Source of the DNA: Haloarchaeobius sp. HME9146
GTDB lineage: Archaea > Halobacteriota > Halobacteria > Halobacteriales > Natrialbaceae
Length of the DNA: 64,000 nucleotides
Direction of reading: 5' to 3'
Assembly: GCF_025399835.1 (NCBI RefSeq)
Contig: NZ_JAODVR010000001.1
Coordinates: 496,001-560,000 of the forward strand
Below the pieces are notes generated by a model, which worked only from the letters and a program-made list of their open reading frames with translations, was not told the origin of the DNA and searched no databases. The translations under genes were made by a program, and so were the position numbers. This document shows, piece by piece, positions 1-64,000 of the stretch (its first letter is position 1; each line of letters starts with the position of its first letter).

Positions 1-83
1 TCGCCCCGTGGGTGGGTCTCTCTTGCTGTTTCACTCTGGGAGACCTGTCTTTGTTCGATATCTTGTGGTAATACAACAACGGA

Positions 84-96
84 CTTTAATGCATAC
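84..96 (+). promoter_or_regulatory. TATA-type promoter of nhaC
   Basis: The AT-rich TTTAAT core at 85-90 lies about 27 bases before the nhaC ATG at 115. That spacing is typical of haloarchaeal leaderless transcripts. No Shine-Dalgarno sequence is visible between the box and the start. The preceding 80 bases hold nothing else recognisable. Confidence 0.55.
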
Positions 97-114
97 TGGG
101 AATACACCCGGCCG

Positions 115-1575
115 ATGACAGACCTCTCGTTCGAACCAATCACGTACGACGACATCCCGGCGGATCGACGCCCGTCGCTCGGTCAGGCGCTCGTCCCGCT
201 GCTCGGGATGGTCGTGTTCCTGAGCATCGGCGCAATCGTCCTCGGCCTCGACCCCCACCTCCCGATCATCTGGGGCGCGGTTCTCACGGCGGCCGTCGGG
301 CGCTACTGGCTCGGCATCTCCTGGGAGGAGCTGTTCGAGGGTATCGTCGACGGCATCCGGATGGGCATGCAGGCCATCCTCATCCTGTTCACCATCTACA
401 TGCTCATCGCCACCTGGACCTCGGCGGGGACCATCCCCGGGCTCATCTACTATGGGCTGGAGATACTGACGCCGACCGTGTTCCTGCCGGCGACGGCCGC
501 GCTCGCGACCATCGTCGCGTTCTCCATCGGCTCCTCGTGGACCACCGCCGGCACCCTCGGCGTCGCGTTCATGGGCATCGGGGCGGGCCTCGGCGTCCCC
601 GCGCCGATGACCGCCGGTGCCATCCTGACGGGTGCCTACACCGGCGACAAGATCTCGCCCCTCTCCGACACCACCAACCTCGCGGCCGCTGTCACGAACA
701 CGGACCTGATGGAGCACGTCCGGACGATGCGAGTCGGGACGGGCCTCGCGTTCGCCATCTCGCTCGTCCTCTACGCGGCACTCGGGCTCTCCGCGACGGG
801 TGACATCCCGGCGGGCCGCATCGAGACCATCCAGTCGGCCATCGGTGGGAGCTACGCTATCTCGCCCCTCGTCTTCGTCCCGCTGCTGGTGACGTTCGCG
901 CTCGCTCTCTACGGCTTCCCGGCGCTCCCGTCCCTCCTGTCGGGTGTGTTCGCGGGCGTGGGCACGACCATCGCGGTCCAGGGCGTCGGCTTCACCGCCG
1001 CCTGGGACATCGCCCAGAACGGAACCGACCCGGCGACCGGCTCCGAACTCGTCAACGGCCTGCTGGGCTCCAGCGGCCTGATGGGCTCGACGTGGACCAT
1101 CACCATCGTCGTCGCAGCGCTCGCCCTCGGTGGCCTGCTCGAACGCACGGGCGTCATCGCGACCATCGCCCACCACATCGCAGGGTTCGTCAACAGCGTC
1201 ACCAGCCTCACCCTGGGCACCGGCGTCGCGGCCATCTCGATGAACGTCCTCGCCGCCGAGCAGTACATGAGCATCGTCGTCCCCGGCATGACCCTGCGCG
1301 GGCTGTACGACGACTTCGACCTCGAATCCCGGAACCTCTCGCGCGCGGTCGAGGCCTCCGGGACGGTCACCTCGGCGCTCATCCCGTGGAACGCGGGCGG
1401 CGCGTACATGTGGAGCGTGCTGGGCGTCCACCCGTTCGAGTACGCCCCGTACTACTTCCTCGGCTTCCTCGCGCCGAGCATCCTGGCCATCATGGCCGTC
1501 ACCGGCTGGCAGATAACGACGAAGGACGAGGCTCCTGCGGCCACGAAGGGCCGCGGCTCGCCGGCGGACGACTGA
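115..1575 (+). CDS. nhaC: Na+/H+ antiporter, NhaC family
   Basis: A 486-residue polytopic membrane protein with about 11-12 hydrophobic segments. It matches the NhaC/ion-transporter superfamily: the central stretch GDKISPLSDTTNLAAA (about residues 178-193) is the family's conserved ion-binding region. NhaC proteins exchange cytoplasmic Na+ for external H+. In a salt-in haloarchaeon this supports Na+ exclusion and pH homeostasis. The start is fixed by the TATA box 27 bases upstream. The gene stands alone and converges with the metal exporter at 1599-2831. The family call is firm; the precise substrate (simple Na+/H+ or coupled, as in malate/lactate exchangers) cannot be read from sequence. Confidence 0.88.
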   Translation: MTDLSFEPITYDDIPADRRPSLGQALVPLLGMVVFLSIGAIVLGLDPHLPIIWGAVLTAAVGRYWLGISWEELFEGIVDGIRMGMQAILILFTIYMLIATWTSAGTIPGLIYYGLEILTPTVFLPATAALATIVAFSIGSSWTTAGTLGVAFMGIGAGLGVPAPMTAGAILTGAYTGDKISPLSDTTNLAAAVTNTDLMEHVRTMRVGTGLAFAISLVLYAALGLSATGDIPAGRIETIQSAIGGSYAISPLVFVPLLVTFALALYGFPALPSLLSGVFAGVGTTIAVQGVGFTAAWDIAQNGTDPATGSELVNGLLGSSGLMGSTWTITIVVAALALGGLLERTGVIATIAHHIAGFVNSVTSLTLGTGVAAISMNVLAAEQYMSIVVPGMTLRGLYDDFDLESRNLSRAVEASGTVTSALIPWNAGGAYMWSVLGVHPFEYAPYYFLGFLAPSILAIMAVTGWQITTKDEAPAATKGRGSPADD

Positions 1576-1578
1576 CCC

Positions 1579-1591
1579 AAAAATTCTTTTT
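1579..1591. terminator. Bidirectional A5/T5 terminator between convergent genes
   Basis: AAAAA-TTC-TTTTT lies in the 23 bases between the nhaC stop and the stop of the convergent transporter gene. The run is T-rich on both strands, so it can serve as a poly-U type archaeal terminator for both transcripts. Confidence 0.5.
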
Positions 1592-1598
1592 CGCCGCC

Positions 1599-2831
1599 TC
1601 AGAGCACGCCGAAGCCGAACTCCGGCAGCCCAAGCACCGGCCCCCAGACGAGGTGCAGGGCCACCCCGACCACGATGGCCGGGACGGTCGTGTAGATACT
1701 GGCGACGATGGCGGCCTTCTTGTCGATGGCGATGAGCGGGAACAGCGCGTCGCCGTCCTGGCTGATGGCGTTCGCCGTCAGCGCCGAGAACGGGATGCCG
1801 CCGTTGGCGTACACGCCCGCGAGCACGATCTGGGGCCCACAGCCCGGAATCAAACCGACCGCGGCACCCGCGATGGGTGCGATGACCCCGGCGGCCTGTG
1901 CCGCCGCTGCGATGTCGGCACCCGTCACGAGCAGGAAGTACTCGTACAGCAGGTACGCGGCGATGACCCAGACCGTGACGAAGCTGGTCTCCATCGCGGC
2001 GTGCTGGAACGTGTCGTATGCGTTCTCGAACGATTCCTTGGCACGGCCAACGTGGCCTTCGCCGATGTAGTGCCGGCCGACGAAGTACAGGTAGAACGAC
2101 AGCGTCGTCCCGAGCAGACCGACCACGGTGAACAGGCCGTCGAAGCCGAGCCCAAGCGTCAACGACACGTCGGGTGCGCCGCGGACCAGGTAGGTGACGC
2201 CGAGGACGACCGCGGCCAGCGCGGCGACCCACCAGACGATGTGGGCAACGTGCGACAGCGGCGTCAGGACGGGCGAGTGCCGGTCCGGTCCGAGTTCGTG
2301 GGCGTGGGTCGGGCAGTCACAGCCGTAGTCGTGCGCCGGGTTGGGCGTGACGGTGCTGCGGCGGCCGACCACCGCGGTCCCACCGTCGGTCGTCGCCGGG
2401 TTCAGCCGGGCGACCGCGGCGTCGACCCGACTCACGCCGAACCCGACCGTGTCGACGAGGTAGCCGAAGACGACCGCCACGGCGAAGGCGATTCCGTAGG
2501 CCCACAACGCAGCCTCGGGTGCCAGCACGAGGATGACGAAGGCGGCGTCGCCCGCGGTCGCGATGAGCGTCGCGACGACGGTCCCGAACGAGACCGTCCC
2601 CCGGATGTACAGCGGCATCATGACGATGGCACCGCCACAGCCGGGCGTGAGGCCCATGAGCGCGCCGAACAGCGGCTGGAGGCGCTCGTTCTCTTCTATC
2701 TTCGTGAGCAGCGCGCCGCCGGTCCGGTACTGGATGAGCCCGAACAGGACGACGGTGATGGCGACGAACGCCGACACCTGCACGTAGCCGTCGCGCAGGG
2801 ACGCGAGCGTCACGTCGAGGTACTCGTTCAT
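1599..2831 (-). CDS. Putative Mn2+/heavy-metal exporter (10-TM ArsP_2-like)
   Basis: A 410-residue membrane protein with internal duplication. Each half carries a membrane-embedded motif, GLTPGCGGAI (60-69) and GLIPGCGPQI (326-335), followed by a glycine/aspartate stretch (SFGTVVATLIATAGDAAF and its counterpart). This is the architecture of the putative manganese transporter/10-TM heavy-metal exporter family (PF11449). The central hydrophilic loop carries a C-x-C-x2-H-x-H cluster (CDCPTHAH, about 171-178) that could bind metal. An AGGAGA Shine-Dalgarno lies just before the ATG, so this mRNA has a leader, unlike many neighbours. A palindrome at 2871-2884 suggests metal-dependent repression. 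The family is recognised; Mn2+ as substrate is inferred. Confidence 0.78.
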   Translation of the reverse strand: MNEYLDVTLASLRDGYVQVSAFVAITVVLFGLIQYRTGGALLTKIEENERLQPLFGALMGLTPGCGGAIVMMPLYIRGTVSFGTVVATLIATAGDAAFVILVLAPEAALWAYGIAFAVAVVFGYLVDTVGFGVSRVDAAVARLNPATTDGGTAVVGRRSTVTPNPAHDYGCDCPTHAHELGPDRHSPVLTPLSHVAHIVWWVAALAAVVLGVTYLVRGAPDVSLTLGLGFDGLFTVVGLLGTTLSFYLYFVGRHYIGEGHVGRAKESFENAYDTFQHAAMETSFVTVWVIAAYLLYEYFLLVTGADIAAAAQAAGVIAPIAGAAVGLIPGCGPQIVLAGVYANGGIPFSALTANAISQDGDALFPLIAIDKKAAIVASIYTTVPAIVVGVALHLVWGPVLGLPEFGFGVL

Positions 2832-2870
2832 GGCCGATTTCTCCTGTTTTCAAAACCCGCAGAACCGAAT

Positions 2871-2884
2871 TTAGACGCATCTAA
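2871..2884. promoter_or_regulatory. Palindromic operator candidate (metalloregulator-type)
   Basis: TTAGA-CGCA-TCTAA is a perfect 5+5 inverted repeat 40-53 bases upstream of the exporter ATG. It sits just downstream (minus strand) of an AT-rich possible TATA element at 2882-2890. The TTAG...CTAA ends resemble sites of DtxR/MntR/SirR-type metal-dependent repressors. Binding by such a regulator is inferred. A second short palindrome, TCTA-A-TAGA, occurs around 2925-2933. Confidence 0.5.
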
Positions 2885-2988
2885 CAATTTCATTGCTCCT
2901 TACCAGAACTACGCTGAGCGAGTTCTAATAGATGCCGGTGAGCGTGCAAGCCGGCCGTGGCGAGCCGGGTGTCACCGACCGTGACTGG

Positions 2989-4758
2989 TCACTCCCCGCC
3001 GAGTGCCCGGTGGATGGACTCGGCGGTCTTCGCGCCGACGCCCTCTACCGACTGCAGTTCGTCGAGGCTCGCCTCGCGGACGTTCTCGACGCTGCCGAAC
3101 CGACGCAGGAGTCGCTTTCGGGTCTCCGGCCCGACCCCGTCGACCCCATCCAGGACCGTCTCGACCGAGTCCCGCAGGGTCTGGTGGTACTGCACCGCGA
3201 ACCGGTGGGACTCGTCGCGCACGCGCTGGAGCAGGTGGAGGTGCGGGGCTTCGTCGGCCCAGTCGTAGCTGCGGTCGGGCGTGACGACCTGCTCCTCTTG
3301 CTTGGCGAGCGCGATGGCTGGCACGTCCCAGCCGACTTCTTCAAGAGCGTCCAGTGCGGCGTCGAGCTGGCCTTGTCCGCCGTCGATGAGCAGGAGATCC
3401 GGGTCGGGCCGGTCGTCCCGCCCCTCGACTGCTCTGGTGGCGCGCCACCGCAGCAGGGCGCGCATGTTGGCGTAGTCGTCGTTCTCCTCGGTGAGCTTCT
3501 TGCGGCGGTAGTCAGATTTCTGGGGCGAGCCGTCGACGAAGGTGACGTTCGAGCCGACGACCGCCTTCCCCTGGGCGTGGCTCACGTCGAAGCCCTCGAT
3601 TCGGGAGACACGGTCGAGCCCGAGGGCGTCCGCGAGTGCCGCCGATTCGTCCCGGCGGCCGACGTTCCGGCGGGCGTTCTTCAGCGCGAGTTCGACCAGC
3701 TTGGCCTCGCGGCCCGCGCCGGGAACCCGGACTGCGACCCCTTCGGCGTCGAGCCACGCCGCGACCTCCTCGTCGCCGTGGTGTTCGGGGAGGAGCACCG
3801 CGTCGGGGAGCCGGCGCTCGGCGTAGAACTGCACGAGGAACGCCGCGAGGACGGCCGGGATGGTGTCGCGCTCGTCGGCCGTCTCCTCGTCGCTCGCGAC
3901 CTCGGGCGCGTCCAGCGTGTGGCGGTCGCGCTCGACCAGTTGCCCACCCTCGGCGTGGAGCCGGGCGACCGTCGCGTCCGTCCCCTGGATGGCTACCCCG
4001 AGCACGTCGACGCTGCGCTCGTCGCTCTGCCCGCTGACGGCCTCGCCGCCGCCCCCGTGGAAGGAGTCGACCACGCTGAGGCGGTCCCGGAGGTTCGCGG
4101 CGCGCTCGAAGTTCTGGTCGGCGGCGGCGGCTTCCATCTCGGTTCGGAGAGGGTCAGCCAGCACGCCCGTCTCGCCGGCGAAGAACCGTTTCACGGACTC
4201 CACGTCGCCGAGGTAGTCCGGCTCCGATATCTCGGCGGTGCAGGGGGCGGTACACAGCCCCATCTCGAAGTCGAGACAGGGGCGGTCCCGGTTGGCGAAC
4301 TTGTGGTCCGAGCAGCCCCGTACCCCGAACGTCTCCCGGAGCGCCTTGACCACGGTCTCGACCCGGCCCTTGTCGGTGTAGGGGCCGTAGACCGTCGCCT
4401 CCTCGCCGGGGTCGCGGGTCACCTCGATGCGGGGGAACTCGTGGTTCGTGAGTTGTACGAGGGGGTAGGACTTGTCGTCCTTCAGCCGGACGTTGTACCG
4501 CGGCTGGTGTCGCTTGATGAGGTTCGCTTCGAGGAGCAGCGCCTGCGTCTCGGTGTCCGTGACGGCCACGTCGAGGTCGTCGGCGCGGTCGACCATCCGC
4601 CGGATGCGGGCCGAGCGCGGGTCGGCGTACGACCGGACCCTCGCCCTGAGGTCGACTGCCTTCCCGACGTACAGGGTGGTGTCGCCCTCCAGGAACTGGT
4701 AGACGCCCGGCTCGGTCGGGAGGTCGGCGGCACGGTCTCGGAGCCTCGCCGGGTCCAT
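2989..4758 (-). CDS. uvrC: Excinuclease ABC subunit C
   Basis: The 589-residue UvrC makes the dual incisions of nucleotide excision repair together with UvrA and UvrB. The N-terminus carries the GIY-YIG nuclease (GVYQF at about 15, YVGKA at about 29). A UVR helical motif ([13 protein letters not shown]) lies in the middle, followed by the RNase H-like second nuclease domain ([16 protein letters not shown]) and C-terminal helix-hairpin-helix repeats ([16 protein letters not shown] and [11 protein letters not shown]). The chosen ATG at 4758 starts [10 protein letters not shown]; an upstream in-frame start would add nine non-conserved residues. Length is normal. The bacterial-type UvrABC system is established in haloarchaea. 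The gene stands alone, divergent from 4876. Confidence 0.95.
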
Positions 4759-4875
4759 GCTGGTCGCGCTAGGGCGCGGGCCCAAATGGGGGTTTCGTTG
4801 GTGGCTCGACTCCGTCCCCGGCTTGGTCCATAAGGGCTACTCGCTATCCCCGTCGCAGATTTATAATGATTCGTC

Positions 4876-5181
4876 ATGCAACTCGGGAACCTCGAAGCGT
4901 ACCTCGAAACAGAACTGCAGTACCCCGTCGACCTCGATTCGGTCCTCGACCACATCGGTTCGACCGAGGTCGAAGCGCCCGACACGACCGGGTCCGAGAC
5001 CATCGAGACCATCCTCCGCCCACTCGGCACGGACACCTACAACTCGGCGACGGAACTGCTGGAGACCATCCTCGGGAACCTGAGCGACGAGTACATCGGC
5101 CGGAAGTTCTACGACGACCGCGGCGGGAACCAGCTGGAGGTCAAGATGGGCCCGACCGACGAAGCGGACGTCTCCTTCTGA
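4876..5181 (+). CDS. Small haloarchaeal protein (DUF5789/DUF2795-like)
   Basis: A 101-residue acidic soluble protein with no membrane segment or signal. The tail (YIGRKFYDDRGGNQLEV) and the repeated YNSATELLETIL-type helix resemble small haloarchaeal proteins of the DUF5789/DUF2795 kind. Members of these families often have regulatory or nucleic-acid-associated roles, but no function can be claimed here. An AT-rich stretch (GATTTATAAT, 4854-4863) lies only about 12 bases before the ATG. That is too close for a leaderless TATA, so the true promoter may be the CCATAAGG region further up. Confidence 0.7.
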   Translation: MQLGNLEAYLETELQYPVDLDSVLDHIGSTEVEAPDTTGSETIETILRPLGTDTYNSATELLETILGNLSDEYIGRKFYDDRGGNQLEVKMGPTDEADVSF

Positions 5182-5235
5182 GGGTTTCCGTCGGGTGCGG
5201 CAGATACAAACCCGCGCCGGCACAACTCGCCAGCT

Positions 5236-5499
5236 ATGACCGACACGGTCCAGTGCTGGCTGGTCGAGCGGACCTTCGACGACCGGAACCTCGTGACAAT
5301 CGTGTACGCGACGCCCGACGGCGAGCGCTATCTCCAACAGGAGCGCTCGGCGAACTCACTCACCCGGAACCCCGTCACAGCCGGCAAGGATGTCCCGGCA
5401 GAGAATCTCGAAGCGACGGAAGACGAGGCGACCCGCGAACGCTACGAGAAGGAGGCGACGCGGACCGCGGAGCAGTACGACGAAGACGAAGCTATCTGA
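5236..5499 (+). CDS. Conserved hypothetical protein, small and acidic
   Basis: The 87-residue product has a beta-rich N-terminus (QCWLVERTFDDRNLVTIVYAT) and a highly charged Glu/Arg C-terminal helix. I do not recognise its family. The reading frame has normal haloarchaeal codon bias, and a TATA-like GATACAAAC lies about 28 bases upstream of the ATG, which supports a real leaderless gene. It lies between the 4876 gene and the ABC cluster on the same strand. Confidence 0.65.
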   Translation: MTDTVQCWLVERTFDDRNLVTIVYATPDGERYLQQERSANSLTRNPVTAGKDVPAENLEATEDEATRERYEKEATRTAEQYDEDEAI

Positions 5500-5576
5500 T
5501 ATTTGGCTGTTCTCGGAACTGGCTGAAACCTCTATTCGAGCACTGAGTCGCGTGCTACGACACATCAGTGTATCTC

Positions 5577-5582
5577 TAAATA
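5577..5582 (+). promoter_or_regulatory. TATA box of first ABC transporter pair
   Basis: TAAATA lies 22-27 bases before the ATG at 5604. This supports a leaderless start there rather than at the in-frame ATG six bases upstream. The alternative protein start (MVPAIEL) also matches the paralogue starts (MPAIEL, MAAIDC). Confidence 0.5.
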
Positions 5583-5603
5583 CTTGTCGGCTGTAGTATG
5601 CGT

Positions 5604-6569
5604 ATGGTTCCTGCGATTGAACTTTCTGGAGTCACGAAGCGATTCGGCGAGGACGTCGTCGCGCTCAGTGACCTCGACCTCCGGGTCGAGGAGGGGGAGA
5701 TATTCGGTTTCCTCGGCCCGAACGGGGCCGGGAAGTCGACGACCATCGACATGCTGCTCGACTACATCCGTCCCACAGAAGGGACCGTCACCGTCCTCGG
5801 GATGGACGCCCAGGTCGACAGCATGTCGGTCCGCCAGCGCGTGGGCGTCCTGCCCGACGCCTACCACGTGTACGACCGGCTCACCGGCCGCCAGCACGTC
5901 CAGTTCGCCATCGACTCGAAGGGCGCGTCGGACGACCCGATGGCGCTCCTGGAACGGGTCGGCATCGCCGAGGCCGCCGACCGGAAGGCCGGCGGCTACT
6001 CGAAGGGGATGAAGCAGCGGCTCGTCCTCGCGATGGCCCTCGTCGGTGAGCCCGACCTGCTCATCCTCGACGAGCCCACCACCGGGCTGGACCCCAATGG
6101 CGCTCGCGAGATGCGCGAGATCATCCGCGCCGAGTCCGCCCGGGGTGCGACCGTGTTCTTCTCCAGCCACATCCTGGAGCAGGTCGAGGCCGTCTGTGAC
6201 CGCGTCGCCATCCTCAACAAGGGCGAACTCGTCGCGGTCGACACCATCGAGAACCTCCGCGCCAGCATGGGCGGCGGGTCCACGCTCACCGTCACGGTCG
6301 AGGGCGAACTCTCCGACCGGGCGCTCGACACCGTCGAGCACCTCCCGGGCGTGACTTCGGTCACCGCGTCGGGCTCGACGCTCACCGTCGCCTGTGACAC
6401 CGGCGCGAAGACGGCCGTCCTCGACGCCATCGAGTCGACCGGCCTCGCCGTCACCGACTTCGCCACCGACCAGACCTCGCTGGAGGACCTGTTCATGAGC
6501 TTCACCGCCGACGCCCCGGCGACCGAAGCCGAACTTCGGACCGACGGCGACGGGGAGGTGCGCGCATGA
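5604..6569 (+). CDS. ABC transporter ATP-binding protein, copy 1
   Basis: The 321-residue ATPase of an ABC-2 type exporter. Walker A GPNGAGKST is at 38-46. The signature loop is atypical (YSKGMKQR in place of LSGGQ), as in CcmA/NosF-like exporters. Walker B is LLILDEPTTGLDP, followed by an H-loop (SSHILEQ). The last 100 residues form a variable C-terminal extension. It overlaps its permease by ATGA, so the two are translationally coupled. The stretch from the signature loop to the H-loop is nearly identical in DNA to copy 2 at 7478. The substrate is unknown. Confidence 0.9.
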   Translation: MVPAIELSGVTKRFGEDVVALSDLDLRVEEGEIFGFLGPNGAGKSTTIDMLLDYIRPTEGTVTVLGMDAQVDSMSVRQRVGVLPDAYHVYDRLTGRQHVQFAIDSKGASDDPMALLERVGIAEAADRKAGGYSKGMKQRLVLAMALVGEPDLLILDEPTTGLDPNGAREMREIIRAESARGATVFFSSHILEQVEAVCDRVAILNKGELVAVDTIENLRASMGGGSTLTVTVEGELSDRALDTVEHLPGVTSVTASGSTLTVACDTGAKTAVLDAIESTGLAVTDFATDQTSLEDLFMSFTADAPATEAELRTDGDGEVRA

Positions 6570-7399
6570 GCTTCACCGTCGTCGCCCGGAAGGACTTCGC
6601 GGACGCCCGCCGCTCACGGGCGCTCTGGTTCCTGACGGCACTGTTCGTGCTGTTCGCGGGCGTCATGGCGTACGCCTACGCCACGCTCGACATCCCGATT
6701 ACCGTGGGTACGGAGACCTACGAGGGCTCGACGCTCGGACTGGTGTTCTTCCTCGTCGCCCCGGCCTCGCTGTTCATCTCGATAACCGCCGTGGTCATCG
6801 CGAACAAGGCAATCGCCGGCGAGCGCGAGTCCGGCCAGATGAAGCTCGCCCTCGGCCTGCCGAACTCCCGGTTCGACTTCGTCCTCGGGAAGGTCGTCGG
6901 CCGCGCCGCGGTCCTGCTGGCCGCGGTCGTCATCGGCTTCGTCGTCTCGCTCGGCGTGGTCGTCGCGACGCTCGGTGAACTCGCGCTCGTCCCGTTCGCG
7001 ACGTTCCTCGGCGTGACCGTCGTGTACGCGCTGGTGTACGTCTCGCTGGTCGTCGCGCTCTCGTCGATGTTCGCGTCGGCCGGCCAGGCGACCTCGGCCG
7101 CGGTCGGTCTCTGGTTCCTCCTGGAGGTCCTCTGGGACGTCGTGCCGCTGGGTCTGTACTGGGTCGTCAACGGCTTCTCACTGGACGGGCAGCCCCCGCA
7201 ATGGATCGGCGGTATCGCCGGCCTCTCGCCGTCGACGGCGTACAACACCGCGCTCACCGCGGTGATGCCCAACGTCAGCCCGATCGCACAGGGCGACGCG
7301 TTCTACCTCCAGCCCTGGTTCGGGCTCGTGGTGCTCGCGTTCTGGCTGGTCGTCCCGCTCGCGCTCGGTGCGTGGCGGTTCAACAGCGTCGACCTCTGA
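6566..7399 (+). CDS. ABC-2 type permease, copy 1
   Basis: A 277-residue membrane protein with about six hydrophobic segments, the usual size for ABC-2/NosY-like permeases. The N-terminus (VVARKDFADARRSRALW) is the coupling helix seen in all three permeases here. A cytoplasmic loop, AGERESGQMKLALGLP, is conserved with copies 2 and 3. It overlaps the ATPase stop by 4 bases and forms the membrane half of exporter 1. The cargo cannot be inferred. Confidence 0.88.
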   Translation: MSFTVVARKDFADARRSRALWFLTALFVLFAGVMAYAYATLDIPITVGTETYEGSTLGLVFFLVAPASLFISITAVVIANKAIAGERESGQMKLALGLPNSRFDFVLGKVVGRAAVLLAAVVIGFVVSLGVVVATLGELALVPFATFLGVTVVYALVYVSLVVALSSMFASAGQATSAAVGLWFLLEVLWDVVPLGLYWVVNGFSLDGQPPQWIGGIAGLSPSTAYNTALTAVMPNVSPIAQGDAFYLQPWFGLVVLAFWLVVPLALGAWRFNSVDL

Positions 7400-7477
7400 G
7401 CCGGTTCCCGTTTCCAGTTCAGTGTTCGGGCCTGCGGTCGAATTTTATTACGCCGGTTTTCGTATTTCACGCTAGCA

Positions 7478-8392
7478 ATGCCCGCCATCGAACTCGACAG
7501 CGTCACCAAGCGCTTCGACGAGGTCCTCGCGCTCGACTCGCTCTCCATGACCGTCGAGGAGGGGGAGGTGTTCGGCTTCCTTGGGCCCAACGGGGCCGGG
7601 AAGTCGACCACCATCGACATCCTCCTCGACTTCATCCGCCCGACAGCCGGTGGCTGCCGGGTCCTCGGCATCGACCCACAGCAGGATTCGGAAGCGGTTC
7701 GCCAGCGCGTCGGCGTCCTCCCCGACGGCTACCACGTCTACGACCGGCTCACGGGCCGCCAGCACGTCCAGTTCGCAATCGACTCGAAGAACGCGAGTGA
7801 CGACCCGCTCGACCTGCTGGAGCGTGTCGGCATCGCCGAGGCCGCCGACCGCAAAGCCGGCGGCTACTCGAAGGGGATGACCCAGCGCCTCGTCCTCGCG
7901 ATGGCCCTCGTCGGTGAGCCGGACCTGCTCGTCCTCGACGAACCCACCACAGGGCTGGACCCCAATGGCGCTCGCCAGATGCGCGAGATAATCCGGGAGG
8001 AGTCGGCCCGCGGCGCGACCGTGTTCTTCTCCAGCCACATCCTGGAGCAGGTCGAGGCCGTCTGTGACCGCGTCGCCATCCTCCGGTCGGGACAACTGGT
8101 CGCCGTCGACAGCATCGACAACCTCCGCGAGGGGATGACCGGAACCGCCGAGACGCTGACGGTGACGACCGCCGAGCCGGTCGACGAGACGGCCCAGGAC
8201 GCCGTTCGAGAGATAGAGGGCGTCGCCTCGCTCTCGGCGGCCGGCCGGGAACTCATCGTCTCGCTCTCGGCCAACGTGAAGATGGAGGTGCTCGGGACGC
8301 TGGAGGAGTGGAACGTCGACGTGCAGGACTTCTCGACCGAGGAGACCTCGCTCGAAGAGCTGTTCGTGCGGTACACGGAGGCCGAAGCATGA
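7478..8392 (+). CDS. ABC transporter ATP-binding protein, copy 2
   Basis: The 304-residue ATPase, closest to copy 1. Walker A GPNGAGKST, signature YSKGMTQR, Walker B LLVLDEPTTGLDP and an identical TGRQHVQFAIDSK stretch are present. A TATA-like TTTTATTACG lies about 30 bases upstream, so this pair may have its own promoter although it follows copy 1 by only 78 bases. The C-terminal extension has diverged strongly from copy 1, so the cargo or regulation may differ. Confidence 0.9.
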   Translation: MPAIELDSVTKRFDEVLALDSLSMTVEEGEVFGFLGPNGAGKSTTIDILLDFIRPTAGGCRVLGIDPQQDSEAVRQRVGVLPDGYHVYDRLTGRQHVQFAIDSKNASDDPLDLLERVGIAEAADRKAGGYSKGMTQRLVLAMALVGEPDLLVLDEPTTGLDPNGARQMREIIREESARGATVFFSSHILEQVEAVCDRVAILRSGQLVAVDSIDNLREGMTGTAETLTVTTAEPVDETAQDAVREIEGVASLSAAGRELIVSLSANVKMEVLGTLEEWNVDVQDFSTEETSLEELFVRYTEAEA

Positions 8393-9255
8393 GCTGGCTG
8401 GTCGTCGCGAAGAAGGACTTCCAGGACGCGGTCCGGTCGAAGGTGCTCTGGGGTATCTCGGCGCTGTTCATCCTGCTCATGGCGGGGACGGTGGCGGTGT
8501 TCTCGCTCACGGAGGGGCTGTTCGAGGCGGGCGGCCCGGGCGGCGGTCCTGCCGGGCCGGGTGCCGCCGGCGTCAACTTCGGCCCGTTCCTCTTCCTCGC
8601 CAGTGCGACCACGCTGTTCGTCACCATCACGGCGCTCGTGACGTGTCACAAGTCGGTCGCGGGCGAGCGTGACTCGGGAAGTCTGAAGCTCCTGCTCGGG
8701 CTGCCACACTCCCGGCTCGACGTCCTGCTCGGGAAGACGGTCGGCAGAACCGCGGTGCTCGCACTGCCCATCCTGCTCGGGTTCGTGTTCTCGTACCTCG
8801 TCGCGCTGGGCTACGGCGTCGACTTCCCGCTCGGGGAGTACGTCCTGTTCGCCCTCCTGACCGTGTTGTTCGCGTTCGTCTACGTGAGCATCGTCGTCGG
8901 CGTATCGGCCACGACCGGCTCCAGCTCGCGGGCGACCACGCTCGCGATTGGCATCTTCTTCGTGTTCGAGATTATGTGGGACGTGGTGCCGACTGGCATT
9001 CTCTTCCTCGTCAGCGGCTTCTCGCTCCCCGTCAACCCCGCGAACTACCCGGCGTGGTACTACCTCGTGACGTGGCTCGCCCCCAGCGGCGCGTACAACG
9101 CGGCCCGCGAGGCCGTTCTGCCGGAATCCGCGGCGGTGTCGCTCCCGGCCGAGGCGTGGTTCCTCGAACCCGGTCTCGGCTTCGCATTCCTGGGGTTCTG
9201 GGTCGTCGTCTCGCTCGGGCTTGGCTACCTCCGGTTCGAGCGCGCCGACCTCTGA
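8389..9255 (+). CDS. ABC-2 type permease, copy 2
   Basis: 288 residues starting MSWLVVAKKDFQDAVRSK. The start is set by the ATGA overlap with the ATPase and by alignment with the other two permeases. It has about six membrane segments and a conserved loop, AGERDSGSLKLLLGLPHSR. An unusual Gly/Pro-rich insertion (GGPGGGPAGPGAAG) lies in the first extracellular loop and is absent from copies 1 and 3. It partners the ATPase at 7478. Confidence 0.88.
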   Translation: MSWLVVAKKDFQDAVRSKVLWGISALFILLMAGTVAVFSLTEGLFEAGGPGGGPAGPGAAGVNFGPFLFLASATTLFVTITALVTCHKSVAGERDSGSLKLLLGLPHSRLDVLLGKTVGRTAVLALPILLGFVFSYLVALGYGVDFPLGEYVLFALLTVLFAFVYVSIVVGVSATTGSSSRATTLAIGIFFVFEIMWDVVPTGILFLVSGFSLPVNPANYPAWYYLVTWLAPSGAYNAAREAVLPESAAVSLPAEAWFLEPGLGFAFLGFWVVVSLGLGYLRFERADL

Positions 9256-9321
9256 CGGTGCCCGACGCCGGCACCGCGACCCGGAAGAAGACCTATACAA
9301 CCGGCGAGAGATGACTGGCGC

Positions 9322-10272
9322 ATGGCCGCCATCGACTGCCGGGGCGTCACCAAGCGCTACGGCGCAGTCACCGCCCTCTGCGACCTCGACCTCACGGTCG
9401 AATCCGGCGAGGTGTTCGGCTTCCTGGGCCCCAACGGGGCCGGGAAGTCGACCACCATCGACATCCTGTTGAACTACACCTACCCGACCGCAGGCGAGGT
9501 GGAAGTCCTCGGGATGGACGCCGAGGCGGAGACTGTCGCGGTGCGCGAACGGACCGGCGTCCTCCCCGACGGCTACGGCCCGCTCGGGGAGATGACAGGA
9601 CGAGAGCACGTCGAGTTCGCCATCGAGGCGAAACAGGGGTACGAGGAGCCGATGGCCCTGCTGGAGCGCGTCGGCATCCCCGACGCCGCCGACCGGCCCG
9701 CCACGGGCTACTCGAAGGGGATGCGCCAGCGCCTCATGCTCGCGATGGCGCTGGCCGGCGAACCCGACCTCCTCATCCTCGACGAACCGTCGACCGGGCT
9801 GGACCCGGCCGGCGCACGGGAGATGCGCCAGATCGTCCTCGAAGAGGCAGACCGCGGCGCGACCGTGTTCTTCTCCAGCCACATCCTCGAACAGGTCGAG
9901 GCGGTGTGCGACCGGGTCGGCATCCTGAGCGAGGGCCGCCTCGTCGCCATCGACACCATCGACGGACTGCGAGATGCGGCCGGCGCGACCGGGCAGGTGA
10001 CGGTCCACCTCGATTCGGTACCCGACAGCCTGCCGGGGAGCATCCGGGCGCTCGACGGCGTCTCTTCGGTCGAGGCGTCGGACCGGACCCTCACCGTGGG
10101 CTGTGAGAACCGGGCGAAGGGGATGGTCGTCCAGGCCTGCTACAACGCCGGTGCGACCGTCGAGAACCTCGAGACGAGCCAGGCCTCGCTGGAGGACCTG
10201 TTCGTCGCCTACACCCAGGACGGCGGCGGTCGGCGCACCCGCGAGACCGCCACCCCGGAGGCAGAGCGATGA
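9322..10272 (+). CDS. ABC transporter ATP-binding protein, copy 3
   Basis: The 316-residue ATPase and the most diverged of the three. Walker A is GPNGAGKST, the signature YSKGMRQR, Walker B LLILDEPSTGLDP and the H-loop FSSHILEQ. Its middle (GPLGEMTGREHVEFAIEAK) has lost the near-identity shared by copies 1 and 2, which fits an older duplication. It overlaps its permease by 4 bases. Confidence 0.9.
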   Translation: MAAIDCRGVTKRYGAVTALCDLDLTVESGEVFGFLGPNGAGKSTTIDILLNYTYPTAGEVEVLGMDAEAETVAVRERTGVLPDGYGPLGEMTGREHVEFAIEAKQGYEEPMALLERVGIPDAADRPATGYSKGMRQRLMLAMALAGEPDLLILDEPSTGLDPAGAREMRQIVLEEADRGATVFFSSHILEQVEAVCDRVGILSEGRLVAIDTIDGLRDAAGATGQVTVHLDSVPDSLPGSIRALDGVSSVEASDRTLTVGCENRAKGMVVQACYNAGATVENLETSQASLEDLFVAYTQDGGGRRTRETATPEAER

Positions 10273-11105
10273 GGTGGCGACTGGTCGCCGAGAAGGACTT
10301 TCACGACAGCCGGCGCTCGCGGAGCCTCTACGTCGGTGGGGTGCTGTTCGCGCTGCTCGGCCTCGCCATCGGCTACGCCTACGGGAGCAACCTGACACCC
10401 GCCTCGACCGGCGCACAGCTCGTCTCGATACTGCTGGCGGGGTTCGTCTACATCACGCCCCTGCTCGGGCTGACGTTCGCCCAGGGCGACATCGTCACGA
10501 AACGCGCCGACGGCGAGCTCAAGGTGCTCCTCGGGCTGCCGTTCTCCCGCGGCGACTTCCTCCTCGGGACGTTCGTCGGCCGTCTCGCCGTGGTGCTCAC
10601 GCTCACGCTGACCCCGTTCGTGCTGTCACATCTCGTCGCTGCGCTGTTCCTCGCCCCGTTCGACCTCCCCTACACCGTGCTGTCGCTGCTGACGCTCTCC
10701 GTGCTGGCGGTCATCTTCGTCGGCCTCGCGACGGCCTTCTCGGCCGCGTTCAGCGGTCGCGCACTGACGGTCACGGCCGCCTTCGGCGTCTTCTTGCTCT
10801 TCTTCCTCCGCATCTGGCGGTTCATCCCGGTCGTCGCCCTCTACCTGGCGAACGGGTTCTCGTTCCCGACGACGACGCCCACCTGGGCCCGGGTGTTCGT
10901 CGAGTTCGGCCCCCTCGTATCGCTCCGGAATCTCGTCGTCGCGCTCGACCCGAAGCTCGGGTTCGGCTTCGGCTTCGTCGGGACCACCGTCCCACCGAAC
11001 CCACCCTGGTACCAGCAGCCGGCCGTCGCAGCCGTGGTTCTCGGCCTCTGGGCCACTGTCCCGCTCGGACTCGCGTACGTTCGGTTCCGGAATGCCGACC
11101 TCTGA
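10269..11105 (+). CDS. ABC-2 type permease, copy 3
   Basis: A 278-residue membrane protein with about six segments. The N-terminal coupling helix is VAEKDFHDSRRSRSLY and the loop is KRADGELKVLLGLPFSR. It is the last gene of the triplicated exporter array and ends with the same ...RFRNADL-type C-terminus as copies 1 (FNSVDL) and 2 (FERADL), showing that the copies share full-length ancestry. Confidence 0.88.
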   Translation: MRWRLVAEKDFHDSRRSRSLYVGGVLFALLGLAIGYAYGSNLTPASTGAQLVSILLAGFVYITPLLGLTFAQGDIVTKRADGELKVLLGLPFSRGDFLLGTFVGRLAVVLTLTLTPFVLSHLVAALFLAPFDLPYTVLSLLTLSVLAVIFVGLATAFSAAFSGRALTVTAAFGVFLLFFLRIWRFIPVVALYLANGFSFPTTTPTWARVFVEFGPLVSLRNLVVALDPKLGFGFGFVGTTVPPNPPWYQQPAVAAVVLGLWATVPLGLAYVRFRNADL

Positions 11106-11180
11106 GTGTCCGGCCGAACCCCTCTATTTCCACTGGAGGTTGAGAGCTCTTGTCACGGGCCCTGAAAGAAAGTAGTGGGG

Positions 11181-11843
11181 TCAGCCACCGACGATGTCGG
11201 CCACCCCGTGGAGGTCCGTCACCTCGTAGGTCGCCGCCTCGGTGAGTTCCGTGTCCCGGCTGTGTTCGCGCCGGACGAACACCGAATCCATGCCGGCGCG
11301 GTGGGCCGCGAGTACGTCGGTATCGCTATCGCCCACGTAGAGCGCCGAGTCGCCGCCAATGTCGGCCATCGCCCGGTCGAGGTAGTGCGTGTTCGGCTTC
11401 TTCCTGGTCAGGCTGTCGATGGTCATCTCGCGGCCGTAGTAGGTGTCGAAGACGTCGTGGAGGCCGAAGTGGTCGAGGATGAATTCGATGGTGCTGTGGT
11501 GGTTGCTGCTCACGACCCCCATGGGCTGGTCGAGGTCGGTGATGGCCGTCACGTCGTCGTAGGTGTCCCGGGTGCCGTCGCGGAACTTCGCGAACTGCGA
11601 GCGCTCGTCGTACTCCTCGCGGGCCGTCCACAGCTCCGCCGGGTCGAGGTCGTATTCTGTGGCGATATCGCGGAGGCCATCGGGAAACACGCCGCCGCAG
11701 AGGTACTCGACGTGGGCCTGTTCCGGGGAGTCGACGCCGACCGCCGCGAAGGCGTCCCGGATGGCCGCGGCCTGCGTTTCCGCGGCCGGCGGGTCGACGA
11801 GGACGCCGTCGTTGTCGAAGAGGACCGTATCGTACGCTGTCAC
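11181..11843 (-). CDS. HAD-superfamily hydrolase (phosphoglycolate phosphatase-like)
   Basis: 220 residues with a GTG start at 11843, giving VTAYDTVLFDNDGVLVD directly before the catalytic motif. DNDGV supplies the nucleophile and acid/base aspartates (motif I). VVSSNHH is motif II, and LYVGDSDTDVLAAHRAGM supplies the motif IV aspartates. A helical cap domain lies between them. The likely role is a small-molecule phosphatase; the substrate is unknown. Upstream in-frame codons would add 34 Pro/Arg-rich residues typical of non-coding frame and are excluded. It is divergent from the Bat-like regulator. Confidence 0.85.
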   Translation of the reverse strand: MTAYDTVLFDNDGVLVDPPAAETQAAAIRDAFAAVGVDSPEQAHVEYLCGGVFPDGLRDIATEYDLDPAELWTAREEYDERSQFAKFRDGTRDTYDDVTAITDLDQPMGVVSSNHHSTIEFILDHFGLHDVFDTYYGREMTIDSLTRKKPNTHYLDRAMADIGGDSALYVGDSDTDVLAAHRAGMDSVFVRREHSRDTELTEAATYEVTDLHGVADIVGG

Positions 11844-11938
11844 GTGTCGAGGGTACCGGGGGGTGGCAGTTGGGTGTTTCGGGGGTGTCCGTGGTTCTCG
11901 ACGACGAGGACTATGTAGCCCGACGCCGAGTTCCCACC

Positions 11939-12616
11939 ATGGCAATCGTCGCAGAGATACTCCTCCGGTCGCAGGACCTCCCCCTGGTCCGCCTCGCAGG
12001 CTCGCTGCCGAACGGCGAGATATCGCTCTCGAACGCCATCCCGATGGAAGACGACACGTACCTGTTCATGGTCAGCGTGGAGGAGACCTCACACGAGGCG
12101 TTCCAGTCGGGACTGCATCGGCAACCCGAAATCGACGACTGGACGGAGATCGGCCGGACTGCGGAGGGCTGGTTCTACCAGGTGTTCGTCGACGCCGACC
12201 CGTCCCTGTTCGACGCGCACGACCCGGCCGAATTCGCGGGCGTCATGCTGGAGGCGACCATCACCGGTGAGGGCGTGGTCGAACGGAAGGTGTTCTCGGA
12301 CTTCGACTCGTTCACTACGTTCCAGGACTGGTGTGCCATGGCCGACCTCTCGCTCGACCTGCTGAACATCGCCACGGACCCCGAGAATCCCGAGGAACGC
12401 GCCCGGTTCGGCCTCACCGACAGACAGTACAGAGCGGTGTCGCTCGCGTTCGCTGGCGGGTACTACGACTCGCCGCGGGGAATGTCGACGCAGGAACTCG
12501 CCGACGAACTCGGTATCTCGGCGGCGTCCGCCTCCGACCTCCTTCGCCGGGCCGAACACCAGTTGCTGAGCCAGACGCTCGGACCGAAGCAGCACTTAAA
12601 CACGCTTACTGCCTAG
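11939..12616 (+). CDS. Bat-type helix-turn-helix regulator
   Basis: A 225-residue haloarchaeal regulator. The N-terminal 150 residues resemble the bacterio-opsin-activator sensory/GAF-like region, and the C-terminus holds the HTH_10 domain (LTDRQYRAVSLAFAGGYYDS, then GMSTQELADELGISAASASDLLRRAE). These proteins are transcription factors of the Bat family; their targets vary. The ATG at 11939 begins MAIVAEILLRS, the usual start for this subfamily. An upstream in-frame GTG/ATG would extend into non-conserved sequence shared with the divergent HAD promoter. Confidence 0.88.
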   Translation: MAIVAEILLRSQDLPLVRLAGSLPNGEISLSNAIPMEDDTYLFMVSVEETSHEAFQSGLHRQPEIDDWTEIGRTAEGWFYQVFVDADPSLFDAHDPAEFAGVMLEATITGEGVVERKVFSDFDSFTTFQDWCAMADLSLDLLNIATDPENPEERARFGLTDRQYRAVSLAFAGGYYDSPRGMSTQELADELGISAASASDLLRRAEHQLLSQTLGPKQHLNTLTA

Positions 12617-12654
12617 CAGATGACTCTCCCGTCCGACGCCGGTAGCGATACGTG

Positions 12655-13425
12655 ATGTCAGACGAGACAACTTCGACAGGACTGGCCCAGCGCTCACTCG
12701 ACGACGACGTGGCAATCGTGACCGGTGCGTCCTCCGGAATCGGTGAGGCGACCGCCGAGGCGCTTGCTGCGGCGGGCGCGACGGTCGTTCTCGCGGCCCG
12801 CCGCCTCGACGAACTGGAGACCCTCGCGGACCGTATCGAATCCGATGGCGGCGACGCGCTCGTCGTCCAGACCGACGTGACCGAGGAGGACGACATCGAC
12901 GAACTCGTCGAGACGACCACCGACGAGTTCGGGCGTATCGACATCCTGGTCAACAACGCGGGTGTGATGCTCCTCGAACCGCTCGAACGCGCCGAGCGCT
13001 CGAACCTCCGCCAGATGGTCGAGGTCAACCTCCTCGGGCTGATGAACCTCACCCACGCCGTGTTGCCGACCATGCAGGAGCAGGGGACGGGCCACGTCGT
13101 GAACGTCTCCTCCGTCGCGGGCCGCCGCGCCCGGGCCAACGTGAGCGGGTACAACGCGACGAAGTTCGGCGTCAACGCCTTCACGGAGGCGGTCCGGCAG
13201 GAGGTCACGACCGAGAACATCCGGACGACCATCATCGAACCGGGCGCGGTCGAGACGGAACTGCCGACCCACATCACCGACGAACAGGTGCTGGAACAGC
13301 TCGCGGAGATGGAGATGCCGACGCTCGCGCCCGACGACATCGCCCGCTCCATCGTGTACGCGACGACGCAGCCAGAACACGTGAACGTGGCCGAGCTGAT
13401 GGTCATGCCGACCGGACAGGAGTAG
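12655..13425 (+). CDS. Short-chain dehydrogenase/reductase
   Basis: A 256-residue classical SDR. The nucleotide-binding TGASSGIGEA lies near residue 22, with NNAG, a catalytic serine in VNVSSVAG and YNATK (catalytic Tyr and Lys). The acidic residue expected for NAD preference is replaced by AARRLDEL (Arg-rich), which suggests NADP(H). It is probably an oxidoreductase of the YdfG/clavaldehyde-dehydrogenase-like type, acting on hydroxy acids or ketones. It follows the Bat regulator by 38 bases on the same strand and may be co-transcribed. Confidence 0.9.
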   Translation: MSDETTSTGLAQRSLDDDVAIVTGASSGIGEATAEALAAAGATVVLAARRLDELETLADRIESDGGDALVVQTDVTEEDDIDELVETTTDEFGRIDILVNNAGVMLLEPLERAERSNLRQMVEVNLLGLMNLTHAVLPTMQEQGTGHVVNVSSVAGRRARANVSGYNATKFGVNAFTEAVRQEVTTENIRTTIIEPGAVETELPTHITDEQVLEQLAEMEMPTLAPDDIARSIVYATTQPEHVNVAELMVMPTGQE

Positions 13426-13493
13426 ACTCGATACCTACCAGACGACCACTCTTCTTCGGGTCGCCAGTAGCACCGGGAGCGAGGTCGTTCCCG

Positions 13494-16185
<2,692 letters not shown>

Positions 16186-16253
16186 AGTTACCGACAGTTC
16201 GTGTGCCAGGGTCTTGAGCGTGAAGGGGAGTCTCGCACCCCTCTACAGGCGTG

Positions 16254-16460
16254 CTACCGTCGCAGCAACCAGCCCGCGACCAGCAAGGGGACCCACACCA
16301 CGGCGAGGAAGAGTTCCAGGAACACCAGTGCGGTGAGCCCGCCGACCAGCCCGGCGATGACGCCGACCACGAGGGATTCGGTGTTCCAGGCTGAGGCTGT
16401 GCGCCGGACGCCCGGTACAGGGTAATCGGAACTGGTTACTGCTGTGGCATTAATTGCCAT
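16254..16460 (-). CDS. Short membrane ORF, partial paralogue of 15634-16185
   Basis: 68 residues with one or two hydrophobic segments, ending [17 protein letters not shown]. That tail matches the end of the neighbouring zinc-ribbon protein ([17 protein letters not shown]), and about 33 bases at 16278-16312 align with 15660-15692. The zinc-ribbon part is missing. It may be a truncated tandem duplicate or a remnant rather than a working gene. The ATG lies only a few bases from the aldehyde dehydrogenase TATA box, so its own promoter is unclear. Confidence 0.4.
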   Translation of the reverse strand: MAINATAVTSSDYPVPGVRRTASAWNTESLVVGVIAGLVGGLTALVFLELFLAVVWVPLLVAGWLLRR

Positions 16461-16464
16461 CCAG

Positions 16465-16475
16465 TAAACCTAATT
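16465..16475 (+). promoter_or_regulatory. TATA box of aldehyde dehydrogenase gene
   Basis: TAAACCTAATT lies about 24-34 bases before the ATG at 16499. This supports a leaderless transcript and sets the start at MSYDGPTQ rather than at the in-frame ATG at 16454. Confidence 0.5.
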
Positions 16476-16498
16476 GGCTTGCTTTCGAACCGCCGGAC

Positions 16499-17950
16499 AT
16501 GTCCTACGACGGCCCGACACAGCTGTACATCGACGGCGAGTGGACCGACGCCGCGTCCGGCGAGACCATCGAGACGTTCGACCCGGCCACGGAGGAGCAG
16601 TACGCGGAGGTTTCCTGCGCCGGCCGCGAGGACGTCGACCGCGCCGTAGACGCTGCAGAGCGCGCCGCTTCGCGCGACTCCGAGTGGCGGCGCATGGGTC
16701 CGGGCGAGCGCGGCCGGAAGCTCGACGCGATGGCCGACGCCATCGAGGAGATGAAAGACGAGATCGTCCTCGTCGAGTCCCACGACAACGGGAAGACGCC
16801 GTTCGAGGCCTCTATCGACGTGGGGATGGTCGTCAAGACGTTCCGGTACTACGCCGGCTGGACCGACAAGGTGACCGGCTCGACGGTCCCCGTCGACGGC
16901 CCGCGCCTGAACTACACCCGCCGCGAACCCCTCGGGGTCACCGCCCACGTCTCGCCGTGGAATTACCCGTTCCAGCTCGCGGGGCGCTCGCTCGCCCCGG
17001 CGCTGGCCTGCGGGAACACCTGCATCCTGAAACCCTCCAGCCAGACGCCGCTGTCGGCGCTGTACTACGCGAAGGCCGCCGAGGAGGCCGGCCTGCCCGA
17101 TGGCGTGATGAACGTCCTGCCTGGCGAGGGTAGCGAGGCGGGCGACGCCCTGACGACCCACGAGGGCGTCGAACACGTCGCGTTCACGGGCTCGACCGAG
17201 ATCGGCAAGCGGGTCATGGAGTCCGCCGCCGAGAACGTCACCGGAGTCACGCTCGAACTCGGTGGGAAGGGTCCACAGCTCGTCTTCCCCGACGCCGACC
17301 TCGACGACGCGGCCGGCGGCGTCCGCAACGGCATCTTCATGAACTGCGGACAGATGTGCTGGGCCGGCTCGCGCCTGGTCGTCCACGAGGACGTCCACGA
17401 CGAGGTGGTCGACCGGGTGGTCGAGATGGCCGAGTCCACGCCGCTGGGCTCCGGCATCGACGACGACGGCCGGATGGGCCCGCTCGTGTCCGCCGACCAG
17501 TTCGAGACGGTCGCCGAGTACGTGAACGAGGCGAAAGCACAGGGTGCGACCATCGCCACCGGCGGCGGTCGCCCCGCCGACAAGGAGGACGGCTACTTCT
17601 TCGAGCCGACGGTCCTCACCGACGTCACGAACGACATGACCGTCGCCCGTGAGGAGATATTCGGGCCGGTCCTCTCGGTCATCGAGGTCGAGAGCGAGGA
17701 GGAGGCACTCGAAATCGCCAACGACTCGCCGTTCGGGCTGATGGCCGGCATCTGGACGAACGACATCACCCGCGGGCACCGCCTCGCGGAGAACCTGGAC
17801 TACGGGATGGTCTCCATCAACGAGTACCCGGTCACGTTCCCCCAGACGCCCTTCGGCGGCTACAAGCAGTCCGGCAACGGCCGCGAGCAGGGCGAAGAGG
17901 CCATCCGCGAGTACACGCAGGTCAAGAACGTGAACGTCAACCTCGGCTGA
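16499..17950 (+). CDS. NAD(P)+-dependent aldehyde dehydrogenase
   Basis: 483 residues of the ALDH superfamily, closest in layout to betaine-aldehyde/succinate-semialdehyde-type enzymes. SPWNYPFQL and KPSSQTP bind the cofactor, FTGSTEIGK is the Rossmann turn, LELGGK carries the general base Glu253, and GQMCWAG carries the catalytic Cys287. EIFGPVL and NGREQGEEAIREYTQVK near the C-terminus are family hallmarks. It oxidises an aldehyde to the acid; the exact substrate cannot be told. It is a lone gene convergent with the SRPBCC gene. Confidence 0.93.
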   Translation: MSYDGPTQLYIDGEWTDAASGETIETFDPATEEQYAEVSCAGREDVDRAVDAAERAASRDSEWRRMGPGERGRKLDAMADAIEEMKDEIVLVESHDNGKTPFEASIDVGMVVKTFRYYAGWTDKVTGSTVPVDGPRLNYTRREPLGVTAHVSPWNYPFQLAGRSLAPALACGNTCILKPSSQTPLSALYYAKAAEEAGLPDGVMNVLPGEGSEAGDALTTHEGVEHVAFTGSTEIGKRVMESAAENVTGVTLELGGKGPQLVFPDADLDDAAGGVRNGIFMNCGQMCWAGSRLVVHEDVHDEVVDRVVEMAESTPLGSGIDDDGRMGPLVSADQFETVAEYVNEAKAQGATIATGGGRPADKEDGYFFEPTVLTDVTNDMTVAREEIFGPVLSVIEVESEEEALEIANDSPFGLMAGIWTNDITRGHRLAENLDYGMVSINEYPVTFPQTPFGGYKQSGNGREQGEEAIREYTQVKNVNVNLG

Positions 17951-17951
17951 G

Positions 17952-18389
17952 CTAGAGCACGACCAGTGATTCGGTGCGCTCCTTCAGCGCCTGGTTCATC
18001 GCCTCTATCCCGTCACGAATCGACGCCTCGCTGAACATCTGGTCGGCCGAGATGCCGGTGAAGGAGACGCGCTGGACGACGCGAGTCTCTGCGTCGTCAC
18101 TCGGCTCCAGTTCGATGGTGTGACGCTCGTGGAACAGCCTCGGTGCGAGGTACTGGGCGCTCCACTCGAGCACCTCGTTCTCGATGACCGTGTCGAGCTG
18201 TGGTGCGAGTCGAATCGTCCGTCCACCCTGTGCAGTGAGTCGGATCTCGACTCGGCTTCCCTCCGTGGCGGCCCCGCTCGCGGCCGTGATGTACGGGTTC
18301 CACTCCGAGTACTGCTCGAAGTCGGTCAGAACCGTCCAGACGACATCGACAGGGGCATCGATTTCGATAGCCGCCTCGACTTCGTTCAT
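17952..18389 (-). CDS. SRPBCC (START/Bet v1-like) family protein
   Basis: A 145-residue soluble single-domain protein. It opens MNEVEAAIEIDAPVDVVWTV followed by DFEQYSEWNPYI, the signature of the polyketide-cyclase/SRPBCC ligand-binding fold. It probably binds a hydrophobic ligand; enzyme activity is not evident. The ATG at 18389 is chosen because conservation begins there; the frame stays open for 68 more residues but reads as Pro/Arg-rich non-coding sequence. Confidence 0.82.
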   Translation of the reverse strand: MNEVEAAIEIDAPVDVVWTVLTDFEQYSEWNPYITAASGAATEGSRVEIRLTAQGGRTIRLAPQLDTVIENEVLEWSAQYLAPRLFHERHTIELEPSDDAETRVVQRVSFTGISADQMFSEASIRDGIEAMNQALKERTESLVVL

Positions 18390-18757
18390 ACCTGAGAGAG
18401 GTGCCGGGAGATGATGACGATACCGAACCGGGCGTGGAACGACCGGAGATGTATACGATTCCTGTCGTTCCAAGGGACTGGGAATCGGCGTGTCACTCTT
18501 TGTCCCTGGCCGGTCGTTTCCTAGCTGGGCCGCGACGAACCGTTCGGTGCTCACACCCACCCCGAACTGCCACCGTCGCCCCACCGAAGCCACGCGATAC
18601 CGGGGCCCTGCCCGATGTCGCGCTGCGAACCCACCGAGCTACCACATCTCTCTCACCTTTTGGCTCTTCCATCGCTTGCCGAGCCACGGCCGTCGGTCCC
18701 ATCCAATATTGCCGTAACTGTGGGTTATACGAGCATAGAGAAATATGCACCACGTAC
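18390..18757. other. 368-base intergenic region between SRPBCC and metY
   Basis: No convincing gene is seen on either strand. It holds a 9-base inverted repeat, TGGAACGAC (18435-18443) and GTCGTTCCA (18464-18472), centred on GTATAC, which could be an operator for the divergent genes. It also holds the metY TATA box at 18725-18730. The remaining 200 bases have mixed frames with stops and no recognised motif. Confidence 0.5.
18725..18730 (+). promoter_or_regulatory. TATA box of metY-metX
   Basis: TTATAC lies 28-33 bases before the ATG at 18758, consistent with a near-leaderless transcript for the metY-metX operon. No methionine-rich leader ORF fits this start. Confidence 0.55.
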
Positions 18758-20044
18758 ATGAGCAAGGACGAGGACTCTCGCTTCGACACCCGCGCAGTCC
18801 ACGCGGGGCAAGAGCCAGATTCGGACACAGGGGCCCGAGCCCCGCCACTGTACCAGACCACGTCGTACGTGTTCCCCGACGCCGACGACGCCGCGGCCCG
18901 CTACGCGCTCGACCGGGAGGACTTCATCTACTCGCGTATCTCCAACCCGACCGTCGAGACGCTCGAGGACCGTCTGGCCGCGCTCCACGACGCCCCCGGC
19001 GCGGTCGCCACCGCCAGCGGGATGGCCGCCCTTGACGCCATCACGTTCGTGCTCGCCGAGGCGGGCGACAACGTCGTCTGCTCCACCGACACCTACGGCG
19101 GCACGACCTCCTACCTCTCGAAGGCGGCCTCTCGCCGTGGCATCGAGGCGCGCTTCGTCGACACGCTCGACCTCGACGCCTTCGAAGAAGCGGTCGACGA
19201 GAACACCGCCTACGTCCACCTCGAGAGCATCGGGAATCCGTCGCTGGTGACGCCAGACTTCGAAGCAGTCGCCGACATCGCCCACGAGGTCGGCGCGCCC
19301 CTCGTCGTCGACAACACGTTCGCCACCCCCGCGCTCTGTCACCCCGTCGAGCACGGCGCGGACGTCGTCTGGGAGTCCACGACGAAGTGGCTCCACGGGT
19401 CGGGCACGACCGTCGGCGGCGTCGTCGTCGACGGCGGCACCTTCGACTGGAACGCCCACGACTACCCCGAAATCGGCGGCAAGAACCCGGCCTACCACGA
19501 TATCGACTTCTCCGACTTCGACGCGCCGCTCGCCGCCGCGGTCCGCTATCGCTCCGTGCGGACCCTCGGCAACCAGCAGTCGCCGTTCGACGCCTGGCAG
19601 ACCCTGCAGGGCCTGGAGACGCTGGGCCTGCGGATGCAGCGCCACTGCGAGAACGCCACGATTCTGGCCGAGCACCTCTCGGACCACGACGAGGTGGCGT
19701 GGGTCACCTACCCCGGTCTCGAAGACCATCCCACCTACGACAACGCCAGCGAGTACCTCTCCGGCTACGGCGGGATGATCGCGTTCGGGCTCGAGGACGG
19801 GTTCGAAGCCGGGAAACGGTTCTGCGAGAACGTCGAGATAACCTCGTTCCTCGCGAACATCGGCGATGCGAAGTCCCTCGTCATCCACCCCGCCAGCACC
19901 ACCCACGCACAGCTCGCCGAGGAGGAACAGCTCGCCGCCGGTGTCAGGCCCGACATGTTGCGGTTCTCGGTCGGCATCGAGGACCCGGCTGACATCCTGC
20001 GTGACGTCGAGGCGGCCATCGACGCGGCGACGGAGGAAGCATGA
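18758..20044 (+). CDS. metY: O-acetylhomoserine sulfhydrylase/cystathionine synthase-type PLP enzyme
   Basis: 428 residues of the Cys/Met metabolism PLP family. [12 protein letters not shown] is the cofactor phosphate region, VVDNTF carries the PLP-contacting Asp, and [12 protein letters not shown] carries the Schiff-base Lys210. Length and the segment around [10 protein letters not shown] fit O-acetylhomoserine aminocarboxypropyltransferase (MetY), which makes homocysteine from O-acetylhomoserine and sulfide. Cystathionine gamma-synthase is the alternative. Its ATGA overlap with metX, which makes O-acetylhomoserine, supports the call. The TATA box upstream decides the ATG at 18758. Confidence 0.9.
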
Positions 20045-21246
20045 GCAACGAACAGGACACGACCTCGCTGGGCGAGTTCACCTTCCAGTGCGGCGAGTCC
20101 ATCGAGGACCTCGAGATCGCCTACGAGACCTACGGCGAGTTCAACGGCTCGAACGCCGTCCTGGTCTGTCACGCCCTCACCGGCAGCCAGCACGTCGCCC
20201 GCCGTCCGGGTGCCGACGAGGGAACCGCCGGCCAGGCCCGCGCCTGGTGGGCGGACGTGGTCGGGCCGGGCAAAGCCATCGACACGACCGAGTACTACGT
20301 CGTCTGCGCCAACGTTCCGGGGTCGTGCTACGGCTCCTCCGGCCCGGCCAGCGAAGGCCCCGAGGGCGAACCTTACGGGACCGACTTCCCGCCGGTCACG
20401 GTCGGCGACTGGACCCGCGCCCAGCGCCGCCTGCTCGACGATTTAGGGGTTGGCCGCCTGCTCGCGGTCGTCGGCGGCTCCGTGGGGGGCATGAACGCCC
20501 TCGACTGGGCGGTCCGGTACCCCGACGACGTGCACCGAATCGCCGCGGTCGCGACCGCGCCCAGACTCGACGCCCAGTGCCTCGCGCTCGACACCATCGC
20601 CCAGCGCGCCATCACCTCCGACCCCAACTGGAACGGCGGCCACTACTACGGCGAGGACCAGCCGAAGCCGGACCACGGGCTCGAACAGGCGCGCCGTATC
20701 GGCCACGTCATGTACCTCTCGAAGGCCTCCATGGAGCAGAAGTTCGGCCGCCGGGCCGCCGGCCGCGGGCAGTCCCGTGACTCGCCCGACCCGGCCGGGG
20801 CGTTCTTCCCCTACCGCGACGTGGAGTCCTACCTCGACTACAACGCCGAGAACTTCGTCGAGCGCTTCGACGCCAACAGCTACCTCTACCTGACCCGCGC
20901 CATGGACGACTACGACATGTCGGCGGGCTACGAGTCCGACGCCACCGCCCTGGGCGCGTTCGAGGGCGAACTGCTCACGCTCTCGTTTACCGGCGACTGG
21001 CACTTCACGACCGAGCAGGCCGAGGCGCTGGCCGAATCGGCCCGCGAGGTCGGTGTCGAATGTGCCCACCACGTCGTCGAATCCGACCACGGCCACGACG
21101 CCTTCCTCGTCGAACCCGGCAAGGTCGGCCCGCCGCTCGCGGACTTCCTCGACGATGGCGTCGACGGTAAGTCGGTCACCGATACCGTGGAATCAGACGA
21201 CGAGGGTGACGTGCACGCGCCGGTGCACACGAGCCTGTTCTCGTAG
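20041..21246 (+). CDS. metX: Homoserine O-acetyltransferase
   Basis: A 401-residue alpha/beta-hydrolase-fold enzyme that acetylates homoserine with acetyl-CoA, the committing step to methionine. The nucleophile elbow is GGSVGG (Ser147), preceded by ALTGSQHV and [12 protein letters not shown], which are typical of MetX. The catalytic Asp and His lie near the C-terminus ([20 protein letters not shown]). It overlaps metY by 4 bases, so the two are translationally coupled. The C-terminal 25 residues form an acidic tail beyond the core fold. It ends base-to-base with convergent serB. Confidence 0.95.
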
Positions 21247-21882
21247 TCAGAAGACGCCCTTCTCCGAAAACAGCTCCTGCAGTTCCGCCATCGTCTTCAC
21301 CGTCTCGTCACACGACGGGGCGACGGCGGGCTTGGGTTCGAAGCCGACTGCGAGCCCCGCGACTTCGAGCATCGGCAGGTCGTTCGCGCCGTCGCCGACC
21401 GCGACGGTGTCCTCGATGGCGACCTCCATCTCGGCGGCGTAGTTCCGCAGCGCGGTGTCCTTGGTGCCCTCGATGAGCGGCCCCTCGACCCCACCCGTGA
21501 GGACGCCGTCCTCGACCGGCAGGCGGTTCGAGACGATGGCGTCGACGCTGACGCCCTCGCGCTCGAGGGCGGCCTTCACGCCGCGCTGGAAGCCGCCGGT
21601 GAAGATGGCGACGACCACGTCGTGGTCGTTCAGTTCGCGGATGAGGTCGGCCGCGCCCTCGCGCAGTTCCACCTCGTCGAAGGCGGCCTGTGCCTCCTCG
21701 TCCGCGAGGTCGGCCAGCAGGCCCGCGCGCTGGCGCAGGCTCTCGGCGTAGCCGATCTCGTCGTTCATCGCCCGCTGGGTGATCTCCGTCATCTGGTCGG
21801 CGACGCCCATGCGGTTGCCGAGCAGGACCGTCATCTCCGAGTCCGAGAGGGTGCCGTCGAAGTCGAACGCGACGAGTGTCAT
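21247..21882 (-). CDS. serB: Phosphoserine phosphatase
   Basis: A 211-residue HAD-type SerB that hydrolyses phosphoserine to serine, the last step of the pathway begun by SerA at 24678. Motif I is VAFDFDGTLSDSE (Asp7, Asp9). The cap helices follow. Motif II lies in VVAIFTGGFQRG, and motif III/IV in GDGANDLPMLEVAGLAVGF. The ATG at 21882 places the catalytic motif at the usual distance from the N-terminus; a start nine residues upstream is not conserved. It is convergent with metX with no spacer. Confidence 0.92.
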   Translation of the reverse strand: MTLVAFDFDGTLSDSEMTVLLGNRMGVADQMTEITQRAMNDEIGYAESLRQRAGLLADLADEEAQAAFDEVELREGAADLIRELNDHDVVVAIFTGGFQRGVKAALEREGVSVDAIVSNRLPVEDGVLTGGVEGPLIEGTKDTALRNYAAEMEVAIEDTVAVGDGANDLPMLEVAGLAVGFEPKPAVAPSCDETVKTMAELQELFSEKGVF

Positions 21883-21942
21883 GTGCGCCAGTGTGTCGCG
21901 GGGGTGCATGAAAACCTCGGTCCCGGCGACGTTTCGCGACGC

Positions 21943-22587
21943 TCAGAACGCGGTCCAGTGCCGGGGACCGGCGTCGATGCCCCGGACCCGGAGCTGGCGG
22001 CCGTCCTCGCCGTCTCTGACCTCGACCAGCCCGTCGAACACCTGCTTCAGCACGTCGAGCGCGTTGTCGGCCGTCGGCGTGTCGAGGACGAAGACGCCGG
22101 TGTAGCCCGCGGACTCGACGCGGCCGGTCATGACGTGGAAGAACTGGAACACGCGCCGGAGTTCGGTGTACATGAGGACCGTCGAGGAGGTGTGTAGGCC
22201 GACACCCGCGGTGTCGACCGCGTCGTCCTCGTGGAACCGGCGCATGAACTCGCTCGCGCGGATGCCGATGCCGGTCAGGTCGCCCGCGTTGGTCACGTAG
22301 CGGCGGTCGGTCGAGTCCCGCGTCCCGTCGAACCCGCGCTGGCGGCTCACGCAATCGACCAGCCCGAGCTGGGTCACGTCGGGGTCGACGCTCCGGTACT
22401 CGCGCTCGATGGTCTCCGCGGCCTTGCGGGTCGTGACGATGGCGGTCGCGCTGGCCGCGTCGTCGTCACGGCTGAGTAGCTCGTACATCAGCTGTCGCTT
22501 GCCGGTCATCGCGGGACCGGCAATGAGCAGGTTCGTCCCGGGCGAGAGCGACTCGGCGGAAAGCGACAGGTCGGCGCGTTGGCTCAC
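21943..22587 (-). CDS. RecA-superfamily (RAD55/KaiC-like) ATPase, haloarchaeal
   Basis: About 214 residues. The Walker A-like GPAMTGKRQ and a Walker B-like VFVLDTP place it in the RecA/RAD55/KaiC ATPase group that is abundant in haloarchaea (DUF7504-like). The role is unknown; relatives are often linked to signal transduction or recombination. A GTG at 22587 (VSQRADLSLSAE) is preferred to a TTG ten codons upstream because an AT-rich TTTGAAAG lies about 27 bases before it. It follows serB's start by 60 bases on the same strand. Confidence 0.72.
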   Translation of the reverse strand: MSQRADLSLSAESLSPGTNLLIAGPAMTGKRQLMYELLSRDDDAASATAIVTTRKAAETIEREYRSVDPDVTQLGLVDCVSRQRGFDGTRDSTDRRYVTNAGDLTGIGIRASEFMRRFHEDDAVDTAGVGLHTSSTVLMYTELRRVFQFFHVMTGRVESAGYTGVFVLDTPTADNALDVLKQVFDGLVEVRDGEDGRQLRVRGIDAGPRHWTAF

Positions 22588-22736
22588 TGCTGCGTGTTCG
22601 TGCAGGCCCCCTTTCAAACCTGCTCCTACGTCGGTCCCCTCGGCAGCGTGAGTGCTGCGAGGCGTTATCGGTCACCGTCGCCTACCGTCCCCCAGTGTCC
22701 GCGCTGGCAGGAGACCTGCGACCGGACGGGGGGAAC

Positions 22737-23825
22737 ATGGCTATCCGACGACTCACGCAACAGCTCTATCGAATCGTCCACTGGTCGGCCCACGACGCAC
22801 GGGCCGGCCGGGAACCGACGCGGGCGCTCGACGGCGAGCGCGACCTGTACGAGGTATCCACCTGGGAGCCACGAACCGCCGTCGACCGGTTCGCACTCAG
22901 TGCAGAGCGGCTCGCCGGCGGGTACTGGAAGGTGCTGTTCCTCGGCATCCTCTTCCTGCTCGCCGCGCTCTCCGTCGTGGCGGCCCTGCTCGTGCTCTGG
23001 CTCGTGCCCGGCCTCGGGCGCTACACGCTGCTGTCGGTCCTGCTCGCGTTCGCCATCACGGCCTATCTCTGGTACGCCTTCGCCAGCCCGCAGTTACCGG
23101 TGCAGCCGCTGGTGGTCACCTTCGCGCTCGCCCTCCCGCTCACCATCCTGGCGGGGTCCTGGAACACGGCGTTCGCGGGCGTCGAGACCTTGCCGCTGCT
23201 GGGCGTCGTCCTGTACGCGTTCCTGATCGTCGCGCCCGCCGAGGAGGTCGCGAAACTGCTGGCGGTTCGGCTGTACGCCTACGCCGACGACCGCCAGTTC
23301 TCGCGGGTCGTCGACGGGGCCGTCTACGGGGCAGTCGCGGGCCTGGCGTTTGCGACCGTCGAGAACTTCAGCTACATCTTCCAGGAGGCGGTGTACGTGG
23401 TGCAGCAACAGCCCTACGCCCCGCTGCAGTTCGTGCTGGGTGACGTGGCTGCAACCCGGCTGCTCAGCGCGCCGGGCCACGTCCTCTACAGCGCCTTCGC
23501 GGGCTACTACCTCGGGCTCGCCCGGTTCAACCGCGAACACGCCGGCGCTATCGTGGTGAAGGGTCTGCTGGTCGTCATCCTCGTCCACGCGACGTTCAAC
23601 GTCGTCATCGCCGAGGCCCTCCCGGACCTGCTCGGGCTCGGTGACGTGGGCTGGTCGCTGCTGGTACTCACCTACGACGGGGCGTTCGGGTACGTGCTGT
23701 ACCGGAAACTGTCGCGGTACCGGGACGCCTACGAGGCCGCGTCCGACCACGGCCGCACCCCGCCGGGCGCGCCAGGGGAACCGCCCGAACCCGGCGTACC
23801 GGGTGTCCAGACCGACAGCAGCTAG
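22737..23825 (+). CDS. prsW: PrsW-family intramembrane metalloprotease
   Basis: 362 residues with a soluble N-terminal region of about 65 residues and roughly eight membrane segments. All four family motifs are present in order: AEEVAK (EExxK), FATVEN, GHVLYSAFAGYYLG and HATFN. These supply the putative zinc ligands. In bacteria PrsW cleaves membrane anti-sigma factors; in archaea the substrates are unknown. The ATG at 22737 (MAIRRLTQQ) is chosen over an upstream in-frame codon on conservation. Its stop codon overlaps the stop of the convergent lipoprotein gene. Confidence 0.87.
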   Translation: MAIRRLTQQLYRIVHWSAHDARAGREPTRALDGERDLYEVSTWEPRTAVDRFALSAERLAGGYWKVLFLGILFLLAALSVVAALLVLWLVPGLGRYTLLSVLLAFAITAYLWYAFASPQLPVQPLVVTFALALPLTILAGSWNTAFAGVETLPLLGVVLYAFLIVAPAEEVAKLLAVRLYAYADDRQFSRVVDGAVYGAVAGLAFATVENFSYIFQEAVYVVQQQPYAPLQFVLGDVAATRLLSAPGHVLYSAFAGYYLGLARFNREHAGAIVVKGLLVVILVHATFNVVIAEALPDLLGLGDVGWSLLVLTYDGAFGYVLYRKLSRYRDAYEAASDHGRTPPGAPGEPPEPGVPGVQTDSS

Positions 23826-24484
23826 ACGACCGGGTACTCGAGCCGGAACGATAGCTCGACTTCGTCGTCCGATTCCGGGAACCCCACAGCCTCCGTGAAC
23901 ACGTACTCTCCGTCGGGTGCGCACCCGTCACGCGACGACAGGACCTCGTACTGCTGTTCGACCGACTCGTCTGGCTCCAGGCGCTCCTGCTGGAGTATCG
24001 CAACCGGGGAGAAAGTGTCTTCGACGACCCAGCAGGTCCCGTCGTACCGTTTGACCTCTATCTCGTCGTCGCCGTTCGTATTCGAGATTCCGACACGCCC
24101 CTGCGAGTCGAGCGGAAAGAGCTGGATGCTCCCCGTCCCATCGACCTGCGCTCCCCTGTAGTTCGTCAACGGTGGCGTGGCCCCGAACAGCAGGGCGACC
24201 GGTTCGGGTCCCGCGTTCGTGAGCGAGAGTTCGACGACCGCCGGCGTCTCCGCGCTGGCCGTCCGTATCGTCTGGCTCTCCGTTTCGAGCGAAACCGGAC
24301 TCGCGGCCGACTGCGTGGTCTGGGTCGTGGTGCCGGTGTCCGTCTCTGAGGACGGAGGGGGCGACGACGTTGTTGCGCTGGGTCTCGTCGCGGTGGTCTG
24401 GGCTGGTCCACCACGGTCGCCCTGACTGAGACAGCCCGAGAGGACGAGGACCGACGCGTGTGCCAGCAGGGACCGCCGATTCAT
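23822..24484 (-). CDS. Secreted lipoprotein, function unknown
   Basis: 220 residues. It starts MNRRSLLAHASVLVLSGC: a twin-arginine-like signal with a lipobox (LSGC), so it is exported and lipid-anchored. A Thr/Ser/Pro-rich linker of about 50 residues follows, the usual haloarchaeal surface stalk, then a beta-sandwich-like domain (VVELSLTNAGPEPVALLFG). That domain suggests an adhesive or binding module, but I do not recognise a family. It is divergent from serA. Confidence 0.78.
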   Translation of the reverse strand: MNRRSLLAHASVLVLSGCLSQGDRGGPAQTTATRPSATTSSPPPSSETDTGTTTQTTQSAASPVSLETESQTIRTASAETPAVVELSLTNAGPEPVALLFGATPPLTNYRGAQVDGTGSIQLFPLDSQGRVGISNTNGDDEIEVKRYDGTCWVVEDTFSPVAILQQERLEPDESVEQQYEVLSSRDGCAPDGEYVFTEAVGFPESDDEVELSFRLEYPVV

Positions 24485-24677
24485 ACGAGTCCGTTCTGCC
24501 ATCGTGGGTGAATGCTTTCCGGTCATCTCGAACGCCAGACAGGATCGTCAGTCGGTCCCTTCTGTCTGCCAATCAACCCCCAGAGAACCGTTCACATCTA
24601 TCGTGACACAACCTCTCATTCTACGAAATTCAACCGTTACAGGAAGCGTTAACACTGCCGAGGTGGTTGCCACGCGC

Positions 24678-26264
24678 ATGAAGGTACTCGTGACGGACCC
24701 CATCGCGGACGCCGGCCTGGCCGTGCTCAGCGATGCGGGCCACGAGGTCGAGACAGCGTACGACGTGGAGGGCGACGCCCTCCTCGAAGCAGTGGCCGAC
24801 GCCAACGGGCTCATCGTCCGCTCCGGGACGGACGTCTCCCGCGAGGTGTTCGAGGCCGCCGAGGACCTCGTCATCGTCGGGCGCGCCGGCATCGGTGTGG
24901 ACAACATCGACATCGAGGCCGCGACCGACCACGGCGTCATCGTGGCGAACGCGCCCGAGGGCAACGTCCGTGCCGCGTCCGAGCACACGGTCGCGATGGC
25001 GTTCGCCGCCGCGCGCTCCATCCCGCAGGCGCACATCCGTCTCAAGGACGGCGAGTGGGCCAAGAGCGACTACCTCGGCACCGAGGTCAACGGGAAGACC
25101 CTCGGCGTCGTGGGCCTCGGCCGCGTCGGCCAGGAGGTCGCCAAGAAGTTCCATAGTTTAGGAATGGACCTCGTCGCGTTCGACCCGTACATCTCCGAGG
25201 AGCGCGCCGAACAGCTCGGGGCCGAACTCGTCGACCTCGAGGAGTGTCTCGAGCGCGCCGACTTCCTCACCGTCCACGTCCCGCTCACGGACGAGACGGA
25301 GAACATGATCTCCGACGACGAACTCGCCAAGCTCGAGGGCGGCTACGTCGTCAACTGCGCCCGCGGTGGCGTCGTCGACGAGGACGCGCTCGCCCGCGCC
25401 GTCGAGGACGACGTGCTCGCCGGGGCCGCGGTCGACGTGTTCGCGGAGGAGCCGGTCCCCCAGGACAACCCGCTGCTCGACATCGACGACGTCGTCGTCA
25501 CGCCCCACCTCGGCGCGTCCACCGAGGCCGCCCAGGAGAACGTGGCCGTCTCGACCGCCGAACAGGTCGTCGCCGCCTTTGCGGGCGAGCCAGTCATGAA
25601 CGCGCTCAACGCCCCGTCCATCGACGAGACGGCGTTCCCGCGTCTCAAGCCGTACGTCGAACTCGCCGAGACCGCCGGCAAGGTCGCCGCCCAGCTGCTC
25701 GACGACCGCATCGAGAACATCTCGGTCGTCTACCAGGGCGACATCGCCGACGAGGACGTCGACTTCGTCACCGCCAGCGCGCTCAAGGGCGTCTTCGAGC
25801 CCCTGGAGTGGCAGGTCAACGCGGTCAACGCCCCGCGCATCGCGGAGGAGCGCGGCGTCGAGGTCACCGAGTCCAAGACCCGCTCGGCCGAGGACTTCCA
25901 GAGCCTCATCACGGTGAAGGTCTCCGACGGCGACGAGGAGGTCTCGGTGTGTGGAACCCTGTTCGCGGGTGACGACCCGCGTATCGTCCGCGTGGACGGC
26001 TACCGCGTCGACGCCATCCCGCACGGCCGCATGGTCGTCGCGCGCAACGCCGACGAGCCCGGCGTCATCGGTCTCATCGGTAGCGTCATGGGCGACTACG
26101 GCGTCAACATCGCCGGGATGTTCAACGCCCGCGAGACCATCGGCGGCGAGGCGCTCACCGTCTACAACGTCGACAGCGAGGTTCCCGACGATGCGATCCA
26201 GGCGCTCCACGACGACGACCGCATCATCGAGGTCCGCCAGATCGTCCTGAACGGCGGGGAGTAA
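24678..26264 (+). CDS. serA: D-3-phosphoglycerate dehydrogenase
   Basis: A 528-residue long-form SerA that oxidises 3-phosphoglycerate to 3-phosphohydroxypyruvate, the first step of serine synthesis. The NAD+-binding GLGRVG is at 146-151. The catalytic Arg, Glu and His lie in NCARGGVVDE, FAEEPVP and PHLGAST. The intervening ASB domain and C-terminal ACT domain (about 450-528; NADEPGVIGLIGSVMGDYGV) are present, so serine feedback control is likely. The ATG at 24678 gives the standard MKVLVTDPIAD start; the frame is open upstream but not conserved. Confidence 0.96.
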   Translation: MKVLVTDPIADAGLAVLSDAGHEVETAYDVEGDALLEAVADANGLIVRSGTDVSREVFEAAEDLVIVGRAGIGVDNIDIEAATDHGVIVANAPEGNVRAASEHTVAMAFAAARSIPQAHIRLKDGEWAKSDYLGTEVNGKTLGVVGLGRVGQEVAKKFHSLGMDLVAFDPYISEERAEQLGAELVDLEECLERADFLTVHVPLTDETENMISDDELAKLEGGYVVNCARGGVVDEDALARAVEDDVLAGAAVDVFAEEPVPQDNPLLDIDDVVVTPHLGASTEAAQENVAVSTAEQVVAAFAGEPVMNALNAPSIDETAFPRLKPYVELAETAGKVAAQLLDDRIENISVVYQGDIADEDVDFVTASALKGVFEPLEWQVNAVNAPRIAEERGVEVTESKTRSAEDFQSLITVKVSDGDEEVSVCGTLFAGDDPRIVRVDGYRVDAIPHGRMVVARNADEPGVIGLIGSVMGDYGVNIAGMFNARETIGGEALTVYNVDSEVPDDAIQALHDDDRIIEVRQIVLNGGE

Positions 26265-26306
26265 GGGTCCGAAACCGCTGTTCTCGTCTCTGTTCTACCG
26301 GCCGAC

Positions 26307-26564
26307 TCAGGTGAGTAGCGACCGGAGTCGGGAGAGGACGCCCGGTCCGGGGGTCGGGTCGGACCGGGCTTCGCTCCCGTCGGTCCCGTCGAGAATCGTC
26401 TCGTAGCGCTGTCTGAGTGCCTGTACCTGCGACTCGCGGGCTTCGAGGTCGCGTTCGAGTTCGTCGATGCGGGCTCTGAGGGCGGCGGCGTCGTGGTCGT
26501 CTCCGGCTGGCGACTGCTCGGCTGGGTCCGCGCCACTGGGAGCTGGGGTGGCGTGCTGTGACAC
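26307..26564 (-). CDS. Small coiled-coil protein, hypothetical
   Basis: 85 residues. An acidic N-terminus is followed by a coiled coil of about 45 residues (LRARIDELERDLEARESQVQ) and a Gly/Pro linker to a short C-terminal helix (GVLSRLRSLLT). A GTG at 26564 is used because the TTG ten codons upstream is a poor start. I recognise no family. The amphipathic C-terminus could bind a membrane or partner. It lies between serA and thrC, on the thrC strand but downstream of thrC. Confidence 0.6.
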   Translation of the reverse strand: MSQHATPAPSGADPAEQSPAGDDHDAAALRARIDELERDLEARESQVQALRQRYETILDGTDGSEARSDPTPGPGVLSRLRSLLT

Positions 26565-26636
26565 GTATGTGACGAAGTACCACGGGTACAAGAAACGGTG
26601 GCAGACCGGCGACGGACGGGCGTCAGACGGCGGCGG

Positions 26637-27896
26637 TCACTCGCCGAGGTGTTCCAGCACGCCCGCGGTGTCGCCCGGGACCGGTTCGGGGTCGGCTCCG
26701 GCCTCGGCGGCCGCGTCGGGGTCCTTGAGCAGGTGGCCGGTCGTGAGGCAGACGACGCGCTCGTCGGCGTCGACGTCGCCCTGCTCGCGGAGCTTGCGCA
26801 GGCCGGCGACGCTGGCGGCCGAGGCGGGTTCGACACCCACACCTTCGCCGGCGAGGTCGCGCTGTGCCGCGGTGATCTCCTCGTCGCTGACGGCGACGGC
26901 GGTGCCGCCGGTCTCGCGAATTCCGGGCAGGGCCTTCGGGGCGTTCACGGGGTTGCCGATGCGGATGGCGGTCGCGATGGTCTCGACCTCGTCCCAGCGA
27001 CGGGTCTCCTCGGCACCGTTCTCGATGGCCTCGACCATCGGGGCCGCGCCCTCGGCCTGCACGCCGGTGAGCTTCGGGACCTCGTCGGGCTCGATGGCCC
27101 CTGCCTGCACGAGTTCGCGGAAGCACTTGTATAGCGCCGAGGTGTTGCCCGCGTTGCCGACGGGGAGGACGATGCGGTCCGGGTACTCGCCGTAATCCTC
27201 CTTGTGCGCTTCGAGAATCTCCAGCCCGATGGTCTTCTGGCCCTCCAGCCGGAAGGGGTTGAGCGAGTTCAGCAGGTACGCCTCGCCGCGCTGGGCGAGG
27301 TCCTGGACGATGTCGAGGCAGGTGTCGAAGTTCCCGTCCACTTCGAGGATGCGCGCACCGTGGAGGGAGGCCTGCGCGACCTTCCCGGCGGCGACCTTGC
27401 CCGCGGGCAGGAGCACGAGCGTCTCGAGGTCGGCCCGTGCCCCGTAGGCGGCGAGCGCGGCCGAGGTGTTCCCGGTCGAGGCGCAGGCGAGGCGGTCGAC
27501 GCCGAGCTCCTGGGCGACGCGGACGCCCATCGTCATGCCGCGGTCCTTGAACGAGCCGGTGGGGTTCATCCCCTCGTGCTTGATTCGGAGGCTCTCGACG
27601 CCGAGGTCCTCCTCCAGCCGGGGCACCCGGTGGAGCGGGGTGTCGCCCTCGGGGAGCGTGACACCGACCTCGAACGGGAGCGCGGCCGAGTACCGCCAGA
27701 CGCCGCGACCCTCGAACTCGTCCCAGGTGGGGAGGTCCGCGTAGCGGACTTCGAGCAGCGCGTCGCAGTCACAGGTGTATCGGATCTCGTCGAACGGTGC
27801 GTAGGTGTCGCCGCACTCGATGCATTCGAGCCAGACGCCGTCGTCGGCGTCGGCGGGGGCGGCGGGTGCCTCCGCGGTCAGCGAGAGAGAACTCAT
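26637..27896 (-). CDS. thrC: Threonine synthase
   Basis: A 419-residue fold-type II PLP enzyme that converts O-phosphohomoserine to threonine. An N-terminal zinc ribbon (CIECG...CDCD, cysteines about 25, 28, 42, 44) precedes the catalytic domain, as in archaeal enzymes. The PLP-binding Lys117 lies in NPTGSFKDRG. The phosphate-binding loop is in LPVGNAGNTSA. It is a lone gene; 68 bases separate it from the HTH regulator upstream. Confidence 0.94.
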   Translation of the reverse strand: MSSLSLTAEAPAAPADADDGVWLECIECGDTYAPFDEIRYTCDCDALLEVRYADLPTWDEFEGRGVWRYSAALPFEVGVTLPEGDTPLHRVPRLEEDLGVESLRIKHEGMNPTGSFKDRGMTMGVRVAQELGVDRLACASTGNTSAALAAYGARADLETLVLLPAGKVAAGKVAQASLHGARILEVDGNFDTCLDIVQDLAQRGEAYLLNSLNPFRLEGQKTIGLEILEAHKEDYGEYPDRIVLPVGNAGNTSALYKCFRELVQAGAIEPDEVPKLTGVQAEGAAPMVEAIENGAEETRRWDEVETIATAIRIGNPVNAPKALPGIRETGGTAVAVSDEEITAAQRDLAGEGVGVEPASAASVAGLRKLREQGDVDADERVVCLTTGHLLKDPDAAAEAGADPEPVPGDTAGVLEHLGE

Positions 27897-27964
27897 TATC
27901 GGCGGATTGCGCTACGCGGGCAAAAAGGCGCAGGTTTCCGCGAAACGCTGCCGACTGGTTGACG

Positions 27965-28351
27965 TTACTCTGCCAGTTCGCCGTCGAAGTCCTCGATGAC
28001 GTCGTGGACGTTCTCGACCCACTGGTCGAGCGCGGTGTGGAGCATCTCCTTGGCCTCGGGCAGGGGTTCTGCGGTGTACTGGTAGACGTACCCGCCGGAG
28101 TCGAGCAGGCGGCGTTCCCGGGTGACGAGGCCGCGTTCGAGCAGGGTCGACAGCGACCGGTTCACGTTGCTGCGGTCGCGTTCGAGTTGCGTGGCGAGTT
28201 CCTCGACGGTGCTGCCCGGCTGGTCGATGAGCGAAAGGTACGTCCGAGTCTCGTGCTGGTGGATGCCGAAGACGCAGCTCATGACCTCGCGGAACCCGGG
28301 GTCGGGCTGTTCCATGAGGTCGCCGAGGTCGTCCGGCGTCGCATCTGCCAT
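27965..28351 (-). CDS. TrmB/MarR-like winged-helix regulator
   Basis: 128 residues. The core LSLIDQPGSTVEELATQLER and DRSNVNRSLSTLLERGLVTR forms a winged helix-turn-helix of the TrmB/MarR type, followed by the wing (SGGYVYQYTAEP) and a C-terminal dimerisation helix. It is a DNA-binding transcription factor with unknown ligand and targets. A Cys at about residue 26 (SCVFGIHQHE) could be a redox or metal sensor, which is inference only. It follows the 82-residue gene by 31 bases, so the two probably form an operon. Confidence 0.83.
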   Translation of the reverse strand: MADATPDDLGDLMEQPDPGFREVMSCVFGIHQHETRTYLSLIDQPGSTVEELATQLERDRSNVNRSLSTLLERGLVTRERRLLDSGGYVYQYTAEPLPEAKEMLHTALDQWVENVHDVIEDFDGELAE

Positions 28352-28382
28352 GGCGGAAAGAAGGAGTCGCGCAGTCTAAAGA

Positions 28383-28631
28383 TTACTCCCCGCGGTCGAT
28401 ATCGATGTACCCCTGCTTCTCGATGCACATGCGCATCTCGTCCTCGGATTCGTGTTTGTGCAGGGTCGTCGGGGTGTCGCAGTAGAATATCCGGCCGTCG
28501 TGGCGCAGGGTCACCTCGTGTTCGACCCCCAGCATCTCCGTCGTGATGAGGACACGTCGCCCCTCCTTCATCGCGTCCAGTATCTCGTCCGCGCTGAGTT
28601 CCCCGGCGCGTGCACGCAGTGGCTCCGCCAT
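28383..28631 (-). CDS. Small conserved haloarchaeal protein, unknown
   Basis: 82 residues, soluble and acidic. It has helix ADEILDAMKEGRRVLI, a beta-hairpin (HEVTLRHDGRIFYCDT) and a C-terminal EMRMCIEKQGY. Histidines and cysteines (FYC, HKHE, MCIEK) could bind a metal. I do not recognise the family. It is probably co-transcribed with the TrmB-like regulator. Confidence 0.65.
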   Translation of the reverse strand: MAEPLRARAGELSADEILDAMKEGRRVLITTEMLGVEHEVTLRHDGRIFYCDTPTTLHKHESEDEMRMCIEKQGYIDIDRGE

Positions 28632-28767
28632 TGGTGTTCGATTCGTACTCCGGCGGGGCCCTACCTGATTCTTTCGACCCGACCTGTCCCGGTAACCTCA
28701 TGCGCATCTGGGGAGTGCATGTGTCATGCCAACAAGCACCAGTGCTTTCCCGTATCCGACGCATATC

Positions 28768-28773
28768 TTATAC
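28768..28773 (+). promoter_or_regulatory. TATA box setting the start at 28823
   Basis: TTATAC at 28768-28773 touches the in-frame ATG at 28775, so that codon would lie upstream of the transcript start expected near 28795. The next in-frame ATG (28823) is therefore the more probable start, with a leader of about 27 bases. Confidence 0.5.
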
Positions 28774-28822
28774 TATGGGACCGCAAACCACAACTCCTAC
28801 GAGCGTTGAAAAGACCACGAAA

Positions 28823-29287
28823 ATGAAACAATGGCAGGGGGGTGTCGTCGCGGGGCTCCTCGGCGGTGCAGTGTTCGGTATCCTCATGACGATGCAGGTG
28901 CCGGGCGTCATCGAGCGGGGAATCCCGGCGCTGCTCGGGCTCTCGGGTGGCCTGGCGGGCTGGATAATCCACATGTCCATCTCCGCCACGCTGGGGGTCG
29001 CCTTCGCGGCCATCCACCAGCAACTGCCACAGCTCGGCGCTGACGTCCAGAAGAACGTCGCCGCGGGGCTCGCCTTCGGGGCCGTCCTCTGGCTGGTACT
29101 CGCCGTCACCGTGATGCCGTTCTGGCTGCAGGCGGTGGGCTTCGCCGGCGCACCGGCGTTCCCCAACATCAGCATGACGAGCCTCATCGGGCACCTGGCC
29201 TACGGTGGCGTCCTCGGCGCGGCGTACCCGCTCGCGACGTTCACCACCGGGAGCATGGAGTCGGAGACCGGCACGCAACCGCAGTAA
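28823..29287 (+). CDS. Four-TM haloarchaeal membrane protein, paralogue A
   Basis: 154 residues with four hydrophobic segments. Conserved features are a glycine-rich first helix (GVVAGLLGGAVFGILM), HMSISATLGVAF, and a last block FWLQAVGFAGAPAFPNIS...LIGHLAYGGVLGAAYPL. These proteins have often been mislabelled histidine kinase; they look like DUF6789-type small membrane proteins, and no kinase domain exists. The neighbour 29370-29855 is a clear paralogue. Function is unknown. Confidence 0.75.
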   Translation: MKQWQGGVVAGLLGGAVFGILMTMQVPGVIERGIPALLGLSGGLAGWIIHMSISATLGVAFAAIHQQLPQLGADVQKNVAAGLAFGAVLWLVLAVTVMPFWLQAVGFAGAPAFPNISMTSLIGHLAYGGVLGAAYPLATFTTGSMESETGTQPQ

Positions 29288-29369
29288 ACGGCGGTAATCG
29301 CCGATAACGCGTGCATCTCCGACACACGACCGGGTCACGTCTTTTCATACCCACCCAGTTGTTCACGGT

Positions 29370-29855
29370 ATGTCCATATCGACTGACGGTATCGATTCGA
29401 TAGAGAGTCGCAACGCGATGGTACTGGGGGGCGGAATCGCGGGGCTGGTCGCCGGGGTCGCGTTCGGCCTGCTCATCCAGTTCCAGCTCGGCCGGATGAC
29501 CGCAATCGGCGCGATGTACACGCTGGGCGAGCCGAGCCTGAGCCTCGGCTGGGTGGCCCACCTGGCTCACAGCGCCCTCTTCGGTGCGCTGTTCGGCGTC
29601 GTCGTCGACCGCGAACCCCTCCGGGAGAAGATCGGCGCGTATCACGTCGGTGCCGGCACGGCCGTCGCCTTCGGTGTCGCGCTGTGGGCACTCAACATCG
29701 TGTTCCTCTGGCCGCTCTGGCTGAACAACGTCGGCTTCGGTCAGGGGCTGCCCATCCCGAATATCGCCATCATGCCCCTCGTCGGGCACGTCGTCTACGG
29801 GCTGTTGCTCGGAATCGCGCTGGCGATCCTCGTCAGAACCCGCGCACTACACTAG
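29370..29855 (+). CDS. Four-TM haloarchaeal membrane protein, paralogue B
   Basis: 161 residues with the same layout as the upstream gene: GGGIAGLVAGVAFGLLI, WVAHLAHSALFGALFG, and a final block LWLNNVGFGQGLPIPNI...LVGHVVYGLLLGIAL. Conserved membrane His residues (in helix 2 and in GH of helix 4) are shared by both copies and may bind a cofactor or ion, which is inference. Its last 23 bases overlap the 3' end of convergent argF. Confidence 0.75.
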   Translation: MSISTDGIDSIESRNAMVLGGGIAGLVAGVAFGLLIQFQLGRMTAIGAMYTLGEPSLSLGWVAHLAHSALFGALFGVVVDREPLREKIGAYHVGAGTAVAFGVALWALNIVFLWPLWLNNVGFGQGLPIPNIAIMPLVGHVVYGLLLGIALAILVRTRALH

Positions 29856-30783
29856 TCAACAGTGCCTTCTGGGCGTGCATGCGGTTCTCCGCCTGCTGCC
29901 AGATGAGTGAGCGCTCGCCCTCGATGGTGTCGTCGTCGACCTCCTCGCCGCGGTGGGCGGGCAGGCAGTGCATGACCTTCGTGTCGGAGCCCGAGAGGAG
30001 GTCCTCGTTGAGCTGGAAGCCGTCGAAGGCGGCGACCTTCTCCTCGCGTTCGTCCTCCTCGCCCATGCTGACCCAGACGTCGGTGTAGACCACGTCGGCG
30101 TCGGCGACGGCCTCGGCCGGGTCGTGGGTGACCGTGGGCTCGTCGCCGAGGTCGGCACACGCCTCCAGCGTCTCGTCGCTGAGGCCGTAGCCCTCGGGCG
30201 TCGCCACGGTCAGGTCGATGCCGGTCATGGCACAGCCCTTCGCGAACGACTGGGCGACGTTGTTGCCGTCGCCGACCCAGGCCGCCGTTACCTCGGAGAG
30301 GTCGCCGAACTGCTCCTGGATGGTCTGCAGGTCCGCGAGCGTCTGGCACGGGTGGGCGTCGTCGGTGAGGCCGTTGACGACCGGTACGTCGGCGTAGGCC
30401 GCGAGTTCCGACAGGTCCTCGTGGTCGAACAGGCGCGCCATGATGACGTCCACGTAGCCCGAGAGGGCGCGCGCCGTGTCCTTGATGGGTTCGCCGCGGT
30501 CGAGTTGCGTGTCGTCCGGGCCCAGGAAGACGGCGTGGCCGCCGAGCTGGGTCATCCCGGTCTCGAAGGAGACGCGGGTGCGCGTCGAGGGCTTCTCGAA
30601 CACCATCGCCAGCGTCTTGCCGGCGAGGTCGGCGTGGGACTCGCCCGACGCGAGCTGTTGCTTGTAGGTGGCCGCCTTCTCGAGGACGGCGTGCAGTTCG
30701 TCTGCGGTCAGGTCGTCGACGGTCAGGAAGTGCTTCGTGTTCGGTGCTGGCATCGGTGTGGTGGAATCGGTGTGGGTACTCAT
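29833..30783 (-). CDS. argF: Ornithine carbamoyltransferase
   Basis: 316 residues that make citrulline from ornithine and carbamoyl phosphate. Carbamoyl-phosphate-binding motifs are KPSTRTR and HPCQ; the ornithine site is MHCLPAHRGEEV. The start at 30783 overlaps the argE stop by ATGA, which decides it over the internal ATG at 30753 (MPAPNTKHF). It is the last gene of the arginine cluster, and its product feeds ArgG and ArgH encoded at the other end. Confidence 0.96.
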   Translation of the reverse strand: MSTHTDSTTPMPAPNTKHFLTVDDLTADELHAVLEKAATYKQQLASGESHADLAGKTLAMVFEKPSTRTRVSFETGMTQLGGHAVFLGPDDTQLDRGEPIKDTARALSGYVDVIMARLFDHEDLSELAAYADVPVVNGLTDDAHPCQTLADLQTIQEQFGDLSEVTAAWVGDGNNVAQSFAKGCAMTGIDLTVATPEGYGLSDETLEACADLGDEPTVTHDPAEAVADADVVYTDVWVSMGEEDEREEKVAAFDGFQLNEDLLSGSDTKVMHCLPAHRGEEVDDDTIEGERSLIWQQAENRMHAQKALLTSVVRGF

Positions 30784-31835
30784 TGCAGTTCGTCGGAGAC
30801 GGTCTCGAGGACCGCGATGGCGTTGTCGTAGTCGGACAGTGCGAGGCGTTCGTCCGGCGCGTGGTCCAGTGCCGAATCGCCCGGGCCGTAGGTGGCCATC
30901 GGGCAGTCCCACGCGGCGGCGTACAGGTTCACGTCGGCGGTGCCGGTCTTGCGGAGGAGGCGGGGGTCGCCCCCTCGTCGGCGGATGGCGACGCGGAACG
31001 CTCGTGCGACCTCGCTACGCGGGCTGGCCATCACGGGCGGGATGTGGTCGTCCCACTCGATGGTGCCCGTCTCGAGCGCGTCTTCGACCGTCTCCTGGAT
31101 GCCTTCGGCGTCCGCGCCGGGGGGAATCCGGAACTGTGCGTCTATCGTCGACTCGTAGGCGAGCCCGTCGTCGGTGACGCCCCCGTCGATACTGACGGGC
31201 TTCGCGGTCACTGAGTCGAACACTTCGCCGTCTGCGGCGGGCGGGAAGGCCGCCTCGATGCGGCCCCACCAGGCCATCGCGTCCTGGATAGCATTGGGCT
31301 CGGGGCGCGAGGTGTGTGCGGAATCGGTGTGTGCGGTGTATTTTGCAGTGAGGAAGCCGCGGTAGCCCAGCGTCACGCCGTCCCAGCCCGAGGGCTCGCC
31401 GTTGATGACGGCCTCGGGTTCCTCGCGGTCTTCGACGAGGAAGCGTGCGCCGCGGGAGTCGGACTCCTCACCGACGACGCCGACGAAGGAGACGCCGGTG
31501 CGGACGGCCGCGACGGCCATCGCACACAGCGGCCCGGTCGCGTCGACGGTCCCGCGGCCCCAGAGCACGTCCTCGCCGTCCTCCTGCTCGATACGGACCG
31601 GGATGTCTCCGGGCACCGTGTCGATGTGCGAGGTCAGCAGGACCGAGTCGTCGGCGGGTGCGCGGACGTTCCCGACCTCGTCGATGTACGCGTCCCGGTC
31701 GTGAGCCTGGAAGAAGTTCCGCAGGCGCTCGGCGGCCGCCATCTCCTCACCCGAGGGCGAGGGGATGGAGACCATGGATTCGAGCAGTTCGCGGGCGACC
31801 CCGTCGCTGATCTGGGTTGCCATGCTCGTGCTCAT
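30780..31835 (-). CDS. argE: [LysW]-ornithine hydrolase (M20 peptidase family)
   Basis: 351 residues of the LysK/ArgE type. It releases ornithine from the LysW carrier. Metal-binding motifs of M20 peptidases are present: LTSHIDTVPG, WGRGTVDATGP and GEESDSRGARF. A late His lies in SALDHAPDER. The chosen ATG at 31835 (MSTSMATQ) overlaps the argD stop by 4 bases; MATQIS at 31823 is an alternative. The size (about 350) fits LysK rather than bacterial ArgE (about 380). Confidence 0.9.
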   Translation of the reverse strand: MSTSMATQISDGVARELLESMVSIPSPSGEEMAAAERLRNFFQAHDRDAYIDEVGNVRAPADDSVLLTSHIDTVPGDIPVRIEQEDGEDVLWGRGTVDATGPLCAMAVAAVRTGVSFVGVVGEESDSRGARFLVEDREEPEAVINGEPSGWDGVTLGYRGFLTAKYTAHTDSAHTSRPEPNAIQDAMAWWGRIEAAFPPAADGEVFDSVTAKPVSIDGGVTDDGLAYESTIDAQFRIPPGADAEGIQETVEDALETGTIEWDDHIPPVMASPRSEVARAFRVAIRRRGGDPRLLRKTGTADVNLYAAAWDCPMATYGPGDSALDHAPDERLALSDYDNAIAVLETVSDELQ

Positions 31836-32968
31836 TCCTCCGTCCCCAGGATGTCGCAAAGCGCCTCGACGACCTCGTCGGCGTGGGCTTTCGTCATCGT
31901 CAGCGGCGGGAGCAGTCTGACGACCGTTCTCCCGGCCGGGAGCGCCAGAATCTGGTGCTCGATGGCGAGGTCGCGCAGGACCTTGTTCGCCTTGCGCCCG
32001 ACCTCGATACCGACGAGCAGGCCCGAGTTACGGATGTCGCGGACCGGCAGGTCTGCAGCCTCGAGTTCGGACACGAGGTAGTCGCCCACTGCCTGGGCAT
32101 TGCCCGGCAGGTCCTCGTCCACGATGACGTCGAGGGTCGCGGACGCGGCGGCGGAGACGACCGGGCCGCCGGAGAACGTCGAGCCGTGCGGGCCCGCGTC
32201 CTCGGCGATCCAGTCGGCACACAGCGTCGCGCCAAGCGGCAGGCCATTCGCCAGCCCCTTCGCGCTCGTCACGATGTCCGGGGTGACGCCCGCGGCCTCG
32301 CAGGCCCAGAACGAGCCAGTGCGGCCGAGGCCGGTCTGGACCTCGTCGAAGACCAGGGCTGCGCCGTGGTTCTCGGTCGCCTCGCGGGCCGCTTCGAGGA
32401 ACTCCGTCGTACTGGGATTCACGCCACCCTCGCCCTGCACGGGCTCGAGGATGACGGCCGCGGTGTCGTCGTCCACGGCTTCAGCGAGTTCCTCCGCGTC
32501 GCCGTAGCTCACGAACTCCACGTCCGAAAGGAGCGGCTCGAACGGCTTGCGGTACTTCGGTTTCCAGGTTGCCGAGAGCGCGCCCATGGTGCGGCCGTGG
32601 AAGCCACGCTTGGTGGCGACGATTTTCGTACTCTCGGTCGCACTGCGTGCGAACTTGAGAGCCGCCTCGTTGGCTTCGGTCCCCGAGTTACAGAGCCAGA
32701 CGTTGCTGATTCCCTCGGGCCCGAGCGCGCCGAGTTTCTCGTAGAGCTCGTCGCGCGAACTGGTCGGGTACGAGCCCTGGACGAAGGTGAGGTCTGCGAC
32801 CTGCTCTTGCACCGCGCCGACCACGTCCGGGTGGGAGTGGCCGGCGGGCGTGCAGGCGTAGCTCGCGCCCATGTCCAGGTACTCGGTACCGTCGTCGGCG
32901 TAGAGGAACACGTCCTCGCCGCGTTCGATGCTGATGGGTTTGCGTGAGAAGACGAAGTCGTTGGGCAT
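31832..32968 (-). CDS. argD: [LysW]-glutamate semialdehyde (acetylornithine-type) aminotransferase
   Basis: 378 residues, class III PLP aminotransferase. The Schiff-base Lys lies in VTSAKGLANGLPLGA, and LVFDEVQTGLGRTGSFWA is the PLP-ring-binding stretch. It transfers an amino group from glutamate to LysW-bound glutamate semialdehyde, giving LysW-ornithine. It is immediately adjacent to argB with no spacer and overlaps argE by 4 bases. Confidence 0.94.
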   Translation of the reverse strand: MPNDFVFSRKPISIERGEDVFLYADDGTEYLDMGASYACTPAGHSHPDVVGAVQEQVADLTFVQGSYPTSSRDELYEKLGALGPEGISNVWLCNSGTEANEAALKFARSATESTKIVATKRGFHGRTMGALSATWKPKYRKPFEPLLSDVEFVSYGDAEELAEAVDDDTAAVILEPVQGEGGVNPSTTEFLEAAREATENHGAALVFDEVQTGLGRTGSFWACEAAGVTPDIVTSAKGLANGLPLGATLCADWIAEDAGPHGSTFSGGPVVSAAASATLDVIVDEDLPGNAQAVGDYLVSELEAADLPVRDIRNSGLLVGIEVGRKANKVLRDLAIEHQILALPAGRTVVRLLPPLTMTKAHADEVVEALCDILGTEE

Positions 32969-33847
32969 CTACTGGGTCACCTCCTGCTCGTCGTCGGCTG
33001 TGTCGGCGTCGGTCAGTCCGAGGGCACTCGGCAGAATTGTCGTGCCGTCGCCCGCGAGTGCGGACTGGATGGGTTCGTCGTTGTTCGCGGTGGCGACCAC
33101 GACGGAGGACGCTCCCGTCTCGAGGGCTTCCTTCGTCGCCATCACCTTCTTCGTCATGAAGCCTTCCGCGGCGGCTTCGAGGCCGTCCCAGTCCTCGGCC
33201 GTCTCGACCGTGTCGATGCGGGTCGACTCGTCCTCGGGGTCGGCGTAGACGCCGGAGACGTCGGTGAGGACCACGAGGTCCGCGCCGAGTGCGCCCGCGA
33301 CGTGAGCTGCGGCACGGTCCGCGTCGGCGTTCACCGCGGTGAGCGTTCCGTCACGCTCCTCGCCCAGCATCGGGACGGTCACGACCGGTGTGTAGCCGCC
33401 CGAGAGCAGAGTGTCGAGGAGGTCGGTGTTCACGGACTCCAGCTTCCCGGAGTGGTCACCGCGCTTGATCTTCTTCTTGCCGTCCTCGAGGACGCGAACC
33501 GCGGACTTGCGCTTCCCCTTCAGGAGGCCGCCGTCGACCCCGGAGAGGCCGACCGCGTTCACACCCTGGTTCTGGAGCCCTTCGACCAGCTGCGTGTTGA
33601 GCTTGCCCGGCATGACCATCTGGAACACCTCCATGGTCTCTTCGTCGGTGAAGCGCCCGACGACGCCGCCGGGGGTCTCGACGTAGGTCGGCTCCTTGCC
33701 GAGGGCTTCGAGCGTCTCGTCGACCGCGGTCGAGCCGCCGTGGACGACCACGACCTCCTCGCCGGCGGCGACGAGGTCCTTCACGTCGGCGAGTGCCCCT
33801 TCCGGGTTGACGGCGCGGGCACCGCCGATCTTGACGACCGTCGTCAT
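32969..33847 (-). CDS. argB: [LysW]-glutamate kinase (acetylglutamate kinase family)
   Basis: 292 residues of the amino-acid kinase fold. The N-terminal VVKIGGARAV and VVVHGGSTAVDETL are the phosphate-binding loops, and LVVLTDVSGVYAD is the ATP-site motif. It phosphorylates the LysW-bound glutamate. The His-Gly-Gly motif and overall spacing match the LysZ branch rather than bacterial ArgB. Confidence 0.93.
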   Translation of the reverse strand: MTTVVKIGGARAVNPEGALADVKDLVAAGEEVVVVHGGSTAVDETLEALGKEPTYVETPGGVVGRFTDEETMEVFQMVMPGKLNTQLVEGLQNQGVNAVGLSGVDGGLLKGKRKSAVRVLEDGKKKIKRGDHSGKLESVNTDLLDTLLSGGYTPVVTVPMLGEERDGTLTAVNADADRAAAHVAGALGADLVVLTDVSGVYADPEDESTRIDTVETAEDWDGLEAAAEGFMTKKVMATKEALETGASSVVVATANNDEPIQSALAGDGTTILPSALGLTDADTADDEQEVTQ

Positions 33848-33848
33848 T

Positions 33849-34916
33849 TCAGGGACTCCCCACGGGGTGCAGCCCCGTGAACTCTAGTCCGGCAGTCTCC
33901 TCGAATCCCAAAGCGACGTTCGCGCCGTGGATGGCCTGGCCGGCCGAGCCTTTCATCATGTTGTCGATGGCCGAGAACACGACGATGCGCTTGTTCGCGG
34001 CGTCGAGCTCGAAGCCGACGTCGCCGTAGTTCGTCCCGGCGACGGCCTTCGGTTCGGGGTAGCGATACGAGCCGGAGCCGCCCGCGACGAGGCGCATGAA
34101 GGGTTCGTCCTCGTAGGCCCCGCGGTAGGCGGTCCAGAGGTCGCGCTTCGACACCGGCCCGTCGGGGAAGACGTGGCAGGTCGCGCTCGCGCCGCGGACC
34201 ATGTCCACGGCGTGGCAGGTGAACGAGACCGAGAGGCCGAGCCACTGCTCGATTTCCGCCTCGTGGCGGTGGCCCGTCGGCGCGTAGGGACGGACGACGC
34301 CGGAGCGCTCGGCGTGGCTGGAGGCCTCGCCGCCGCCCGCGCCGCCTTCGCTACTGCCCACCTTCACGTCCACGACGACGTGTGCACCGTCGAGGACACC
34401 AGCATCGGCGAGCGGTTTCAGGCCGAGGATGGTGGCCGTCGCGTTGCACCCACCGGAGGCGATGATGTCCGCCCCGGGCAGGTTCTCGCGGTTCACCTCG
34501 GGGAGCGCGTATTCGGCCTTCTCCAGTTTCTCCGGGCACGCGTGCCCGTCGTACCAGTCGTCGTACTGTCCCTCGGTGGCGAGACGGAAGTCCGCCGAGA
34601 GGTCGACGACCGTGTCTGCCGCGTCCTCGAACTCGTCGATGTGCTCCATCGTGACGCCGTGGGGCGTCGCCGCGAACAGCACGTCGACCGATTCGAGGTC
34701 GTCAGGTTCGGTGAAACGGAGTTCCGAGCCGCGGAAATTCGGGTGGATGCTCCCGATGGATTTACCAGAGTACTGGCGGCTCGTCGCCTGCGTCAGTTCG
34801 AAATTGGGGTGGCCGGCGAGCAGGCGGAGGAGTTCCCCGCCCGTGAAGCCGGAGCCGCCGACGACGCTGGCGGAGACGGTCTCACTTTCCTCGTCCGTGG
34901 CCGTCGTCACGCCCAT
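33849..34916 (-). CDS. argC: [LysW]-glutamyl-phosphate reductase
   Basis: 355 residues. The Rossmann motif VVGGSGFTGGELLRLLAGHP lies near the N-terminus, and SGGCNATATI holds the catalytic Cys that forms the thioester intermediate. It reduces LysW-glutamyl phosphate to the semialdehyde with NADPH. An unusual insertion, SSEGGAGGGEASSHAERSG, lies after the catalytic region. The start touches the argX stop. An alternative ATG is not seen nearby. Confidence 0.94.
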   Translation of the reverse strand: MGVTTATDEESETVSASVVGGSGFTGGELLRLLAGHPNFELTQATSRQYSGKSIGSIHPNFRGSELRFTEPDDLESVDVLFAATPHGVTMEHIDEFEDAADTVVDLSADFRLATEGQYDDWYDGHACPEKLEKAEYALPEVNRENLPGADIIASGGCNATATILGLKPLADAGVLDGAHVVVDVKVGSSEGGAGGGEASSHAERSGVVRPYAPTGHRHEAEIEQWLGLSVSFTCHAVDMVRGASATCHVFPDGPVSKRDLWTAYRGAYEDEPFMRLVAGGSGSYRYPEPKAVAGTNYGDVGFELDAANKRIVVFSAIDNMMKGSAGQAIHGANVALGFEETAGLEFTGLHPVGSP

Positions 34917-35800
34917 CAGGCTGTCACCTCGGCCACGTCGTCTGTCTCGGCGTCCGTCTCGACGACCGATTCGAGCCAGTCGACCACCTTCGCGGGCACG
35001 TCGACCTTCGAGGCGTCGTTCAGCGACTTGAACTCGACCGTGTGGTTGACCTCGTGGACGGTGTAGCCCTCGTCGGTCTCCATCAGGTCGATGCCGAGCA
35101 GGCCCCCGCCGACCGCCTCGGAGGCGCGCTTGACCAGCGCCTTGGCCTCGTCGTCGAGTTCGAACTCTTCAGTCTCGGCGCCCTTGGCCGCGTTCGTGAG
35201 CCAGTGCTCCGAGGAGCGCGCCATCGCCGCGACCGGCTCGCCGTCGGTGGCGAGGACGCGGATGTCGCGGTCCGGCTTGGCGACGAACTCCTGGATGTAG
35301 AACACCTTGTGCTCGTAGTGCCCGAGCGTGGCCTTGTGCTCCAGGATGGCCTCGGCGGCCGAGCGCGAGTCGATCTTCGCCATCAGGCGGCCCCACGAGC
35401 CCACGACGGGCTTGAGAACGCAGGGGTAGCCGAACTCCTCGATGGCTTCGAGGGCCGCGTCCGTGGTGAACGCGACCTTGGTCTCGGGCGTCGGGACGCC
35501 CGCACCAGCCAGTGCGAGGCTGTTCTTCGCCTTGTCGGCACAGACCTCGGCTGTCTCGGCCGAGTTCACGACCGGGATGCCGTAGGCCTCACAGAACGTG
35601 GTGATGTAGAGGCTGCGCGAGGTCGCGACACAGCGGTCGAGCACCACGTCCAGGCCCTCGAAGATGGCTGGCGGTTCGGTGAGGCCGAACTGCTGGGTCC
35701 GGACGTCGATCTTGACGACCTCGTGGCCACGCTCGCGCAGTTCCGAGAGGAGCAGCTTCTCGTCCCTGCGAATCCGGGAGTAGAGCAGTCCGACCTTCAT
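34916..35800 (-). CDS. argX: Glutamate-LysW ligase (ATP-grasp)
   Basis: 294 residues of the RimK/LysX ATP-grasp family, starting MKVGLLYSRIRRDEKLL. It ligates glutamate through its alpha-amino group to the C-terminal Glu of LysW, opening the carrier-bound pathway. ATP-grasp motifs include PCVLKPVVGSWGRLMAKI and GIDLMETDEGYTVHEVNHTVEF. Because haloarchaea are generally thought to make lysine by the diaminopimelate route and this cluster contains argF, argG and argH, the arginine-specific ArgX role is preferred to LysX. It starts four bases after the lysW stop. Confidence 0.92.
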   Translation of the reverse strand: MKVGLLYSRIRRDEKLLLSELRERGHEVVKIDVRTQQFGLTEPPAIFEGLDVVLDRCVATSRSLYITTFCEAYGIPVVNSAETAEVCADKAKNSLALAGAGVPTPETKVAFTTDAALEAIEEFGYPCVLKPVVGSWGRLMAKIDSRSAAEAILEHKATLGHYEHKVFYIQEFVAKPDRDIRVLATDGEPVAAMARSSEHWLTNAAKGAETEEFELDDEAKALVKRASEAVGGGLLGIDLMETDEGYTVHEVNHTVEFKSLNDASKVDVPAKVVDWLESVVETDAETDDVAEVTA

Positions 35801-35804
35801 CGGC

Positions 35805-35969
35805 TTATTCCCCCCAGTCCTCTTCGAGCTCGGGTGCCACGTCGAGTTCGACGGGGTCTGTGGCGAGCACTTCCAGCTCGGCACCGCAGGTGGTACAGTC
35901 GAGAATCTCTCCGGCTTCCAGGTCGTCGTGCAGGGTCACGTCGGCCCCGCACTCGATGCATTCTGTCAT
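35805..35969 (-). CDS. lysW: Amino-group carrier protein LysW (54 residues)
   Basis: This gene is too short for usual ORF cut-offs but is clear. It starts MTECIECGADVTL. A zinc ribbon with Cys4, Cys7, Cys25 and Cys28 (CIEC...CTTC) is followed by a very acidic body and the diagnostic C-terminus EEDWGE. The final Glu54 carries the growing substrate as an isopeptide. All five carrier-dependent enzymes follow directly (argX, argC, argB, argD, argE). A strong TATA box 21-30 bases upstream puts the mRNA start at or next to the ATG. Confidence 0.95.
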   Translation of the reverse strand: MTECIECGADVTLHDDLEAGEILDCTTCGAELEVLATDPVELDVAPELEEDWGE

Positions 35970-35989
35970 CACGTGTCCATGGGCGATAC

Positions 35990-35999
35990 ACTATATTAA
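35990..35999 (-). promoter_or_regulatory. Strong TATA box of the lysW operon
   Basis: On the minus strand TTTAATATAG lies 21-30 bases before the lysW ATG at 35969, in an AT-rich stretch that stands out from the surrounding GC. It implies leaderless lysW mRNA and shows that the carrier operon has its own promoter, separate from argG-argH. Confidence 0.65.
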
Positions 36000-36071
36000 A
36001 ACTTCCGAACTTACCAAAACTTTTACACAAACTCTGATGGCTCTAATCGGTGGAGGGGAGCATCCAAAGTC

Positions 36072-36103
36072 GAACATCCGAAATAAATTATCGGATTTAG
36101 TTC
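36072..36103. repeat. Imperfect palindrome between argH and lysW
   Basis: GAAC-ATCCGA (36072-36081), a 9-base AT spacer, then TCGGAT-TTA-GTTC (36091-36103). Arms ATCCGA/TCGGAT and GAAC/GTTC match in inverted order. It lies about 65-95 bases after the argH stop and 100-135 bases before lysW, so it could be an arginine-responsive operator or a transcript-end structure. A further TCCGAA occurs near 36005. Confidence 0.45.
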
Positions 36104-36166
36104 ATTTTGTCCCGTCGTGGGACTCGTGGGAGAAGTCGGGGTCGTGGTGGTCGCATGTGGGCCGTC

Positions 36167-37624
36167 TCAGACATACTCGTTCACCTCTGCCATCAGGGCG
36201 GTGTGGGCGTCGTCGAGCGCCCCACGTTTCGCCTCGAGCTCGTCGGTGTCCGCGGTGAGGGTCGCCTCGGCCTCGTCGAGTGCGGCTGCCACCGCGTCGG
36301 GAGCCGGGCCGCCGGCCGAGTCGCGCATCGCCACGCTCTCGGCCGGGTCGAGGGCTGCCTCGACCGCGTCCTTGTCGACGTAGGTGTCGAGCGATTCGCC
36401 CAGCACGTCTTCCGCCGCGGCGTCGAGGGCCGCGTAGTCGGCACCGGTCTCACCCGCCTTGGCGACGAGTTCGTGCGCGGTACGGAACGGGACGCCCTCC
36501 ATCGCGAGCAGGTCCGCAACGCCTGTCGCCGTCGAGAAGTTCGAGCCGGCCGCGTCGGCCAGGTCGTCCTCGTTCCAGGTCGCGGTCGCGATGCCACCGG
36601 CGGCCACGCCGACCGCCTGGGTCACGGTGTCGACCGAATCCCAGACGTGCGGGGTCGCGTTCTGCAGGTCGCGGTTGTACGCACGCGGGAGTCCTTTCAG
36701 TGTCGTCAGGATGCCCATCAGCCCGCTGTTCGCCTCGCCCGCGACCGAGCGGACGAGTTCGAACGTGTCGGGGTTCTTCTTCTGGGGCATGATCGAGGAG
36801 GTCGAGGAGTAGTCGTCCGAGAGGTCCAGGTAGCCCTGGTTCGCGAAGATGACCACGTCCTCCGAGAGCCCCGACAGGGTCGTCGCGAGGTTCGCCATCG
36901 CCGACGCGACCTCCACGAGGAAGTCACGCGCCGAGGAGGCGTCCATCGAGTTCGTCAGGACGCTGTCGAACCCCAGCAGTTCGGCGGTCCGGTCGCGGTC
37001 CACGTCGAAGGGGGTGCCGGCGAACGCCGCCGCCCCGAGCGGGTTCTGGTTGATGCGCCCGAACGCGTCGAACAGGCGGGCCGTATCCCTGGCAAGCGCC
37101 TGCTCGTACGAGAGCAGGTAGTGCCCGACCGTCGTCGGCTGGGCGTGCTGCAGGTGTGTGAAGCCGGGCATCACCGTGTCGGCGTGTTCGGTCGCGCCCG
37201 CGACGAGTGCGGCGCGCAGGTCACACACCGCCTCGATGGCCTCGAGCACGTCCTCGCGCAGGCGCAGGCGGATGCAGGTCGCGACCTCGTCGTTGCGCGA
37301 GCGGGCGGTGTGCATCTTGCCGCCCTCGGGGCCGACCTGCTCGATGACCGCGCTCTCGATCGCCTCGTGGACGTCCTCGCCGTCGGGGAGCGCCGTGTGC
37401 CCCTCGACCTCGACGACGTTCAGCGCCTGCAGGATGGTGCCGGCGGTCTCGTCGTCGATGATACCCTGTTCGGCCAGCATGACCACGTGGGCGCGGTCGA
37501 CGGCCACGTCGGCCGCGAAGATGCGCTCGTCGGCGTCGAGCGAGGAGAGGAAGCCGCGGGCGGGGCCGCCGCTGAAGCGGTCGCCACGGACAGCCGTCCC
37601 CTCGTCGCTCTCGAAGTCCGTCAT
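36167..37624 (-). CDS. argH: Argininosuccinate lyase
   Basis: 485 residues of the fumarase/aspartase superfamily. It splits argininosuccinate to arginine and fumarate. The signature SSIMPQKKNPDTFE holds the catalytic Ser loop, and GFTHLQHAQPT holds the conserved His pair. It follows argG by five bases on the same transcript. The 197 bases after it hold the lysW promoter region. Confidence 0.96.
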   Translation of the reverse strand: MTDFESDEGTAVRGDRFSGGPARGFLSSLDADERIFAADVAVDRAHVVMLAEQGIIDDETAGTILQALNVVEVEGHTALPDGEDVHEAIESAVIEQVGPEGGKMHTARSRNDEVATCIRLRLREDVLEAIEAVCDLRAALVAGATEHADTVMPGFTHLQHAQPTTVGHYLLSYEQALARDTARLFDAFGRINQNPLGAAAFAGTPFDVDRDRTAELLGFDSVLTNSMDASSARDFLVEVASAMANLATTLSGLSEDVVIFANQGYLDLSDDYSSTSSIMPQKKNPDTFELVRSVAGEANSGLMGILTTLKGLPRAYNRDLQNATPHVWDSVDTVTQAVGVAAGGIATATWNEDDLADAAGSNFSTATGVADLLAMEGVPFRTAHELVAKAGETGADYAALDAAAEDVLGESLDTYVDKDAVEAALDPAESVAMRDSAGGPAPDAVAAALDEAEATLTADTDELEAKRGALDDAHTALMAEVNEYV

Positions 37625-37629
37625 CTATC

Positions 37630-38877
37630 TCAGTCGTCGGCCGGGAGTTCAGGTTCGGTTTCGGCCTGCTTCGCGACCGAGTTCGCGAGGCGCGACTGGA
37701 AGCCGTGGTACTTCGCCACGCCCGTCGCGTCCTCCTGCTCGATGCCGTCGACCGTCTCGGTGTTGAACGAGGCCGCGGACTCGGAGTAGACCGCGAAGTC
37801 GGACTCGCGGGAGACCACGCGGACCATCCCGCCCTGGAGCTTCACGGTGACGGTGCCCGTCACCTTCGTCTGGCTCTGGTCGATGTAGGCGTCGAGCGAT
37901 TTCATGAGGGGTGCGTCGACGAGGCCCTCGTAGGCCTTCTGTGCCCACTGGTTCTCGACCTGGGGCTTGAAGTCGCGCTCCTCCTTCGTGAACACGAGCT
38001 GTTCGAGGCCCTCGTGGGCTTCGAGCAGGACCGTCGCGGCCGGGTGCTCGTAGTTCTCGCGCACCTTCAGGCCGAGCATGCGGTCTTCCATCATGTCGGT
38101 GCGGCCGACGCCGTACGCGCCCGCGAACTCGTTCAGGTACTCGATGAGTTCGACCGGCTCGTAGGACTCGCCGTCGACGGCGACCGGGTAGCCGTTCTCG
38201 AACGTGATTTCGATGGTGGTCGTCTCGCCCGTCGGGGCGTCGGTCCACTCGTAGATGTCTTCCGGCGGGATGTAGCTCGGGTCCTCGAGGTTCTTGCCCT
38301 CGACCGAACGGCTCCAGAGGTTCGTGTCGATGGACCAGTCGCCCTCGTTGCCGCCCTCGACGGGCAGGCCCTTCTCGTCGGCGTACTCCTTCTCCCACTT
38401 GCGGGTCAGGCCGAGTTCGCGGACCGGCGCGATGACCTCCAGCGAGGAGTCACGCCAGACAGCCTCGAAACGCAGCTGGTCGTTGCCCTTGCCCGTGCAG
38501 CCGTGGGCGATGCCGGTGCAGCCCTGCTCCTCGGCGACCGAGAGGATGGCCTTCGCGATGACCGGGCGGGCCATCGCCGTCCCCAGGGGGTAGCCCTGGT
38601 AGGTCGCGTTCGCCTTCACCGAGTCCAGGCAGAGTTCCGCGAACTCCTCCTTGGCGTCGACGACGTAGTGTTCGAGGCCGAGCGCCTCGGCGGTCTCCTC
38701 CGCCTCGGCGAACTCGGCTTTCGGCTGGCCGACGTCGACGGTGACGCCGATGACCTCGTCGTACCCGTACTCCTCCTTGAGGAGCGGGACGCAGACGGTG
38801 GTGTCGAGGCCGCCCGAGAACGCGAGTGCTACTTTCTGGTTCGATGCTGTCGTGGAGTCCGATGTGTGTTGTGTCAT
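37630..38877 (-). CDS. argG: Argininosuccinate synthase
   Basis: 415 residues that join citrulline and aspartate with ATP. The PP-loop motif ALAFSGGLDTTV lies at the N-terminus after a Ser/Thr-rich head (MTQHTSDSTTASN), and GCTGKGNDQ is the conserved citrulline/ATP region. An in-frame TAA five codons upstream of the ATG rules out a longer protein. No Shine-Dalgarno is seen. The 175-base leader contains an Arg-rich 28-codon ORF and three hairpins (see those entries), suggesting control by translation of the leader. Confidence 0.96.
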   Translation of the reverse strand: MTQHTSDSTTASNQKVALAFSGGLDTTVCVPLLKEEYGYDEVIGVTVDVGQPKAEFAEAEETAEALGLEHYVVDAKEEFAELCLDSVKANATYQGYPLGTAMARPVIAKAILSVAEEQGCTGIAHGCTGKGNDQLRFEAVWRDSSLEVIAPVRELGLTRKWEKEYADEKGLPVEGGNEGDWSIDTNLWSRSVEGKNLEDPSYIPPEDIYEWTDAPTGETTTIEITFENGYPVAVDGESYEPVELIEYLNEFAGAYGVGRTDMMEDRMLGLKVRENYEHPAATVLLEAHEGLEQLVFTKEERDFKPQVENQWAQKAYEGLVDAPLMKSLDAYIDQSQTKVTGTVTVKLQGGMVRVVSRESDFAVYSESAASFNTETVDGIEQEDATGVAKYHGFQSRLANSVAKQAETEPELPADD

Positions 38878-38894
38878 GCCGTGTCCGTGTTACT

Positions 38895-38912
38895 GGCGGA
38901 CTGGCGTCCGCC
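38895..38912 (-). promoter_or_regulatory. Hairpin 17 bases upstream of argG
   Basis: GGCGGAC-4 nt loop-GTCCGCC is a perfect 7-bp GC-rich stem in the argG leader RNA, ending 17 bases before the ATG at 38877. It could pause or end transcription or block ribosome access. It is the third of three consecutive hairpins in the leader. Confidence 0.5.
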
Positions 38913-38960
38913 GACCGATTGTAGTTTGAAACTGTGCGCCGCGATGGTGAGAATGTAGTA

Positions 38961-38974
38961 GGCCCTAACGGGCC
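38961..38974 (-). promoter_or_regulatory. Hairpin enclosing the leader-ORF stop codon
   Basis: On the minus strand GGCCC-GTTA-GGGCC is a perfect 5-bp stem with a 4-base loop. The TAG stop of the 28-codon leader ORF (38965-38967) lies in the loop and the first stem base. A ribosome finishing the leader would cover this hairpin, while one stalled at the Arg codons just upstream would not. Confidence 0.45.
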
Positions 38975-39051
38975 GGTCGTCGTCGCGGTCGTCGGACAGC
39001 AACACCGCTCGCGGAGAACGAAGGCGCGAGGTGACTGCGGTGTTGCTTCAT
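38965..39051 (-). CDS. Arginine-rich 28-residue leader peptide upstream of argG
   Basis: MKQHRSHLAPSF... ends VRRPRRRPAR and a TAG stop. Six of the last nine residues are Arg, encoded CGA CGA, CGA CGA CGA and CGT; CGA looks uncommon in neighbouring genes by eye. The ATG lies 27-34 bases after a TATA box, so the mRNA should begin at or within a few bases of this codon, the normal arrangement for haloarchaeal leaderless translation. argG begins 87 bases after its stop. By analogy with bacterial attenuators, ribosome stalling at the Arg codons could report charged tRNA-Arg levels. Translation and regulation are inferred. Confidence 0.55.
   Translation of the reverse strand: MKQHRSHLAPSFSASGVAVRRPRRRPAR
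38998..39047 (-). promoter_or_regulatory. Long stem overlapping the argG leader ORF
   Basis: AGCAACACCGC (38998-39008) and GCGGTGTTGCT (39037-39047) are perfect 11-base inverted arms. They are extended by TCGCG (39009-39013) and CGCGA (39025-39029), with a 7-base bulge on one side. The structure covers codons 2-17 of the leader ORF, so a translating ribosome would melt it. As DNA it could also be an operator. Confidence 0.5.
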
Positions 39052-39077
39052 CGTACCCAGAGTTAGATTCACCTTGG

Positions 39078-39085
39078 TATTAAAA
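39078..39085 (-). promoter_or_regulatory. TATA box of the argG leader
   Basis: TTTTAATA on the minus strand, centred near 39082, predicts a transcript start at about 39052-39057, next to the ATG of the leader ORF (39051) and about 175 bases before argG. A weaker AT-rich palindrome, AGTTTCAAACT (38923-38933), is the only other promoter-like element before argG. Confidence 0.55.
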
Positions 39086-39148
39086 CCTTGTGGGGCAGCA
39101 AAAGTTACACGTGTGTGAGTGCCACGCACATTCTCGGTTTGGAACTGG

Positions 39149-39155
39149 TTTTATG
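39149..39155 (+). promoter_or_regulatory. TATA box of the small membrane protein gene
   Basis: TTTTATG lies 25-31 bases before the ATG at 39180. This selects that start and excludes the longer in-frame ORF from 39090. Confidence 0.45.
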
Positions 39156-39179
39156 TCCAGCCGACCCCCACGTTTTCGT

Positions 39180-39374
39180 ATGTTCGACAACCGTGCGGAC
39201 CTCGAAGTCGAGTCGTTGCTCCGTATCGTCCTGGTCCTGGTCGTCCTCTGGATCGCACTGGAGGTCGTGGGGGAGATAGTTGGCATCTTCGGCGCACTGC
39301 TCGGGCCGTTCCGGCCGCTGCTCGGGCTGGCCATCATCGTCCTCATCGTGCTGTGGCTGACCGACCGGCTCTGA
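39180..39374 (+). CDS. Small two-TM membrane protein
   Basis: 64 residues. A short acidic N-terminus (MFDNRADLEVESLLR) is followed by two hydrophobic segments separated by a short turn (GPFRPLLG). It is typical of small haloarchaeal membrane proteins of unknown role. The TATA box sets the start. It is divergent from the argG leader and 43 bases before the RNA-ligase-like gene. Confidence 0.65.
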   Translation: MFDNRADLEVESLLRIVLVLVVLWIALEVVGEIVGIFGALLGPFRPLLGLAIIVLIVLWLTDRL

Positions 39375-39417
39375 GCCGGACCGTCACGCTCTTTTCGCTC
39401 GCTGGCAGAATACGACC

Positions 39418-39918
39418 GTGTACAGCGTCAACGTCCCGGTCCCCGGGTCGGTCGCCCGCCTCGCCAGCGACCTCCATCCCTTCTTACTCGATTTCGACCG
39501 GGTGCGAGAGGACTACACGCTCCTCGCCAAGCGCATCGGCGACCCCGAGCACTTCTCCGTGCGCGAGCACGAGGTCCGGCGGGCCCTGCACGGCCAGCCA
39601 GCCTTCGAGGTGCAGGTGACCGGCCTCGGTTGCTTCGAGCAGCCCACGAAAGGCACTGCCCCGGTCGTCTACTTCGAGGTCGAGAGTCCCGGCCTGCTGG
39701 ACCTGCACGAGCGCCTCGTCGACGAGTTCGGGGCCATCGGTGGGCTGGAGGGCGAAGACTACGTCCCGCACGTCACCATCGCCCGCGACGCCCCGCAGTC
39801 GGCCGCCGATAGGCTGCTGGAGCAAGACATCGAGCCGGTGACGTGGACGGTCAATCAGTTAGAAATCTTCGACTCGCGGTACCGGGAGGTGGCGGCGAGG
39901 ATCAGTCTCCCAGCCTGA
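39418..39918 (+). CDS. 2H phosphoesterase/2'-5' RNA ligase-like protein
   Basis: 166 residues beginning MYSVNVPVPGSVARLASDLHP (GTG start). The second catalytic motif is clear: PHVTIAR with HVTI at 118-121. The first His-x-Thr motif expected of LigT-like enzymes is not obvious; the aligned position may be DYTL (32-35), where Tyr replaces His, or HFS at 45-47. The family handles 2',3'-cyclic or 2'-5' RNA ends. If the first His is truly missing, the enzyme may be inactive or altered. Confidence 0.72.
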   Translation: MYSVNVPVPGSVARLASDLHPFLLDFDRVREDYTLLAKRIGDPEHFSVREHEVRRALHGQPAFEVQVTGLGCFEQPTKGTAPVVYFEVESPGLLDLHERLVDEFGAIGGLEGEDYVPHVTIARDAPQSAADRLLEQDIEPVTWTVNQLEIFDSRYREVAARISLPA

Positions 39919-39990
39919 ATCGCGGGTTTTTCTCGAACCACCCGGCGCGCGCTGAAGAGCGTGCCGAACGCTAGTGAGGCCGCGAGTTGA

Positions 39991-40095
39991 GGGCGTGCGA
40001 GGGATGAGGACCGCAGTGGAGCAGCGCGGAACGAGGACCGCAATTGGCTGGGGAGGCTGTGGTGTGGTGCTGTGCGGGGCGGTAGCGGTTTCCAT
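39991..40095 (+). repeat. Dispersed intergenic repeat, copy A
   Basis: The copy runs from GTGCGAGGGATGAGGACCG through AATTGGCTGGGGAGGCTGTG to GGTTTCCAT. It shares its two conserved blocks with copies at 50097, 55035 and 57074. It lies in the 271-base gap between convergent genes; the rest of the gap holds nothing recognised. The minus strand reads METATAPH...PPQPIAVLV...VLIPR in the frame kept by all four copies. Confidence 0.7.
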
Positions 40096-40189
40096 TTCCG
40101 CCAGCGCGAGTGAACTGCTCGTCGTCACAGCTGCTCTCGGTTCACGCAGCGTCACTCATCACGAACGACCCAACGCTCGGAACTGATTC

Positions 40190-42376
40190 TCATGGCGTCG
40201 GCGGCGGCCCGTCGTACGCCTCCATGTCCTGGTAGAAGTTCATCATCGCGAACTTCAGCTTCTCGGGCTTGATGTCCAGCATCTCGTCGCGCTCCTCGGC
40301 CGGGAACGTATCTCGAACACTGTACTTGCCCATTTCGCCCTTGCTTCGTGCCGTGTATCGCTCGTCCAGCAGCACCCGGACCCCGAAGTCGTCCGGCGAG
40401 CGAATCACCCGTCCGAGCGCCTGTCGCGTCTTGCGAACCGTGGGAATCTCGACCGCGTACTTCCAGCCGGGGTCCTTGTCGGTCGGCCGGCCGAACGCCT
40501 TGCCATACGCTTGCTGGACCGCCTCGGCCCGGTCATCCAGATGCGGATACGGCACACCCAGCACCGCCACGGTCCGGGCGTCGTCGCCGTCGAAGCTCAC
40601 CCCCTCTGCCAACGTTCCCCACAGAGATGTGAGCAAGACTGCATCGTCGTCGCTGGTGAAGTCCTCGCGCAGGTCCTCGGCGCTGACGCCGGCCTTGTCG
40701 AGGTACACCGTCGTATCGCCGTGTTTGCGCAGGTGGGCGGCGTAGCGCGCTGCTTCCGAGTAGTTCGGCGTGAACACGAGCGTGTTGCCGGGGGTGAACC
40801 GGACCACGTCGTGCAGGGTGTCGCCGACCTCCTTCTGGACCGTGGGGTCGTCCCTGGCGCTGGCGAACAGCGCGGGCGTCGAGACGGCGTAGGTCCGGCG
40901 TTTCTCCGGCGGGAACTGCAGGCCGTAGGCCATGTTCACCGGGTTGGTGAGGCCGAGCACGTCCTCGGTGACGTGGAACGGCCTGAGCGTGGCGCTCATC
41001 AGCACGGTCGCGTGGACCTCCTCGAACAGTTCCTTCGTGACCTCCTGTGGGATGCAGGTGTAGAGTTCGGCTCTCCCGTACACCTCGTCGGTTCCCTGGT
41101 CCCGGCGGACCGAGGCCACCGGATGCAGGCCCTCCTGGGTGCCCTCGCGCATCCACGCGCCGACGAAGGTGGCGGCCTGCAGCGTCTGGCACTCCTGCCG
41201 GGTGGTCGCCTCGCCGTTCTTGTACGCCTCCTCGTACCGGTCGTCGAGTTCCTTCCCGAGCATCACCGCAGCCTCCAGGTCGGCCTTGTAGTCCAGCCCG
41301 TCGTACTGCTGCTGGAGGAACTCCATCGTCAGGTCGTCCCGCCCCGATTCGTTCGCGACCGCGACGTCCTCCCAGTCGTCGCCGACCTGCTCGCGCTCGC
41401 CGAAGGAGAACGAGTCCTCGTACACCTCGACCAGGGCGTCGCGGTAGGCCCGCAGGACCGTCTCGGCGCGCGTTGCCCGTGAGTCCTCGCTCTCGTCGAG
41501 TTCCTCTAATGCCTGGTCGAGCGTCTGCTCGGTGAGGGTGCGAGTCGCGTGGTCCCGGGCCGCCCCCTCGACGTTGTGCGCCTCGTCGAACACCGTGATG
41601 ACGTCCTCGGGGTCCCGCCCGAGCCACCGGAAGAACTGCTCGCGGATCATCGGGTCGAGCAGGTGGTGGTAGTTCGCGACCACGAGGTCGACGCCCTCCA
41701 TCCCGTCCTTCAGCAGCTCGTACCCGCACATCGTCTGCTGGTGGGCGTACTCGTACACGTCGTCGGGCGTGCGCACGTCGTCGAACAGCCACTGGTAGAA
41801 CTCCTCGGTATTGCCAGTGAGGTTGTTCCGGTAGTGGTCACAGACGTTCTTCTCCTCGCTGATGGACTCGGCGCGCTGGCTCACCGCGTCGAGTTCGTCG
41901 ACCACGGCCTCGCGCGCCTCGGCGGCCTTCTCCTCGCCCTCCTGGGCCGCCGACAGCAGTTCGCGCTCGCGGTCGCGCAGCTGGGCCGCCTCCATGCGCG
42001 CGTCGACCAGTTCGCGGGTGTTGTCCCGCAGCACCTGGCACTCCTCGTAACCCACGTCGATGTGGCACATCGAGGCCTTGCCCTTGAACACCACGGCGCG
42101 AATCGGCTCGTGTTTCGTGATGGCGCGGGCCTCCTGCACGAACTGGCGCATCTGCTGGTGGACGTCGGTCGTGATGACGACCGTCTTCCCCGTCTCGCGT
42201 GCGTACTCCAGCGCTGGGACGAGCGCCGACAGCGTCTTCCCCGTCCCACAGGCCCCCTCAAACAGCACGTCTTGGCCCCGTTCGAGCGAGGTGTGGATGC
42301 GGTCCATCGCCTCGCCCTGGTTCTCGTAGGGCTCGTCGTAGGGGAAGAAGCGGAGATACGCGTTGACCTCGGACAC
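40190..42376 (-). CDS. XPD/DinG-type DNA helicase with probable Fe-S cluster
   Basis: 728 residues of superfamily 2. Walker A is EGACGTGKT (GACGTGKT 41-48), Walker B is VFDEAH (264-267), and C-terminal helicase motifs include LGVPYP and RQALGRVIRSPDDFG. Four cysteines at 104, 113, 179 and 217 lie where XPD-like helicases hold a 4Fe-4S cluster, although the spacing is widened by a coiled-coil insertion (about 120-170). It is a 5'-3' helicase in repair or replication-stress response. The GTG at 42376 is chosen because upstream codons read as non-coding. Confidence 0.9.
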   Translation of the reverse strand: MSEVNAYLRFFPYDEPYENQGEAMDRIHTSLERGQDVLFEGACGTGKTLSALVPALEYARETGKTVVITTDVHQQMRQFVQEARAITKHEPIRAVVFKGKASMCHIDVGYEECQVLRDNTRELVDARMEAAQLRDRERELLSAAQEGEEKAAEAREAVVDELDAVSQRAESISEEKNVCDHYRNNLTGNTEEFYQWLFDDVRTPDDVYEYAHQQTMCGYELLKDGMEGVDLVVANYHHLLDPMIREQFFRWLGRDPEDVITVFDEAHNVEGAARDHATRTLTEQTLDQALEELDESEDSRATRAETVLRAYRDALVEVYEDSFSFGEREQVGDDWEDVAVANESGRDDLTMEFLQQQYDGLDYKADLEAAVMLGKELDDRYEEAYKNGEATTRQECQTLQAATFVGAWMREGTQEGLHPVASVRRDQGTDEVYGRAELYTCIPQEVTKELFEEVHATVLMSATLRPFHVTEDVLGLTNPVNMAYGLQFPPEKRRTYAVSTPALFASARDDPTVQKEVGDTLHDVVRFTPGNTLVFTPNYSEAARYAAHLRKHGDTTVYLDKAGVSAEDLREDFTSDDDAVLLTSLWGTLAEGVSFDGDDARTVAVLGVPYPHLDDRAEAVQQAYGKAFGRPTDKDPGWKYAVEIPTVRKTRQALGRVIRSPDDFGVRVLLDERYTARSKGEMGKYSVRDTFPAEERDEMLDIKPEKLKFAMMNFYQDMEAYDGPPPTP

Positions 42377-42494
42377 ACCGTGTGATTGCCCGTTCTCGGT
42401 CAAAAGGGTTCGGCTGCTCGCTCCGGGTGGGGTGGTCCACCTTGATGAATTCGGGTGTAGTGATAAGGTAACAAGTAACATAGTTGTCCCTGTC

Positions 42495-42674
42495 ATGCCG
42501 ATTCCGGGATACGACATCGACGACCTCGACGACGACCTCCGCGAGCGCATCGAGGAGAAGAAACTGGACGACCTCCTGACGGACGAGGACCGACAGCGGT
42601 TGAAAGACGGCGAGAGCCTGCTCGACATCCTCTCGGAAGAGGACATCCAGCGGCTCCTGACTGACGACGACTGA
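42495..42674 (+). CDS. Small acidic protein, hypothetical
   Basis: 59 residues, highly charged and mostly helical: MPIPGYDIDDLDDDLRERIEEK with a repeated LLTDEDRQRLKDG / ILSEEDIQRLLTDDD pattern. I recognise no family. The spacing between divergent dinG-like and convergent protease genes, together with normal codon bias, supports a real gene. Confidence 0.6.
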   Translation: MPIPGYDIDDLDDDLRERIEEKKLDDLLTDEDRQRLKDGESLLDILSEEDIQRLLTDDD

Positions 42675-42693
42675 AACAGCTGTTTTCGCGGGC

Positions 42694-44019
42694 TCAGAGG
42701 CCGATTTCCTTGAGCGCGCCGTACGGGTTCAGGAACCCTGCGCCGTAGTACGCCTTGTCGTAGTCTTCGGGCATCCACGCGGTCCGCGTGAGGATGCTCT
42801 CGACCTGGTTCGCGTTGAGCGACGAATCCTCGCCCTTCAGCAGGGCGACTGCGCCCGCGACCTGCGGGGCGGCCATGGAGGTGCCCGCAGCCCAGCCGTA
42901 CCCGCCCGGAACGGTACTGAGAACGAGGTCGTACCACCAGCCGGGGACCTCGTTCGCTGCTGCTGCCAGGTCCGCGTCCCCACCGGGTGCAGCGAGGGTG
43001 ATTGCGTTGGTCCCGTAGTTGGTATAGAACGACGGCGAGTGCGCGGGCTGTTCCATCCCGGTGTCGCCCCACCCGAACCCGATGGGGCCGGTCGCCGCCA
43101 CGGAGAGCGCCTGTGCGCCCTCGTTCGGGAGGCTGATAGCCGAGAAGCAGTCGACGGAACCGTCCTCGTTCTCGAAACAGATGCGGCCGTCGTGCTGGAG
43201 GTCCGACGTGTCGTTCCCTGCCGAGATGACGAGGAGCGTGCCCATGCTGTTCGCCCACGTCATCACTCGGTTGAGCGTCTGCCCGTAGAACGGACCAAGA
43301 CCTTCTCGCGGAACGGGATACGCACCGAGGCTGAGGTTCGCCACGTCGCTTCCGATGTCCGCGGCGTAGACGATGGCCGCGAGGATGTCCGCGAAGGACG
43401 CGCCAGGGCCGGTCGAGAAGACGCGACAGTCGACGAGTTCAGCCTCGGGTGCCACGCCGACGACACCCATCTCGTTGTTGGCTGTCGCGGCCGCGATTCC
43501 AGCGACGTGGGTGCCGTGGTAGCCGCCTGCAGGTACTCCTTTCCCCAGCTCGTCGCCGGTGAAGTTCTTTGATTCTTCAACGTTCACGGTCAGGTCCTCG
43601 TGACTGGCGTCGATACCCGAGTCGATGATGGCGATCCGTGCGCCCTCACCCTTGCACATGTCGTGGACCTCGGGCATGTCCATCGCCTGCTTGTCCCACT
43701 GGAGACCGTACAATGGGTCGTCGTAGCCCGCCACCGCCGTCGTATCGATGTGCTCGACCGCCGGCAGGTCGAGCTGCATCTCGATATCGGGCGCGTACGT
43801 CCCGAGCCGTCGTACGTCTCGCTCCTGTCCTTCAACCACGGCGAGTCCAACCTGCGAAAGGTCGTGGACGACGTCCACCTTCCCGAGTCGCGCGTTCGGT
43901 TTGAGGTCGACGATGTAGCGTGTCGCTGATTCGCGTGCGGTGACGGTCCCGGATGCAGCGATGCCGCCGAGCACTGCCCCACTGACTGTTAGAAATTCAC
44001 GTCGGTTGAAACGAGTCAT
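42694..44019 (-). CDS. Secreted subtilisin-like serine protease (halolysin type)
   Basis: 441 residues. The Tat signal is FNRREFLTVSGAVLGGI, cut near TARE. An inhibitor-like propeptide runs to about residue 110. The S8 catalytic triad is complete: Asp133 (IIDSGID), His168 (HGTHVAG) and Ser381 (GTSMAAP), with oxyanion Asn269 (ISAGND). Folded export through Tat is usual for haloarchaeal exoenzymes. Unlike classic halolysins there is no long C-terminal extension. The ATG at 44019 follows an in-frame GTG and is preferred. Confidence 0.94.
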   Translation of the reverse strand: MTRFNRREFLTVSGAVLGGIAASGTVTARESATRYIVDLKPNARLGKVDVVHDLSQVGLAVVEGQERDVRRLGTYAPDIEMQLDLPAVEHIDTTAVAGYDDPLYGLQWDKQAMDMPEVHDMCKGEGARIAIIDSGIDASHEDLTVNVEESKNFTGDELGKGVPAGGYHGTHVAGIAAATANNEMGVVGVAPEAELVDCRVFSTGPGASFADILAAIVYAADIGSDVANLSLGAYPVPREGLGPFYGQTLNRVMTWANSMGTLLVISAGNDTSDLQHDGRICFENEDGSVDCFSAISLPNEGAQALSVAATGPIGFGWGDTGMEQPAHSPSFYTNYGTNAITLAAPGGDADLAAAANEVPGWWYDLVLSTVPGGYGWAAGTSMAAPQVAGAVALLKGEDSSLNANQVESILTRTAWMPEDYDKAYYGAGFLNPYGALKEIGL

Positions 44020-44148
44020 CACTTCGCATCGAGGGTGGGAACCATCTAAGCTAATGACTCGTTCTCTGAGAGTAGACCCTGCCTAGCCGTCGAGTAGGGT
44101 GACGATACCTATGGTGATGTAGAAAGCTAGTAACCGATTGCTAGCACG

Positions 44149-45107
44149 TCACACTGCTGCCGTGTCCTTCAGTTCCGGCTCGATGTACACCTTCTTGATG
44201 CGGTCGTCGGAGGCCTGTATCTCCTCTTCGATGGCGGTGATGGTGTCGTCGATGGCTTCGGTGTCCATGTCCGCATCGAAGGCCACGTCGGCGGTGACGA
44301 TGGCGCGGCCGGGGCCGAAGTAGACCGTCCGGAAGTCCTCGACCTTCGTGACGCCGGTGGACCGGCGGACGATGTCACGGAGCGGGTTCTCGGCCTCGTC
44401 GGAGAGTGACTCACCGAGCAGGAGGCGCTTGTTCTCCCACGCCAGCGCGATGGCGAAGCCCATCAGCATGAGGCCGATGAGAAACGCGGAGATGGCGTCG
44501 TAGATGCCGTTGCCGGTGATTCGCGAGAGGTAGATACCGACCAGTGCGATGGCGGCCCCGCCCAGGGCGATGGCGTCCTCGGTCAGGGCCGTCAGCGTCG
44601 TCACGTCGCTGGTCTTCCGGAACGCCTCGCGGAACCCCGACCAGTTGTGCTTCTCTATCTGGAGCTTCATCGCCTTGTACGCCTTCGCGAACGCGTAGGT
44701 CTCGAAGACGATGGCACCGATGAGGACCGCGTAGCTCACCCAGATGCCGGGGAACTCGTAGCCTGCGACGTTGACCAGCCCGAGTTCGGGGGTTTCGGGT
44801 GGAGGATCGCGTGGTAGCCGTGCTTGGCGGACTCCCAGCCCGCGATACCGAACAGGAGCACGCTGACGAGGAACGCGTAGAAGAACTGTGCCTTCCCGTA
44901 GCCGAAGGGGTGGCTCCGGGTCGCTTCCTTGCCGGAGTAGCGGATGCCGAAGAGGAGGAAGACCTGGTTCCCGGTGTCGGAGATGGAGTGATACGTCTCG
45001 GACAGCATCGCCGGACTCCCGGTGATGCTGAACCCGATGAACTTCAGAATCGCGATCGCGCCGTTAGCGATGAGCGCCGCGATAACGACAGACTTGCTTG
45101 AGGCCAT
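44149..45107 (-). pseudogene. Cation diffusion facilitator (CDF) transporter, frameshifted
   Basis: Two overlapping reading frames together make one CDF protein of about 319 residues. The N-terminal part (45107 down to about 44793) has TM1-TM3 with SETYHSISDTGNQVFLLFG, where the metal-site His/Asp lie. The C-terminal part holds TM4-6 and the cytoplasmic domain (FGPGRAIVTADVAFDADMD). The frame breaks in a run of five C on the minus strand (44788-44792); six C would restore ...HPKPPELGLVNVAGYEF. CDF proteins export Zn2+, Mn2+ or Fe2+. It is either a true one-base deletion or a sequencing error. Confidence 0.85.
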
Positions 45108-45130
45108 CAAATAGGTGCGCGAGGGCCAGT

Positions 45131-45147
45131 AAAAAAGCGTTTCCGCT
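45131..45147 (-). terminator. GNRA hairpin plus U6 terminator
   Basis: On the minus strand AGCG-GAAA-CGCT is followed by six T, directly after the stop of the 45151 gene. It looks like a compact intrinsic terminator. The T-run also sits 24-29 bases before the CDF start at 45107 and so may serve as that gene's TATA element. Confidence 0.5.
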
Positions 45148-45150
45148 CTC

Positions 45151-45708
45151 CTACGCTGATACGTACTCCCAGGTGCTGCCGTCCTCGCCGGGGCCGGTCA
45201 CGCCGGGCAGACGGGGGAGCCGCGGGCGCAGGAACGACCACCAGGCCTCGGCGTCGTCGTAGCCGGCCCGGTACTTCGGGAACACCTCCATCTTGAACTC
45301 GCGGTCGGTGACGGTGCCCTCCTCGGCGAGGTGGTCCCACGCGGCGCGGACCGCGTCCCGACGCCAGTCGATCATCATCTCGCTCACACCGGGCACGTCC
45401 ATCTCGGCGACGGCCTCGTCGACGGCCTCCTCGCGGGCCGTCTCCGGGTCGACGTTCGCCGGTGTCCCGTGCAGCGATGCGGGGGCGAAGTAGGCGGTCA
45501 GCGTCGCGTCTCCGTCGGTCAGTTCCTTCGCCCGTAGGTCACCCCCCTCGACGAGGCCGTCGAGGATATCGACGACGACCTCGGACGAGACGTCCGTCTC
45601 GGCGGCGACCTCGGTCGCGGTCCGGGGCGCAGCGTCGTCGAACGTGGCGAGGACGACCGCGTCCGCGACGGCCCGGTGATTCTCTTGGCGCTCGCGCTCT
45701 TTCGACAT
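45151..45708 (-). CDS. Winged-helix-like protein, hypothetical
   Basis: 185 residues. The N-terminal 75 residues (VLATFDDAAPRTATEVAAET, then VVVDILDGLVEGGDL) read as a winged helix-turn-helix. The C-terminus is a helical, Trp-rich domain (DWRRDAVRAAWDHL, AWWSFLRPRLPRL) of unknown role. It may be a regulator. The ATG at 45708 is chosen as the first ATG inside conserved-looking sequence. Confidence 0.65.
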   Translation of the reverse strand: MSKERERQENHRAVADAVVLATFDDAAPRTATEVAAETDVSSEVVVDILDGLVEGGDLRAKELTDGDATLTAYFAPASLHGTPANVDPETAREEAVDEAVAEMDVPGVSEMMIDWRRDAVRAAWDHLAEEGTVTDREFKMEVFPKYRAGYDDAEAWWSFLRPRLPRLPGVTGPGEDGSTWEYVSA

Positions 45709-45788
45709 ATGTGCACATACTGGGGGGACCCCCAAATCCGTTTTTGTCCGTCGAAAATCACGTCACCCCTCGCGTCGTAGTGCTGGCC

Positions 45789-46322
45789 ATGCTCGTTATC
45801 TGCTCTGATTCGCATGCCAGGACGGGGCACGCCCTCGCTGGCCGGTCTCTCGAGGCGGTCCGAGAGGCCGACCTCGTGGTCCACGCCGGAGATTTCACTA
45901 CGCCAACAGTTCTCGACGCCTTTCGCGAGGAGGCCGACCGGCTGCTCGCGGTCCACGGCAACGCGGACGGGCAAGCCGTGCGAGACCGACTCCCGACAGC
46001 GCGGGTGTTCGAGCACGCGGGGTTCACCATCGCGGTCACGCACCGGCGCAACGGCGGGGACCTCGGCCTGCGGATGTTCGGCCGCGAGAAGGGCGCGGAC
46101 CTCGTCGTCTCCGGGCACACACATCGCCCGCGATTCGTCGAGACTCAGGACATCTGTCTGTTGAATCCGGGGAGTCACGCCCAGCCGCGAGGGAACCGGC
46201 CGGCACACGCCGAACTCGAAGCGACGGCCGACGGGCTCTCGGGAGAACTGGTTCAGCCCGACGGGACCGTCATCGAACGATTCGTGGTCCCGTCGGATGG
46301 CGCGCGTGAGAGTCAGCAGTGA
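45789..46322 (+). CDS. YfcE/MJ0936-type metallophosphoesterase
   Basis: A 177-residue calcineurin-like phosphoesterase. Metal ligands lie in VICSDSHA (DxH), HAGDF (GD), VHGNAD (GNxD), AVTH and SGHTHRPR (GHTH). Such enzymes are phosphodiesterases of broad specificity. The ATG at 45789 starts MLVICSDSHA, the usual position for this family. It is divergent from the 45151 gene. Confidence 0.9.
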   Translation: MLVICSDSHARTGHALAGRSLEAVREADLVVHAGDFTTPTVLDAFREEADRLLAVHGNADGQAVRDRLPTARVFEHAGFTIAVTHRRNGGDLGLRMFGREKGADLVVSGHTHRPRFVETQDICLLNPGSHAQPRGNRPAHAELEATADGLSGELVQPDGTVIERFVVPSDGARESQQ

Positions 46323-46506
46323 AAGCGGGGACAGGGCGACGGGTGCCGCTGTCGGGACGACCCGACCCCGGGCGGCTGTGTCATGACGGGTGGAGGGCCG
46401 AAGTCCCGGGGTGCACCTCTACCTACAGACTACCTTTCAAAATAGATACCGTATACTCAAACGTGTATTTTACTTACGAGACCGGTGAAACCGTGGGTTC
46501 GTCGGA

Positions 46507-47199
46507 TTACTGGTTCTCGGTGTACCAGTAGGCGAACCCGGCGGCGAGGACGATGGCCCCGCCGAGGAAGAACGCGAGGCCCGGTGAGACGGCGGCTGCG
46601 GCGGTGTCCGCGGCGGCACCGGCGGCCTGTGTGGTCGTCTCGACGGCGGTCGTCGTCGTCCCGGTCGTGTTGTTCGCGTTGCCGGCGACCGGCTGCGTGC
46701 TCGGGCCCGGTGCGGGTGCCCCGGTGGGGGCGCTCTCGCCACCGAAGAAGTTGGCGAGACCGTCGCCGAGGAACTCCTGTACGGCGACGGCACCGAGTGC
46801 GAGCAGTCCGAACGCACCGAGCAGGCGCGAGAGGGCGGTCTTCAGCCCGGTCGACTCCTTTGTGCCACCAGCGAAGACGACCAGTGGCTGGTTCGAGGGG
46901 GCGTACACCTTCATCTCGCGCCCCTTCGCGGAGTAGGCCGTATCGACGACCTCGATGATGTCCGCGTCTTCGAGCTTCTCCAGGTGGTACTGTGTGTTCT
47001 GGAGCGAGGTGTCGACGGCGTCGGCGAGCTTCGACGGGGTCGCAGGCTCGTCGTGGAGGGCCGTCAGTAGTTGGCGGGCGGTCGAGGAGGACAACGCCCC
47101 GATGAGGTCGTCGGCGTCGTCACTGTCGAGGCCGATGACACGTGGTTCTGCGTCGTCAGCCGCCGACGTGTCCGGAGTGGAGGGCAACAGGTCGGCCAT
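46507..47199 (-). CDS. Membrane-anchored ArsR-type HTH protein
   Basis: 230 residues. A winged helix-turn-helix of ArsR type occupies about 30-100 (SSSTARQLLTALHDEPATPS, then NTQYHLEKLEDADII). It is followed by a transmembrane segment (LLGAFGLLALGAVAVQEFL), a Thr/Pro/Gly-rich extracytoplasmic linker (about 150-205) and a second TM near the C-terminus. This arrangement suggests a DNA-binding domain tethered to the membrane, perhaps sensing outside signals through the linker. It is divergent from 47297. Confidence 0.82.
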   Translation of the reverse strand: MADLLPSTPDTSAADDAEPRVIGLDSDDADDLIGALSSSTARQLLTALHDEPATPSKLADAVDTSLQNTQYHLEKLEDADIIEVVDTAYSAKGREMKVYAPSNQPLVVFAGGTKESTGLKTALSRLLGAFGLLALGAVAVQEFLGDGLANFFGGESAPTGAPAPGPSTQPVAGNANNTTGTTTTAVETTTQAAGAAADTAAAAVSPGLAFFLGGAIVLAAGFAYWYTENQ

Positions 47200-47265
47200 A
47201 CAGTACGCCTAGTCATCGTTTGGCATGAAGGTTTGTATCTGCTCCAGGTGTCATACTGGCGAAAC

Positions 47266-47274
47266 GCATAAACG
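47266..47274 (+). promoter_or_regulatory. TATA box of the 55-residue membrane protein gene
   Basis: GCATAAACG lies 23-31 bases before the ATG at 47297, consistent with a leaderless mRNA and with the short start rather than the ORF from 47225. Confidence 0.45.
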
Positions 47275-47296
47275 TCGTGCTCAAGAACCATCGCGT

Positions 47297-47464
47297 ATGC
47301 AGACACCGCTTCCAGCCCAGCTCGGTGGGCTCCTCGAGGACCCGTTCACGCTCATCGTCGTGGGGTTCCTGCTCGCGCTCATCTTCTTCTTCTACCTGAT
47401 GTTCCGCAAGACCATGCTCAGTTTCCGGGAGGGTATGGACAAGGGGTCCGGGAAGAAACGCTGA
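47297..47464 (+). CDS. Single-TM small membrane protein
   Basis: 55 residues. MQTPLPAQLGGLLEDPF is followed by one strong transmembrane segment (TLIVVGFLLALIFFFYLMF) and a basic tail ending GSGKKR. It resembles haloarchaeal small membrane proteins of unknown role. The adjacent TATA box supports expression. Confidence 0.65.
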   Translation: MQTPLPAQLGGLLEDPFTLIVVGFLLALIFFFYLMFRKTMLSFREGMDKGSGKKR

Positions 47465-47487
47465 CGAGACGACGTTCCTGCGACTGG

Positions 47488-48363
47488 CTACTCGACGCGA
47501 ATCCGTACCTCGATGCCGGCGGGGTCGGTGACCGAGAGCCCGTGCTCCGTCTCCTCGACCGGCTCTCCTGCGGCAGTCAGCCGGTCGGAGAGCGCCGACA
47601 GTGAACCTTCGTCAGGCACCACGAGTTCGTACCACGCCAGCCCGCGGTGGTCGCCGCGCTGGGCGGTCCGCCGGTTCCAGGTGTTCAGCCCGAGATGGTG
47701 GTGGTATCCACCGGCAGCGACGAACGCTGCGCCGTCGTACTCGTCGTTCTCCAGGGTGAACCCGAGGTCGTCGACGTAGAAGTCGAGTGCCCGGTCGAGG
47801 TCGGTGACCTCGAGATGGACGTGCCCGATGTCGGTTCCGGGGGGAGCGCGGTCGGCGTCTCTCGTGTCGGATTCGGCGGCCGCGGCGAGGTCGTCCAGGT
47901 CGAGCGGCAGCGTCCGGATGTCGAGTTGCCCGGCGGCCGTCTCGCGCCACTCTTCCCGGGGTCTGTCGCGGTATATCTCGACACCGTTTCCCTCCGGGTC
48001 GCGGAGATACAGTGCCTCGCTGACGACGTGGTCCGACGCGCCAGTCAGGTTCCCGTGGGTACGGATACGGGTCAGCGCGTCGGCCAGTGCTGCCCGGTCC
48101 GGAACCCGCACCGCGAGGTGGAACAATCCCGCCGCATCGCGGGGACGTTCGGGTGTGTCCGGGTCTTCCACTAACACGACCAGCTCCTCGCCGTCGGCCA
48201 GCAGTCGCGCCTCACCGGAATCGTCGTCTCGCACCACGTCGAGGCCGACCACGTCGCGGTAGAACGGGACGGTCGCGTCGAGGGAGCCGACGCGCAACGC
48301 GACCCGGCCGACGTGGGTCGAGTCGGGGAGCGTCCCGGCGGCGTCCGCAGAGTCTGTTGTCAC
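47488..48363 (-). CDS. Two-domain VOC (glyoxalase/extradiol dioxygenase) protein
   Basis: 291 residues with two vicinal-oxygen-chelate modules (about 15-130 and 175-290). Candidate metal ligands are His in THVGRVALRV, His in LFHLAVRV and Glu in NGVEIYRD. The second module has IGHVHLEV and YHHHLGLNTW. Layout matches CatE/catechol-2,3-dioxygenase-like proteins of Bacillus type. Substrate is unknown. The GTG at 48363 (VTTDSADAAG) is chosen since upstream codons look non-coding. Confidence 0.85.
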   Translation of the reverse strand: MTTDSADAAGTLPDSTHVGRVALRVGSLDATVPFYRDVVGLDVVRDDDSGEARLLADGEELVVLVEDPDTPERPRDAAGLFHLAVRVPDRAALADALTRIRTHGNLTGASDHVVSEALYLRDPEGNGVEIYRDRPREEWRETAAGQLDIRTLPLDLDDLAAAAESDTRDADRAPPGTDIGHVHLEVTDLDRALDFYVDDLGFTLENDEYDGAAFVAAGGYHHHLGLNTWNRRTAQRGDHRGLAWYELVVPDEGSLSALSDRLTAAGEPVEETEHGLSVTDPAGIEVRIRVE

Positions 48364-48450
48364 GAGTGATGGAACGTAGCCACGGCAAAAGGGGGTTGTG
48401 GGTGCTGGCACGGCGGGTGCACAGCCCCAGCCGTGAGTGAACGCTCCCGA

Positions 48451-49467
48451 CTACAGCACCGACGCGACGCGTTCGATGGTCGTCTCCATGTCCGCCGAAT
48501 CGACGTCCCAGTGCGTGCAGAAGCGGACCGTCTGCTCGCCGAACTTCGAGCCGATGACGTCGACCTCCTCACACGCGGCGAGGAACTCGTCGGCGTCCAG
48601 TTCGGAGTCGCTGGTGTCGACGAGGACGATGTTGGTCTCCGGTTCCGCCACGGAGAGCCCCGGCAGCTCGTCCAGTCCCGCAGCGAGCGCCGTCGCGTTG
48701 GCGTGGTCGTCGGCCAGTCGCTCGACGTTCCCGAGCGCTTCCAGCCCGGGACCGGCGATGATGCCGGCCTGGCGCATGCCGCCGCCGAACAGTTTGCGGT
48801 TCCGGCGTGCCTTCGCGATGAACTCCTCGGGGCCGGCGAGCATCGACCCGACCGGCGCGCCCAGCCCCTTCGACAGGCAGAACATCACGGTGTCGACCGA
48901 CTCCGTGACCTCGTGGACTGGCACGTCGAGGGCGACGGCGGCGTTGCACACCCGCGCCCCGTCGAGATGGACTGGAAGCCCGAGGTCGTGGGCCGCCGCT
49001 GCTGCGGCTTCTATCTTCTCGGGCTCGATTGCGACCCCGCCCTTCGAGTTGTGCGTGTTCTCCAGGCTCAGTAATCCCGTGCCGGGTCGGTGGGCGTTCT
49101 CCTCGACGTAGCCCTCGCGGACCTGCTCCGGTGTGGGAATCCCGCGCTCGCCGCCGTCGAGGGTCCGGACCTGCAGCGAGGAGAGCTGGGCCAGCCCGCC
49201 GAGCTCCCACTTGTAGATGTGGCTCTCGCGCTCGACCAGGATCTCCTGGCCGCGCTCGGTGTGGGTCCGGGCCGCGAGCTGGTTGCCCATCGTCCCCGTC
49301 GGGACGTAGAGGGCGGCTTCCTTCCCCACCAACTTGGCGGCCTGGGCTTCGAGTTCGTTCACTGTCGGGTCCTCGCCGTACACGTCGTCGCCGACGTCGG
49401 CTGTCATCGCGGCCTCGCGCATGGCATCGTCGGGCTTCGTCACCGTGTCGCTCCGGAGGTCTATCAT
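48451..49467 (-). CDS. Low-specificity L-threonine aldolase (beta-eliminating lyase family)
   Basis: 338 residues of PLP fold type I. It opens MIDLRSDTVTKPDDAMREAM-like, the classical threonine aldolase start. HLDGARVCNAA carries the PLP-contacting Asp, and CLSKGLGAPVGS carries the Schiff-base Lys. It cleaves L-threonine or allo-threonine to glycine and acetaldehyde, and so links to the serine/threonine genes elsewhere in the window. The chosen ATG at 49467 gives the canonical N-terminus. Confidence 0.92.
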   Translation of the reverse strand: MIDLRSDTVTKPDDAMREAAMTADVGDDVYGEDPTVNELEAQAAKLVGKEAALYVPTGTMGNQLAARTHTERGQEILVERESHIYKWELGGLAQLSSLQVRTLDGGERGIPTPEQVREGYVEENAHRPGTGLLSLENTHNSKGGVAIEPEKIEAAAAAAHDLGLPVHLDGARVCNAAVALDVPVHEVTESVDTVMFCLSKGLGAPVGSMLAGPEEFIAKARRNRKLFGGGMRQAGIIAGPGLEALGNVERLADDHANATALAAGLDELPGLSVAEPETNIVLVDTSDSELDADEFLAACEEVDVIGSKFGEQTVRFCTHWDVDSADMETTIERVASVL

Positions 49468-49526
49468 GTGTCGCGGGTTCGATTCCGGGGGAGAAATAGG
49501 CGGTGGTCCCGCTCCCAGCCGGCGGT

Positions 49527-49937
49527 TCAGAGTTCCTTCTCGACGACGTAGCCCCACTTCTCGTAGTCCAGGTCCTCGTAGTACTCGTGGACGCCTTCTT
49601 TGGCCAGTGGCGAGGCCAGCGCGACGTGTTCGCAGTCCTGCTCACGCGCCCAGTCCTCGACGAACTCCACGAGGGCGGTACCGTGCCCTGCGCCCCGGTG
49701 GGCCTCGTCGACGACCAGGTCGTACAGCCAGGCGTGCCGGTCGTGGTGGAGGACCTGCCGGACGAGCACCCCGGCGACCCCGACGAGTTCGCCGTCGACG
49801 AACTGCCCGAACAGGTGGTAATCGTCCTCGCCGGTCCAGTCGAGTATCTCGGGTCGGGTGGCGTCGCCCCACAGTTGCTGGAGGATGGGGACCGCCTCGC
49901 GTCGCTCGGATTCGGCGGTCAGTTCGCGGATGTCCAT
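49527..49937 (-). CDS. GNAT-family N-acetyltransferase
   Basis: 136 residues. The acetyl-CoA-binding motif A is LVVDEAHRGAGHGTALVEFV, preceded by beta strand FVDGELVGVAGVLV. The C-terminal EYYEDLDYEKWGYVV fits GNAT motif B. Substrate unknown. The start is ATG 49937 (MDIRELTAES). It lies upstream of and divergent from the aminopeptidase gene. Confidence 0.88.
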   Translation of the reverse strand: MDIRELTAESERREAVPILQQLWGDATRPEILDWTGEDDYHLFGQFVDGELVGVAGVLVRQVLHHDRHAWLYDLVVDEAHRGAGHGTALVEFVEDWAREQDCEHVALASPLAKEGVHEYYEDLDYEKWGYVVEKEL

Positions 49938-50329
49938 GGAGTTGCTTGCTGGAGCGGTCTGATGAAGCTTGGCGGTGGTGTGGGAACGAATCTGGGTCGG
50001 TCTGGGTCGTGTTCGGCTGTTGCGTCTGGGTGTCTCTCTCGGGTATCGCGGATGGATGCCGTCTCTGTTCCGGAGCAGCCGACTCGGCCGATTCAACTGG
50101 AAACCGCAACCGCCCCGCCCCGCCCTGCACCTCGCCCTCCCCAGCCGACTCGATGCTCGGCGACGCCTGCGCGTCTCGTCCCTCGCGCGCTTTCGACTCG
50201 TGACGTCGCTGACGCGACGAACACTCGTCCGCGCGCGCCACCCCTTCGTTTCGTCTCCACCCACCACCCCTCGAACCGCCGTATTTCGCATCGAAAACCG
50301 TTTACAACCACTCGGCCGAATACTGGAAT
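49938..50329. other. 392-base intergenic region with repeat copy D
   Basis: This is the gap between divergent GNAT and aminopeptidase genes. It contains the inverted copy D of the dispersed repeat (50097-50190) and the aminopeptidase TATA-like GTTTACAAC (about 50300-50308), 22-30 bases before the ATG. No other gene is supported. Confidence 0.6.
50097..50190 (-). repeat. Dispersed intergenic repeat, copy D (inverted)
   Basis: The most diverged copy, in opposite orientation to A, B and C. The plus strand reads CTGGAAACCGCAACC...CCTCCCCAGCCGA...CGTCTCGTCCCTCGCGCG, giving LETATAPPRP...PPQPT...RLVPRA in the same frame as the other copies. Confidence 0.6.
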
Positions 50330-51427
50330 ATGGACCCACGAGTTCGTGAACATGCCCAGATCGTCGCCAGTCACTCCGCCGACCTGGCCGAGGGTGACAA
50401 CGTCGTCATCGACGCCCATCCGGTCGCCGAGGACCTCGTCACGGCCCTGTTCGAGGAGTGCGCCGACGTGGGCGCGAACCCGCTGGCAATCAGCCAGCGG
50501 ACGGGCACCCGCTTCCGCCGTGCCTACCTGCGAAACAGTGACGACAGCGAGTTCGACCTGCCGAGCCACGAGATGGCCCTGTTCGAGGAGATGGACGTCT
50601 ACATCGCCATCCGGGCCGGCGCGAACATGACAGAGACTGCGGACGTGAACCCCGAGGTCACCGCCGAGTACGAGAAGGCCCGTCGCCCGCTGCTCGACGA
50701 GCGCCTCTCGAAGCGCTGGGTGCTCACGCAGTACCCGGCCGACGCGAACGCCCAGCTCGCCGAGATGAGCACCGAGGGCTACGAGAACTTCGTCTGGGAC
50801 GCCGTCAACAAGGACTGGGACGAGCAGGGCGAGTTCCAGCAGCAGATGGTCGAGATACTCGACCCGGCCGACGAGGTCCGAATCGTCTCCGGCGAGACGA
50901 CCGACGTGACGATGTCCGTGAAGGGCAACACCACCCTGAACGACACGGGCAAGCACAACCTGCCCGGCGGCGAGGTGTTCACCGCACCGGTCCCCGATTC
51001 GGTCGAGGGCGAGGTGCTGTTCGACAAGCCGCTGTACCACCAGGGCCGTGAGGTCACCGGTGTCCGGCTCGTCTTCGAGGGCGGCGAGGTCGTCGAGTAC
51101 GAGGCCGAGAAGAACGAGGACGTACTGAAGAACGTCCTCGAGGCCGACGAGGGCGCGAAGCGCCTTGGCGAACTCGGCATCGGCATGAACCGCGACATCG
51201 ACGTCTTCACCTACAACATGCTGTTCGACGAGAAGATGGGCGATACCGTCCACATGGCCGTCGGCCGCGCCTACGAGGCGACCGTCGGCGAGGACAACGA
51301 GCAGAACGAGTCCGCGGTCCACGTGGACATGATTGTCGACATGAGCGAGGATTCGTACATCGAGGTCGACGGCGAGGTCGTCCAGCGCAACGGGACCTTC
51401 AGGTTCGAAGACGGCTTCCAAGAATAA
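50330..51427 (+). CDS. M29-type aminopeptidase
   Basis: 365 residues of the thermophilic aminopeptidase (M29) family, dinuclear metalloenzymes that remove N-terminal residues. The N-terminal Rossmann-like domain starts EHAQIVASHSADLAEGDNVV. Candidate metal ligands are Glu in LPGGEVFTAPV, Glu in LGELGIG, His in GDTVHMAVG and His/Asp in AVHVDMIVDM. A TATA-like box 22-30 bases upstream suggests leaderless mRNA. Confidence 0.9.
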   Translation: MDPRVREHAQIVASHSADLAEGDNVVIDAHPVAEDLVTALFEECADVGANPLAISQRTGTRFRRAYLRNSDDSEFDLPSHEMALFEEMDVYIAIRAGANMTETADVNPEVTAEYEKARRPLLDERLSKRWVLTQYPADANAQLAEMSTEGYENFVWDAVNKDWDEQGEFQQQMVEILDPADEVRIVSGETTDVTMSVKGNTTLNDTGKHNLPGGEVFTAPVPDSVEGEVLFDKPLYHQGREVTGVRLVFEGGEVVEYEAEKNEDVLKNVLEADEGAKRLGELGIGMNRDIDVFTYNMLFDEKMGDTVHMAVGRAYEATVGEDNEQNESAVHVDMIVDMSEDSYIEVDGEVVQRNGTFRFEDGFQE

Positions 51428-51457
51428 CTGTCCCTGCGGAAGCACGCTTTTCCCCGC

Positions 51458-51940
51458 TCAGGTCTGTTCCTGCTCGGGATTCTCCTGGTCGGGAGCCTCC
51501 CGGTACCGCTCGAACACTTCACTGTGCGTGAGGGCACCGACGCTCGCGACGGCGACGACGGCGTGCATCAGCACCAGTAGCACCAGTATCCCCGGTCCGA
51601 CGCCCTCGGCCAGTGTCGGCGCGACGACGAACACCGGGACGACGGAGAGGATGAGCACGAACGAGGCGATGCCTGTCATGAGCTTGTCCGTCTCGGTGAC
51701 GATTCGGTCGAGGAGGATGTAGACCAGGGTGGCGGCGACCGCGCCGGCAGCGGACGCGGTGACGACAGAGCCGATGCTCAGGGGGTCGAAGCCGGCGGGA
51801 ATGTCGATGAATCGCTGCCCGACGACGAGCAGCAGGGTGTTGACGATGACGGCGATGCCGGCACCTGTCCCCCCGCGCTCCGCGATGGCGCGGATCGGCT
51901 GGACCGACCGCGTCGGCGCGTGAACGGTGGTTGTTCCCAT
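51458..51940 (-). CDS. DUF6069-like four-TM membrane protein
   Basis: 160 residues with four hydrophobic segments: IAVIVNTLLLVVGQRF, SVVTASAAGAVAATLVYILL, GIASFVLILSVVPVF and LVLLVLMHAVVAVASV. It ends in an acidic tail. The layout fits the DUF6069 group of unknown function. The start is ATG 51940, eight codons inside the longest frame. The 144 bases upstream hold a possible TATA (TTATCG) only. Confidence 0.7.
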   Translation of the reverse strand: MGTTTVHAPTRSVQPIRAIAERGGTGAGIAVIVNTLLLVVGQRFIDIPAGFDPLSIGSVVTASAAGAVAATLVYILLDRIVTETDKLMTGIASFVLILSVVPVFVVAPTLAEGVGPGILVLLVLMHAVVAVASVGALTHSEVFERYREAPDQENPEQEQT

Positions 51941-52084
51941 GGCACACTGTACGGCGGCTGGCACGATAACGCTGTTCTGAACCTCTGTATAGCGAGAATA
52001 TCCAGTCAGCTGGGGAACGGAACCGGCCGTTCGGGCTGTCGGGAACCGTGAACGACCAAGGGATTCGCGGTTTCCCGACCCCCA

Positions 52085-52522
52085 CTACTCGCGTTGCTGG
52101 TACAGCACCCGCCCCACGAACGACTGTTTCACCTCGTCGTCCTGATTCTTCGTCTCGACGCGGCTCAGGACGAGGCCGACGCCCGGCCGGTAGTCGGCCT
52201 GTTTCTCCAGCACCTCGGTCTCGACGTGCAGTTCGTCGCCGGGTCGAACCGGGTTGGGCCACCGGAGCTCGTCGACTCCCACCGCCCCCAGCGCGGCCGT
52301 GCCGGGGAAGATGCCCTCGACGAGCAGCCGCATCGTCATCGAACCGGTGTGCCAGCCGCTGGCGACCAGCCCGCCGAACAGTGACTCCTCGGCCGCCTCG
52401 GGGTCGGTATGGAAGGGCTGCGGGTCGTACTGCTGTCCGAAGTCGGTTATCTCCGCCTCGTCGACGACGTAGCTGCCGTGCTCGCGGGTCTCGCCGACAT
52501 CGAGGTCCTCGAAATACTCCAT
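52085..52522 (-). CDS. MaoC-like hot-dog dehydratase
   Basis: 145 residues of the MaoC hot-dog fold. The hydratase motif is represented by the Asp/His pair in YDPQPFHTDPEAA, followed by FGGLVASGWHTGSMTMRL. Such proteins hydrate enoyl-CoA or act in (R)-hydroxyacyl-CoA steps. The start is ATG 52522 (MEYFEDLDVGE), typical for the family. Confidence 0.9.
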   Translation of the reverse strand: MEYFEDLDVGETREHGSYVVDEAEITDFGQQYDPQPFHTDPEAAEESLFGGLVASGWHTGSMTMRLLVEGIFPGTAALGAVGVDELRWPNPVRPGDELHVETEVLEKQADYRPGVGLVLSRVETKNQDDEVKQSFVGRVLYQQRE

Positions 52523-52574
52523 GCGATGGGGGTCGCCGCGGTGCGACAAAAGTGTCTGGCTTGCGGGGGTGTGC

Positions 52575-53000
52575 TCAGCCGGTCGAGACGAGGTAGACCG
52601 ACACGCCGGCGAGCGCGATACCGGCCAGCTTCCGGGCCGACGCCGGCTCGTCCAGCACGAGGATGCCGACGATGGAACTCGTCACGAGGAACATCGCGAA
52701 GATGGGCGAGACGACGCTCACCGGTCCCTGCGAGAGCGCCTTGTAGTACGCGAGGATGCCGATGCCGAGACACGCCCCCGCCGCGTAGACGAACCCCGCC
52801 TTCGGGTGCGTGAGGTACTGCGTCGGGTTCTCGCCGGTGTAGCTTACCACGCCCAGCGTGATGGCGACGAGAATCCCGTTGCCGAGCAGGGTGGCTACGT
52901 TGCTCGGGATGGAGGCGTCCCCGTTCGTCGCGATGCTCATGAGGGGGGCGACCAGCGTGTAGGCGACCAGCGCCAGGACCGCCCAGAGGAGATAGTTCAT
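52575..53000 (-). CDS. Single-domain EamA (DMT) transporter
   Basis: 141 residues with five membrane segments, one EamA module rather than the usual two. Proteins of this size act as homodimers. The last segment pair (PVSVVSPIFAMFLVTSSIVG and LAGIALAGVSVYLV) is conserved in the drug/metabolite transporter superfamily. Substrate unknown. ATG 53000 begins MNYLLWAVLAL; the frame upstream runs through tRNA-like sequence and is not coding. Confidence 0.85.
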   Translation of the reverse strand: MNYLLWAVLALVAYTLVAPLMSIATNGDASIPSNVATLLGNGILVAITLGVVSYTGENPTQYLTHPKAGFVYAAGACLGIGILAYYKALSQGPVSVVSPIFAMFLVTSSIVGILVLDEPASARKLAGIALAGVSVYLVSTG

Positions 53001-53081
53001 TGGCGGTGTTCGGGGATGGGTGTGACTAACGGTTTCGAAGTTGGAAGCGGGGCGTGAGACGATGACACGCTGGGGTTGAGA

Positions 53082-53105
53082 GAGCACGATGGGATTCGAA
53101 CCACG
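53082..53105. repeat. Partial copy of the tRNA-Arg 3' end
   Basis: The sequence repeats the T-arm/acceptor end of tRNA-Arg (53197-53220) with one base missing. A second, inverted piece, TTCGAATCCCA, lies at 53144-53154. Together with the 9-base inverted arms GCTCGCTTC (53115-53123) and GAAGCGAGC (53192-53200), it forms tRNA-derived debris just downstream of the real tRNA gene, such as a former integration might leave. Confidence 0.6.
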
Positions 53106-53195
53106 GTCGGACATGCTCGCTTCGCTGCGCGTGCCCTCCCTGATTCGAATCCCACGGCTGCTCGCTCTGCTCGTCACATTCGTTCCTCGCAGAAG

Positions 53196-53301
53196 CGAGC
53201 ACGATGGGATTCGAACCCACGACCATCGGATGTCTTCCCCCACCACCAGAGATGCGTGGGGATAGAAGTCCGACGCTCTATCCTGGCTGAGCTACGTGCC
53301 C
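53196..53301 (-). tRNA. tRNA-Arg (UCU) with a 31-nt intron
   Basis: Acceptor GGGCACG pairs with CGTGCTC. The D-arm is GCTC...GAGC, the anticodon stem TCGGA/TCCGA, the T-arm GTGGG-TTCGAAT-CCCAT, and the discriminator G. The anticodon loop is CTTCTA|A with anticodon TCT. An intron at position 37/38 (53232-53262) is flanked by a canonical bulge-helix-bulge: central helix CTTC/GAAG, bulges TAT and ACA, cut after the second base of each. The mature tRNA is 75 nt including the discriminator. CCA is not encoded. It reads AGA codons, which are rare in such genomes. Confidence 0.92.
53232..53262 (-). other. tRNA-Arg intron
   Basis: A 31-base intron between positions 37 and 38, with an internal stem CCCCAC/GTGGGG. 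The splice sites fit the archaeal tRNA endonuclease BHB rule exactly. Confidence 0.88.
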
Positions 53302-53324
53302 TCGGACCCCGCTACGCCTCCCTC

Positions 53325-53332
53325 GTAAAAAA
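53325..53332 (-). promoter_or_regulatory. TATA-like promoter of tRNA-Arg
   Basis: TTTTTTAC lies 24-31 bases before the tRNA 5' end on the minus strand. The T-run could also help end transcripts from yccF upstream. Confidence 0.45.
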
Positions 53333-53416
53333 GCAGTCGGGATTCGGTTTCACTGTCAGGACGACTATCGATAGCGTGGCACACGAAGGTGGAACGAGAA
53401 CTGGACCGAAGCGGCG

Positions 53417-53794
53417 TCACCCGTCGAAGCGGTACAGCGACGTGACGTAGGGCAGGTAGTTGAACATGATGATGCCGATGGGCAGGCCGATGATGGAGGC
53501 CGAGAAGGCCCACGCGACGTTGGCCCAGAGGAGGCTGAGCCACCAGCCGATGAACAGGAAGTACACTGCCCGGACCAGCAGGCCGGTCTGACTGCGTCCC
53601 TCAGCGTCGGGGTCGACGATTTCCCGGCGCTCTTTCAGCGTGAGGATGGTCGGGACGCGGTTGATGAGTTTGATACCCAGCGGGAGGCCAATGACCGTGA
53701 CGTTCAGGAACCACGCGACGTTGATGGCGAGGAAGGTGAGCCACCAGCCGACGAGGAGGAACCAGAGCGCACGGACGGCGAACGAGCGAGCCAT
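53417..53794 (-). CDS. YccF-domain membrane protein
   Basis: 125 residues with an internal repeat. Each half has a Trp-rich helix (LLVGWWLTFLAINVAWF; LFIGWWLSLLWANVAWA) followed by VIGLPLGIKLINRVP or IIGLPIGIIMFNYLP. This is the YccF (DUF307) family of inner-membrane proteins of unknown role. The start is ATG 53794 (MARSFAVRALW). Confidence 0.9.
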   Translation of the reverse strand: MARSFAVRALWFLLVGWWLTFLAINVAWFLNVTVIGLPLGIKLINRVPTILTLKERREIVDPDAEGRSQTGLLVRAVYFLFIGWWLSLLWANVAWAFSASIIGLPIGIIMFNYLPYVTSLYRFDG

Positions 53795-53908
53795 GTCAGA
53801 GGTGACGTACGCGAGGTGCAAAACGCTAGCGGGAGCGGGCGTCGTCTCGGACACCCGTGACGGGCGAGAGCGGTGGGGTTAAGCCGCAGTCACGAATAGG
53901 CTCCCCCG

Positions 53909-54481
53909 ATGACCGTCATCGGCACCGTCGGCCTGCCCGGCAGCGGCAAAGGTGAGGCGGCCAACGTCGCCCGCGAGCACGACATCCCGGTCGTGACGAT
54001 GGGCGACGTCATCCGCCAGGAGTGTCGCGACCGCGGGCTCGACCCGGCCACGCACCACGGCGAGATCGCCACCGCGCTCCGCGAGGAGAACGGCCCGGCG
54101 GCCATCGCGGAGCGCTCGCTCCCGATGATCCGCGAGGAACTGGAGACGAGCGACACCGTGCTCGTCGACGGCCTGCGCTCCGGCGTCGAACTCGACGCCT
54201 TCCGGGACGCGTTCGGTGACGACTTCGTCCTCGTCAGCATCGAGGCTCCCTTCGAGGTCCGCAAGGAACGTCTGGCCGAGCGCGGCCGGGACAAGAGCGA
54301 GGACGAAGGCGGCGAGAGCCTCGAAGCCCGCGACGAGCGCGAGCGCGGCTTCGGCATGGACGACGCGATGGACCGGGCGGACGTCGTCATCGACAACACC
54401 GATACGCTGGAGGCCTTCCGCACCAAGATAGAGACCCTGTTCGAGGACGGACCTGAAGCCGTCCAGGAGCTCCAATCATGA
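53909..54481 (+). CDS. UPF0200-type P-loop kinase-like protein
   Basis: 190 residues. The P-loop is GLPGSGKGEA (9-18). VVTMGDVIRQE and VDGLRSGVEL resemble the nucleotide-kinase lid and substrate regions of adenylate/dephospho-CoA-kinase-like proteins. It matches the archaeal UPF0200 family, whose substrate is not settled. Its ATGA overlap with the UPF0201 gene is a strong functional link. Confidence 0.88.
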   Translation: MTVIGTVGLPGSGKGEAANVAREHDIPVVTMGDVIRQECRDRGLDPATHHGEIATALREENGPAAIAERSLPMIREELETSDTVLVDGLRSGVELDAFRDAFGDDFVLVSIEAPFEVRKERLAERGRDKSEDEGGESLEARDERERGFGMDDAMDRADVVIDNTDTLEAFRTKIETLFEDGPEAVQELQS

Positions 54482-54900
54482 TATACAGCGTCGACGTCCA
54501 GATCACGGCACCAGTCAACGACACCGAGGTCACCGACCGCGTGGCCGACGCCATCACGAACCTGTTCCCCGAGGCCGAGGTCGAGGAACACCCCGGCGAA
54601 CTCATGGCGACGACCCACCAGCTCGAACACTTCTCCGAGCGCCTGCACGAGCAGGAGATCCTCGACACCGCCCGCGGGCAGTTCTTCAGCAACCAGGAGG
54701 GAGACACCTTCTCGTTCGATCTGAAGAAACAGGCGGCGTTCGAGGGCCGCGTCAACTTCGCGGTCGGCAACCCCGACGAACTGGGCGACATCCACGTCCG
54801 GGTGCGGGTGACCGACCCCAGCGTGGAGGAGTTCGTCGACTACGTCGCCCCGCCGACCCAAGACGGGAAACCGATCGAATCCGGCGACGACGGGCAGTAA
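54478..54900 (+). CDS. UPF0201 family protein (RNA-binding-like)
   Basis: 140 residues, archaeal UPF0201 family, with an alpha/beta fold resembling ribosomal-protein-L5-like RNA-binding domains. The start is MIYSVDVQITAPVNDTE; LDTARGQFFSN and FDLKKQAAFEGRVNF are conserved blocks. An acidic tail ends the protein. It is translationally coupled to UPF0200, suggesting joint action in a nucleotide or RNA process. Confidence 0.88.
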   Translation: MIYSVDVQITAPVNDTEVTDRVADAITNLFPEAEVEEHPGELMATTHQLEHFSERLHEQEILDTARGQFFSNQEGDTFSFDLKKQAAFEGRVNFAVGNPDELGDIHVRVRVTDPSVEEFVDYVAPPTQDGKPIESGDDGQ

Positions 54901-55260
54901 TTTCGGGGCTGTTTCTCGCGATTTGTCTTTCCGGGTGGCGCGTGCTTTCGAGTATGTCGAGCGAGGCGACGGAGTCGCCTCGACAGCGAACGGGGAGGGA
55001 CGACCCGTGAGCCCGCGAGACTGCGAGACAAGCCGCGCGAGGGATGAGCACCGCAGCGAAACGTAGTGAAGCGAGGAGCACAATCGGTTGGGGAGGGTGT
55101 GGTGCGGTTTCCATTACTATCGGCGCTAGTCGCGTTGCTCTCGCAACGAGCAATCTCAGCGACATCGGACGAAGTGCTGGAACTACCAGCGACACTCTGT
55201 GACAATTACTCTCATTGCACCGATACCGACTTCCATCGAACCCTCCAATTCACAGACAAC
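54901..55260. other. 360-base intergenic region with repeat copy B
   Basis: No gene is supported. The region contains repeat copy B (55035-55115), preceded by GC-rich sequence with short inverted motifs such as GGCGAC...GTCGCC (around 54965-54980). An AT-richer segment (55195-55260) precedes the HAD gene and probably holds its promoter. Confidence 0.55.
55035..55115 (+). repeat. Dispersed intergenic repeat, copy B
   Basis: The copy opens with GCGCGAGGGATGAGCACCGC, has CACAATCGGTTGGGGAGGG in the middle and ends TGCGGTTTCCAT. The minus strand reads METAPHPPQPIVLL...AAVLIPRA in the conserved frame. It is the closest relative of copy C. Confidence 0.72.
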
Positions 55261-55905
55261 ATGCCCACAGCAGTCTTCTTCGACCTCGACGGGACCGTCG
55301 TCGAGTTCACCCGCGACTACACCGCGGTCATCGAGGACACCCTCACCGACCACTTCGGCAGTGCACCTGAAGAACTCGTAGAAACGTACAACGAGGCCTT
55401 CTACGAGCGGTTCATGGCGGTCGAGCCGGAGCCGGTCCTCGGGGCGATGAAGGTGGTCTGCGAGCACGCGGAAGAGCCGGCCGACCCCGAGGCCCTCCGT
55501 GAGACCCTCCACGGGTACGAACTCGCGATGACCCATGTCTCCGACGATGCCAGAGCCCTGTTCGAGACGCTCGGGGACCGCCACCACCTCGGCGTGCTCA
55601 CGAACGGGGTACCAGAGTGGCAGCGCAGCAAGCTCGAACACCACGAGCTCCTCCCCCTGTTCGACACCGTCGTGACCTCCTACGAGGCCGAGGCGCACAA
55701 GCCCGACCCGGCGGTGTTCGAGTTGGCGAGAGAACGCGCCCCCGACGATATCGACCAGTTCGTCATGGTCGGCGACGACTACGAACCGGACGTGCAGGGC
55801 GCTCGTGAGGCGGGATTCCGGGCAGTCCACCTCGACCGCGGGAGCGAGGGTGCGCGCGTGGCGAACCTGGGCGAACTGGGGTCGTTGCTGTCGCTGCTGG
55901 GCTGA
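55261..55905 (+). CDS. HAD-superfamily hydrolase
   Basis: 214 residues. Motif I is FFDLDGTVVEF with nucleophile Asp, the helical cap covers about 15-95, motif II is GVLTNGV, motif III Lys is AHKPDP, and motif IV is VMVGDDYEPDVQGAREAG. It is a phosphatase of phosphoglycolate-phosphatase or pyrimidine-nucleotidase-like type. It is distinct from the HAD at 11181. The start is ATG 55261. Confidence 0.9.
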   Translation: MPTAVFFDLDGTVVEFTRDYTAVIEDTLTDHFGSAPEELVETYNEAFYERFMAVEPEPVLGAMKVVCEHAEEPADPEALRETLHGYELAMTHVSDDARALFETLGDRHHLGVLTNGVPEWQRSKLEHHELLPLFDTVVTSYEAEAHKPDPAVFELARERAPDDIDQFVMVGDDYEPDVQGAREAGFRAVHLDRGSEGARVANLGELGSLLSLLG

Positions 55906-55915
55906 GTTTTCGTGG

Positions 55916-56974
55916 TCAATCGAACCCCGAAACCAGTGTCGCGAGCCACTGCGCCGGGTCGTTTCTGTCCCTGACCTCGACCGCCTCGACCCACTTCACC
56001 CACTGGAACCCTCTCCTGTCGGGAGCGACCAGCCGGACCGGGAAGCCGTGGCCGTGGCTCAGGCGCTCGCCGTCGACGTGGGTCGCCAGCAGGGCGTCAC
56101 GGGCCTCCTCTCTGGGCAAACTCCACCGGTAGCCAGTGACGGACCGGAAACGAACCCAGCCGGCATCGGGGTCCGCCCCGGCAGCGTCGAGGAGGTCCCC
56201 GACCCGAACCCCCTGCCAGTCGTGCTCGGAGTACCAGCCGCTGGTGCAGTCGAGCAGGGCGCGTGTTTCTGCGTCGCCACCGTCACCCGGTTCGGGGAGG
56301 TCCACATACCGGAACTCCTGGGGCGTGTCGACCGCCCCGCGGACCGCCAGCCGCCAGTCCTCGACTGAAACAGGGTCGGGGTCGTCCGCGACCCAGCTCG
56401 TCACCGGGAAGGCGTTGCCCTCCCCGGTTCCCTCCTCCCGCGACCCGGTGAACCGTCGGCTCGGAACGAGGTCTTTCGCGATTCCCTGCTGGAGCCGCCA
56501 GACCGCGGCTCCGCCCACCAGCAGGCCGCCCATCTTCAGGGCGTTCCGGCGCTCCGTGACGGTCTCGCGGTCCGGCAGCCGGAACCTCGCGAGCAGGTGG
56601 ACGAGGAGGACTGGCAGCAGGAGTGCCCCGAGGTAGCCGTGGATGACCAGCAGTGTGAGCCCCGGAACCGGCGAGGTCCCGCCGAGGGTCCACGCAACCC
56701 CCGTGACGAGAGCCGCCACGGCCAGCACCGAGAGCAGGATGGAGACAGCGATTGTCCGGTTCACCTTGCCAGTGACGCGCCGCCACACCCGCCAGAACTT
56801 CAGCCCCAGTAGCACCACGAGTGCCAGCCCCACGACCCCGTGGACGACGAATAGCCAGCCGTCGTCGGGGCGGGCGGTCAGGCTCCAGAGGCCGGTGACG
56901 GCCTCCGCGAGGACCGCGACGAGGATGCCCGCATCGACCACGCTGGGCGAGGGCGCGAGGGACTGGCGCGACAT
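55916..56974 (-). CDS. Membrane-fused molybdopterin oxidoreductase (YedY/YedZ-like fusion)
   Basis: 352 residues. The N-terminal 135 residues contain about four transmembrane helices with membrane His residues (about 45, 112, 126) that could bind heme, resembling YedZ/MsrQ. A soluble sulfite-oxidase-fold domain follows, with the molybdenum-ligand Cys243 in LLDCTSGWYSEHD and the pterin-binding FPVRLVAPDRRGFQWVKW. It looks like the catalytic and membrane electron-transfer halves of an MsrPQ-type system in one chain. The substrate is unknown. The Tat-style signal of free YedY is absent. Confidence 0.85.
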   Translation of the reverse strand: MSRQSLAPSPSVVDAGILVAVLAEAVTGLWSLTARPDDGWLFVVHGVVGLALVVLLGLKFWRVWRRVTGKVNRTIAVSILLSVLAVAALVTGVAWTLGGTSPVPGLTLLVIHGYLGALLLPVLLVHLLARFRLPDRETVTERRNALKMGGLLVGGAAVWRLQQGIAKDLVPSRRFTGSREEGTGEGNAFPVTSWVADDPDPVSVEDWRLAVRGAVDTPQEFRYVDLPEPGDGGDAETRALLDCTSGWYSEHDWQGVRVGDLLDAAGADPDAGWVRFRSVTGYRWSLPREEARDALLATHVDGERLSHGHGFPVRLVAPDRRGFQWVKWVEAVEVRDRNDPAQWLATLVSGFD

Positions 56975-57073
56975 TGGCGGTGGCTAGGGAGTGCAGGAAG
57001 ATGAGCGTGGGGGCGTCGGAATTCCGGCCGTGGCGCGCGCTGGTGAGTGTGCTGAAAGCCGCGAACCAGTGCC

Positions 57074-57147
57074 GCGCGAGGGATGAGTACCGCAGGCCTC
57101 TGGCCGAGGAACGGAATCGGCTGGGGAGGGTGTGGTGCTGTTTCCAT
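57074..57147 (+). repeat. Dispersed intergenic repeat, copy C
   Basis: The shortest copy. It starts GCGCGAGGGATGAGTACCGC and ends GTGCTGTTTCCAT, with AATCGGCTGGGGAGGGTG between. The minus strand reads METAPHPPQPIPFLG...AVLIPRA. It lies in the 273-base gap between the oxidoreductase and the nucleoside-recognition gene; the rest of the gap shows nothing else. Confidence 0.72.
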
Positions 57148-57247
57148 TGCCATCGGCGCGAGCTAGCTGCTCGCTGCCACTAGCAAACGGAACACGCCCG
57201 ACCCAACCACCACGACACGACCGACAGGGTGGACACCTCCGGAGTAC

Positions 57248-58216
57248 TCACGGCACCAGCAGGAACACGAGCGCAACCGCGATGAACACCACCTTCAGCA
57301 CCGTGTTCACGACCACGACCTTCGTCCCGAACTCCGCGCCCCAGATGCCGAACTGGAAGGGAATCGAGCGCTTGAACGTCGACACCGCGAAGGAGACGAT
57401 ACCGCCGACCAGCATGGTCGCCACCGCGGTCTGGGGCGTGAACACGTCGTCCAGCATGGGCGCGATGACCAGCGCGCCACTCGTCGTATCGACCGCGAAC
57501 ACCGCGATGACCGCGGCGGCCGCACCCGGCAGCCCGATGAGCGAGGTGACCGGCTCCGCCACGCCGGTCACGGCGGTCAGGTCGGTCGTCTCCGTCACGA
57601 CCGCCACGAGCGTGTAGACGACGAGCAGGCGCGGGAGGATGTCCAGAACCTTGCTCTTTGTGCTCGCGAGCGCGTCCGTGACCTTTTCCTGGCGGGTCTT
57701 CGGCTCCTCTTCGCCGCCGTCGCTCGCCACGTCGCTGGGCATCACGTCGGGGTCGACGTTGTCGGGCGAGAGCAAGAGTGCGCCCGCCACGACGCCGGTC
57801 AGCGTGATCGCCAGCGAGATGGCCGCCCGGGACCCGACGTAGAGCAGCCCCACTTCGAGTCCTAGAATCGGAATCAGCACCGGGGCGTAGAACGTGAAGA
57901 TGTGCTGGGCGAAGCCGAAGAAGGTGTTCACCGTCACGGCGACGAGCGTCGCGCGGTCGTCGAGGGTCCCGGCCTCGCGGAACTCCGCGAGCATGCCGTA
58001 CCCGGCGGTCGGGGAGGCGGTGGTCGCCAGGATGGCCGTCCCGACCTCGTCCGGGAGGTTCGCCGGGCGGGTCAGGGGCCGGGCGAAGCGGGCGATGGCG
58101 TCGACCGCGCCGAACTCGACGGCGAGGTTCGCCAGCGTCACGCCGAGGCCGAGGAAGGCCGCGATGTAGAGGACGCGGCGCAGGACCGTCACCAGCAGGT
58201 CGACCGGGAGGTTCAC
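57248..58216 (-). CDS. Nucleoside-recognition (Gate) domain membrane protein
   Basis: 322 residues with about eight membrane segments in two halves, each with a nucleoside-recognition-like block (GTAILATTASPTAGYGM and GLPGAAAAVIAVFAVDTTSG). The two halves are joined by an acidic cytoplasmic loop. It is related to SpmA/FeoB-Gate-type transporters; the substrate is unclear. GTG 58216 (VNLPVDLL) is preferred to a TTG eight codons upstream. Confidence 0.82.
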   Translation of the reverse strand: MNLPVDLLVTVLRRVLYIAAFLGLGVTLANLAVEFGAVDAIARFARPLTRPANLPDEVGTAILATTASPTAGYGMLAEFREAGTLDDRATLVAVTVNTFFGFAQHIFTFYAPVLIPILGLEVGLLYVGSRAAISLAITLTGVVAGALLLSPDNVDPDVMPSDVASDGGEEEPKTRQEKVTDALASTKSKVLDILPRLLVVYTLVAVVTETTDLTAVTGVAEPVTSLIGLPGAAAAVIAVFAVDTTSGALVIAPMLDDVFTPQTAVATMLVGGIVSFAVSTFKRSIPFQFGIWGAEFGTKVVVVNTVLKVVFIAVALVFLLVP

Positions 58217-58238
58217 GTCGCGGCGTTCGTGCCCGAGC

Positions 58239-58265
58239 AAAAAAGCCCCGTCGGGTCGCGACCCG
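58239..58265 (-). terminator. Hairpin plus U6 terminator of lipoprotein gene
   Basis: On the minus strand the perfect palindrome CGGGTCGCGACCCG lies next to the lipoprotein stop codon and is followed, after ACGGGGC, by six T. It resembles an intrinsic terminator. The T-run also lies 23-28 bases before the next gene's GTG start (58216) and so may double as its TATA element. Confidence 0.5.
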
Positions 58266-58266
58266 T

Positions 58267-59319
58267 TCAGCAGTCGTTGACCTTCTCCAGCTCCGCCTCG
58301 GCGGCGTCGCGCTCTTGCTGTGCCGTGACCGGGTCGCCGTTCTCGTACGCTTCGGCAGCCTTCTCCAGATGTTCGGTGGCCTTCACGAGGTGGTCGGCCT
58401 GGCAGCGAGCCCGTTCGAGGTGGGTGCTGATGTCGACCGTGGCGTCACTGGAGACGCCGTCGAACGTCGTCTTCGCGTCGGTGAAGTGGGTGTTCGCCTT
58501 CTGGATGTCCTCCTTGGCGGCACTGACCTCCTGGTTGTCGAGGTGCGTCTGTGCCTCGGCGAGGTCCTCGCGGCCGAGCAGCATCTCCTCGAAGCCGGTC
58601 GCGAGCGTGGAGAAGCCCTCGACGACCGTGTGCATCGCCTCCAGCGGGGGCCGGACCTGGCTGAGTTCGGCCGCGTTGAGTGCTTGCAACCGCTCCGGGT
58701 CGACGGCGTCGGCCGCCGACAGGCCCGCTTCGAGCTCCGTGGCGGTCTGTTGCATGGTCGACCTGGACTCGCGCAGCATCTCCAGTGCCTGCTCGTAGTT
58801 CTCGTTCGCGATGACGGTCTGTATCTCCTCGAGACGGGCGTTCGGGTTGGTTCCCCGTATCGTCTCGATCGCGTTCGCCATCGACGCCACGATGGTCGCG
58901 AGGTGGCGCAGTGCCTGGATGTCCTGCTCCTGTTCGGCGGTCGCGGTCTCGGCGGCCGCGTCGAGTTCGCTCCGGGCGGACTCCAGCACGCCCCGGGTCG
59001 CCTCGATGTCGAACTCGACGTTCGCGGGGTCCTCCTCTATCTGGGTCTCCAGCTCCTGGAGCTTGAACCCGACCTTGTTCAGGGAACCGACTGCCTCCTT
59101 GATGTGCCCCTCTGCGAGCTCCTCGGGGGTCGCGGTCGCCGTCTCGGTCGCTTTCTCGTTCCCGCTGCCGTCGCCGTCGTCGCTGCTGTCGCCGCCTCCG
59201 TCGCCACTGCCGCCACCGTTGTCCCCACCGGTGGTGTCGGTCTCGTTACACCCTGCGAGGACGGGCGATATCGCTGTCGCGGTCACCGCGAGCGACTGGA
59301 GGTACGAACGTCGGTTCAT
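58267..59319 (-). CDS. Helical secreted lipoprotein
   Basis: 350 residues. Signal MNRRSYLQSLAVTATAISPV leads to lipobox LAGC. A Gly/Asp/Ser-rich linker follows (about 30-55), then several hundred residues of amphipathic helices with repeated Glu/Ala/Leu heptads (LQELETQIEED, QALEMLRESRSTMQQ). It looks like a cell-surface coiled-coil or tetratricopeptide-like protein. I recognise no specific family or function. Confidence 0.8.
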   Translation of the reverse strand: MNRRSYLQSLAVTATAISPVLAGCNETDTTGGDNGGGSGDGGGDSSDDGDGSGNEKATETATATPEELAEGHIKEAVGSLNKVGFKLQELETQIEEDPANVEFDIEATRGVLESARSELDAAAETATAEQEQDIQALRHLATIVASMANAIETIRGTNPNARLEEIQTVIANENYEQALEMLRESRSTMQQTATELEAGLSAADAVDPERLQALNAAELSQVRPPLEAMHTVVEGFSTLATGFEEMLLGREDLAEAQTHLDNQEVSAAKEDIQKANTHFTDAKTTFDGVSSDATVDISTHLERARCQADHLVKATEHLEKAAEAYENGDPVTAQQERDAAEAELEKVNDC

Positions 59320-59363
59320 GTTCGGTACTTCCGGTCACCGAACTTGACCTTTTGGGCCCGGTT

Positions 59364-59921
59364 CTAGAGGAGGAGACTGACCACGGCAAACAGGACGAGG
59401 ACGCCGAGCACGTCACAGGTGTTCGTGACGACCGGGATGACCACGTCGTCGGGGTCCAGCCCGAGCCGGTAGGCCGCGTAGGTCGCCGTCAGCGTGACGA
59501 CGATGGCCAGGACTGCCAGCACCGCCCCGGAGCTGAACGCGACGAACACCACGTCGAGCGGCCCGAGGACCGCCCCGACCGTGAGCTCCGTGAGGACCCA
59601 GGCACCCAGCCCGACGCCCGGGAACACCGACAGCGCGAGGGCGACGGTGGCGATGGCGTTGCCCGCGAGGGTGTCGTCGGTCGGGTCGAACTCGACGGTC
59701 CCGAGGTGGACCGCCGTCGAGAGCCGGGCCGCGAGGATGGAGCCCAGGTTCCCGGCGGTCCCGATGGTCACGGGCACCAGCACCAGTAACGAGGGTTTCG
59801 CCAGCAGTGTGTCCTCGATGCTCCCCAGCACGAGTCCGGAGGCGATCTCCACCGTCGAGAGCGCGAGCAACAGCGGGAGCATCGCCCGCGAGATGTCCCG
59901 GACGGTCCATTGCTCCGGCAT
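59364..59921 (-). CDS. MgtE/SLC41-like membrane protein, second half-gene
   Basis: 185 residues with five hydrophobic segments. The motif VPVTIGTAGNLGSILAARLSTA and the late PVVTNTCDVLGVL match the channel domain of MgtE/SLC41 divalent-cation transporters, in which an Asp of the last helix lines the pore. It lacks the cytoplasmic N and CBS domains of bacterial MgtE. It follows its paralogue at 59922 directly, so the two probably form a heterodimer. Confidence 0.85.
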   Translation of the reverse strand: MPEQWTVRDISRAMLPLLLALSTVEIASGLVLGSIEDTLLAKPSLLVLVPVTIGTAGNLGSILAARLSTAVHLGTVEFDPTDDTLAGNAIATVALALSVFPGVGLGAWVLTELTVGAVLGPLDVVFVAFSSGAVLAVLAIVVTLTATYAAYRLGLDPDDVVIPVVTNTCDVLGVLVLFAVVSLLL

Positions 59922-60500
59922 CTATCCCCCTCCCAATCCGAGCACGATGCGGACCGCGAGCAGGAGGAAGGCGACGCCGAAGACGTCACCCGTGGTCGTC
60001 ACGAGCGGGCCGACGAGCGTGTCCGGGTTGTGGCCCCGGCGGAAGCCGAGGAAGACGACGCCGACGACCGCCACGGTCAGTGCGATACCGGAGAACAGCC
60101 CCGCGAGCACGGCGATGGCCAATAGCGTGGGAAGTGGCGCGACCGGTGCAGAGAGCAGGTTCAGGACGACGAACACCGCGGTCGCGGCGAACAGGCTGAC
60201 GAAGATACCGTTCGAGAGCGCGGCCGCGATGGCCCCGCGAAGCCGGTCGTTCGAGAGGTCGACGTAGGGTTCGAGCAACCCCTGGTGGAGCCCGGTCGAG
60301 AGGCGCGCCCCGAGCGAGCCGAACACGTTCCCGCGGGTCGCCAGCAGCGCCGGGACGAGCACGAGCAGCCCCTTCACGGCTTCGAGTTCGCCGCGCATCC
60401 CGCCCAGCACGACGCCCGCGAACAGCCCACCGACCACGCTGGCGGCGAGTGCGGGCACCGCCTCGCGGTAGGCTTCCAGCGCGACCTCGCGGACACTCAT
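59922..60500 (-). CDS. MgtE/SLC41-like membrane protein, first half-gene
   Basis: 192 residues with the same layout as its downstream partner: LVPALLATRGNVFGSLGARLSTG and PLVTTTGDVFGVAFLL. Start ATG 60500 (MSVREVALEAY), about 27-32 bases after a T-rich TATA-like element (minus TTTTTATGG, 60526-60533). The two genes abut without a spacer. They are likely Mg2+ or other divalent-cation channels. Confidence 0.85.
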   Translation of the reverse strand: MSVREVALEAYREAVPALAASVVGGLFAGVVLGGMRGELEAVKGLLVLVPALLATRGNVFGSLGARLSTGLHQGLLEPYVDLSNDRLRGAIAAALSNGIFVSLFAATAVFVVLNLLSAPVAPLPTLLAIAVLAGLFSGIALTVAVVGVVFLGFRRGHNPDTLVGPLVTTTGDVFGVAFLLLAVRIVLGLGGG

Positions 60501-60626
60501 GTCTGTCCGGTTGCAGGCCGGCGCCATAAAAACAGGCCACGCGGCGAGGGTCTCGGGGCGGGCTGGCACGCCGACACCGTGACACACCGGCGCATGATTT
60601 TTGCCACGGCCCGCGAACTCTCGACT

Positions 60627-61208
60627 ATGGACGCTGCCGACCGCCGCGCCATCGCGGACACCCTCCGAGAACGCGCGCTGGGCATGCGCGAGGACGCCTG
60701 TAAGCGGTTCGACGACGCGCCCGAACTGGAGCCCCTCGTGACGGAACCGGCGTACTACCAGCCCGACTCCTTTCCCGAATCCGTCGAGGAGCAACTGGAC
60801 CGGCTCGCGGGCTCTGCAGGTATCGTCGTCGTCGACGACGGACGTGTGCTCTGCACCGAAATCGGCTACAAGGATGGCTGGATGACCCCCGGCGGGGCGC
60901 AGGACCCCGGCGAGACGCTGGCCGAGACCGCAGTTCGAGAGACGTACGAGGAGACGAACATCGAGGCCGAGATTACCGGGGTGTTCTACCACCGCGACTT
61001 CGCCATCGACTACGGCCACGACGAGTTGATTCGGATTCCGCTGGTGGTCTACACCGGCCGGAAGGTCGGCGGGCGGCGGGCTGCCCCGGCGCACAAGGTG
61101 CCCAGTGGCGAACCCGAGATTACGGACGTGGACTGGTTCGGCCCCGAGGAGTTGCCCGAGAATCTGACGGACAGGGAGCGGATTCGGGAGCTGCTGGACG
61201 GGTCGTAG
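60627..61208 (+). CDS. NUDIX hydrolase
   Basis: 193 residues. An N-terminal helical region of about 60 residues is followed by a Nudix box GGAQDPGETLAETAVRETYEET that keeps the RExxEE metal site but ends NIE instead of the usual G. It hydrolyses nucleoside-diphosphate derivatives. Start ATG 60627 (MDAADRRAIAD). It is divergent from the MgtE-like pair. Confidence 0.9.
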   Translation: MDAADRRAIADTLRERALGMREDACKRFDDAPELEPLVTEPAYYQPDSFPESVEEQLDRLAGSAGIVVVDDGRVLCTEIGYKDGWMTPGGAQDPGETLAETAVRETYEETNIEAEITGVFYHRDFAIDYGHDELIRIPLVVYTGRKVGGRRAAPAHKVPSGEPEITDVDWFGPEELPENLTDRERIRELLDGS

Positions 61209-61238
61209 CCGTACTCTCTACCTGTCTCCACGCGACTA

Positions 61239-61466
61239 CTATCCCCAGAACTGGGCCGCGGTGTACACGAGGTAGATGACCATCGCCCTCGAGAGCCAGA
61301 ATCTGCGGTCGTTCTCAGTCAGCGCGTACGCGACGAGACACACTGGAAATGCGACCAGCCCGAGCCCGAACGAATCTGGAACCGGGACGACGGTCTGTTC
61401 GAGTGCGACGTACCACAGCGGGAACCCGGCGATACCCGCGATGGCCGCACGCGACTCTTCGGACAT
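61239..61466 (-). CDS. Small two-TM membrane protein, hypothetical
   Basis: 75 residues with two hydrophobic segments (GIAGFPLWYVALEQTVV; GLGLVAFPVCLVAYALT) and a third weak one at the C-terminus (MVIYLVYTAAQFWG). No family is recognised. Normal codon bias and an AT-rich upstream region (around 61470-61495) support a real gene. Confidence 0.6.
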   Translation of the reverse strand: MSEESRAAIAGIAGFPLWYVALEQTVVPVPDSFGLGLVAFPVCLVAYALTENDRRFWLSRAMVIYLVYTAAQFWG

Positions 61467-61578
61467 ATTTCAATATCTTCCAGCGTGAGGAAAAAAGGCT
61501 GCTGGTGCAGACCTCACCATCCCTCCGAACCCCACATTCCCGAAGATTTACTCCCCACCGACCGAACCTGCCATCAAC

Positions 61579-62430
61579 GTGCGCGACCTCGACATCCTCC
61601 TGACGAACGACGACGGCATCACGGGCGAGGGGCTGGCCGCCATCCGCCGCGAACTGACCGAACTCGGCGACGTGACCGTCGTCGCCCCGGCTGACAACCA
61701 GTCCGGCGTCGGCCGGAAGCGGACGACCTACACCACCCGGACCGAGCACGAGTGGGGCTACGCCATCGCGGGCACCCCGGCGGACTGCGTGGCCTACGGC
61801 CTGCGCGGCCTGGACAGAGAGTTCGACCTCGTCGTCTCCGGCATCAACCACGGCCCGAACATGGGCGCGTACGTCCTCGGGCGCTCGGGGACCGTCGGCG
61901 CGGCGATGGAGGCCGCCTTCCTCGGGACCCCCGCGGTGGCCACCTCGGCCTACCACAACGTCGAGTTCTACACGCACCCGCCCGAGGAGTACGACTTCTC
62001 CACGCCGGCGCGCATCACCCGCGCCCTCATCGAGGACTGCCTCGACGCCGACGTGTTCGAGGCGGTCGACATCCTCAACGTGAACGGGCCGGTCGACGCG
62101 ACCGACCCTCGTCTCCGGGTCACGCATCCCCACGGCGACTTCGACGTTCGGGTCGAACACAACTCGGTGGACCCCGAGGACGAGGATTTGCCCGTGGAAG
62201 TGGGTGAAGACGGCGAACTCATCGCCCTGCGCGATAAGTTCTGGCCCCACGTCGAGGGCTACGAGAACCCGTTCCCGGACATGGACGAGGTGCGCGAGCG
62301 CTACCCGGTCGGAAGCGACCGCCGGGCCGTCGCGGACGGCGAGGTGAGCGTCTCGCCCCTGACCGCACCCCGGGAGGCGACGCACCACGAGAAACTGGAC
62401 GCCATCGTCGAGCGACTGAACCTCACCTGA
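61579..62430 (+). CDS. surE: 5'/3'-nucleotidase SurE
   Basis: 283 residues with a GTG start. Metal-binding LLTNDDGITG, then PADNQSGVGRKRT and VSGINHGPNMG, define SurE, a survival-type nucleotidase/exopolyphosphatase. Longer than the bacterial enzyme owing to a C-terminal extension, as in other archaea. Confidence 0.94.
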   Translation: MRDLDILLTNDDGITGEGLAAIRRELTELGDVTVVAPADNQSGVGRKRTTYTTRTEHEWGYAIAGTPADCVAYGLRGLDREFDLVVSGINHGPNMGAYVLGRSGTVGAAMEAAFLGTPAVATSAYHNVEFYTHPPEEYDFSTPARITRALIEDCLDADVFEAVDILNVNGPVDATDPRLRVTHPHGDFDVRVEHNSVDPEDEDLPVEVGEDGELIALRDKFWPHVEGYENPFPDMDEVRERYPVGSDRRAVADGEVSVSPLTAPREATHHEKLDAIVERLNLT

Positions 62431-62548
62431 TACCGGTAAACCCCGCCGGCGTATAACTGGCCGCGATACCCGCTGAGGTGCCGAAAATGAAAGATATCGT
62501 GGGAAAAACGCGGGTTAACTATTTGAACGACCAGTGTAAGGTTGCCCC

Positions 62549-63844
62549 ATGGTTAGAAATAGCAAGCGATCGGTGGACCGGAGAACCTTCCTGAAGATCG
62601 GCGGTGCGGGCAGTCTCGCGGCGACTGCTGGATGTCTCGGACTCGGTGGCGGCGGTGGAGGTGGGCCGATCACCTTTGGACAGCCAGCGGCCCAGACCGG
62701 CCAGTGGGACTTCCTGCAGCCCGGCGTCTCGAAGGCGACCGACGTCGCAGTACAGCTCATCAACGACGCGGGCGGCCCACTCGGCCGTGAACTCGTCCTC
62801 GAACGCTCGGACACCTCGGTGAACCCACAGCAGGCACGCACCGTCGTCACGCAGCTCACGGAGAACGAGGACGCCATCGCGTTGCTCGGGCTGTTCTCCA
62901 GCGAACTCGAACCGCTGTTCGACTTCCTGCAGGAGCAGCAGACGCCGGTCGTCACGCCGTGGCCGGGCTCGAACTTCCTCGACACCCGTGGCGGCGACCA
63001 CGGCACGCCCGAGGACGTGAGCGACGACGGGTGGATCTGGCGGACGGTCATCAGTGACACCGTCCACACGGCCGGTGCAGCACTGCGCGCCCTCGACCAG
63101 GGCCACGACACGGTCGGCGTCATCAACGGCACGACCTCCGGCGCACGGAGCTGGGCGAACGGGTTCATCAGCGCCTACGAGGGCAACGGCGGCACCATCG
63201 CCGAGCAGGTCGAGGTGGCCCAGGGCGAATCGAACTACCAGTCCGCGCTCGAACGGCTGTTCCAGGCCGACTTCAGCGCGTTCGCGGTGAGCCTCCCGCT
63301 CGAGGACGCCATCACGCTCCTGAGCGACTGGTCCGACGGCGGCTACGGCCGCCAGCCCATCCTCTCGGACCCGCTGGCCCAGAACGACCTCCCTGACCAG
63401 GTCGGGAGCGCGCTGAACGGTGCGTGGGCAGCCAGCCCCGGCGAATCTGGCCCGAACTACGGTGCCTTCGAGAGCGCTTACAACAGCGGCGAGGGCAACG
63501 CCGAGATCAACGCCTGGACGCCGCCGGCGTGGGACGCCACCATGGTCACCGCGCTCGCCGTCGAGCGCGCCGGCGAGGCCACCGCGGAGGCCATCGAACA
63601 GAACATCGGGCCGGTGTCGCGTGGCCCCGGGACGGAGGTGGCGACCTTCGCCGAGGGGAAGGAGGCGCTCGACAACGGCGACGAGATCACGTACATGGGT
63701 GCGGCGACGCCGGTGACGTTCACCCAGTTCGGCAACGTCGTCGGCTCGGTCGTCATCAACGAGGTCCAGAACGGCCAGTTCACGCAGGTCGAGACCATCC
63801 CGGCGGACGACCTCCGGGAGTTCGTGCCGGAGGGCGAGTACTAA
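62549..63844 (+). CDS. ABC transporter substrate-binding lipoprotein (branched-chain amino acid/urea type)
   Basis: 431 residues. The Tat signal DRRTFLKIGGAGSLAATAGC ends in a lipobox; mature Cys is followed by a Gly-rich stretch. The two lobes of a Leu/Ile/Val-binding (Peripla_BP_6) protein follow: VAVQLINDAGGPLGRELVL, TPVVTPWPGSNF, GVINGTTSGARSWANGF. It is the solute receptor of the importer whose permease begins at 63848. Exact ligand (branched-chain amino acid, urea or amide) unknown. Confidence 0.92.
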   Translation: MVRNSKRSVDRRTFLKIGGAGSLAATAGCLGLGGGGGGGPITFGQPAAQTGQWDFLQPGVSKATDVAVQLINDAGGPLGRELVLERSDTSVNPQQARTVVTQLTENEDAIALLGLFSSELEPLFDFLQEQQTPVVTPWPGSNFLDTRGGDHGTPEDVSDDGWIWRTVISDTVHTAGAALRALDQGHDTVGVINGTTSGARSWANGFISAYEGNGGTIAEQVEVAQGESNYQSALERLFQADFSAFAVSLPLEDAITLLSDWSDGGYGRQPILSDPLAQNDLPDQVGSALNGAWAASPGESGPNYGAFESAYNSGEGNAEINAWTPPAWDATMVTALAVERAGEATAEAIEQNIGPVSRGPGTEVATFAEGKEALDNGDEITYMGAATPVTFTQFGNVVGSVVINEVQNGQFTQVETIPADDLREFVPEGEY

Positions 63845-63847
63845 GCG

Positions 63848-64000
63848 ATGGGACTCGCACAGAACCTCATCTTCGGGCTGGTTACGGGCTCGTACATCGC
63901 CATCGCGGCCATCGGGTTCACGCTCATCTACGGCATCGTGGACATGATCAACTTCGCGTACGGCGAGTACATCACGGCCGGGGCGTTCATCGGCCTGCTC
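63848..64000 (+). CDS. Branched-chain amino acid-type ABC permease (LivH-like), partial
   Basis: The first 51 codons before the window edge: MGLAQNLIFGLVTGSYIAIA, then IGFTLIYGIVDMINFAYGEY. This is the conserved N-terminal signature of LivH/UrtB permeases. It starts three bases after the receptor stop, so it belongs to the same operon. The rest lies outside the window. Confidence 0.93.
   Translation, partial: MGLAQNLIFGLVTGSYIAIAAIGFTLIYGIVDMINFAYGEYITAGAFIGLL

Follow-up and report, generated by a model that had tools for sequence, protein, structure and literature searches.

The window analysed here, a stretch of 64,000 nucleotides of haloarchaeal DNA with its closest named argG matches in Haloarchaeobius, contains on its minus strand an arginine gene cluster in the order argG-argH-argX-argC-argB-argD-argE-argF, which reaches down to position 29833 and carries a short leader ORF at its head. 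The first gene of the cluster, argG (37630..38877, minus strand), encodes argininosuccinate synthase, and argH, coding for argininosuccinate lyase (36167..37624, minus strand), begins 5 nt past it. These are followed by co-directional genes for a LysX-type ligase (argX), argC, argB, argD, an argE-type [LysW] hydrolase and argF (29833..35884, minus strand). On the other side, the argG promoter is adjoined by a divergent gene (39180-39374 of the window, plus strand) for a DUF7554 small membrane protein of unknown function.

The leader ORF has 28 codons (MKQHRSHLAPSFSASGVAVRRPRRRPAR; 38965..39051, minus strand), and the TATA box of its promoter, P1 (TTTTAATA; 39078..39085, minus strand), lies 27-34 nt upstream of its start codon, so that the ORF is predicted to be leaderless or nearly so. 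Its C-terminal end reads VRRPRRRPAR before the stop codon: six of the last nine codons specify Arg, and this sensor run, RRPRRRPAR (38968..38994, minus strand), uses CGA for five of them and CGT for the remaining one. Among the 402 ORFs of the 64-kb window that start with ATG and span 15-60 codons, it alone has at least six Arg residues in the last nine codons. The end of the ORF at 38965 is separated by 87 nt from the argG ATG at 38877 on the minus strand. An earlier note on this DNA had pointed out the TATA box, the ATG at 39051, the 28-codon ORF, the 87-nt gap and the six Arg codons in nine with five CGA, and all these coordinates proved exact; it did not mention the G-free tail, the hairpin at the stop codon, the conservation across the class or the departure of codon usage from that of the local background.

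The stop codon of the leader ORF, TAG (38967-38965), is enclosed by a terminal hairpin, GGCCC-GTTA-GGGCC (38961..38974, minus strand), whose counterparts in other leaders display compensatory pair changes, and directly 3' of it lies a G-free tail, TACTACATTCTCACCATC (38943..38960, minus strand). The N-terminal half of the ORF folds into a 5' hairpin (38998..39047, minus strand), which might act as a pause hairpin and has moderate support as a fold (z of -2.4 for the window and a mean z of -1.4 over 123 leaders). A second hairpin, GGCGGAC-GCCA-GTCCGCC (38895..38912, minus strand), is situated 17 nt upstream of the argG start, is found in this genus only, and could pair instead with the Arg codons near 38997-38986. 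A search of positions 38500-39500 against Rfam recovered no match at E<=1.

Conservation and architecture of the leader element

Regions upstream of argG were gathered from 80 public genomes and from further genomes, covering the range from genus to phylum level; after the removal of duplicates and four atypical sequences, 123 distinct leaders with the same layout were analysed, besides which degenerate leaders also exist. The earlier note had suggested looking for an Arg-rich short ORF in the argG leaders of relatives, and such an ORF was indeed recovered in practically all haloarchaea examined, with the 123 distinct leaders coming from 13 families. Sixteen families of the haloarchaeal order with a full argG match were sampled, and in these 13 a TATA-aligned short ORF ends in Arg codons, whereas the three families without the element (represented by L126-L130) have small genomes or an argG of low identity. 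The element is carried by several Haloferax species (L036, L041, L051-L062), occurs with a variant hairpin, GACCCC-GATA-GGGGTC, at one locus (L125), and was not seen in seven loci from outside the haloarchaeal order (L153-L159). A filter set combining an ATG-started ORF, an Arg cluster, a TATA box at the right spacing, at least two CGA codons and an adjacent hairpin was passed by 66% of 145 argG leaders, as against none of 955 control windows taken from the surroundings of hisG, trpC and pheA and none of 12 outgroup loci. Likewise, a covariance model built on the run, hairpin and tail, when searched in 61 genomes, gave essentially one match per genome, all of them at argG except for two weak ones; in the window's own genome the argG leader was the single match. 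As the leader loci are related by descent these counts are not independent observations, and the weight lies in the breadth over families. The existence of a conserved element at argG is very secure. Analogous His-, Trp- or Phe-rich leaders were not found upstream of hisG, trpC and pheA in 30 genomes each, which implies that the leader device is not a general one.

Aligned on the leader ATG, 99 distinct loci show a TATA box at -32..-25 preceded by BRE-like purines at -38..-34, a spacing that is expected in haloarchaea for transcripts with little or no 5' UTR and predicts where the transcript starts. When a start codon was assigned blind to frame, as the first ATG past the best TATA box, it shared its frame with the hairpin-adjacent Arg codon in 108 of 113 leaders, in 107 of them without an intervening stop. 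The distance from the ATG to the hairpin varies between 58 and 163 nt in the 123 leaders, and the length of the ORF between 22 and 57 codons. Comparison of close relatives shows N-terminal substitutions to be distributed about equally over the three codon positions; in the Arg run they number 11, 19 and 40 at positions 1, 2 and 3, in keeping with the silent-site substitutions that the earlier note had proposed to look for. Its suggested comparison of relatives gave a strongly positive outcome. Thus, the peptide as such is free to change, while its Arg codons are held. In two leaders (L093 and L075) the ORF is enlarged by the repetition of short segments that contain Arg, as though through duplication of sensor units.

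The choice of Arg codons is strongest where the run meets the hairpin. The codon abutting the hairpin specifies Arg in 121 of the 123 leaders, being CGA in 106 and CGG in 15 and never CGC or CGT, and the two next Arg codons away from the hairpin are nearly as strict for CGA/CGG; at codons -2 and -3 Arg is present in 87 and 72 leaders respectively. CGA makes up 67% of the Arg codons of the runs as against 2.3% in argG of the same genomes, where CGC (77%) and CGT (12%) together account for 89%. Of the 137 Arg codons in the window's eight arginine genes, 11 are CGA. CGA is read by tRNA-Arg(UCG), and the tRNA-Arg genes found in this genome, a set that may be incomplete, comprise one each with the anticodons UCG, GCG, CCG and CCU. 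Such a codon choice is characteristic of a sensor that works at the level of codons and is specific for an isoacceptor, and it argues against peptide-based sensing.

The first base of the last Arg codon lies 3-5 nt from the hairpin in all 123 leaders. The stem is GC-rich, usually of 5-7 bp with a short loop, and occurs in variants such as GGGCC/GGCCC, GGCCC/GGGCC, CGGGC/GCCCG and GGGGTC/GACCCC, among others; the stop codon falls within the hairpin in 103 leaders and no more than 6 nt past it in another 18. A stem of at least 5 bp is present at the codon-adjacent site in 121/123 leaders but in 2.6% of shuffles. Because the first hairpin finder favoured Arg codons and G-poor tails, the test was repeated with a finder that took account of stem length and GC only, ignoring codons and tail: this recovered a hairpin in 87 of 99 leaders, compared to 20% of shuffles, and the codon preceding it was CGA or CGG in 86 of these 87. 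In a gap-free subset, in which just one of the five stem columns is variable on both sides, the covariation score was higher than in any of 500 shuffles or in any slid register. The tail that follows is about 17 nt long, with G at about 2% over the 16 nt past the hairpin as against 29% in random upstream 16-mers. A U-tract is absent after the hairpin (TTTT within 20 nt in 6.5% of leaders), and no antiterminator was found: even with the first 11 codons hidden, the median probability of the terminal hairpin was 0.99, and no competing conserved pairing was recovered. L012 and L013 have a sense codon at the place of the stop within the hairpin, which lengthens the ORF by 45-63 nt while the Arg run and hairpin are kept; this suggests that the position of the stop is not essential.

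Proposed mechanism and competing explanations

The comparisons described above show the leader ORF, its frame, its codon choice, the register between codon and hairpin, the hairpin itself, the tail, the promoter spacing and the restriction to argG. A codon-hairpin register that is fixed amid an otherwise variable leader is what direct occlusion by a ribosome would demand. We favor, with a probability of roughly three in four, the interpretation that the haloarchaeal arginine cluster is headed by a leader-peptide attenuator, which gauges arginyl-tRNA and controls the transcription of argG. We infer four steps, namely translation of the leader, stalling, termination and the direction of the response. 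The P1 transcript would start at or a few bases upstream of the leader ATG, and a start at this point would allow ribosomes to load immediately and to trail the polymerase. With ample charged tRNA-Arg, the ribosome would traverse the CGA/CGG run, terminate inside the hairpin and depart. With the ribosome gone, the hairpin would close beside the G-free, unstructured tail, behind which lie at least 64 untranslated bases, and transcription would stop ahead of argG, either at the hairpin or by the action of the archaeal termination factor FttA/aCPSF1 on the unprotected RNA. When charged tRNA-Arg, above all the UCG isoacceptor, is scarce, the ribosome would stall with the last Arg codon in its A site; given that this codon lies 3-5 nt before the hairpin, the stalled ribosome would cover the 5' arm and block the hairpin, and transcription would proceed into argG. 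This direction is the one to be expected, since arginine shortage should raise synthesis, so that argG should be expressed upon stalling and its expression prevented once translation of the leader is completed.

With regard to the terminating step, 59% of transcripts were terminated in vivo in Hfx. volcanii by a hairpin lying ahead of a termination site (PMC7237163), and hence the hairpin alone could potentially terminate. The main haloarchaeal terminator, in contrast, is a T stretch (PMC7237163), and the lack of a U-tract in the leader tail counts against a reading by termination. Polarity in archaea has been attributed to FttA (PMC12548453), and a G-free unstructured tail with an untranslated gap behind it would be compatible with such factor-dependent termination. 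The more specific proposition, i.e. that a leaderless leader peptide reads the charging of one tRNA-Arg isoacceptor at its CGA/CGG codons, acts through termination of the FttA type by means of the hairpin at the stop codon and a G-free loading tail, and constitutes the first ribosome-mediated amino-acid attenuator of archaea, seems to us about evenly poised between right and wrong; if it holds, tight coupling of transcription and translation in haloarchaea would be ancestral to nearly the whole class.

The absence of a U-tract also speaks for the possibility that the sensor is the same but its effector is not termination, with the ribosome instead controlling the processing or stability of the mRNA, or access to the argG start, by way of the hairpin and tail. 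The G-free tail could in that case be a cleavage or protein-binding site, and the genus-specific second hairpin immediately upstream of argG might take part. However, the conservation of this downstream hairpin stops at the genus, and in Hfx. volcanii termination-reinitiation loses its coupling at distances above about 30 nt (PMC12548453), which makes it an improbable route across a gap of at least 64 nt between hairpin and argG; on balance we consider a non-termination effector unlikely. Nascent-peptide arrest akin to that of the fungal arginine attenuator peptide, wherein an Arg/Pro peptide together with free arginine would stall the ribosome at the stop codon, might seem to be favored by the richness of the run in Pro and by the frequency of R-P-G-R/L right before the stop. 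Yet the endings from the region of the last Arg (RPGR, RPGL, RPAR, RPAL, RRAL, RPGSP, RPAPSGQ and others) indicate that the residues past this Arg track the bases of the hairpin rather than a peptide motif, and a sensor at the peptide level would have no need of CGA/CGG in place of the usual CGC, leaving this explanation highly improbable.

The strong conservation of the nucleotide core CGACC[GGGCC]..[GGCCC] could alternatively be taken to mean that the element is not translated at all and functions as a protein-binding site or an ordinary hairpin terminator, with the Arg-rich frame arising by chance. This is difficult to reconcile with a start codon that is kept in frame despite its variable distance from the hairpin, with a promoter spaced to the leader ATG and with the third-position bias within the run, and we accord it very little credence. 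Finally, the leader ORF having its own promoter, and argG its own TATA box in many families, a free-standing microprotein gene with an Arg-rich product acting in trans might be envisaged; but the even spread of changes over the codon positions of the N-terminal half, the variable length, the lack of any Pfam or NCBIfam match to the peptide and the invariable location directly upstream of argG render its chances close to negligible.

Relationship to known attenuators

Attenuation by leader peptides is a textbook bacterial mechanism that requires ribosomes to follow closely behind the polymerase. With the bacterial trp, his and leu attenuators the haloarchaeal element shares a short leader ORF at the (here predicted) 5' end of the transcript, upstream of a biosynthetic operon, a cluster of codons for the end product and the proposed dependence of hairpin folding on the position of the ribosome. 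It differs from them in its archaeal host and promoter and the predicted leaderless ORF, in possessing a single hairpin, and in Arg codons that abut this hairpin and appear isoacceptor-specific in their CGA/CGG choice. Neither mutually exclusive antiterminator and terminator structures nor an intrinsic terminator made of a hairpin and U-tract were found in the leaders, and for want of these a classical attenuator of the trp type is not supported. The attenuator of the earlier note is supported in the functional sense, control of argG by a ribosome at the Arg codons being the best-supported reading, but not in the classical trp sense.

In the regulation of tnaC by Rho, the stalled ribosome beside the leader stop codon masks the RNA from the termination factor, and the RNA downstream is G-poor. 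The haloarchaeal leader might be analogous in both respects, with FttA/aCPSF1 putatively taking the part of Rho in archaea; Rho itself is bacterial, and in tnaC it is free Trp that is sensed, by way of the nascent peptide. A further parallel is the arginine attenuator peptide of fungi (arg-2/CPA1 uORF), in that an upstream ORF confers arginine control on a gene of the arginine pathway. It differs in relying on a sequence-specific nascent peptide and eukaryotic scanning, with neither an Arg-codon cluster nor a hairpin; a conserved arrest peptide of the fungal type was not found in the haloarchaeal leaders, where the N-terminus is unconserved and the C-terminal residues vary with the bases of the hairpin. 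Leader peptides before amino-acid genes have also been described in Actinobacteria, some without an obvious terminator (PMC1262725). These resemble the haloarchaeal leaders in lacking parts of the classical attenuator, but are bacterial and concern Cys, Trp, Leu and branched-chain amino acids, and the portion of that study drawn upon here describes no G-free tail or codon-abutting hairpin.

The earlier note knew of no described arginine attenuator in archaea, and our search of the open-access literature likewise found no leader-peptide attenuator for arginine or any other amino acid in this domain. The haloarchaeal leader apparently works like a bacterial leader-peptide attenuator and is apparently the first of its kind in archaea. 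If this is true, transcription and translation in haloarchaea would be coupled tightly enough for regulation, the control of arginine synthesis would be explained across a major archaeal class, and a natural substrate would be at hand for the study of archaeal termination. The element is directly testable in Haloferax, a genetic model genus.

A second argG promoter and other upstream features

In many families, including that of Haloferax, a second TATA box is present near argG, downstream of the leader ORF; the window's genus is without it. In those families read-through from P1 would provide only a part of argG expression. At L010-L031 and other loci the second BRE/TATA promoter (AAACCAATGAATTTAAGTCC, for example) precedes the argG core by about 36-62 nt, and its location just upstream of argG suggests that a leaderless argG transcript probably exists too. 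A dRNA-seq study of Hfx. volcanii identified 16 leader ORFs in long 5' UTRs, among which argG is not included (PMC4983044); this counts against the attenuator, but perhaps comes about because argG starts mostly at its own promoter in this organism. The same study reported leader ORFs of 23 and 26 codons upstream of the gene for Trp-tRNA ligase and pheS (PMC4983044), which may be further amino-acid sensors.

Two other conserved features were noted between the leader ORF and argG. L010-L031 and other loci possess a box, GGTTAGCAG..GCTCTA..TTAATTT, about 60-100 nt upstream of argG and between the leader ORF and the second promoter, which is possibly an operator. In L079, L084, L089 and L097 a conserved CGCCGCCCACCGTCGGGTTCTGGGGCGG...ACCCGAC is present between the leader ORF and argG, and this could form an H-type pseudoknot ahead of the argG start.
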